Assembly (NCBI GenBank): GCA_020435205.1
Contig: JAGQZY010000025.1
Coordinates: 1-33,191 of the forward strand
Origin: Bdellovibrionales bacterium
GTDB lineage: Bacteria; Bdellovibrionota; Bdellovibrionia; Bdellovibrionales; JAGQZY01
Direction of reading: 5' to 3'
DNA: 33,191 nt
The position numbers and the translations under genes were made by a program. Numbering within the stretch: the first letter of the stretch is position 1; each line of letters begins with the position of its first letter. Under the pieces are notes generated by a model that saw nothing but the letters and a program-made list of their open reading frames with translations, made no database searches and was not told the DNA's origin. Below are positions 1-33,191 of this stretch, piece by piece.

Positions 1-1229
1 TCGCCATAGGTTGGGTGGGGGTCGGTATCGTCAGTGGCTTGCCTTTTTATCTGGAAGGCAGCATCCCGCGTCTGAGCTCAGCCATCTTTGAAGCTATTTC
101 AGGCCTGACAACAACGGGAGCCACAGTGATCGCCGATATTGAGGGTTTAACTCGAGCGACTCATTTGTGGCGCGTGATCTTGCACTGGATTGGCGGCATG
201 GGGATCGTTGTGCTTTTCGTGGCCATTTTCCCTCAGCTAGGGCTTGGTGGAAAACACCTTTTTCGCACCGAAGTGGCAGGCCCCATCAATGAGGGCCTCA
301 AGCCGCGAATCAAACAAACGGCTATTCGCCTATGGTGGGTGTACTTATTTTTTACTGCCACTTGCACAGGCCTTCTTTACCTGGTGGGGTTCCCACTATT
401 TGATGCCATTTGCCATGCTTTTTCAACACTATCGACGGGAGGGTTTTCCACGAAAGCCGCTAGCGTTGGAGCCTTTAAAAATGGAGCTGCGGAATGGATC
501 ATTATTGTTTTTATGTTTGCTGGGGGCATTAACTTTAGTCTCTACTATGGACTTTTCAGAGGAAAGTTTACCACCTTATTTAAAAACATAGAGGTCCGTG
601 TCTTTTTTGCGATTAATGTTGTGGTTAGCCTAGTCATTTTTCTCACAACTCTCAAAGGGGGAGTGGATTATATCGCTCATTTTCGAGGGGTTCTTTTTCA
701 AACACTGGCTGTCACAACCACCACCGGACTTATGACTGACGATTTTGATCTCTACCCTGTGGTTGGAAAGTATTTACTTTTTCTTTGTATGTTCATCGGC
801 GCTTGCGCAGGTTCGACGGCTGGCGGAATGAAAGTCTCACGGGTTATCATCGTATTTAAACGATGTCTGCAAGAACTCAGACTCACATTGCATCCGCAAG
901 AGGTTGTCAGCACAAAATTAGGAGATCAAACTATCAGTCGCGCCATTATGAGCAACGTATTTATTTTTGTATGTGCCTACGCGATGCTCTATCTCTTTGG
1001 AGTGCTCTGTATGTTTGCCCTTGGTATGGATTGGGTGGGTGCTGCTAGCAGTGTTGTGGCTTGTTTTTCTAGTGTCGGCCCAGGATTTGGCTCGGTGGGC
1101 CCCACACAAAATTACGAATTTATTCACCCTGTTGGAAAATTGATTCTTTGCTTTTATATGATTGCGGGACGACTTGAAATTTTCGTTCTCCTTTCCATAT
1201 TCACCCCATCTTTCTGGAGAAAAGGCTGA
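1..1229 (+). CDS. trkH: TrkH-family potassium uptake channel subunit (5' truncated by window edge)
   Basis: Inner-membrane K+ translocating subunit of a Trk/Ktr-type uptake system. The reading frame is open to the left edge, so the N-terminus lies outside; about 408 residues are visible against roughly 480 for a full TrkH. The four pore-loop/selectivity-filter segments of the family are visible in order: SGLTTTGATV, FSTLSTGGFST, VTTTTGLMTDDFD and SSVGPGFGSVGP, each between hydrophobic helices, with an AGSTAGGMKVSR segment before the last repeat, which is also typical. No TrkA/RCK regulatory subunit is adjacent. Its TGA stop shares one base with the ATG of the next gene (TGATG at 1227-1231), so the two are translationally coupled. 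Family assignment is secure; ion specificity is inferred from the filter glycines. Confidence 0.93.
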   Translation, partial: AIGWVGVGIVSGLPFYLEGSIPRLSSAIFEAISGLTTTGATVIADIEGLTRATHLWRVILHWIGGMGIVVLFVAIFPQLGLGGKHLFRTEVAGPINEGLKPRIKQTAIRLWWVYLFFTATCTGLLYLVGFPLFDAICHAFSTLSTGGFSTKAASVGAFKNGAAEWIIIVFMFAGGINFSLYYGLFRGKFTTLFKNIEVRVFFAINVVVSLVIFLTTLKGGVDYIAHFRGVLFQTLAVTTTTGLMTDDFDLYPVVGKYLLFLCMFIGACAGSTAGGMKVSRVIIVFKRCLQELRLTLHPQEVVSTKLGDQTISRAIMSNVFIFVCAYAMLYLFGVLCMFALGMDWVGAASSVVACFSSVGPGFGSVGPTQNYEFIHPVGKLILCFYMIAGRLEIFVLLSIFTPSFWRKG

Positions 1230-4200
1230 TGCGAAAAGTGATCATACTGGCCATTTTATTCTCCATGAGTTTTGCCTTGCAAGCCTTTGGTTTTTACACC
1301 AACACTCAAGATAACGTTCTCCTTGCCATTGGCTTTGTGATTTTGTGCGCTTACACCCTTTCTGAAATCGGCAATAGTCTAAAGTTGCCTAGGGTGACGG
1401 GCTATATTTTAACTGGCCTGCTGCTTGGGCCTTTTGCACTTAATATTCTTTCTGGGAAGGTTGTTGATGAGATTAAAATGATCAACACTTTGGCTATTGG
1501 CTTGATAGCCATCACCGCCGGTCTGGAGCTCCATTTTAGCTCCCTTAAGAAAGTTTTTTTACCTATTCTGACAACAACGACACTTAAAATCATCACTTTG
1601 GCTCTGTCAGTTTCAGCCTGCTTTTATCTTATCGATCAGTTTTATATGAGCTTTAATTTGGCTGGGCCGATGGCCTTAGGCGCTACCGCCCTCATTTTCG
1701 CAGCCCTGTCTTTAGGGACCTCGCCCGCTATTTCCCTGGCGGTCATATCGGAAAGCAAGGCCAAAGGAAGGCTGAGCCAATTGGTACTCGGTTCGGCGAT
1801 CGTCAAAGACGTGGTCGTGGTTGTCTTTTTAGCTATTGTGCTTTCCTTTGCAAAATCCGTATTTTCCAACGAGGGGGGAGGGGAGGAATTCTCTCACTTA
1901 ATGGTTGAGCTCGGTTACTCTTTAGTGGCAGGAGCTATTCTTGGCTCTATTTTCATTTTTTACATTCGCTTCATTCAACAAGAAATGTTTCTATTTATTT
2001 CAGTGATGATTTTAGCCACAGCCGAGGTGAGTAAGGCTGTTCACTTAGAGCTTTTACTTGTCTTCATTGTTGCTGGAATATTCATTCGAAATTTCTCCAA
2101 AGCTGAGCACGTGCTCCACGAGGCTTTAGAAAGAGTTTCACTGCCTGTGTTCGTCGTCTTTTTTACTAATGTCGGAGCGGGCCTTAATTTGCAGGCCACC
2201 TGGCAATATTTACCTGTGGCACTTTCCCTTTTTGCAGCCAGAAGCCTTAGTTTTTTCATTTCTAGCAAAATGGCCTGTCGGTTTCATAGTGAAAAGCCCG
2301 TCATTGAGAAAAATGTTTGGCTAGGCTACCTACCTCAGGCAGGAGTCACTCTCGGCCTCATCGCCATTGCGGCTAAGGACTTACCAGAACAAGCTGATTT
2401 GATCACCAATCTTGGAATCGCTGTGGTCACTCTCAACCTTCTCATTGGTCCTATTACATTACGCTGGGCCCTAAAGAATGCCAAAGAAATTTCGGGTCTT
2501 TCCGAAGAGGAACGTGGCGAGACCCATTCCTTTGAAGAAACCCGACAAACATTTGAAACCGAAAAACCTAGCAAACCTATAGATCATTTCGCTGAGGACT
2601 TTATCGAGGATCTGTCTCACAAAATTGATGACCCCTGGCTGAAGGATCATTTTGCCTATATTGGTGAAGAGTTTTTTCAAATATTTAAAAAGCACCAACT
2701 CCTCCCACAAAAAAATATACTAAAAGGCTTCACTGATGATCTTTCTAATTTTGAAGGCATGAGTGAGAACGAAATTGTTGATGAGCTCGATGAACATTTT
2801 TCCAGGATGGGGGAGAAGGGGCGAGAGATTTATCACTCTATTCCTCTTTTTCAGGAAGCTATCGATAAAATTCAAATCGCTCACACCTTGCCCCTTCAAA
2901 AGCGGGCAATATGGCCACGTCGCAAAGATCCCTGGCTCGTGCTTATTGTTAAAGTTCTTAAGCTTCCAGTGATGGTCTTTATCAGGAAGCCAGAGAGAAC
3001 GATTCCTTTGAGAAAGGTCGCCAAGTACAACCTTGAGCCTTTTGCCGCCCAATTTTCTTTGCAAATGATTCATTCTTGGTTTCGACTCCTTGGTCGGCAC
3101 ATTGATACTTTTCAAACAGGCCTTGAGAATCATAGCCTCAATAGCGAAGAGATTTTCAAACAGATCTCTGAAGACAATGAACATTGGTTTCTGACAGCAA
3201 ATTCTGATTTTATCCTTGAATTTAAAAAAGTATGCAGAGACTGGATTGAACAACTCAATAATATTAACACGAGCTATTTATCTGAAAGTCGTGTTCGATA
3301 TAGCCACGTGGAGCCTGAGATTAAAGAAGCTTTTGATCAAGCCAAACGCTCATCCATGGAATGGGAAGAAAAATTTATCTTTTGTCGCAACCGATTAAAA
3401 GTGGTTGTGCGTACAGCCCTTTTAACCTCTGCCATGGAAACCATGCTTGAAGAAAAGTTCTTCACACCCATACAAGAAGCGCAAAAGAATGCTGACCAGC
3501 TAGTGCAGGACGTCTACCGCCATTTTGATGACATTGAGGCTCAATTGAAGGCGACTTCTGACCCTGACTTTGGCTTCTTTAAAAATTTGTACAGACAAAC
3601 TACGGACTTTACCCAATCCCATCTACAAGCGGAACTTAAATCTAAATACATTCGCGGAAGTTTTAGACTCCTCAACCGCGATATCACAATGAATTTAAAA
3701 AGAAGTCTTCCAAAAGAAGAGGGCAGCTTTCAAATCACCTCTGAGCTTACGCCACCCCATCAGGTGAAGAGCCCGACCGAAATCATGGTAAAAAAGATCA
3801 ATATTTATGAGCTTTTTGAGCAAAGCATTTTGATCAATTTTCTACCCATCATTGAGGAAAAGATTGAGGGCGTTTCTAACTATCTTGAGTCCCTACTTAT
3901 GGAGATGGAACAAGCTTTTTCTATTCTCCATTACGCCTTTGAGTCTCAGCTGACATTAGAGGAAAGCTACAACGCACAAGAGCTCACAGAAAGCATTCAC
4001 AATATTTTAGTAACTGAAAAGGAAAAGATTTCCGAACTCTATACAGGAATGGTTGAATACATCATGCAGGCTAAAAGCACTGCTGAAAAACTCAATGAGG
4101 AGTCCCAAAACGATGTGAAACAAGGAATTGAACGCTTTTCTGTAGTCGCCACTGCTAAAAACCAATTTCGCCAGCGACTGCAGCATATAGGCCATTCCAT

Positions 4201-5449
4201 CGTCGACAAAAAAGAGGCGTGGAAGACTCGAATTCGCCAGGCCTATCAAAAAGTAAAAAGTCTGACTCGAAATCAAAGAGAACGAGAGATAGATCGTTTA
4301 TTGCATCTAAAGATGCAGTCAAAGACTTTAGACACGACCACTATTCGTCAGTATATCGACGAAAGCTATTCCATGGAAAAAGACCTGGAGAACTTACCGC
4401 GAGTCTATTTTCGCTTGTTCACTTTAGATCCCATTCAAGACAAACGCTTTTTTATTGCCCATCTTTCTCGCTGGAAGCACTTTGAAAATTTTGCCAAAGA
4501 AAATGGATTTCGCGAAAGCCAAAAGTGGTTGGTGCTTGGCGACCGAGGAATTGGAAAGTCTTCTTTACTGAATATTGCTCAGATGGATATTCACTCAGAA
4601 AGATTGATTCGTATTGATGAGTCCCCCCATCGCAACCTCACTTTTACACTGTCAAAAATGCTAGGTTGTCGCAACACTCATATGGGGATCATTAATGCGC
4701 TGAAAAATCAATCCACAACGATTATTGTCGATAATGTGGATCAATGGTTGAGTAAATCAAAGCTCGCCAATTTTGTCGAATTTCTAGAGCTAGTCAAGCA
4801 GTCACCCAGTCAGTGCCACTGGCTACTTTCCATGACCAACACAAATTTTGACGGCTTTGATCGAGCTTTCAAAATGCGTTCTATTTTCAATAAAATCATT
4901 GATCTCAACACCACCCACCCTGAGGTTTGCAAAGAGGTGATTTTATCTCGCCATCGCCTTAGCGGATTAAAACTCGTCTACCCGAAAACTTTTGTCTCTG
5001 ACTGGGCTTTGAAGTTTGGCTTTGCTAGTGAAGATGAAATGTTTTTTAGAGTTCTCTTTGAGCGCTCAGGTGGACATTTACGTCACATGATTTATCTATG
5101 GCTCATGAGCATGAAAAAGACAGACGGCAAAACCATTGAGCTTTCCTTGCATAAAGGAATGGATCGTGGCTTACCAATGATTGGTGAGCTTTCCTTGTTA
5201 CAAAAATATATCTTATCGGAACTCTATTCCTATCATCGCGCCAACCTGTCCTTGCTCAGTCATGACTTAGGCGTTTCGCGCTCGGTGATGGATAATGAAG
5301 TTCAATACTTAGAACACGCAGGTCTTATCGTCAGTCGTGGTATCGATCGCTCATTAGTCGAAATTCCATTACATCTGGCCTATATGGTCGGGAAAGAACT
5401 TAAAAAGGAGGGGATTATTCGTGCCGAACCAAACCAGCCAAGACATTAA
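1229..5449 (+). CDS. CPA2-type cation/proton antiporter fused to a large helical region, P-loop ATPase and winged-helix domain
   Basis: A 1406-residue, apparently multi-domain protein. Residues about 1-420 form a polytopic Kef/NapA-like CPA2 exchanger: the segment LPRVTGYILTGLLLGP near residue 53 and the unwound-helix region with TSPAI and VKDVVVV (K193-D194) are typical. Residues about 430-1085 are soluble, charged, helix-rich and unrecognised. From about 1090 a P-loop NTPase follows: Walker A GDRGIGKSS at 1104-1112 and Walker B TTIIVDNVDQW at about 1163-1173, then a C-terminal winged-helix-like segment at about 1320-1395 (SLLSHDLGVSRSVMDNEVQYLEHAGLIV in part). That layout resembles STAND or Orc/Cdc6-type AAA+ proteins. 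Typical CPA2 proteins are 380-620 residues and end in RCK/KTN domains, so the fusion is unusual. No stop or frameshift separates the parts. Exchange activity is expected from the fold; regulation by the ATPase is inference. Confidence 0.85.
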   Translation: MRKVIILAILFSMSFALQAFGFYTNTQDNVLLAIGFVILCAYTLSEIGNSLKLPRVTGYILTGLLLGPFALNILSGKVVDEIKMINTLAIGLIAITAGLELHFSSLKKVFLPILTTTTLKIITLALSVSACFYLIDQFYMSFNLAGPMALGATALIFAALSLGTSPAISLAVISESKAKGRLSQLVLGSAIVKDVVVVVFLAIVLSFAKSVFSNEGGGEEFSHLMVELGYSLVAGAILGSIFIFYIRFIQQEMFLFISVMILATAEVSKAVHLELLLVFIVAGIFIRNFSKAEHVLHEALERVSLPVFVVFFTNVGAGLNLQATWQYLPVALSLFAARSLSFFISSKMACRFHSEKPVIEKNVWLGYLPQAGVTLGLIAIAAKDLPEQADLITNLGIAVVTLNLLIGPITLRWALKNAKEISGLSEEERGETHSFEETRQTFETEKPSKPIDHFAEDFIEDLSHKIDDPWLKDHFAYIGEEFFQIFKKHQLLPQKNILKGFTDDLSNFEGMSENEIVDELDEHFSRMGEKGREIYHSIPLFQEAIDKIQIAHTLPLQKRAIWPRRKDPWLVLIVKVLKLPVMVFIRKPERTIPLRKVAKYNLEPFAAQFSLQMIHSWFRLLGRHIDTFQTGLENHSLNSEEIFKQISEDNEHWFLTANSDFILEFKKVCRDWIEQLNNINTSYLSESRVRYSHVEPEIKEAFDQAKRSSMEWEEKFIFCRNRLKVVVRTALLTSAMETMLEEKFFTPIQEAQKNADQLVQDVYRHFDDIEAQLKATSDPDFGFFKNLYRQTTDFTQSHLQAELKSKYIRGSFRLLNRDITMNLKRSLPKEEGSFQITSELTPPHQVKSPTEIMVKKINIYELFEQSILINFLPIIEEKIEGVSNYLESLLMEMEQAFSILHYAFESQLTLEESYNAQELTESIHNILVTEKEKISELYTGMVEYIMQAKSTAEKLNEESQNDVKQGIERFSVVATAKNQFRQRLQHIGHSIVDKKEAWKTRIRQAYQKVKSLTRNQREREIDRLLHLKMQSKTLDTTTIRQYIDESYSMEKDLENLPRVYFRLFTLDPIQDKRFFIAHLSRWKHFENFAKENGFRESQKWLVLGDRGIGKSSLLNIAQMDIHSERLIRIDESPHRNLTFTLSKMLGCRNTHMGIINALKNQSTTIIVDNVDQWLSKSKLANFVEFLELVKQSPSQCHWLLSMTNTNFDGFDRAFKMRSIFNKIIDLNTTHPEVCKEVILSRHRLSGLKLVYPKTFVSDWALKFGFASEDEMFFRVLFERSGGHLRHMIYLWLMSMKKTDGKTIELSLHKGMDRGLPMIGELSLLQKYILSELYSYHRANLSLLSHDLGVSRSVMDNEVQYLEHAGLIVSRGIDRSLVEIPLHLAYMVGKELKKEGIIRAEPNQPRH

Positions 5450-6167
5450 TCCTTTTGCCCTGAACTTACCCGAGCTTTCACTTAAGGTGGCTTCTTTTTT
5501 AGAAATCGGCACCTTCATTCTCATAGCAAGCTTGGTCTACTTTCTTTTGCGTAAAGCACTTAAAATGGTCAAGAACGCGGGCCTCATTCAAGTGCGTGGC
5601 CCCATTTTTAAAACTTTAAATATAGCGACAATTGCTATTCCTAGTTTTATCTTTTTTTACGGCCTGACTCTCGTTTCTCGGGAATCCTTATTTGTCTCCC
5701 TATTGTTCTTTGTTATTTTTAGTATTGTCATAGGTTTCTCTTTAGTGGATCCCATCCGTGCTCTATTTGCAGCCTCTATCATTAGCCTAAGAGGGGATTT
5801 GCAAGTCGGTGACTATGTTCACCTTGGTATTATCGAAGGTCGGATTTTAAAAATTGGGGCCTTTAATATTGTGGTGCAGACCAAGAGTGGCAGCAAAACC
5901 TTTATTCCTACCCACCAATTTATGCAGCAGTCCTACGAAATTCACTCAAGCAAAGGGGGGCCATCAGTCACCATCAATATCTCTGATGACCATTTAAGCA
6001 AAAGTGAGGTGGAGTTGCTGGGACAGCTTTGTCCCTACCGCAGGCAAGGGTCGGACATTCGCCTCACTACCCAAGACGGGATTCACAAGATTCATCTTGA
6101 AGTGATCAATAGAGATGCGCGAAGCCACATCATTAAATACTTTGAAGTCCACGGACAAAAGTCCTAG
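5421..6167 (+). CDS. MscS-like small-conductance mechanosensitive channel protein
   Basis: A 248-residue protein with three N-terminal hydrophobic helices and a soluble C-terminus, close in size to E. coli MscS (286 residues). The third helix runs into a segment with the MscS beta-domain pattern: GDLQVGDYVHLGIIEGRI, then an IG...V.T..G..TFIPTHQF stretch matching the usual ...IPN(G) element. The C-terminal ~75 residues would be the alpha/beta vestibule. It starts at GTG 5421, nested 29 bases inside the preceding gene; an AAGGAGG Shine-Dalgarno at 5405-5411, 9 bases upstream, supports this start. It is the third gene of the trkH operon, so K+ uptake, cation/proton exchange and turgor release are encoded together. 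The pore helix is less glycine/alanine-rich than classical MscS, so conductance properties may differ. Confidence 0.8.
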   Translation: MPNQTSQDINPFALNLPELSLKVASFLEIGTFILIASLVYFLLRKALKMVKNAGLIQVRGPIFKTLNIATIAIPSFIFFYGLTLVSRESLFVSLLFFVIFSIVIGFSLVDPIRALFAASIISLRGDLQVGDYVHLGIIEGRILKIGAFNIVVQTKSGSKTFIPTHQFMQQSYEIHSSKGGPSVTINISDDHLSKSEVELLGQLCPYRRQGSDIRLTTQDGIHKIHLEVINRDARSHIIKYFEVHGQKS

Positions 6168-7330
6168 CGGATCGCTTCGATCCCGGTCGCCTGATAACCC
6201 ACCACCAAACGATGAATATCTTCGGTTCCTTCGTAGGTATTCACGGTTTCAAGATTCATCATGTGACGGATCACCGGGTACTCATCAATAATACCATTTC
6301 CGCCAAGCATATCGCGGGCGTCACGGGCAACATCAAGAGCCATGCGACAGTTGTTCATTTTTGCAAGCGACACTTGCCAGTGCTGCATCTCGCCCCTTTC
6401 TTTCAAGCGACCCAATTGCAAGACTAACAGTTGGCCTTTGGTGATCTCTTGCACCATCTTAACGAGCTTCGCTTGAGCCAATTGATAACCAGCAAGAGGC
6501 TTGGTAAAAATAATGCGCTCTTTCGAGTAATTTAAGGCCTCATGGTAGCAGGCATTCGCTGCACCAAGAACTCCCCAGGCAATCCCGTAGCGGGCCTGGG
6601 TGAGGCAGCCTAAGGGAGCCTTTAAACCTTTACCATTGGGGAGAATGCTATCCTCAGGCACTACACAATCTTGCAAATGAAGCTCTGAAGTTGTGCTCAC
6701 TCGAAGAGAAAACTTTCCTTTCATAAGAGAGGTGCTAAAGCCAGGGGTCCCCTTTTCAACGATAAAGCCGCGAACTTCCCCGTCAAGCTTAGCCCAGACC
6801 ACAGCAAGATCAGAGACGCAACCATTGGTAATCCACATTTTATTACCATTCAGTTTATAACCATCTTTGACTTTTTCCGCCGTGGTTAACATTCCCCCTG
6901 GATTGGAACCAGCGTCAGGCTCGGTCAGGCCAAAACAGCCAATCATTTCTCCTTTGGCCAATTTAGGGAGATATTTCTGTCGCTGTTCCTCAGAGCCGTA
7001 GGCAAAAATAGGATACATCACAAGTGCACCTTGCACCGAACAGAACGAGCGAATACCCGAATCGGCTCGCTCGAGTTCTTGCATGAGAAGACCATAGGAA
7101 ACATCGCCAAGCCCTGGGCAGTCGTAACCTTTGATTGTGGAGCCAAAAAGACCCAGCTCGGCAAAACGGGGAACCAGTTCCATTGGGAACTTTTCATCAC
7201 GATTGGCCTGTTGAAGTTTAGGGATAATCTCCTCAGTGGCAAAATTCCTCACTGTGTCACGCACCATGAGCTCTTCTTCGCTGAGCAAGCTATCAAAATC
7301 CATATAATTCAACGATTCGTAGGCAGCCAT
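6164..7330 (-). CDS. gcdH: Glutaryl-CoA dehydrogenase (acyl-CoA dehydrogenase family)
   Basis: FAD flavoenzyme that oxidatively decarboxylates glutaryl-CoA to crotonyl-CoA in lysine/tryptophan catabolism, passing electrons to ETF. The 388-residue product has the acyl-CoA dehydrogenase signatures: GCFGLTEPDAGSNPGGM in the N-terminal half, DMLGGNGI, and near the C-terminus VNTYEGTEDIHRLVVGYQATG, in which the glutamate of YEGT is the catalytic base and whose wording is that of the GCDH subfamily. The ATG at 7330 is chosen because AAAGGAG lies about 7 bases upstream; an in-frame upstream start at 7363 has no comparable site. It converges on the MscS-like gene with a 4-base overlap of stop codons and is divergent from the 2-oxoacid dehydrogenase across about 165 bases. 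GCDH rather than another short-chain acyl-CoA dehydrogenase is likely from the C-terminal motif, but no glutaryl-CoA pathway genes are adjacent. Confidence 0.88.
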   Translation of the reverse strand: MAAYESLNYMDFDSLLSEEELMVRDTVRNFATEEIIPKLQQANRDEKFPMELVPRFAELGLFGSTIKGYDCPGLGDVSYGLLMQELERADSGIRSFCSVQGALVMYPIFAYGSEEQRQKYLPKLAKGEMIGCFGLTEPDAGSNPGGMLTTAEKVKDGYKLNGNKMWITNGCVSDLAVVWAKLDGEVRGFIVEKGTPGFSTSLMKGKFSLRVSTTSELHLQDCVVPEDSILPNGKGLKAPLGCLTQARYGIAWGVLGAANACYHEALNYSKERIIFTKPLAGYQLAQAKLVKMVQEITKGQLLVLQLGRLKERGEMQHWQVSLAKMNNCRMALDVARDARDMLGGNGIIDEYPVIRHMMNLETVNTYEGTEDIHRLVVGYQATGIEAIR

Positions 7331-7495
7331 TTCTTTCTCCTTTGGGCACAGGGCAAAACCCAATCACTTCTCTATTGAGTTGGCTCCCATCATAAGCGAA
7401 AATGACGGGGTTGAATAGACGGGTTTTGCTTATGCAGCATATCATGCAGTCCCCCTGAGGGCCGTACCGAGACCCATTGAAAACTGAGGTTGACC

Positions 7496-9703
7496 ATGTA
7501 CAATCGCGCCCAGGCCGTGGATGAAAACTTTCAAAAGTTCGTGAAGGAGGGGCAGTTTCCTTCATCACACAGTGATATCAATTTAAGAGGGTCTAGCCTG
7601 ACTTCTGATGAGCTGGTTGACCTTTTTGAAACCCAAGTGATGAGCCGAATCCTTGATTTAAAAGCCCGTGAATTGAAAACGGAAAATAAATGCTATTACA
7701 CCATTGGTAGCTCGGGCCACGAAGGCAATGCCGCTGTTGGCAAAGTTTTTGGAATCAAAGATATGGCTTTTTTGCACTATCGCAGTGGTGCTTTTTTTAT
7801 CCAAAGATCCAAACAAAAGGAGGGAAGCCATCCACTCTATGATTTGCTACTTTCTTTTGCTGCCAGTATGGATGAACCTATTGCGGGCGGGCGCCATAAA
7901 GTTTTTGGCAGCAAAGAGCTTCTTGTGCCTCCGCAGACGAGCACAATTGCCTCTCATTTACCAAAAGCCGTGGGAGCTGCCCTTTCTATTGGTAGAGCTT
8001 TTGATTTAAAGCTCCCCTCTGTGATGGATAAAAACTCGGTCGTAGTGTGCAGTTTTGGCGATGCTTCCGCCAACCACTCCACAGCAGTAGGTGCTATTAA
8101 CACAGCCTGCTGGACAGCTTATCAAAATGTAAAGCTGCCTTTGGTTTTTGTCTGTGAAGACAATGGCCTGGGAATTTCTGTAAAGACTCCGCAAGGCTGG
8201 ATCGAAAAAGCCTATTCGACTCGCCCGGAATTGGCTTACTTGCAATGCGATGGTTTGAATTTGATCGATACCTTTGAAAAGTCTCGACAAGCCGCTCACT
8301 ATGCGCGCACTTATAAAAAGCCCGTTTTTTTGCACATGCGTACTGTCCGCCTGATGGGGCACGCCGGCTCAGACGTGGAAACCAATTACCACCCTTTGAG
8401 CTATGTGGAAGAAACGGAAAAGAACGACCCCCTCCTGCACAGCGCTCGAATACTTATTGAAAATGGCATTCTCAGTGGCAGTGACATTTTAGGTATCTAT
8501 AGTTCTGTTCGCAACCGTGTCGATCACATTGCTAGCGAAGCTGTCAAAAAGAGGGCCCTTCACTCCCCGCAAGAAGTGGTTGAGTCCTTAACGGCTTGCA
8601 CGGAACTGCGCACATCACCACCACAACCCAGCACTGAAGACAGAGAGAGCGTTTTTGGTCGAGAGTTTAATAAGATCGATGCCCCACAACACATGGCTAA
8701 ACTCATTAATTGGGGGCTGACAGACCTGATGCTTCGCTATGCAAACACTCTTGTCTTTGGAGAGGACGTCGCTGAAAAGGGTGGGGTGTATCACATCACC
8801 GATAGCTTGGTAAAACGCTTTGGACCCAAGCGAGTCTTTAATTCGCCTTTGGATGAGCAATCGATTATCGGCTCAGCCATTGGCTTAGCCCACAATGGTT
8901 TTGTACCCATTCCAGAAATTCAATTTTTAGCTTATGTCCACAATGCCGAAGATCAGTTGCGGGGCGAAGCGGCCACTTTAGCTTTTTTCTCAAAAGGCCA
9001 GTTCACTAACCCCATGGTTTTGCGAGTGGCCGGACTCGCTTATCAAAAAGGTTTTGGCGGCCACTTTCACAATGATAATTCTATTGCTGTTTTTCGTGAC
9101 ATCCCAGGAGTGATCATAGCGATCCCTTCTCGAGGAGACGATGCCGTCAAAATGCTACGGACTTGTGTGCGTGAGGCCCATGAAAAAGGAAGAGTTTGTG
9201 TTTTTATCGAACCCATTGCCCTTTATATGACCCGAGATCTCCATCAAGAAGGGGACAAAGAATGGACTTTTGCCTACCCGGATCCTAAAGAAGAGGTGCC
9301 CTTAGGTGATTTTGCTATCTATGGACAAAGTGATAAAGTCATTCTGACTTACGGCAATGGCACTTATTACTCACTCAAAGCGCAAAAAATCTTAAAAGAA
9401 AAATGGAACTTAAACTGCGAGGTCATCGATTTGCGCTGGATTGCTCCGGTGAATTGGCAAAAGCTCTTTGATCATTTAAGGCCCAAATCCCACGTCCTCT
9501 TTGTGGAGGAGTGTCGACAAACGGGCTCGTTTGCAGAAGGCGTGATCAGTCAATTGGCCGAAAATCTGCCGCACTTAAAACTTAAAATCCATGGCGCCCA
9601 TGACTGTTACATCCCGTTAGGGCCAGCGGCAACAGCAGGACTTCCCAATGAAAACACCATTACTGAAACCTTCCAACAATGGCTAGGAGCTTCCCATGAG
9701 TAA
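7496..9703 (+). CDS. Fused E1 alpha-beta subunit of a thiamine-dependent 2-oxoacid dehydrogenase (branched-chain type likely)
   Basis: ThDP-dependent decarboxylase component (E1) of a 2-oxoacid dehydrogenase complex with both subunits in one 735-residue chain. The alpha half (to about residue 385) carries the ThDP/Mg2+ motif, GDAS at 188-191 through to EDNG with N223. The beta half, from about residue 395, has LVFGEDVAEKGG with the conserved Glu423, then the NSPLDEQSIIGSAIGLA and IPEIQF segments typical of transketolase-like beta subunits. Heterotetrameric relatives such as BkdA1/BkdA2 and PdhA/PdhB encode these separately; fused forms are known in several bacterial groups. No E2 (lipoyl acyltransferase) or E3 gene is adjacent. 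ATG 7496 is preferred, with GAGG at 7486-7489; TTG 7490 is in frame but too close to that site. Substrate is not determinable here; branched-chain 2-oxoacids are the best guess. Confidence 0.85.
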   Translation: MYNRAQAVDENFQKFVKEGQFPSSHSDINLRGSSLTSDELVDLFETQVMSRILDLKARELKTENKCYYTIGSSGHEGNAAVGKVFGIKDMAFLHYRSGAFFIQRSKQKEGSHPLYDLLLSFAASMDEPIAGGRHKVFGSKELLVPPQTSTIASHLPKAVGAALSIGRAFDLKLPSVMDKNSVVVCSFGDASANHSTAVGAINTACWTAYQNVKLPLVFVCEDNGLGISVKTPQGWIEKAYSTRPELAYLQCDGLNLIDTFEKSRQAAHYARTYKKPVFLHMRTVRLMGHAGSDVETNYHPLSYVEETEKNDPLLHSARILIENGILSGSDILGIYSSVRNRVDHIASEAVKKRALHSPQEVVESLTACTELRTSPPQPSTEDRESVFGREFNKIDAPQHMAKLINWGLTDLMLRYANTLVFGEDVAEKGGVYHITDSLVKRFGPKRVFNSPLDEQSIIGSAIGLAHNGFVPIPEIQFLAYVHNAEDQLRGEAATLAFFSKGQFTNPMVLRVAGLAYQKGFGGHFHNDNSIAVFRDIPGVIIAIPSRGDDAVKMLRTCVREAHEKGRVCVFIEPIALYMTRDLHQEGDKEWTFAYPDPKEEVPLGDFAIYGQSDKVILTYGNGTYYSLKAQKILKEKWNLNCEVIDLRWIAPVNWQKLFDHLRPKSHVLFVEECRQTGSFAEGVISQLAENLPHLKLKIHGAHDCYIPLGPAATAGLPNENTITETFQQWLGASHE

Positions 9704-10769
9704 AAAACGTCTTGTTGTGATTTGCCCGGGTCGCGGCTCCTATACCAAAGAAACTCTGGGCTACTTACAGAACCGAAAAGAAATCCAGGAACCCCTAAAG
9801 ATTGTGGATCAAATGCGAACTGATCTTGGAGAGCCGACCATCAGTGATTTGGATAGCGCCAAGACTTTTAAAGTGTCTGTGCACACGAAAGGGGAGCACG
9901 CATCACCCTTAATTTTTTGTTGCGCCTTAGCTGATTTTTTATCCATTGATCCCGACCAATATGAAATTGTCGCCATCACTGGTAATTCTATGGGTTGGTA
10001 CTTGGCTTTAGCTTTTTCTGGAGCTCTTAACTTAAAGGATTCCTTTCGCCTAATCCAGACCATGGGATCTATGATGAAAGACTCCCTGATTGGCGGCCAA
10101 ATCATTTACCCCGTTGTCGATAAACATTGGATCAAACAAAAAGAGAGGGTGGATTTCGTCCACCGCAAGGTCGATGAAATAAATAACGACACAGGCTGCG
10201 AGGCCTATGTCTCTATTTATCTGGGTGGCTACATGGTCTTAGCTGGCAACAGTCAGGGCCTGCAAAGACTCTTGAAAGAACTGCCACCCATTGAACACTA
10301 TCCCTTTCAATTGATTAACCACGGAGCCTTCCATACGCCTATGCTGCAATCGGTTTCAGAAAAGGCTTTTGTATCTTTAGAACCCGACTTGTTTCAAAAA
10401 CCAAAAATCCCACTCGTGGATGGACGTGGAATGATTTGGCAACCCTACAGTAGCGATCCTGCACTTTTACGCAATTACACCTTAGGTCACCAGGTCGTTG
10501 CTCCCTACGATTTTTCAGCCTCTGTGCGAGTGGCTTTGAAAGAATTTTCCCCAGACCATTTGGTCTTATTAGGACCGGGGAATTCATTAGGCGGATCCAT
10601 TGGCCAAATCCTCATCGAAAATCAATGGCGTTTTATTGAAAGCAAAGAAATGTTTTCCCACCAACAAAAAACAGACCCCTTTTTAATCTCTATGGGCTTG
10701 GCTGAGCAAAGAGTCCGATTGACTAAAGAACACCCATCACAAAACGCAACAACCTCAATCAGTCGCTAG
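9696..10769 (+). CDS. FabD-like acyl-carrier-protein acyltransferase (malonyltransferase fold)
   Basis: A 357-residue member of the malonyl-CoA:ACP transacylase superfamily. The nucleophile elbow is GNSMG with Ser98 (family consensus GHSLG), and the catalytic His is H213 in GAFHTPM. The usual second residue of the elbow, His, is Asn here, and the N-terminus reads VVICPGRGSY where FabD has FPGQGSQ, so this is a divergent member and may not use malonyl-CoA. Its ATG overlaps the stop of the E1 gene by 8 bases (ATGAGTAA), with AGGAG upstream, which implies coupled translation. Pairing with an enzyme that feeds an acyl-CoA-forming complex suggests a role in loading acyl groups for lipid synthesis; that is inference. 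It converges on the carbonic-anhydrase-like gene, the two stops sharing the palindrome CTAG at 10766-10769. Confidence 0.75.
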   Translation: MSKKRLVVICPGRGSYTKETLGYLQNRKEIQEPLKIVDQMRTDLGEPTISDLDSAKTFKVSVHTKGEHASPLIFCCALADFLSIDPDQYEIVAITGNSMGWYLALAFSGALNLKDSFRLIQTMGSMMKDSLIGGQIIYPVVDKHWIKQKERVDFVHRKVDEINNDTGCEAYVSIYLGGYMVLAGNSQGLQRLLKELPPIEHYPFQLINHGAFHTPMLQSVSEKAFVSLEPDLFQKPKIPLVDGRGMIWQPYSSDPALLRNYTLGHQVVAPYDFSASVRVALKEFSPDHLVLLGPGNSLGGSIGQILIENQWRFIESKEMFSHQQKTDPFLISMGLAEQRVRLTKEHPSQNATTSISR

Positions 10770-11575
10770 TGATTAGTGATGCTACGACCATTCAAAGGTT
10801 GAACAGGTCGATTGTTATTATTATAGGTCATGCGAAATGTTTTTATCTGAGCTGTACTTAACTGTAGAGGCGTGTTGAAAACAAACCAGTTTACCCCCTC
10901 AAGACAAGGCGGGTGGGTGAGTGAGCCTTGGTACTGATAAAAGGTGTGTTTTGGTGGAATGAGTTGCCCAGGATCAAAGCGAAACTTCGGTGAAGATTTA
11001 TAGAGTGGCGTTGATGAGGCCGCCTGCCAAACTTGATCAAACCAGGGCCCTTCCTTTCCGCTAACAGCAAATAAGGAAAGTATGGCCTGCTTAAGCCCAT
11101 TGGGGCTGCGATGGTAGAATTGAAACTCCATGGGCATAGCATGACCCGATAATTGATGCTCGCTTGGGGTTCTAATTTCAATTTTTTCTAACAAGTAGTC
11201 TTGGCCATCAAAGTGAATTTGGCTTTGCGGAGTGAGTTCAATTCGGTAAGTGTATCCCGTATTAGTAATCACCGCATCCCCCTCACGGTAAGAGACGGTG
11301 AGGGGCTTCTTCCCAGTGGGTTTCTGCCAAACCAAGTCCACAGGTGACTGACTTCTTCCATCTCTGCACATAGCATACTGAGCATTTAAATTGGCCCAGT
11401 TGTTGGGGCCCTTTTCCCCTTCATAGGCCCACTCCCACATCTCACTTTGCTTATCTTCCGAGACTGGGGCTTCTTCTTTTTTTTCAAGATCGGCAGAGCT
11501 TTGCTCAGCCACTGGCGGACGACTTGAACAGGACACTAGTGAAAGTAGACTCATTAAAACTACCCATCGAACCAT
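10766..11575 (-). CDS. Alpha-carbonic-anhydrase-fold lipoprotein lacking the zinc ligands
   Basis: A 269-residue exported protein. The signal ends in a lipobox LVSC with Cys16, then a charged linker leads into an alpha-class carbonic anhydrase domain. Recognisable family segments are RSQSPVDL (74-81), TPSEHQLSGHAMPMEF (136-151), GSLTHPPCLEGVNW (217-230) and NNNRPVQPLNGR (253-264). Cys70 and Cys224 correspond to the bacterial alpha-CA disulfide. The usual QFHFHTPSE, which holds two zinc histidines, reads KIEIRTPSE (131-139), and the usual MEAHFVH reads MEFQFYH (149-155). The three metal ligands are therefore replaced by Glu133, Arg135 and Gln152, so carbonate hydration is not expected. Animal CA-related proteins are a precedent for inactive folds acting as binding proteins. 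AAGGGG upstream supports ATG 11575. Confidence 0.85.
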   Translation of the reverse strand: MVRWVVLMSLLSLVSCSSRPPVAEQSSADLEKKEEAPVSEDKQSEMWEWAYEGEKGPNNWANLNAQYAMCRDGRSQSPVDLVWQKPTGKKPLTVSYREGDAVITNTGYTYRIELTPQSQIHFDGQDYLLEKIEIRTPSEHQLSGHAMPMEFQFYHRSPNGLKQAILSLFAVSGKEGPWFDQVWQAASSTPLYKSSPKFRFDPGQLIPPKHTFYQYQGSLTHPPCLEGVNWFVFNTPLQLSTAQIKTFRMTYNNNNRPVQPLNGRSITNH

Positions 11576-11662
11576 TGTTGAACCCCTTGCTGAAAGATCG
11601 GCATCTCTTTATAAGATCCCATTATCATTGAGGTCTTTCAATGGATCAAACAAAGCCTGGAC

Positions 11663-12406
11663 CTAAGGCTCGAGACCCTCTTCAGGGATCTCTAGGTAAT
11701 TGCGCAAGCGAAAGGTGAAAAAGTAAAAAGGCAGGGTGTCCCCCAGAGCGGCGATGACTTTAAATAAATAGTTGCTGCCCAATAGTAAAAAAAAGCTATC
11801 TAAACTCATTTTCCCGGCGAGCAGAGTCGTGCCAAAAGTGACAGAGATCACCACTATCGAATCCACTAACTGTGAGGTCAGCGTACTGAAGTTATTGCGC
11901 AGCCAAAGATGCTTCCCATGGGTCCAGCGTTTGAAAAAGTGGAACAGCTGCACATCACAAAACTGGGCGGTGATATAAGCCAACATGGAAGCAAATACGG
12001 AGCCCACAGAGCAGGAATAGAGAATGTAAAAAAGATCCACCTGACCAACCACCTCTTCGCCCGTCGCTAACAGGATAGGTTTCGCCAGAAACAAGGTCTG
12101 CCAGGGGGGTTGTGAGTCGATTTCCACGGATGGGAGCCAGTGCCCGATGACTAAAAGAGCGATAACAAACACATTGAGCCCCAAACCGACCCAAACCACA
12201 AAATTAGCGCGAGAGCGCCCATAGAGCTCGCTGATCAAATCTGTAACCAAGAAAGTGAGCGGGTAAGGAAGAACGCCGATGGCCACCGACAAGGGGCCAA
12301 ATTGTACAAAGCGGGTGATTCCAACCACATTCAACAAGGTCATTGAACAAAAAAATAGGGCACTGAGGGCGATAAAAACCCTCTCTCTTTTTTCGTGTAA
12401 ACTCAC
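11663..12406 (-). CDS. Queuosine precursor transporter (YhhQ/DUF165 family)
   Basis: Polytopic inner-membrane protein of the YhhQ family, which imports the queuosine precursors preQ0/preQ1 for tRNA modification. The family core PYPLTFLVTDLISELYGR (47-64 from the chosen start) and the AYITAQFCDVQLFHFFKRWT segment with the following LRNNFSTLTSQLVDS are clear; about six hydrophobic helices are visible in 247 residues, a usual length. The start is uncertain: GTG 12406 gives MSLHEKRERVF and is preferred, while an in-frame TTG at 12457 would add 17 Cys-rich residues unlike the family; neither has a strong ribosome-binding site. It lies 87 bases upstream of the carbonic-anhydrase-like gene on the same strand. 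No preQ1 riboswitch could be recognised upstream. Confidence 0.85.
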   Translation of the reverse strand: MSLHEKRERVFIALSALFFCSMTLLNVVGITRFVQFGPLSVAIGVLPYPLTFLVTDLISELYGRSRANFVVWVGLGLNVFVIALLVIGHWLPSVEIDSQPPWQTLFLAKPILLATGEEVVGQVDLFYILYSCSVGSVFASMLAYITAQFCDVQLFHFFKRWTHGKHLWLRNNFSTLTSQLVDSIVVISVTFGTTLLAGKMSLDSFFLLLGSNYLFKVIAALGDTLPFYFFTFRLRNYLEIPEEGLEP

Positions 12407-12641
12407 CCATTTACAGCAACACTTTCCAGAAAAGATTTCAAGTCGGATTCCATCCAAGGAGTCGCCGTCTCAAATTGAGATAACTCATTGAAATATTAAA
12501 GAGATTCCTAGACCATGGGTCATTTTTTTCATGAAACATAATTTGTGATAGATATCCCTTAGGCTCTTTGATAACCTGGTCTTGAGTTGAGGTTTTCATA
12601 AGAAAGCTCAATGAAAAATGGGATTTGCCGAAAAGGGGATT

Positions 12642-12953
12642 ATGAATAAAATCATTTTGTGGTTTTTCATTCCAACATTACTAAGCTCCTCAGCTTTTGC
12701 AGGCCTTTCCGTTAAAGACGTAGAGGCCTGCCGCAAGCAAGCCCTTTCAAAAGGGTCTGATCCCAATAAGTGCAAGGGGCTGGAAGCGCCTGACCAAATC
12801 ACCGGCCAAGTGCCTGAAGCGAAAACAGCAGGCATTCAGAACGCTGCCGACAGCTTTAATCCTGATAAAGTGGAAAATGCATTTGAGGCCTCATCTCATA
12901 AAAATGGCGCTGGCTCAAAGGGCAACAGCTCGGGCAATTCCACAGAAAATTAA
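12642..12953 (+). CDS. Small secreted protein of unknown function
   Basis: A 103-residue product beginning MNKIILWFFIPTLLSSSAFA, a standard Sec signal peptide with an AFA cleavage site after residue 20. The mature part of about 83 residues has two cysteines 13 apart (EACRKQ and NKCKG), which may form a disulfide, and a Ser/Gly/Asn-rich low-complexity C-terminus (GAGSKGNSSGNSTEN). ATG 12642 is chosen over an in-frame ATG 24 bases upstream because it makes the signal peptide start properly and AAAAGGGG precedes it. No domain is recognised. It is divergent from the queuosine transporter gene and precedes the cyclic-nucleotide-binding gene by about 90 bases. Confidence 0.7.
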   Translation: MNKIILWFFIPTLLSSSAFAGLSVKDVEACRKQALSKGSDPNKCKGLEAPDQITGQVPEAKTAGIQNAADSFNPDKVENAFEASSHKNGAGSKGNSSGNSTEN

Positions 12954-13046
12954 TATCTTTTCACTAAAATCTATCCTTTTAAACTATTAAAAAATGACCT
13001 CCATAGACCGATACCCATTTGTATTCACTGGAAAATGGGGGCGCGA

Positions 13047-13505
13047 ATGTCTATAAACCCAGAAAAAATCAAAGAAATGTCATACAAATCTGGCGACTAT
13101 ATTCTACGTGAAGGGGCCATGTGCGACTCACTCATTGTTGTCAAATCTGGGCAAATTGAAGTCTTTCGCAAGAACGCCCGCGGGGAGAAGGTCATTCTGG
13201 GTTTAGTTCAATCTGGTGAGTATCTGGGCGAAATGTCTTTGATTTCTGATAAGCCTCACTCTGCCAATGCCGTCGCTTTAACCGACGTCAAATGTCTCTG
13301 GATTTCTAGTGAGGCGATTGATCACCAACTCAAAGATGCCCCCAAGTGGCTACTGGCACTCACCCGCGGACTTGTGATGAAACTCGCCCGCACCAATGAA
13401 ATCCTTCGACGCAATGGTATTCAAGATGAGCATCTTTATAGCTCTATCAAGGCTATTGAATCGAAAGAGGATGCAAAAAAAATAAACCTTAAGAACGTCT
13501 CCTAA
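13047..13505 (+). CDS. Cyclic-nucleotide-binding (CRP-like sensory) domain protein without HTH
   Basis: A 152-residue protein made almost entirely of one cNMP-binding/effector domain. The beta-roll shows YKSGDYILREGAMCDSLIVV, KSGQIEVFRK and the phosphate-binding-cassette-like stretch GEYLGEMSLISDKPHSANAVA, near the GE.(A/S)L....R.A consensus but with His-Ser at the position where canonical cassettes carry the phosphate-contacting Arg. This may change or abolish cAMP/cGMP binding. There is a dimer-helix-like segment (ALTRGLVMKLARTNEILRR) but no DNA-binding domain, so it is not a CRP/FNR transcription factor. ATG 13047 and ATG 13035 are both possible; the former has a G-rich stretch just upstream. 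Its stop overlaps that of the convergent PhoD-like gene by 4 bases. Confidence 0.82.
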   Translation: MSINPEKIKEMSYKSGDYILREGAMCDSLIVVKSGQIEVFRKNARGEKVILGLVQSGEYLGEMSLISDKPHSANAVALTDVKCLWISSEAIDHQLKDAPKWLLALTRGLVMKLARTNEILRRNGIQDEHLYSSIKAIESKEDAKKINLKNVS

Positions 13506-14869
13506 GGCGCTTTTTGAATCTCAAACGTTTTATCAATAATAGGTTGGCTTTGCTTGATACCGTAGGCCTTGGCTGAAACTTTCAGCCCACCATCCACAAC
13601 CTCTGATGCTACCAGCATAAAATTATGATCTTTAGCAGCCACCCAGCGATACTTATTGTTTAAAAACTCTTGCTCGCCAGGTGCCGTGCGAAAAATATAA
13701 CTATGGATGGGGCTCGACGTAATCTCGTAAGTTTCATAGCCAAGGATATCCTTTGGTAGCTTCGAAATTTCTGAGTAGTGAACGTCTCCAGCCAGAAAGG
13801 CCACAGGAACTTTAAGCTTTTTTATGTCATCCATGATCTTTTCGTAATGCTTAGGATGATCGCTTTTAATGGATTCATTGATTTTTTTCTTTTTTCCATT
13901 TTTTTGTTCCACAAAAGTGCCATCAGCAAAAAACTGGTTTCCGTTAGCAAGCCAAATAGGAACTTGGCTGCTTTGAGCAGCCTTGAGAAACCATTTATGC
14001 TGCAATTCACCCCATTGCCCATAAGGATCCTGTGAGGCTGGGTTTCTAAAGTAACGGTCATCCATAAAAATAAATTTTTGCCCAAAGCCATTGAAATAGG
14101 CAAAAACTCCCTTCGGGGAGGCTCCATAGATTCCAGGAATATTCTCACTACCAAAAAAGCCTCTGAAAACTTTTTCAGCAGCCTTTTTCCCTGGAAAGGT
14201 TCGATCGGAGTTATTGGTGCCAAAGTCATGGTCGTCCCAAATGGCGTAGATGGGGATCAACTTGCGCATTTGGAACAAAGGAATTTTACGAAAACTATCG
14301 ATATAACGGGTCCAAATGTCAAACTCAGTGGCTTTCCCTCGTTTTACAAAATCAAAATCATCTACATAAACTTGATCGCCGAGCAGAACCATAAAATCAG
14401 CCTGTTGATCCATCATTTGTTGCCAAATGCGGCCTCGAACATGTTCAAAGGCATGGGAGTCTGACATACAAGAACCCACAATAAATTGAGCTTTCTTTTT
14501 ATCGAGATTTAAGGACGAAAACTCACGCCAATCAATGGTTTTACCGCTGCGCTTTTGTTGAACCAATAACTTATAGGCCTGTCCCGGTTTCAAACCCTTG
14601 ATATGAATGCGATCAATTTTCCAGTGAATAGGGGAAGAACCAATGGTTTTTATAATTTTTTGTTCACCCAGGCCCTCCACCACGTATTTCATTTCTGTGA
14701 GATGGGGTCGCAAAATATTGATGGTTGTTTCATTCTTTGAGGTTGCCGTTTGAAAAACAGAAACCCAACCTGAGCGATCAGTAAAGTCACCGGTGGGCCC
14801 GGAGGATTCCATTTTTGAGGTGTGGGCACAGGCAGCAAGGATGAATAAAAAAGGTAAGAAAAATTTCAT
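13502..14869 (-). CDS. PhoD-like metallophosphatase/phosphodiesterase lipoprotein
   Basis: A 455-residue exported phosphatase of the PhoD family (alkaline phosphatase D/phospholipase D type). The signal MKFFLPFLFILAAC ends in lipobox LAAC with Cys14. Family motifs in order: VGSCMSD (Cys134, a metal ligand in PhoD), LLGDQVYVDDFD, IPIYAIWDDHDFG, NGNQFF and LAGDVHYSEISKL near the C-terminus. An N-terminal Ig-like/fibronectin-like domain of about 120 residues precedes the catalytic part, as in PhoD. ATG 14869 is chosen for the TAGGAG 5-6 bases upstream. It probably acts on extracytoplasmic phosphodiesters for phosphate scavenging. A second, Tat-exported homologue lies at 19767-21086. Confidence 0.88.
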   Translation of the reverse strand: MKFFLPFLFILAACAHTSKMESSGPTGDFTDRSGWVSVFQTATSKNETTINILRPHLTEMKYVVEGLGEQKIIKTIGSSPIHWKIDRIHIKGLKPGQAYKLLVQQKRSGKTIDWREFSSLNLDKKKAQFIVGSCMSDSHAFEHVRGRIWQQMMDQQADFMVLLGDQVYVDDFDFVKRGKATEFDIWTRYIDSFRKIPLFQMRKLIPIYAIWDDHDFGTNNSDRTFPGKKAAEKVFRGFFGSENIPGIYGASPKGVFAYFNGFGQKFIFMDDRYFRNPASQDPYGQWGELQHKWFLKAAQSSQVPIWLANGNQFFADGTFVEQKNGKKKKINESIKSDHPKHYEKIMDDIKKLKVPVAFLAGDVHYSEISKLPKDILGYETYEITSSPIHSYIFRTAPGEQEFLNNKYRWVAAKDHNFMLVASEVVDGGLKVSAKAYGIKQSQPIIDKTFEIQKAP

Positions 14870-14949
14870 AGGGGCTCCTATTTTGAAGCCCATTCCTACC
14901 GCACAGGGGAGTGGGGGTCATGCCCACTCCGCAGCAATCCTGTTAAATT

Positions 14950-15552
14950 TTAGTACTCATCGCAGTATTTATCGTAATCCCCAAGCATGCCCTTTTTGAC
15001 AACATCGTCATTAGGCTCTTCACCAATTGAGGAGCGAAGCATCAGACGCCCATATTCGCCGCTCATCACGGGGTCAAAGACATCGCCACGACTGGTTTCT
15101 AGCTCCACCCGGTCGGATTTAAAAGTGACAATGAGACGCTCCTTTTTATTCACATCGTCAGCATAACTAATAAACTGCTCATGGAAGGGCCTGAGCTCAT
15201 CACATTGATCTTCGCAAAGTCTATCAAATTCTGAATTCCAGGCATCCACCAATTGATTTTTTTTGGCCTTCACCAAAGCGTGAATCACCATAATCTTAAC
15301 CTCATCCACAGCCTCAATAATTGCCGGACCATCTTCACTGGGTGTCTCAACGTAGAGGGCAGCAAAAAGCACATCAAAAAACAAATATCGCTTTTTGCCA
15401 ACTCCATTTAAGATAAGAGAGCGGATCGATTTATCTTCCATTTGCACCGAAGCATGGCCCTCAAAAATAGTGTCACCTCCACACAGCAAATCGGCTTGAG
15501 CCGGAAGAGTGATAACGGTCGCTAAAAAAATGACAGATAAAAATCGAAGCAT
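14950..15552 (-). CDS. Periplasmic chalcone-isomerase-like (CHI fold) protein
   Basis: A 200-residue protein with a Sec signal peptide (MLRFLSVIFLATVITLPAQA). The mature segment LILNGVGKKRYLFFDVLFAALYVE is the hallmark of bacterial chalcone-isomerase-like proteins, followed by a KIMVIHALVKAK stretch and a C-terminal GEYGRLMLRSSIGEEPNDD segment matching the family's fatty-acid-binding-like fold. Bacterial members are exported and not known to act in flavonoid synthesis; function is unknown, possibly lipid binding. ATG 15552 has AGGGGG upstream. It shares strand and an 80-base gap with the downstream PhoD-like gene. The cysteines CEDQC and the C-terminal KYCDEY are extra features of this copy. 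Confidence 0.72.
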   Translation of the reverse strand: MLRFLSVIFLATVITLPAQADLLCGGDTIFEGHASVQMEDKSIRSLILNGVGKKRYLFFDVLFAALYVETPSEDGPAIIEAVDEVKIMVIHALVKAKKNQLVDAWNSEFDRLCEDQCDELRPFHEQFISYADDVNKKERLIVTFKSDRVELETSRGDVFDPVMSGEYGRLMLRSSIGEEPNDDVVKKGMLGDYDKYCDEY

Positions 15553-15655
15553 AGGTGTCCCCCTCTATGGCCTCATTTAAACACTGAGGAGGGGAGACTG
15601 CCTACCTAAAGACTAGTTTTCAGGACTATCGTCCCATGTTATGCTGAACTTGCTG

Positions 15656-16615
15656 TCAGTTCCTGTTAAAAAATTTCAGGGTCTTTTGCAAGGCTAGCTT
15701 GCGGATATCTTCCTTTTCAAAAAAAATCTCGTGCCGAGCCTCTTTGATAAAAACCCATTGGCACTGGGAAAGGTTTTTACAAAAACTTCTCTGTGGTGGA
15801 ATTTTAACAAAAAAATCTTGGCCAGCGGTCATCAATAAAACAGGAATTTGAATCCTTTGATATTGGATTGGTATTTGGGTTTGCTGAAGGGATTGTTGTA
15901 ACCAACCCACCGTGGGGCCCTTTCTTTGCGCCTCTGGGAATTTTTGAAAAAGCTCGTGCACAAAATCCAGTTGTTCCTGGGAGTGGGTGACCCGGCTATT
16001 TTTCACAGCCGTGGGATTATCACGAGGAGGGCGGCCAGGAATCCATCTTTCCTTATCAAATAGACTCAGGACAGTTGAAACAAGCCAGCTTGGCATCCAA
16101 CCCAGTTCCATCTTTAGCATCGGAGCCGTTGTGACCAACCGATCCACAAGATCGGGATGAGCTTCTATAGTGCGAATGGCAATTTGTCCCCCCATAGAAT
16201 GGGCAAGGACAAAGGGCTTTTTTTTGTGACGTTTTTTTACAAATTTTAAAAACTCTGTGGCCGCCTTTACATAGTCTTCAAATTTGTGAATATGAACTTT
16301 AAATCGATTGTCCTTATCTTGGTTTAATTCACTAGAAGAAAAGCCCTGGCCAATATGATCAAGTACATAAACAGGAAAACCTTGCCTTTGAAAATATTTA
16401 GCTAAATGCCAGTATTTGACCGCTGGCTCGGTCATTCCAGGAAAGATCACAATGGGTTGACCAGGATGATTAAACTCTAGGTAATGGATTTTCCATGGCC
16501 CCACTGGTAAAAAATGAGAAACCCCAGCCAACTCGATCACCTGATCTATTGGCTCCGCACGGGCCGTGAGGTGTAAACACAAAAAGAGGCTTAGCTGCAA
16601 GAGAGGAAACTTCAT
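15656..16615 (-). CDS. Exported alpha/beta hydrolase (lysophospholipase/monoacylglycerol lipase-like)
   Basis: A 319-residue alpha/beta-hydrolase with an N-terminal Sec signal (cleavage near ARA, residue 20). The catalytic triad can be placed: nucleophile Ser140 in AHSMGG, acid Asp267 in TAGQDFFV, and His295 in ARHEIFF. The DHIGQGFSSSE segment (86-96) after strand 4 is typical of the PldB/monoacylglycerol lipase group, where it reads DxRGHGxS. The cap region (about 170-235) is rich in aromatic and basic residues. The likely role is hydrolysis of lysophospholipids or monoacylglycerols in the periplasm or outside the cell; the exact substrate is unknown. It is the first of three same-strand genes and faces a divergent lipoprotein gene across about 207 bases. 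Confidence 0.82.
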   Translation of the reverse strand: MKFPLLQLSLFLCLHLTARAEPIDQVIELAGVSHFLPVGPWKIHYLEFNHPGQPIVIFPGMTEPAVKYWHLAKYFQRQGFPVYVLDHIGQGFSSSELNQDKDNRFKVHIHKFEDYVKAATEFLKFVKKRHKKKPFVLAHSMGGQIAIRTIEAHPDLVDRLVTTAPMLKMELGWMPSWLVSTVLSLFDKERWIPGRPPRDNPTAVKNSRVTHSQEQLDFVHELFQKFPEAQRKGPTVGWLQQSLQQTQIPIQYQRIQIPVLLMTAGQDFFVKIPPQRSFCKNLSQCQWVFIKEARHEIFFEKEDIRKLALQKTLKFFNRN

Positions 16616-16822
16616 ATCGTATTCATGCAGATCGCTTGGCTTTATGTCAATATCCGCTTTGCTGATAATTTATATTATGTTTCTTTAAGCATGTATCTTG
16701 TTGAAACAACTGAATCTTTAGATTTAGCTCATTACACTTGAAGGTCTATTTATGGCCAGTTGAACTTGCCTTTTCCTCGGATTTCTTTTGTCATTAAAGA
16801 AAACCTCAAAGGAGATGTTTCC

Positions 16823-17326
16823 ATGACCATGAAAATATCAAAAGCCATAATTTCAATTATGGCTCTCACTGGATTTGTTTTTTCATTAGGTAGTTGTTCA
16901 GAAGAAAATAAAGATCCAGCCGAATTAGGTACGGCTATCACTGTCACCATGAACTGCACCAATGGTGCTACCAACTGTGCCAACAATTCCGCCGATGGCA
17001 AGAGCTTTCTCGCTGCCGTTCTCGTCAGTGGAGAAACCTGTGCTACATTTGGTGGAGACTCCAACGAAATGCAGGGATACGTTATTATTTCAGGTGTGAG
17101 TTGTTCAGGCGGAACCTGCTCAGGTTCAGGAACTGATAACTTAAAAACTCCTGATACGGATGCGCCAGCCACTTCAACAGCGGGCACTTTGAGCTATTTT
17201 GCCTTTATTGATATGGATGGCGATACCAGTCCTGACAATGGCGAACCTTTCGGTTGTTCAGACAACAATACTTTCGACGGCTCGAATGTGAGTGTCACTA
17301 TCAACATGGACATGTCAGGAATGTAG
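16823..17326 (+). CDS. Cys-rich lipoprotein of unknown function
   Basis: A 167-residue product. The signal peptide ends in a lipobox LGSC about residue 27, so the mature protein should be membrane-anchored. Mature sequence is Ser/Thr/Asn/Gly-rich with at least seven cysteines (for example NCTNGATNC, GETC, SCSGGTC, FGC) and an acidic DMDGDTSPDNGEPFGC segment reminiscent of Ca2+-binding loops. AAAGGAG ending 9 bases before ATG 16823 fixes the start; a longer in-frame reading from 16760 has no such site. It stands alone between divergent promoters and is followed by a strong intrinsic terminator. No family is recognised. Confidence 0.72.
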   Translation: MTMKISKAIISIMALTGFVFSLGSCSEENKDPAELGTAITVTMNCTNGATNCANNSADGKSFLAAVLVSGETCATFGGDSNEMQGYVIISGVSCSGGTCSGSGTDNLKTPDTDAPATSTAGTLSYFAFIDMDGDTSPDNGEPFGCSDNNTFDGSNVSVTINMDMSGM

Positions 17327-17335
17327 GGCGGATTC

Positions 17336-17367
17336 AGGTTCTCCCGTAGTGGCGAGAACCTCTTTTT
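17336..17367 (+). terminator. Rho-independent terminator after the Cys-rich lipoprotein
   Basis: An 8-bp perfect stem, AGGTTCTC at 17336-17343 and GAGAACCT at 17354-17361, with a 10-base loop, followed by CTTTTT. It begins 9 bases after the lipoprotein stop. It also lies just past the 3' end of the convergent hemerythrin gene, where read from the other strand it lacks a T-run. Confidence 0.85.
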
Positions 17368-17373
17368 GCGCGA

Positions 17374-17799
17374 TCAATCGAGCTTTCGAAACAAATAGTC
17401 CTTATAAGCTTTATCTTCGACCAAAATATGAGATATCAACCACTTTTTTAAGTAAGCCACCAATTGCTCCAACACCACAGCCTGATCCCCTGGTTGGGAA
17501 AATTTTTGCGCAAACTCACGAGCAATTTGATCAAATTTTCCGTGTTTTTCTTTGTGTTTTCCTAACCCTGGAAAGCCCATGTTTTGCATAATTTGCTCTT
17601 CATCATGAAAATGCTTTTCTACATAGACGACAAGGGTATTGACGATCTTTTCAATAAAATCTTTATCTTTACTATTTTTTTTGAGCTGAATAGAATTAAT
17701 CAACTGAACCAAAACCTTGTGCTGGTCATCTATTTTTTCTATACCCACTGAAAATAAACTATGGTCCCACTCGATTCGGTCTTTGATAATTGTGATCAT
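17374..17799 (-). CDS. Bacteriohemerythrin
   Basis: A 141-residue single-domain hemerythrin, a non-haem di-iron O2-binding protein of the cytoplasm. All seven iron ligands of bacterial hemerythrins can be placed: His27 (DDQH), His63 and Glu67 (HFHDEE), His82 and His86 (KHKEKH), His124 and Asp129 (SHILVED), with the usual spacing and the N-terminal IEWDHSLFSVGI start. ATG 17799 is chosen because GGGGAG lies just upstream; the longer in-frame reading to 17835 would run into the previous gene. It starts 8 bases after the CBS/receiver-like gene and ends a three-gene operon. It may serve in oxygen sensing, storage or delivery; its neighbour suggests signalling, which is inference. Confidence 0.93.
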   Translation of the reverse strand: MITIIKDRIEWDHSLFSVGIEKIDDQHKVLVQLINSIQLKKNSKDKDFIEKIVNTLVVYVEKHFHDEEQIMQNMGFPGLGKHKEKHGKFDQIAREFAQKFSQPGDQAVVLEQLVAYLKKWLISHILVEDKAYKDYLFRKLD

Positions 17800-17807
17800 C
17801 TTCTCCC

Positions 17808-18614
17808 CTACTCTTCCCCTTGAATTTCCAGGCAAAACCCAATGACTTCTTCGACATGAAAGGGCTTTTCGAAAAATGAGACATTAGTCATAGACTTTGT
17901 CTTGCCAATAAACTGAATCAAGTCCTTGTTTTGCTTTTTTGGTAAAGGAATAAAACCAAGCACTTTGATTTTGTGCTTATTGAGAAACTCAAAAATTTCA
18001 TATATTTTGTCATAATGTCCCGACTCCTCTAAATCAAAAATGAGTAAATCATTATTGTGGAGCAAGGAATCCAACTGAGGTTGGTCCTGAATTCTTGACA
18101 GCCAAATCTTATCCACATCAATTTTGTCATAAGGATGAAAACTGATCGTAAAAAGTTTTAGCAAGGCCCCATCTGGCGAATAGACCGACATGCGCAGCCT
18201 TTTTTTCAATCGCGAGGCACTGCCAAAATCGATAAAGTTCTTTAACAAATAATTGGAGTCTATGACACCGATCACCTTTTCTTTGCCTTCTGCATTTGTC
18301 GTTGTAATAGGAAGATGATGAATCCCTCGCTCAAGCATCACCTTTGCTGCATCATGAGTGTCATCGGCAGCCAGAGTATATACAGGTTGCGACATAAAAA
18401 GCCGCATGGGTTTATTGCTGTTTTGCTCTTCCTTTAGGCTTGCAAAGTTTTTCAAGAGATCGTGAAGAGTGAAAATGCCCGTTAAACTGTGCTGATCATC
18501 ATAGACCAATAAAAAATGCAGTCCCTTTTCCAACATCAAGTCCAAACAACTCGATATAGGATCAGACACAAAAACTTCAACAAAAGGCGTAGGAGACACT
18601 TGCTCTTTTATCAT
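17808..18614 (-). CDS. Two CBS domains fused to a degenerate receiver-like domain
   Basis: A 268-residue cytoplasmic protein. Residues about 8-65 and 70-135 form a tandem CBS pair (FVSDPISSCLDLMLEKGLHF...GIFTLHDLL; MSQPVYTLAADDTHDAAKVMLERGIHHLPI...VIGVIDSNYLL), which usually binds adenine nucleotides. Residues about 145-265 look like a response-regulator receiver: LLIFDLEESGHYD supplies a candidate phospho-Asp, and FFEKPFHVEEVIGF carries the conserved Lys-Pro. The N-terminal acidic pair of a normal receiver is not visible, so it may be a pseudo-receiver. Its Shine-Dalgarno overlaps the stop of the upstream membrane-protein gene (1-base gap), and bacteriohemerythrin follows after 8 bases, so the three are co-translated. 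Confidence 0.78.
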   Translation of the reverse strand: MIKEQVSPTPFVEVFVSDPISSCLDLMLEKGLHFLLVYDDQHSLTGIFTLHDLLKNFASLKEEQNSNKPMRLFMSQPVYTLAADDTHDAAKVMLERGIHHLPITTTNAEGKEKVIGVIDSNYLLKNFIDFGSASRLKKRLRMSVYSPDGALLKLFTISFHPYDKIDVDKIWLSRIQDQPQLDSLLHNNDLLIFDLEESGHYDKIYEIFEFLNKHKIKVLGFIPLPKKQNKDLIQFIGKTKSMTNVSFFEKPFHVEEVIGFCLEIQGEE

Positions 18615-18615
18615 T

Positions 18616-19602
18616 TTACCTCACTTTGGGCGAGCGCTTCCAGATGGAGCGTTCCCAAGGATCCGAATTGAGATTGGCTTGCACTTGCTTTTCCAGGTCT
18701 TGGCAAAAGGAGCGGGGTTTTGAATTTCGATTGCATGGCCAATACAAAGCCCGATTGGCGCTTTTTCGATCATTGGCGCGCAAATACCGCCACGCCAAAA
18801 TTAAACAACTGCTTTCTAATCCCTTTTGGCAGGCCTTCCATAGTAAATCGTAGGCCGCCCCAGGGTCCTTGACCCAAAGCTGACGGGCTACGTCCTGGCA
18901 ATAATAAAAAGCCTGAGTCCTCCCCTGAGCCTCTTGGCAGCGCATAGAAAGTTGCATCGCTGAGATCCCTGCAAAGGGCTCCTGATGAGGAGCCACCTCT
19001 TCGATTGAGGGCGACTCGGCAGCATCCTGTGGGGCCTTGTCGTCCAGAGCCTTTTTCAATTGGAGCATCGCCTGGCTCGGTGTCTCTTGAGCATCCAGGT
19101 CCTCAGCAGCCATCATATTTTGTTCAACAATTCCCTTAATTTTTTCATTTAAATCGCCGCCAAGCAGGTCTTTAGCGGAAAGCTTTTTCAAATCATTCTG
19201 AATGTTATTCAGTTGGTCTTTTAAAACCTCTTGTTGATCTGGGGGCAATTCGTGGGTGAGTTGGTTCTTGAGCATATAATCAACAGCCCATTGACTGATA
19301 GTCTCTTGATTTAAATTTTTAACACTCCATACAAAAGCCCCTACAAGCGAAGTGAAGGTAAAGGCAATACTGATCGCACTTATTTTTGCACGCAAGGAGT
19401 GGTCGTGCAGAAGTTGATACAAGCAAGCACCAGGCGTCCACAGGATTGCAACAACGACCAACCATGCGTTTCTCCACGATCGACTGAGATTGTAATTCTT
19501 CGAGCATTTATACATTACAAAGATAGGAAAAATAAGAAGGATATAAATGAGCCAGACAAAAATAAGAATAAATGGAATGAGCACGAGATAATAGGACCCC
19601 AC
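18616..19602 (-). CDS. Membrane protein with Cys-rich C-terminal helical-repeat domain
   Basis: A 328-residue protein starting at GTG 19602, with AAGGAG 7 bases upstream. Three hydrophobic helices lie in the first 100 residues, followed by a Gln/Asp/Glu-rich linker with probable coiled-coil character (about 100-210), then a C-terminal domain with paired cysteines (RCQEAQ, FYYCQDVA, KACQKG, SSCLILAW, PCNRN, FCQDLE). The ACQKGLESSCLILAWRYLR stretch resembles Sel1-type alpha/alpha repeats of Cys-rich protein families, in which cysteines staple repeats; this resemblance is weak evidence. It is the first gene of the operon with the CBS/receiver-like gene and bacteriohemerythrin. Function unknown. 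Confidence 0.7.
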   Translation of the reverse strand: MGSYYLVLIPFILIFVWLIYILLIFPIFVMYKCSKNYNLSRSWRNAWLVVVAILWTPGACLYQLLHDHSLRAKISAISIAFTFTSLVGAFVWSVKNLNQETISQWAVDYMLKNQLTHELPPDQQEVLKDQLNNIQNDLKKLSAKDLLGGDLNEKIKGIVEQNMMAAEDLDAQETPSQAMLQLKKALDDKAPQDAAESPSIEEVAPHQEPFAGISAMQLSMRCQEAQGRTQAFYYCQDVARQLWVKDPGAAYDLLWKACQKGLESSCLILAWRYLRANDRKSANRALYWPCNRNSKPRSFCQDLEKQVQANLNSDPWERSIWKRSPKVR

Positions 19603-19766
19603 GAATTCTCTCCTTATTTGTAGAGTTTAACAAAACATTGCGCTGACAAACAAAGGTCATCGAAATCTTCACGGAATCCCAACTGGACCTCGTCGGATTT
19701 TTAGGGTGTGCTCTGGTCAGGTTGTCATTTTTCATCTAGACTTTTGTCAGCTACAGGAGTGGGGAA

Positions 19767-21086
19767 ATGGAATTCAAAACCAGTCGCAGAGGCCTTCTTA
19801 AGGCGGGAATCAGCCAAATGGTTCTGCAAAGTCTTTACCCAAACTCAGCGATGGCAAAAAAGACGGAAGCCAAAAATCATTCTCTTCCAATAATGCAGGG
19901 TGCAACATCGGCCAGCCAAACTCAAATTGTTTGCCTAATTGATAAGCATAAATCTTTCGAATTTTTAGCCCTGATCCCGCAAACAGGAACCTCGATTCTG
20001 CCTACGCGCGTTCGCCAATTTGAACGCAAGGAGAGTGAAACGGCTGTTGTTCATATCTACTTTCAAAACCTCCAGCTCAATCAGGACTATCAGTTTGTCA
20101 TTAAAAACTCCGAGCAAGAAGTTGTTGAATCTCGTTTTTTTCAAACCCTCGATGTTGAAAAAAATAAGGCCCGCATGGCTTTTGCTTCTTGTATGCATGA
20201 TGAAAAACTCGATACTAAAATTTGGCAATCTCTCTATGAACAAAAACCCGATGTTATCTTTTTTGTCGGCGATAGCGTTTATGCCGACTCTGAGGGGCCC
20301 GATGCAACACCTGCGGTCTTGTGGCGACGTTTTTGCCAAGCCCGCACTCGCCTCCCCTACTCCTACTGGCCCCATCTTATTCCCATTTTTGCTATTTGGG
20401 ATGACCATGACTTTGGCGCCAACGACAAGGGGATGGAGTACCCCCATGTCGAAGAATCACAAACTAATTTCCAGGTCTTCTTTCCTTTTGATGAGGCTTA
20501 TTGTGACGTGCTCACCTCTGGCCCAGGCATTGCCCAACAACTGAGCCTGTTTCAACAGAAATTTCATTTGATGGACAATCGTAGCTTTCGCCAAGAAAAG
20601 GGCTCCACCGACATTGCTGCCCACTGGGGAAAGGATCAACAGCAATGGCACCTGGACTGCCTTGACCAAGGAGGCTTTCACTGGGTGATTAGCGGCAGCC
20701 AAATGTTCCCAGGGGGAAGCATTAAGGAATCCATGTCTGGTGACCACAAAGAAAATTTGATCCATCTAAAAAAACAGTGGCAAACAAAGCCCGCTCGGCT
20801 TTTATTTGTTAGTGGCGACATTCATTTTAGCGAACTCACTCAAATTTCCACGGAGCACCTGGGTTACCCATCTTTAGAAATCACTTCCAGTTGCATGCAT
20901 AGTTTTATGCTGCCAGGACTTCCCTGGCTGTACTCCAATAAGAATCGAATCGTGTCCGCAACAGGCAGCAATTTTGTTCTCGTTCAGTGCCAATGGGAAC
21001 GTGAGAGACTTGACCTGATCATCCAATCCATCGACAAAAAGCAACGGGTGAACTTCACTCACCACTTTCACTTAGAAAACTCATAG
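19767..21086 (+). CDS. Tat-exported PhoD-like metallophosphatase/phosphodiesterase
   Basis: A 439-residue PhoD-family protein with an N-terminal twin-arginine signal, TSRRGLLKAG with Arg7-Arg8, then a modest hydrophobic stretch and AMA cleavage site near residue 30. Catalytic motifs parallel the lipoprotein copy: FASCMHDEKLD, FFVGDSVYADSEG, IPIFAIWDDHDFG, ISGSQMFPGG and FVSGDIHFSELTQ. Tat export is the usual route for PhoD because the metal cofactor is loaded in the cytoplasm. AGGAG at 19755-19759 supports ATG 19767. Its last 32 bases overlap the 3' end of the convergent amidotransferase gene. It probably releases phosphate from extracytoplasmic phosphodiesters; the substrate is not determinable. 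Confidence 0.88.
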   Translation: MEFKTSRRGLLKAGISQMVLQSLYPNSAMAKKTEAKNHSLPIMQGATSASQTQIVCLIDKHKSFEFLALIPQTGTSILPTRVRQFERKESETAVVHIYFQNLQLNQDYQFVIKNSEQEVVESRFFQTLDVEKNKARMAFASCMHDEKLDTKIWQSLYEQKPDVIFFVGDSVYADSEGPDATPAVLWRRFCQARTRLPYSYWPHLIPIFAIWDDHDFGANDKGMEYPHVEESQTNFQVFFPFDEAYCDVLTSGPGIAQQLSLFQQKFHLMDNRSFRQEKGSTDIAAHWGKDQQQWHLDCLDQGGFHWVISGSQMFPGGSIKESMSGDHKENLIHLKKQWQTKPARLLFVSGDIHFSELTQISTEHLGYPSLEITSSCMHSFMLPGLPWLYSNKNRIVSATGSNFVLVQCQWERERLDLIIQSIDKKQRVNFTHHFHLENS

Positions 21087-21924
21087 CCAATTGACCGCTA
21101 AAAAGCTGAAGCTGATCGTCGACACCCACAAATTCGCCAAATTTCATCAGGTTCCAAACATTGTCACCTCGAATCTGCTCGGAGGTAATGAGTAAGTGCT
21201 GAACAATATCACCAGCCTGGGATGGCTTTTCACATTTCTCGGCAAAAAAAGAACATTGCCCTCGCTCTGGGCATTTCGCCTTATGTGTACTATAAAAAAG
21301 CCCCTGCCCACCCTGCAAGCCCAGCATGAATCGGCCGTTAGTTAACAAAAAAGTTAAATAGTTTCGATCATAATCCCCATTGGACATTTGTAAGGGGCCA
21401 GCAATGGATTGTACCTTATCAACAAATGTTTGTAGCAGATCTTGAAAATCCCATTTCACTTTTTCTGCCAAATCTCCTTTCTGCTTGATCAGAGTTAATA
21501 GAACATAAAATAAAACTTCGCTATCGGTATCTCCTAATATAAATGACCTTAACTCGGGATCCACGGCACTTAGAAATTCATCTTTTAGTTTTACAAAGTG
21601 ACTTATGTTTCCATTATGAGCAAATACCCAACGTCCAAATTGGAAAGGGTGAGTGTTGAGGGGGCCAATCTCACCAACGGTCGATTTGCGAATGTGGGCA
21701 ATGACTGTATCTGAGGAAACCACTCCAGATATTTTTTGAAAAATGCGACAATTGTGGGCCTGGTTGTCCATTTTAATGAGGTGAGGCGAACCCATTTTGT
21801 AATACGCCACGCCCCACCCATCAGGGTGGCGTTGACTCTGCTGGATGATTGCATTGTCCGCATCCAACAGACTCTGATGAACTCCACTTTGCAAAACCGA
21901 TCGAAATCCAAAAATTCGGCACAT
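21055..21924 (-). CDS. Class II glutamine amidotransferase (YafJ/EgtC-like)
   Basis: A 289-residue N-terminal-nucleophile amidotransferase. After Met removal, Cys2 in MCRIFGF is the nucleophile. Other family marks are RHPDGWGVAYY (about 32-42), the IAHIRKSTVGEIGPLNTHPF segment with the substrate-binding Arg, and FAHNGNI with the oxyanion-hole Asn-Gly. The sequence corresponds to stand-alone GATase_4 proteins such as YafJ and to EgtC of ergothioneine synthesis; no other ergothioneine gene is nearby, so the substrate is open. The start is fixed by the need for Cys at position 2, although the ribosome-binding site is weak. Confidence 0.87.
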   Translation of the reverse strand: MCRIFGFRSVLQSGVHQSLLDADNAIIQQSQRHPDGWGVAYYKMGSPHLIKMDNQAHNCRIFQKISGVVSSDTVIAHIRKSTVGEIGPLNTHPFQFGRWVFAHNGNISHFVKLKDEFLSAVDPELRSFILGDTDSEVLFYVLLTLIKQKGDLAEKVKWDFQDLLQTFVDKVQSIAGPLQMSNGDYDRNYLTFLLTNGRFMLGLQGGQGLFYSTHKAKCPERGQCSFFAEKCEKPSQAGDIVQHLLITSEQIRGDNVWNLMKFGEFVGVDDQLQLFSGQLAMSFLSESGE

Positions 21925-22041
21925 GAATTCAGTCTACACCAGCCCATTGTAGCGCTCAACGTCATATCCTCGACCTAGAGTTTTGCAGTTTTTGCTAAGG
22001 CCGATTAAAGTGAAGACTGATCTTTGACTCTTAGGAGCGCC

Positions 22042-22770
22042 ATGGACCAACGACCAGCTCAATCCCCAAATAAAGTTTGGTTAAACCTTGTTCTCGACAT
22101 CGTTCTACCAGTGATGATTCTGAATAAGTTAGCAAAACATCTCGGAGATAATGGGCCCCTTATTGCTCTTTTGCTTGCAATCAGTCTTCCCCTCGGGCAC
22201 GGCCTTTACGATCTCGTTAAAGACAAAAAAATCAATTGGATTTCTCTACTTGGCCTTCTTAATGTGCTCCTCACAGGAGGCTTTGCCCTGTTGCGACTCA
22301 ATGGTATTTGGTTTGCAATCAAAGAAGCCAGTTTTCCCGGACTTATTGGCATTTTTGTGTTTGGATCGGCTTTTAGTAAAAAGCCTCTATTTTCTTTTTT
22401 TCTTAATCAACCTGGAATTTTTGCAACCGAGCTCATCGAAGAACGACTGGACGAAGGGGATCGCAGAGCACAGTACTCTCAGCTGATTCGCCGCTGTACA
22501 TTTTTCTTTTCTGGAACTTTTTTTCTAAGTGCTTTAATGAATTTCATCCTAGCTATTCAAATTTTTAAAGACATCCCTACGGGCCTCAATGAAAATGAAA
22601 CAGCAAACATTCTCAATGGTCAAATTGCGGCCATGACCTGGAAGGGTTATTTGGTGATCGCCCTACCCCTTATGGTGATCACCACAAGTCTTTTTTATTA
22701 TTGTATCCGCAGCCTAGCCAAAATGACCCAATTGAGCCTCGACGAATTGATGGGCGGACAACACCAATAA
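22042..22770 (+). CDS. Six-TM integral membrane protein (VC0807-like)
   Basis: A 242-residue inner-membrane protein with six hydrophobic helices. The opening NLVLDIVLPVMILNKLAKHLGDNGPL..LLLAISLPLGHGLYDL and the central KKPLFSFFLNQPGIFAT segment recall the VC0807-type family of uncharacterised bacterial membrane proteins, distantly related to septation protein A; this is recognition by pattern only. TAGGAG 5-6 bases before ATG 22042 fixes the start. It is divergent from the amidotransferase gene and ends head to head with the SGNH hydrolase gene, stop codons adjacent at 22768-22773. Function unknown. Confidence 0.7.
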   Translation: MDQRPAQSPNKVWLNLVLDIVLPVMILNKLAKHLGDNGPLIALLLAISLPLGHGLYDLVKDKKINWISLLGLLNVLLTGGFALLRLNGIWFAIKEASFPGLIGIFVFGSAFSKKPLFSFFLNQPGIFATELIEERLDEGDRRAQYSQLIRRCTFFFSGTFFLSALMNFILAIQIFKDIPTGLNENETANILNGQIAAMTWKGYLVIALPLMVITTSLFYYCIRSLAKMTQLSLDELMGGQHQ

Positions 22771-23577
22771 CTAAAGAGGGCCATTTCCATCCAGCAATTG
22801 GCAAAGGTTGTTAAATACATATTCAGCCCACAGCTCAGAACCGCAATTTGTGTGATGAAGCCCATCACTAACATTAAATTTTTCACACTGAGTTTGCGCC
22901 AACATCGCATCGACCGACTTGATCAGAGGACAGGATAGCCTTTCATATTCTAGTAAAGCCTCTTCCAAGGCTCGCTCCGCTTTCCTGACCTTGGCCAGAT
23001 ACTTATTAGAAACCGCAGTAGGCCCAATCCAATAGCACAGCTTACCGTCGGGTATCTGATCTAAAGTTTGCTTCACTTTGCTTTTAATAAATGCCTCAGA
23101 AAAACCAATACTATTACTAATCAACTCGACAATGACAATAGTGGGCTCATGTTTGTTCAAAAGCTTAGTAAAAACTGAAACACCTTGGGTGTTTTGACAC
23201 AAAATCGGCCCAGTGGTGTTAGCAGCCGTTCCATTGCGATAAATTGTTTTTTGCCGGCAAAGCCAATCCTTGTTTGTGCCAGAACTATCCACAAAATGTC
23301 GAGGGGAAGCACTCGGTCTTGCGTAAAAATGGACAAGATTGTCATAAGATACTGCTTGCCCACAAAAATCCTTAGCTTGAGTTAAATATTCAACCATCTT
23401 GTAAGCAAAACGAGTCTCAGAGGCTAAAGAATCCCCAAGCATAAGTATGGTTTGAGGTGAGCTGAGTTCTCGTTGATCATCAACCACCTCTTTTGGGTTG
23501 GAAGGATCCAAATTATCGTGGGCACTGGGATGGCAGGCTATACACAAAACGGAAAGGACAAAGATAAACTTTTTCAT
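22771..23577 (-). CDS. SGNH/GDSL-family hydrolase, exported, possible lipoprotein
   Basis: A 268-residue protein with an N-terminal signal; CIAC with Cys15 is an imperfect lipobox (Cys rather than Leu at -3), so lipidation is uncertain. Block I ILMLGDSLASETRF carries the nucleophile Ser50. Block III, usually GxND, is represented by VIVELISNSIG, and block V by DGLHHTN with the catalytic Asp and His near residue 237. Many cysteines in the mature part suggest disulfides. Likely an esterase or acetyl-hydrolase acting on envelope polysaccharide or lipid; the substrate is unknown. Confidence 0.78.
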   Translation of the reverse strand: MKKFIFVLSVLCIACHPSAHDNLDPSNPKEVVDDQRELSSPQTILMLGDSLASETRFAYKMVEYLTQAKDFCGQAVSYDNLVHFYARPSASPRHFVDSSGTNKDWLCRQKTIYRNGTAANTTGPILCQNTQGVSVFTKLLNKHEPTIVIVELISNSIGFSEAFIKSKVKQTLDQIPDGKLCYWIGPTAVSNKYLAKVRKAERALEEALLEYERLSCPLIKSVDAMLAQTQCEKFNVSDGLHHTNCGSELWAEYVFNNLCQLLDGNGPL

Positions 23578-23659
23578 GTTTATTATTGTCTCTAATTCTT
23601 AGCATAATTTTTAGTGAAATATTCTGTCGTCTTTTAAAACACAAACTGTTATGTAACAT

Positions 23660-25189
23660 TTATGGATGGGGCGCAATCCCCAGTAGCCTATTCTTTAAAT
23701 TTTTACCCTGCAGTTGATAGGTCATAAAATAAAAAAGCTGAACTTCATCAACATAAGGGCTAATACTAATTGTTGTTTTGGCTCGGGCAAAATTATCTAC
23801 AGCAACACCTTCTGCTACTACATCCATCTGCCAAAACCGTTGAAACAAAGAAAAGTCACTAAGGACTTGATCAAATTCTTCACGAGTTAACTGATTTAAA
23901 AAATGGCGACCGCGCACCTGGATGGCTAAACGTACAGGGTAAGTGAGCAGTAACATCGCTTTGTAAGCCTCAACCGAGGATGGCCCCTCTTCAAGTAGGC
24001 TAATTTGCAAATTGGACTGCAAATCAATACGAAATAAACTGAATGGACTCATCATGGATTCAAGCCAAGATAGATCCGGATCTAAAGAGGATATTGGCAA
24101 GGCCACGGATTGCAGGCGAGACATTTGAGTGGAAAGAATGGACATCTGTTTTTTTACGAGTAGCCATTGGTTAATACCGATCCCTTCCACATAGGGGTCA
24201 CCGGGTTCACTCAGGTAAGTGGTCACCATGGTTTCCATAAAGCGATGAATGTCATCTGGATCCACTTCTCCAGAAAAATAATTTTGAGAAATATAATCGG
24301 CAAGATAATCAAATCCTGTCAGGGGCAAAACACCCAATTCCTCCATCCAAGGATCCACCATTTCAGCAAGCTCATCAAAGTATGCAAAAAGTCGATGACC
24401 AGAAAAAAGAACTTCCGGTAAGCTTGTTCCTACCTCCACTTGAAATTTTTTATATTGGTATATTGAGTCCAACATAAATTCTGTGGTTTTCTTAAATATC
24501 AAAGTCTCAGAGTTACCGTTGGCAAACCAAACCAGTGCGCCCATCAGAGAGGTATCAAAAGCTTCGTTCGAAATATTATGATACGATTTATTTTGGTAAT
24601 TAAGATTTACAAAGGCTTTAAAATCAAAGTTATTAATGAGATGAGGATAAGATTGTAGCAAGCGGGCCACTTGTGGTTTCAAGTTTTGGTAAGCCCGTTT
24701 TAAATTCTGGCTGGAGGTAGCCCTATCTGTCACGAGCAGACTTGATAAATGTTCCCGGGAGGATTGTAAAAATATTTGCCAGGCAGAAATCATCGTGCGC
24801 AAGGATCGCAATTCTTGTGCTGTGAGTTTTTGCGGATCCCCACCCACAAGCCAAACTTTGAGGTTCAACCACAAACTGAGATGCTCAAGACTGAGCGGAT
24901 CTTTTTGTAAAAAATTTTGATTGAGCCAACTCAAAAAATTTTCTGAGGACCCTAGCGAAGGTTGCTCTTGCAAGCTCGCTTCAGCCAGCGCCAAACCCTG
25001 AGCCACGCATTGACTGCTCTGCAGAGCATGATCTTGGTTCTCGGCCTTCAGAAAATAGGCAAACTGTTCATCGAAAAATCGAAAAAAACAGTCCGACTTG
25101 TTGCCGACGGCAGAGTTTGGATCAGTGGGCTGCGAGGACGAACATCCCAACAACCAACCTATGATAAATACACCTAAAAACAGCCTCAG
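23660..25189 (-). CDS. Large lipoprotein of unknown function, probably starting at CTG
   Basis: Reading from a TTG at 25153 gives only MLGC before the mature part, too short for a signal. Extending 12 codons in frame to CTG 25189 gives MRLFLGVFIIGWLLGC, a textbook lipoprotein signal with lipobox LLGC and Cys16, preceded by AAGGGGG (complement of 25195-25201) with 5-base spacing. No ATG, GTG or TTG lies in that interval. The 509-residue product is otherwise soluble and mostly helical, with many Gln, Ser, Leu and Phe and no recognised domain or active-site motif. It sits between the SGNH hydrolase and the alpha/beta hydrolase genes on the same strand. Confidence 0.75.
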   Translation of the reverse strand: MRLFLGVFIIGWLLGCSSSQPTDPNSAVGNKSDCFFRFFDEQFAYFLKAENQDHALQSSQCVAQGLALAEASLQEQPSLGSSENFLSWLNQNFLQKDPLSLEHLSLWLNLKVWLVGGDPQKLTAQELRSLRTMISAWQIFLQSSREHLSSLLVTDRATSSQNLKRAYQNLKPQVARLLQSYPHLINNFDFKAFVNLNYQNKSYHNISNEAFDTSLMGALVWFANGNSETLIFKKTTEFMLDSIYQYKKFQVEVGTSLPEVLFSGHRLFAYFDELAEMVDPWMEELGVLPLTGFDYLADYISQNYFSGEVDPDDIHRFMETMVTTYLSEPGDPYVEGIGINQWLLVKKQMSILSTQMSRLQSVALPISSLDPDLSWLESMMSPFSLFRIDLQSNLQISLLEEGPSSVEAYKAMLLLTYPVRLAIQVRGRHFLNQLTREEFDQVLSDFSLFQRFWQMDVVAEGVAVDNFARAKTTISISPYVDEVQLFYFMTYQLQGKNLKNRLLGIAPHP

Positions 25190-25304
25190 AAAAACCCCCT
25201 TCTCTGAAGTGTTGAGACGATAATATTGATATAGGAGGAGAATTAAGGCTTTTCCTTAAGCCTGTAATTTCTATAGGGACCATTGCAGAAAAATCGACTT
25301 CAAC

Positions 25305-26075
25305 TCAAAGAGAAAGGCTCTCCGCGACTTTTTCGATCACCCATTCCGGGGCATCTAGAGCCAACTCATGTCCCGCCGAAGGGTGGGTATGAATGGGGAT
25401 TTGCCAATGTTGGGCTAACTTTTTAGAACACCTCACATCGACCATGCGGTCAGACTCCGAAGCAAAAATGACCATGGGGCACAGAGGGCGTTGCTTCGGC
25501 AAACGAAAGGCTGCTGCCGCAATCAATTGGCGAAGGACATTGGCTGGCTTTGGCGAACGCTTTTTAGCGATCTCCTCCCACTGCGAGAGCACTCGCCCTT
25601 GCGCCTCTGCATTGTTACTCACCATCTGTAACACGGCCTGTTCCCTGGCTCGTGGGGATTTCTGCGCCATAATTTTAACCATGGATTTCCAAGCCGAAAG
25701 CATCAGTCGATGATGAATCGGCGAGAGACTCGCCACGCTGACATTCATTAGAATAATTTTACTAAACTTTTGCGGATAGCGATGGGCTAATTCAATGGCC
25801 ACCATAGATCCTAATGAAACTGAAAGAAGGACCAAAGGTGCCCTTGGATTTCGGGGCAGTTGCTCAATCTCGGCCATGATAAACTCGGCCATCTCCCCGA
25901 CACTGAGAGGGCTAGAGATTTTATGAAAGCGGCCCATACCCGGCAAATCAAGAGCATAGGCACTTTGACAAAAATCTTGGGACTCTACGCGATCAACGAA
26001 GTTTCCCCAATGCCCAGCTTCCCGTGCGAGCCCTCGCAACAGAACAAAATCAATTTGTTCCATCATCGCCACCAT
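25305..26075 (-). CDS. Alpha/beta hydrolase, cytoplasmic (BioH/MenH-like fold)
   Basis: A 256-residue alpha/beta-hydrolase without signal peptide. The nucleophile elbow is SVSLG with Ser87, so the first glycine of GxSxG is replaced by serine; acid Asp209 is in ASESDRMVD and catalytic His236 in SAGHELALDAP. An N-terminal LRGLAREAGHWGNF segment supplies the oxyanion region. Its start overlaps the end of the carboxypeptidase gene by 26 bases, so it is the last gene of the mutM set. The substrate is unknown; an esterase or a pimeloyl/acyl-ester hydrolase is possible. Confidence 0.8.
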   Translation of the reverse strand: MVAMMEQIDFVLLRGLAREAGHWGNFVDRVESQDFCQSAYALDLPGMGRFHKISSPLSVGEMAEFIMAEIEQLPRNPRAPLVLLSVSLGSMVAIELAHRYPQKFSKIILMNVSVASLSPIHHRLMLSAWKSMVKIMAQKSPRAREQAVLQMVSNNAEAQGRVLSQWEEIAKKRSPKPANVLRQLIAAAAFRLPKQRPLCPMVIFASESDRMVDVRCSKKLAQHWQIPIHTHPSAGHELALDAPEWVIEKVAESLSL

Positions 26076-27093
26076 ACCAAAGGTTCAAGGCTTCGAATCG
26101 CCAAATTTGCCGTTTGTCCTCGGGAAGATCGATCCAATCTCTAGAGAGTACGGCTCGATGCAAAAAGTCCACAAAGGTTTTATGATCTCTCAACACTCGT
26201 GCTCTTCTATGGGGCAGGATAGGGTTCCAAACTCCTAGCAAATCAAAAATCTGTTTGGGGTTTTTCCTGACCCATTTCCAGGAACCCAACTCCAAAGTCA
26301 GCGGCAAAAAGAATTGATCTTTTTTATCGCGATAATGCATGTCAAACAGGTAGTCCCATAAATCTCCATGGGTCGTGTATTGAATGGACTGAGGCTCAAC
26401 GGAGTAGAGATGGTGAGGGTATGCATTGTTTAGCAATTCACGAAAAGCATAAGCTTCCACAAAATAAGGAAAGGGCTTTTTTGTTCGCGCATAAGGAAAC
26501 CACAACCTATCGGTTGCACCAAAACCAGAGTGAACATCAAGACAAATCGCGGTTTTTGCAGGGAACACTCTTTCTTCGATAAAATCGCACAGCGCTTTAT
26601 TTTCCTTTTCTAGGCCATCAGCAAGGGCTCCTCGGTAAAATGGAATTTTGGGAGATATGCGATGACCACCATATAAAAAACGAGTAGCTTCTTCAGAGTA
26701 CACCGGAGCGTTTCGCATGAGATCTACGTTGTTCCCATTGGAGCGGGAGCGACGGAACATACCCACCGGATTGAGCAGTGGCACAAAAATCAGTCGAGAT
26801 TCATTAAGTCTCGCCTTATGAGTGTGATCCCAAGCGAGAAGCTCGATCACTGTCCGCAAGGTTGATAAACACACTAAAGAACCAATGCGCTCCAATCCGT
26901 GCACACCACCCACCATCATAAAACAAGGAGAGGTAGGGTCTTCGCTTCCAATTTCTATAGAGTAAACCGGAAAAATATGATCATCGTGGCTGACTTCGGT
27001 CAGCACTCGCACCCGGGCTCGATTGCTCACTTTTTCAATCAAGGATTCTAATTCAATCAGTTCAGGAAGACGCTTTTCCAGCACCTTGTACAC
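26050..27093 (-). CDS. M14-family zinc carboxypeptidase
   Basis: A 347-residue metallopeptidase of the M14 clan with no signal peptide. Zinc ligands are His65 and Glu68 in GGVHGLERIG and His188 in LDVHSGFG; the general base is Glu268 in LTLELGS. NGNNVDLMRN (119-128) corresponds to the NxxGVDLNRN substrate-carboxylate-binding motif. The catalytic set is complete. Cytoplasmic M14 members trim peptidoglycan peptides or deglutamylate proteins; which applies cannot be read from sequence. It lies 32 bases after mutM and overlaps the next gene, so co-transcription is likely. Confidence 0.87.
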   Translation of the reverse strand: MYKVLEKRLPELIELESLIEKVSNRARVRVLTEVSHDDHIFPVYSIEIGSEDPTSPCFMMVGGVHGLERIGSLVCLSTLRTVIELLAWDHTHKARLNESRLIFVPLLNPVGMFRRSRSNGNNVDLMRNAPVYSEEATRFLYGGHRISPKIPFYRGALADGLEKENKALCDFIEERVFPAKTAICLDVHSGFGATDRLWFPYARTKKPFPYFVEAYAFRELLNNAYPHHLYSVEPQSIQYTTHGDLWDYLFDMHYRDKKDQFFLPLTLELGSWKWVRKNPKQIFDLLGVWNPILPHRRARVLRDHKTFVDFLHRAVLSRDWIDLPEDKRQIWRFEALNLWYGGDDGTN

Positions 27094-27125
27094 AGCAGAA
27101 ACTCCTCAGCAGACTAGCTTTTATT

Positions 27126-27950
27126 TTAAGACAAAGGTTGGCATTGAGGACACCAAAAACTGTTCCGCCCGACTATCACTTGACTTTCGATAGTCGTATT
27201 ACAGAGTGGGCAAGGCTCTCCAGCTCGACCATAGACGAAAAGAAGGTTTTGGAAGTAACCCGAAGACCCGCCTGCCTGACGAAAGTCACTGATGGTCGTA
27301 CCCCCGCAAGCAATAGCATCCCACAGTGTGTGCGCAATCGCTTCGCGTAAGATTTTAATTTCTGAATTCTGCAAATGGGATCCTGAACGCAAAGGATGGA
27401 TGCCCGCCAAATAGAGACTCTCACTGGCATAAATATTTCCCACCCCGACAACAATCCCTTGATTCATAATTAAACTTTTGATGGAGGACGATCGTCCTTT
27501 TAATTTTTCTTTGAAATAGGGGTAGGAAAAAGCGTCTTCCTCAAGGGGATCTGGTCCCAAATGAGAAAAGCGAGGGTCACCATCGAAATTCAATTCACTA
27601 ATGTAGTCAAACTGCCCGAAGCGCCTGGGATCGCGATAAATCAATTGCCGACCATCAGAAAGTGTTAAAACTACATGATCGTGGGGATCAGAATTCCCGT
27701 CACCTAAACGCCAACTCCCTGTCATACCCAAATGGGAGAGCAAATAGGCCTTTTCCAGGCGAAACAACAGATACTTAGCTCTTCTTTCCACCCCAAGAAT
27801 TTTTTGACCGCAACTTTTCAATATGGCTGACCGACGAAAAGGATAACGCAGACCTTTGTGACCCAACTTTACCTTCACTATGGTCACTGGTTTTGGCAAA
27901 ATGTCGTTAAGACCACGGCGAACCGTTTCGACTTCAGGCAGTTCTGGCAT
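27126..27950 (-). CDS. mutM: Formamidopyrimidine-DNA glycosylase (Fpg/MutM)
   Basis: Bifunctional DNA glycosylase/AP lyase removing 8-oxoguanine and FaPy lesions. The 274-residue protein has every landmark: N-terminal PELPEVE with Pro2 as Schiff-base nucleophile and Glu3, Lys59 in RRAKYLL, the H2TH region with NQGIVVGVGNIYASE, and a C-terminal zinc finger with CPLC and CPQC pairs. The length is standard. It is the first gene of the set mutM - carboxypeptidase - hydrolase. Only about 50 bases separate its start from the repeats flanking the mobile element, so its promoter region borders or lies within the insertion junction. Confidence 0.96.
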   Translation of the reverse strand: MPELPEVETVRRGLNDILPKPVTIVKVKLGHKGLRYPFRRSAILKSCGQKILGVERRAKYLLFRLEKAYLLSHLGMTGSWRLGDGNSDPHDHVVLTLSDGRQLIYRDPRRFGQFDYISELNFDGDPRFSHLGPDPLEEDAFSYPYFKEKLKGRSSSIKSLIMNQGIVVGVGNIYASESLYLAGIHPLRSGSHLQNSEIKILREAIAHTLWDAIACGGTTISDFRQAGGSSGYFQNLLFVYGRAGEPCPLCNTTIESQVIVGRNSFWCPQCQPLS

Positions 27951-28001
27951 TATCGACCTAACCTATTAATTTTATTAACTTTTTTTAATGCACATCTTGC
28001 T

Positions 28002-28021
28002 AGGTCAGCACAGGTCAGCAC
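28002..28021. repeat. Tandem 10-bp direct repeat, candidate attachment/integrase-binding site
   Basis: AGGTCAGCAC occurs twice in immediate tandem, between the integrase stop codon (28027) and mutM (start 27950). Tyrosine-recombinase elements typically have the integrase gene next to their attachment end, with short direct repeats serving as core or arm sites. The other end of the element is outside the window, so the matching att copy cannot be confirmed. Confidence 0.5.
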
Positions 28022-28026
28022 ATTTA

Positions 28027-29274
28027 TCATTTTACCCTCCTCAATTGCACTACATTACTTCTCATTTTACCCTTTTCAGAACTACTTTCAGACCCATTCC
28101 CACTAAGACCTAGAACTTCACTTATATGCTCAACAATTCGAGTTGAAGTTTCCTTCTGCACCTCACTATCAATCTTAGAATAGTGATCTGCTAGCTTTAA
28201 GTCTTTATGTCCGGTCATAGCAATAACTGAATCTAGTCCCATTCCTCCTACCCTTCTCGCTAAAGTAGCCATTCCATGTCTCAAACAGTGGGTTCCTGTA
28301 TAAGGAATCCCAGATTTCGTCTGGGCCTGTCTGTAATTACTTTGGATAGTGCAATAGTTCAATGGACGACCTTTCACATGGAATAAAAAATCGCAGTTAG
28401 GCGCTTTTAAAGCCAGACGCCTTTCTATAATTTTTCTTAGCCACGGATGAAGAAAAACAGTTCTGGGTTCCTTATTTTTAGGATATGGCTTCAAGTATTG
28501 AAACATTTTACTTGGACCACCCCATACGCAGGAATCTTTGATAACTAATTTATCTTGATCCAGATAAATGTTTGATATTTGGATTCCTGCTGTTTCGCCA
28601 ATTCTTCCTGCACAAAAATATTGTGTCATTGCTAAATCTGAATATAGCTCAGGAAGATATGAGAAAAACTCAAACGCAGCTTCAACAGGAATTTTCTTAT
28701 CTTCGGGATTTTTTGGTGTATCACGAAAAAAAGACATTTTCTTGTGTCTTCTGCGAATTGGCGACGGAATTAAAGCTGACTCCGCTTCAAACTCATCTTC
28801 GGCTTTATACCAATTGAAAATTGTCGTAAATAAATTTAACTCATTATTTAGGTTACACCTACCCGCATAACCTCTTCCTAATGAGTCATATTCATCTGAC
28901 TCAAACCACTTCTTCTTGCGCTCAATCCAATCATTGATTACAGAAGAAGTAATTTCTTCCATGTGATAGTCTTTTAAATCTGAAAGATGTTTCCATCGCC
29001 TTTCCCAAATGTCTTGGGTGCTTTTCTCTAGGCCAGGAAAGTGTAAATGCTTCATAGCTTCCCACACTTCTCCTAAAGTCGATGTAGTGGCCTCAACTCT
29101 CTTAACTTTTTGACCGTCAAATGTATTTTTCCAATGTTGAGCTTTTCTCAAAGAATCAAAAGTCTCTGAAAACTGTTTTCCTTTAATTCTTTTTGCTACT
29201 AAATACTTCCCAGTGATTAGATTTTTTCTAATTCCTGGGTGCTTCGGTACATTCACATACTTTTTTTTACTCAT
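28027..29274 (-). CDS. int: Tyrosine recombinase (phage/ICE-type integrase)
   Basis: A 415-residue site-specific recombinase. The catalytic set is visible: Arg224 in FCAGRIGETAG, His329 and Arg332 in THCLRHG, His356 in TGHKDL and nucleophile Tyr365 in ADHYSKI. The N-terminal ~60 residues (LITGKYLVAKRIKGKQFSETFDSLRKA) look like an arm-DNA-binding domain and residues about 65-165 like a SAM-like core-binding domain. ATG 29274 is chosen for AAGGAG 9 bases upstream; the TTG at 29295 is too close to that site. It follows the excisionase-like gene with a 1-base gap, so they are coupled, and its 3' end abuts the putative attachment repeats. Confidence 0.93.
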   Translation of the reverse strand: MSKKKYVNVPKHPGIRKNLITGKYLVAKRIKGKQFSETFDSLRKAQHWKNTFDGQKVKRVEATTSTLGEVWEAMKHLHFPGLEKSTQDIWERRWKHLSDLKDYHMEEITSSVINDWIERKKKWFESDEYDSLGRGYAGRCNLNNELNLFTTIFNWYKAEDEFEAESALIPSPIRRRHKKMSFFRDTPKNPEDKKIPVEAAFEFFSYLPELYSDLAMTQYFCAGRIGETAGIQISNIYLDQDKLVIKDSCVWGGPSKMFQYLKPYPKNKEPRTVFLHPWLRKIIERRLALKAPNCDFLFHVKGRPLNYCTIQSNYRQAQTKSGIPYTGTHCLRHGMATLARRVGGMGLDSVIAMTGHKDLKLADHYSKIDSEVQKETSTRIVEHISEVLGLSGNGSESSSEKGKMRSNVVQLRRVK

Positions 29275-29275
29275 T

Positions 29276-29503
29276 TCATAAATCTCCTTCTTCAATCCAG
29301 TTTTGGATTTGGCAAGGTATGAAATAGAGCTTTCCCCGTTTCTTAATATAGGGAATTAAATTTTTAGATGCTAAATTATATAGAGTTCCAACAGCATACC
29401 CTGTATAACTTGATACATCTTTTATATTCCATATTCGATTATCAAAGAGCCTAGAATCCTTCTTTTTTTCAACGAAGACTCCTCCTGAGTCTTTATTATT
29501 CAT
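29276..29503 (-). CDS. Excisionase-like helix-turn-helix protein (HTH_17 type)
   Basis: A 75-residue basic protein with a MerR/excisionase-type winged HTH: WNIKDVSSYTGYAVGTLYNLASKN in part, followed by a wing and IPYIKKRGKLYFIPCQIQNWIEEG. This pattern is typical of small DNA-binding proteins paired with tyrosine integrases that control recombination direction. ATG 29503 is preferred because GAGGAG lies 7 bases before it. It sits directly upstream of and coupled to the integrase. It could act as recombination directionality factor or as a repressor; the sequence does not decide. Confidence 0.8.
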   Translation of the reverse strand: MNNKDSGGVFVEKKKDSRLFDNRIWNIKDVSSYTGYAVGTLYNLASKNLIPYIKKRGKLYFIPCQIQNWIEEGDL

Positions 29504-29533
29504 ATCATTTCTCCTCAAATTTTCAAAAATAAA

Positions 29534-30232
29534 TTAACTTACTCCAAGCACTTTTTCTAAATGCTCAAGCTCTTCTGAATATTTAAGAATCCTATAAGTT
29601 GCTGTATAATCACATAATGCCATTCTAGCAGCTTCAGAAACATTCTTAGCTGCACCAGAACTTCTCAAATAAATAACGTCTGCTCGATAATTTGGCCCCA
29701 TCAGAGCCCTGAGCTTTAACCAGCCATTCCTTTTAAGAATGGCTTTCAAAGTTAGAAGTTTTTTGTCGCTAGGAGCTAAAAACTTTCTGACACTTGCTCC
29801 AAACTCCAGAAAAGCTTCTTCCGCTCCATGATGCTTTACAAAACTAGGACGACTATGTAATCGAGGGAGTTTTTGAATCTTCATACCTTTTTTATAAAGC
29901 TTCTTTCTAACCATCTTGAAACGATGCTCACCTTTAGCAACAAGCTTGTCGGCCACAACAATAAGCAAAATTAACTCATCTTGACTAAGCAAACCTGTCT
30001 TTGCCATTTTTACGAGTCTTTCCACATGAACTAATGGAGCAATCCTCAACATAAGTAAATCATAGAGCATAAAAAACACATCATTTTCATTCCAGTAATA
30101 TTTTAACGACTTCAAAATAACTAATTCAGGATCAGATTCCTCAATCGTTATTTTTCCATCGTAGTAATAAGCTGCTCCCAAGGACGTCAGCCCTGGAATG
30201 ACTTCAACCCAATTTCTAACGCTCAAAACCAC
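29534..30232 (-). CDS. Partner protein of the nucleotidyltransferase, with C-terminal HTH-like region
   Basis: A 232-residue protein of no recognised named family. The N-terminal half is hydrophobic/helical without clear TM segments; a basic stretch (KMVRKKLYKKGMKIQKLPRLHSRPS) lies near the middle. The C-terminal part reads KLRALMGPNYRADVIYLRSSGAAKNVSEAARMALCDYTATYRILKYSEELEHLEKVLG when followed along 170-230 in pieces, similar to winged-helix regulators (RADV...VSEAARMAL..Y.ATYRIL). It overlaps the nucleotidyltransferase gene by 17 bases. The start is uncertain: GTG 30232, or TTG 30226 with better spacing to AGAGG. The two-gene arrangement is like nucleotidyltransferase-based toxin-antitoxin/AbiE modules; which partner is toxin is unknown. 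Confidence 0.65.
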   Translation of the reverse strand: MVLSVRNWVEVIPGLTSLGAAYYYDGKITIEESDPELVILKSLKYYWNENDVFFMLYDLLMLRIAPLVHVERLVKMAKTGLLSQDELILLIVVADKLVAKGEHRFKMVRKKLYKKGMKIQKLPRLHSRPSFVKHHGAEEAFLEFGASVRKFLAPSDKKLLTLKAILKRNGWLKLRALMGPNYRADVIYLRSSGAAKNVSEAARMALCDYTATYRILKYSEELEHLEKVLGVS

Positions 30233-30779
30233 GACCTCTATTTTTTATCAATTTCCCAATTTCTAATTTTACGTCTTTAATGACTTCTTCCGCTATATGA
30301 CCTCTTGAAAGAATCCACTGAGAGGCATGCTCTATTTCCTCTGTACTGGGTTTAAGCGCCAATAAATCTTGCTGGTCAGTCATTAACTGCCTATCACAAA
30401 AGGCATCAAGTTTTGTGCAAATTAAATCAGTTCTTCCTAGAGAGAAAATATTCAGTGAAGTTCCTTTATAGACCTCAACCACTCTTGCTTCCCATCCAAG
30501 AGGAATATCTTTCAAAAAAACTTTACCTCCATCGCTATTAAGCCACCGAGTTTTTAATCCAAACTTTTGACCCACATGTGCAACAACCTCAATCATTTCT
30601 TTGTCAAATAAAGGCTTCACAACATCCACATCTTCTGTCATTCGATCTTTACCTACAAAACCCATTGAAATGAGAGCCGCGCTTCCAAAAATAAACAGCT
30701 TTTCTTGACGACAACGCTCCTCCATTATTTGATCTAATTCTTTAAAAACTTTTAAAATATTCTTTTCATCAATCATCAT
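30216..30779 (-). CDS. MNT/AbiEii-like nucleotidyltransferase
   Basis: A 187-residue polymerase-beta-fold nucleotidyltransferase. The signature is FGSAALISMG (Gly32-Ser33) followed by RMTEDVDVV with Asp50 and Asp52 as metal-binding residues, the usual G-S...D-x-D pattern of MNT and AbiEii proteins. The rest (LKTRW, VEVYKGTSLNIFSLGRTDLICTKLDAFCDR) matches DUF6036-type stand-alone nucleotidyltransferases, in which a K-L-x-A-x-x-x-R segment is conserved. It is shorter than AbiEii (about 300 residues). GGAGG about 10 bases before ATG 30779 fixes the start, and a palindrome lies just upstream of that. It likely modifies RNA or a partner protein; the target is unknown. Confidence 0.78.
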   Translation of the reverse strand: MMIDEKNILKVFKELDQIMEERCRQEKLFIFGSAALISMGFVGKDRMTEDVDVVKPLFDKEMIEVVAHVGQKFGLKTRWLNSDGGKVFLKDIPLGWEARVVEVYKGTSLNIFSLGRTDLICTKLDAFCDRQLMTDQQDLLALKPSTEEIEHASQWILSRGHIAEEVIKDVKLEIGKLIKNRGRGFER

Positions 30780-30797
30780 AATAATTATACCTCCATA

Positions 30798-30812
30798 TTG
30801 TTATTATAACAA
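30798..30812 (-). promoter_or_regulatory. 15-bp palindrome overlapping a -10-like TATAAT, operator candidate
   Basis: TTGTTATTATAACAA is a perfect inverted repeat (7-bp arms, 1-base centre) just upstream of the Shine-Dalgarno of the nucleotidyltransferase gene. On the minus strand it contains TATAAT, a consensus -10 hexamer. No good -35 box is seen. Autoregulated toxin-antitoxin operons often have such an operator over the promoter. Confidence 0.5.
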
Positions 30813-30849
30813 TGTTTTATATTCATACACACATAACTATTTGTTTTTA

Positions 30850-31014
30850 TTAACCTATTACTTTCTTTAAGATGTGACCCAGCCACATCAGAAAGCCTAT
30901 GGCGGCCTCTTCTTGCTCCTCACACTCCTCGGCCACCTCTTCAAGCTCCTCAGAGGATTCTTCAAGAGAACCAATAGCCCTCATTAATATGTCTGCTTTT
31001 TCTTCTTCACTCAT
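30850..31014 (-). CDS. Small acidic protein with hydrophobic C-terminus
   Basis: A 54-residue product, very Glu-rich (EESSEELEEVAEECEEQEE), followed by AAIGFLMWLGHILKKVIG, a short amphipathic or membrane-associating helix with a Lys pair. ATG 31014 is preferred, with AGGTAGG upstream; the longer in-frame reading overlaps the preceding gene. It begins 7 bases after that gene ends, so it looks like the last gene of the relaxase operon. No homology recognised. Confidence 0.55.
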   Translation of the reverse strand: MSEEEKADILMRAIGSLEESSEELEEVAEECEEQEEAAIGFLMWLGHILKKVIG

Positions 31015-31021
31015 CCCGAAC

Positions 31022-31312
31022 CTACCTTTCGCCTTTAATGGCATTTAGAACTTTTTCGTTTGAATCAATTAGCTTATCAAGGGAGAGCATCAGTCTTTGC
31101 TCTCTTTCCTTAGCGTATGTGAACTTATTAATCAGTTCTTTTAACTTTTCATCCTCTGATCTTTCATTTTTAATCGCTATTAGAACTTTGTTTTGATTTC
31201 TTGTAACTTTGCTAATGTGGCGTATTTTTTTACAAACCATTGCACAACCAACAAGTCCACTAAAAGCAATCAAAAGAAAGAATATATTAAAAAACATAAG
31301 AGACTTTGTCAT
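31022..31312 (-). CDS. Small single-TM coiled-coil protein
   Basis: A 96-residue protein with an N-terminal membrane segment (MFFNIFFLLIAFSGLVGC) and a charged helical remainder of coiled-coil type (KVLIAIKNERSEDEKLKELINKF and on). VGC at the end of the hydrophobic stretch could be a lipobox (LVGC), so a lipoprotein is an alternative to a TM anchor. AAGGAGG 6 bases before ATG fixes the start. It overlaps the preceding gene by 26 bases. No family recognised; small membrane proteins near relaxases may act in mobilization or entry exclusion, which is speculative here. Confidence 0.62.
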   Translation of the reverse strand: MTKSLMFFNIFFLLIAFSGLVGCAMVCKKIRHISKVTRNQNKVLIAIKNERSEDEKLKELINKFTYAKEREQRLMLSLDKLIDSNEKVLNAIKGER

Positions 31313-31721
31313 TTTGGCCTCCTTGTTTTGTATTTTTACTTGAATGCTGCTTTACCTTGACTGACTTGGACTTTTTCTTTCTTTGCGTTTCAAGGATAGG
31401 AACTATTTCTTTTTTTAAATACGAATTAAAATCAAGTGTACCTCCACCGTTAAGATACTCTTGATAATTCTCTTTAATCTCAAGCATTACAAAATCTTTG
31501 CCAGATACTCTTTTGGATTTCAGCACTTCAATTAAGTGAACGGGAAACTCCATTAGAGCTACTGAAATAATCTCTCTTTCGCTATAGCTCGGCTTAAAGC
31601 TTCCATCATTAATTTTCTTTCTTATATCTTTTAATTTCCTATCAGCCTCAACAGAAATTGCTTTTCCATTAATGTAACTATTCTTAGCTTCCTTGCTATT
31701 AGTATTATTTTGGTCATCCAT
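31287..31721 (-). CDS. Hypothetical protein downstream of the relaxase
   Basis: A 144-residue hydrophilic, basic protein: N-terminal Asn/Lys-rich stretch, a central helical portion (SYSEREIISVALMEFPVHLIEVLKSKRVSGKDFVMLEIKENYQEYL) and a Lys/Ser-rich tail (RKKKSKSVKVKQHSSKNTKQ). TAGGAGG 4 bases before ATG 31721 gives a firm start. It follows the relaxase stop by 32 bases. Its charge and place would suit a relaxosome accessory protein, but no MobC or other accessory motif is recognised. Confidence 0.6.
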   Translation of the reverse strand: MDDQNNTNSKEAKNSYINGKAISVEADRKLKDIRKKINDGSFKPSYSEREIISVALMEFPVHLIEVLKSKRVSGKDFVMLEIKENYQEYLNGGGTLDFNSYLKKEIVPILETQRKKKSKSVKVKQHSSKNTKQGGQNDKVSYVF

Positions 31722-31753
31722 GACACCTCCTAAATGATTATTTGTTTTATAAA

Positions 31754-33191
31754 TTACCTAGATAAACCTCGTTCTTTAGTTAAGTAACTACGTTTAATAA
31801 ACTCGTCTAATTCACTAATACTCATTAACTGACCTTGAGACTTAGCTTTGTCATTTTTAAAGCTTAAAATTTCATCAAAAACATTTTTATTTGGATCTCT
31901 TACAAGTCTCACTTTCTTAAAGCTTGAAAGAAAGTCTTCTCTATCCTGAAGCCAATCCCTTAAAGGAGAAAGAGGCACTATTACGTTGTAGGGAATCTCT
32001 TTAGCCTTTAAGATAGAATCCATTGTCTCAGACCTTAAAAATGTTTCAGCAGAGTCAAAAAGAATTAATTCGTTACTTGTTCCTTTCTTATTAACAAAAT
32101 TGTCAGAAAGACCTTTAGTGCGCCTTGTGAACCATGAATTATTAGGGTTTCTATAATAAGTAAGGCTTCTCCTCCTAGTTGAAACAGGAAACAACTTGAA
32201 TCTATTCTTGTCATAAAATGTCGCTTGTCCAGTTTTTGCAAGCTCTGTTAAAAGCTCTCGATTAAACTTATCTATTTTGGAAAGACTGTAAATCGTCTTC
32301 TTTTTCTCCATTGATTCATTTTTTTCAGGAACGTAATAAGCTCTAAAACTAGGACTAGGGACTTCCAGGTCTTCAGCTATTTTCTTATACCCTTCATTCT
32401 TAGCACCATCACCAATGGCCGTTAAGAAATCACTTCTCCTATAGTTAGCAATAAACTCTATAAGGCTACCTTGCGTGTTATTCTTTTCATTTTCCCAAAC
32501 TCCATCCATCAGCCTAATATATTCACGACCTGAAATTCTCTTGTACCCATCTTTACTATCAAGAATTGTGATATGATGCTCACCACAATACTTTTCTATA
32601 CTTTGCTTTCTTAGACTGTCCAAGTCTTTTAAATCAATTAAACTACTTTTTAGTTTTGATTCTGGCACAATGTAATTTTCTTCTCCTCTAGGAAAATTAT
32701 GAAATTTTCTATAATCTTTACTTCTAATGTCACTCAATTCTCTATAACCAAGAGAGTGAAGTTTCCAATCGTTAGCTTTAAATCTTTCGGCAAGCTTTTC
32801 AAAACCGTAGCGAGCACCAAGTTTTGATGCTTTACGCCCCCTAGACATACCTGGGTAAACATAGGAAATTGTAGTGCCGCGAATCTTAGTCTTTATTCCA
32901 AAGCCTCGATTCAAATAAGCCGAATATTCATCAAAACTTGTTGAAATGGACATTGCAAATTTAAGTTTTTCTTTTAAGTCATTAAAGCGAGAGAAGCCAA
33001 TACGGTTTTGAATACCTTTTACTTGATCTGACATTTTATCCCATCTCTCTCTTGAGTGATTAACAATTACAGATAGATTATTTTCCCTTGCAAGTCTGTC
33101 ATTCTCATATCTCAAAAAATAAAGATGCTCTTTTTTATTACCTATTCTCTTTCCATTTTCGCTATGAACGGGGTTGAGCATAATATGATTA
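31754..33191 (-). CDS. Relaxase/mobilization nuclease, C-terminal portion with primase-like region (N-terminus outside window)
   Basis: The frame is open to the right edge, so this is the 3' part of a longer gene, about 478 residues visible. The first visible residues NHIMLNPVHSENGKRIGNKKE, read in two pieces, match the stretch around the last His of the HxH(x)H metal motif of VirD2/MobA-type relaxases and the following N-x-V-H-x-x-T/N-G-K segment; RYENDRLARENNLSV continues this pattern. At about 200-260 the text EHHITILDSKDGYKRISGREY and WENEKNNTQGSLIEFIANYR resemble a zinc-less CHC2-like primase fold, and ELILFDSAETFLRSET a degenerate Toprim. The catalytic Tyr would be outside. It heads an AT-rich run of genes with the integrase, indicating a mobilizable element. 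Confidence 0.78.
   Translation of the reverse strand, partial: NHIMLNPVHSENGKRIGNKKEHLYFLRYENDRLARENNLSVIVNHSRERWDKMSDQVKGIQNRIGFSRFNDLKEKLKFAMSISTSFDEYSAYLNRGFGIKTKIRGTTISYVYPGMSRGRKASKLGARYGFEKLAERFKANDWKLHSLGYRELSDIRSKDYRKFHNFPRGEENYIVPESKLKSSLIDLKDLDSLRKQSIEKYCGEHHITILDSKDGYKRISGREYIRLMDGVWENEKNNTQGSLIEFIANYRRSDFLTAIGDGAKNEGYKKIAEDLEVPSPSFRAYYVPEKNESMEKKKTIYSLSKIDKFNRELLTELAKTGQATFYDKNRFKLFPVSTRRRSLTYYRNPNNSWFTRRTKGLSDNFVNKKGTSNELILFDSAETFLRSETMDSILKAKEIPYNVIVPLSPLRDWLQDREDFLSSFKKVRLVRDPNKNVFDEILSFKNDKAKSQGQLMSISELDEFIKRSYLTKERGLSR

Follow-up and report, generated by a model that had tools for sequence, protein, structure and literature searches.

A gene pair behind a promoter palindrome

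The window analysed here, a 33,191-nucleotide stretch of a Bdellovibrionales contig, carries two intact, overlapping genes on the minus strand with a palindrome in front of them, as seen in the sequence and its list of open reading frames. The first gene (30216–30779, minus strand) encodes a nucleotidyltransferase (NTase) of 187 residues, the predicted toxin, and is preceded by the Shine–Dalgarno sequence GGAGG (30790–30794, minus strand). The second encodes a partner protein, the predicted antitoxin and autorepressor, whose open reading frame (29534–30232) gives 232 residues from its first GTG (30232) and overlaps the NTase gene by 17 bases. A preliminary description of this DNA had reported two frames of these lengths with this overlap, and they are present as it claimed. 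We consider a TTG at 30226 to be the likelier start of the partner gene (29534–30226, minus strand; 230 residues, 11-base overlap), because a Shine–Dalgarno-like AGAGG within the 3′ end of the NTase gene (30239–30235, minus strand) lies 8 nt from it and because the alignment with a 57%-identical relative begins at window residue 3, which is residue 1 of the relative. Across 37 pairs of the family, overlaps were mostly 4 to 20 bases long, and 11 bases, together with 8, was the commonest length.

The perfect palindrome that had been noticed in front of the pair is ATTGTTATtATAACAAT (30797–30813), which reads as ATTGTTAT-T-ATAACAAT (8+1+8). It occurs once in the window and covers an extended −10 element, TGTTATAAT (minus strand, 30811–30803). 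Taken singly, this palindrome was marginal against shuffled sequence (P of about 0.1). Palindromes with a one-base centre recur across the family: 18 of the 37 pairs have one upstream, compared with 30 of 200 upstream control regions taken from the same loci (Fisher P = 2 × 10−5), a comparison that is approximate because the controls were open reading frames of at least 150 codons, some of which are not true genes. The count of 18 also exceeded that in every one of 200 shuffles (maximum 13). A −10-like TATAAT lies within recurring cores, for instance TATTGTATaATACAATA. Enrichment was also seen with other spacings (such as 3), so the exact geometry is not fixed. The simplest reading is that the palindrome is a candidate operator for autorepression.

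The pair lies in a mobile element

Directly downstream of the pair lies a gene for an excisionase-like HTH_17 protein of 80 residues (29276–29518, minus strand; PF12728, E = 3.9 × 10−6), followed by a tyrosine integrase gene (28027–29295, minus strand; PF00589, E = 9.9 × 10−12) and then mutM. The best matches of the host genes in the window are in the genus of genome G118; in G118 itself, the host genes are the same up to mutM and the element is absent from the syntenic locus. This absence, together with the adjoining excisionase-like and integrase genes, confirms that the pair sits inside a mobile element, as had been proposed. No tRNA gene that might mark an integration site was found in the window. 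Two copies of the direct repeat AGGTCAGCAC lie between the integrase gene and mutM (28000–28025) and are possibly part of an attachment site. A 475-residue protein at 31754–33191, which the contig end truncates close to its start, had no Pfam match; its HIMLNP...RKASKLGARYGF stretch recalls a mobilisation relaxase, and the carrier is possibly mobilisable.

The two nearest partners, in loci L126 (57%) and L149 (55%), each have a short gene and then an integrase behind them. All three closest partners, that of the window included, therefore adjoin a tyrosine integrase or integrase-like gene, confirmed by Pfam in L126 and by inspection only in L149. The window integrase found no match in L126 at E = 10−3, so these two integrases differ. 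Many other pairs sit in ordinary chromosome. A contig of 7,872 bases (G318:C380, locus L148), binned with a genome from a different family, shares 99.96% identity with window positions 23786–31657, host genes included. We rejected a horizontal copy: that genome has its own second mutM, so the contig is probably mis-binned.

The first gene encodes a DUF6036 nucleotidyltransferase

The NTase matched PF19502 (DUF6036) with 39 bits (curated cut-off 23.6; E = 9.5 × 10−10). The window protein scored 12.6 bits against AbiEii (PF08843), below the cut-off of 22.5, and its relatives matched PADLOC AbiEii profiles weakly and repeatedly (best 8 × 10−6). It had been described as an MNT-like enzyme. The assignment to NTases stands, with FGSAAL..RMTEDVDVV as its signature; the term MNT is imprecise, as the protein belongs to DUF6036 and is nearer to AbiEii and MenT than to the small MNT antitoxin of HEPN-MNT.

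We located motif I at G32-S33, motif II at R46/D50/D52 and motif III at K123/R130. Residues G32, R46, D50, D52, K123 and R130 match G49, R63, D67, D69, K173 and R180 of AbiEii, and mutation of any of these AbiEii residues abolishes toxicity (PMC3985639). Within each of motifs II and III, the spacing equals that of AbiEii, and in motif I the NTase has G32-S33 where AbiEii has G49-G50. The KLDAFCDR stretch also fits motif III of COG4849, KLxAaxxR. In addition, D135 and D138 are invariant (DQQD) and resemble motif IV, a +DxxD pentad, the residue before them being T in the window NTase; AbiEii has a similar D..D stretch.

The AlphaFold2 (AF2) model of the NTase was confident (pLDDT 92.9). Its best structural alignments were with MenT4 (Z 8.8, r.m.s.d. 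4.0 Å over 161 residues), MenT1 (Z 8.4, r.m.s.d. 4.4 Å over 160 residues) and, level with MenT, ANT(2'') (Z 8.1–8.4). Such matches are middling (best Foldseek E 2.5 × 10−3; Z 8–9), and because the MenT and ANT(2'') values are tied, the fold alone picks neither a toxin nor an antibiotic-modifying enzyme. Single-sequence and profile searches of the PDB gave no significant match for the NTase, and a PHROGs search with the NTases gave none better than E = 0.01.

The partner is a helical protein with a C-terminal helix-turn-helix

The partner had no match in Pfam, NCBIfam or PADLOC. Structure prediction, one of the checks suggested in the preliminary description, returned a confident AF2 model (pLDDT 89.7, pTM 0.88) that is helical throughout, with a helical N-terminal region and a C-terminal end that reads as a helix-turn-helix (HTH; residues 182–220). 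Weak matches of Pfam HTH profiles to relatives of the partner agree with this model, which supports the HTH-like C terminus suspected earlier. A G-x-N-x-R-A-D motif opens the HTH, and its R183 and D185 are among the residues that do not vary in the family alignment. Sequence searches of the PDB, single or profile, gave no significant match, and the fold search gave none at E < 0.001, with no solved structure fitting the whole protein. The top VIA-align Z was 4.4, for an Arp2/3 subunit, and we did not take it as meaningful.

The partner had been said to be neither a recognised AbiEi nor a recognised HEPN protein, and our results agree. No AbiEi profile matched it, its HTH is C-terminal and its gene lies downstream of the NTase gene. 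The R-x4-6-H motif of HEPN proteins is not conserved, the best aligned R..H column pair being present in 6 of 18 members, which speaks against a HEPN reading of the partner. The partner thus appears to represent a family without earlier description, a predicted antitoxin in which the recognised fold is limited to the HTH.

The pair is conserved and co-inherited

Partner relatives were found in 31 of 291 Bdellovibrionota genomes by single-sequence search and in 59 by profile search. Of 77 partner matches, 54 sit directly downstream of a listed DUF6036 match. We inspected 18 of the other places and found 7 more with an adjoining NTase, full or partial; the window's own pair, which the Pfam genome search had missed, was added to these. 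About 62 of the 77 therefore lie just downstream of an NTase, usually overlapping it. Distances among NTases correlate with those among partners (Mantel r = 0.71, 33 pairs; the best of 5,000 permutations reached about 0.23–0.24), which shows strong co-divergence. Lack of conserved pairing had been named as a result that would speak against a module; what we found instead is an overlapping pair that is conserved and inherited together, as is generic for toxin–antitoxin genes.

Some partners are unpaired, and one sub-family is mostly solitary (for example, L101); this distantly related, partner-like family (alignment A6: L098, L100, L101 and L102) has a relative, L123, that is still paired with an NTase. 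A contig scan with one partner sub-family found five loci only, titled Deltaproteobacteria, Bdellovibrionales and Oligoflexia. Plasmid and phage collections searched with the partner gave no match, nor did plasmids searched with one NTase or phages searched with another, and a viral-contig scan gave a single match of 13 residues, too short to use.

The distribution of the two genes points to the NTase as toxin

In five loci (L094, L097, L100, L102 and L104), the partner is kept beside an NTase remnant; among these, the L104 partner runs off the contig end, and the matches at L100 and for one L102 fragment are weak. All 20 inspected NTases that lack this partner have another adjoining partner gene, which belongs to a different downstream family, encodes an upstream HTH protein or is a distant relative of the partner. 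Because the enzyme was not seen alone and its companion can stand alone, this pattern points to the NTase as toxin and the partner as antitoxin and autoregulator. In L099, a canonical AbiEii is followed by a partner-like gene; this partner-like copy is truncated and lacks the HTH.

Likeness to known systems

Our pair shares with AbiEi/AbiEii (type IV; DUF1814/PF08843 and COG5340) a bicistronic layout, a pol-β-type NTase, an HTH-bearing partner, promoter inverted repeats and carriage on mobile elements. It differs in that the NTase is a DUF6036 protein encoded by the first gene, whereas AbiEi has an N-terminal winged HTH and an AbiEi C-terminal domain and is encoded upstream. Toxin-first gene order is the less usual one. 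Since the NTase stays below the AbiEii Pfam threshold and no AbiEi partner was found, we do not class the module as AbiE. Among NTase toxins of the AbiE/MenAT kind are enzymes that modify tRNA and thereby block translation, and the antitoxins that go with such toxins show a striking variety. The toxins of the Mycobacterium tuberculosis modules MenT1–MenA1 and MenT4–MenA4 are among the best structural matches of the NTase, and in MenAT one toxin fold is served by unrelated antitoxins (PMC10435456). The partner here is of another family: MenA1 has 68 residues and no evident DNA-binding domain, and MenA3 and MenA4 belong to COG5340. HEPN-MNT (type VII) has an NTase and a helical partner in one operon as well; the window partner differs in having an HTH and no HEPN motif, the solitary-gene pattern suggests opposite roles, and the module is not filed there.

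Proposed mechanism and alternatives

With a probability of about 0.72, we interpret the pair as an AbiE/MenAT-type toxin–antitoxin module in reversed gene order, with a predicted NTase toxin and a predicted HTH antitoxin, carried here by a mobile element. The preliminary description had proposed either a toxin–antitoxin or an abortive-infection pair, and it is the toxin–antitoxin type that conservation, co-divergence, gene overlap, palindromes and AbiEii motifs back. We propose that the DUF6036 NTase would, through its DxD site, add nucleotides to RNA and stop growth; by analogy with MenT toxins, its likeliest target would be the 3′ end of tRNA. The HTH partner, probably made by translational coupling through the overlap, would bind and inhibit the NTase and act as a repressor of the operon at the palindrome, which spans the extended −10. 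Loss of the element or a failure of inhibition, for example during infection, would let the toxin act. Its release would stabilise the element and might give abortive infection.

The last step shades into a second explanation, in which the pair is an infection-triggered phage defence (abortive infection) in its own right. This overlaps with the toxin–antitoxin reading: the parts are the same and the purpose is another. We consider it somewhat unlikely: AbiE sets a precedent (PMC3985639) and one neighbourhood has both AbiE and a YhcG nuclease, yet the partner had no convincing PADLOC match, the enzyme matches AbiEii weakly, and other pairs showed no enrichment beside defence genes.

In a third explanation, the NTase is no toxin but a regulated enzyme of the ANT(2'')/LnuA type that modifies an antibiotic or a metabolite and has a dedicated HTH regulator, which would suit both the promoter palindrome and the level ANT(2'') alignment. 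We find this improbable given the strong co-divergence of the two proteins, the conserved AbiEii motif III residues and the other-type partner beside every inspected NTase that lacks this one; a resistance or metabolic context was not seen. No better are the chances of HEPN-MNT-like logic, with the partner as toxin and the NTase as an antitoxin that AMPylates it: the all-helical N-terminal region of the partner and a pair of an NTase with an NTase-substrate-binding (HEPN-like) protein near such pairs in L125 would fit, but the partner lacks a conserved R-x4-6-H and carries an HTH, and the AbiEii motif III of the NTase goes beyond a minimal MNT domain. The partner also outlasts decayed NTases, where a toxin partner would be expected to show the reverse.

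Other DUF6036 pairs

Other DUF6036 pairs in the phylum combine the same NTase family with one adjoining partner, encoded downstream (alignment A4) or as an upstream HTH protein (A5). Neither family gave a convincing profile match to the partner described here (A5 weak, probability 21%). At a little short of even odds, DUF6036 may join COG2253 and COG4849 as another large family of NTase toxins, with members in bacteria and haloarchaea. In Bdellovibrionota it would have at least three partner families that show no convincing relationship in sequence, including this undescribed antitoxin with a C-terminal HTH, whose N-terminal inhibitory region resembles no solved fold found, and a truncated relative of which can follow a canonical AbiEii (L099). 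What is new here is the partner family and the association of DUF6036 NTases with several partner families; the literature searched contained no mention of DUF6036 or PF19502. A widespread NTase family with its own antitoxin families in a phylum of predatory bacteria would widen the diversity of NTase toxin–antitoxin systems, would annotate many pairs now called hypothetical proteins and would offer a ready test of one enzyme fold under the control of unrelated antitoxins.

In loci L105–L109 and L111, the gene upstream of the DUF6036 NTase encodes an HTH protein, and these proteins, a putative further antitoxin family, have an LGAPL...RVLP domain in common. A 20-kb stretch (L125; G129:C26:144000–163900) contains three NTase–partner pairs, an AbiE pair, an NTase/HEPN-like pair, a YhcG nuclease and an integrase, and looks like an island rich in toxin–antitoxin modules. 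DUF6036 is also present in the control genomes of Lactococcus lactis and Haloferax volcanii, and on a Haladaptatus plasmid a DUF6036-like gene region comes after a helix-turn-helix gene.
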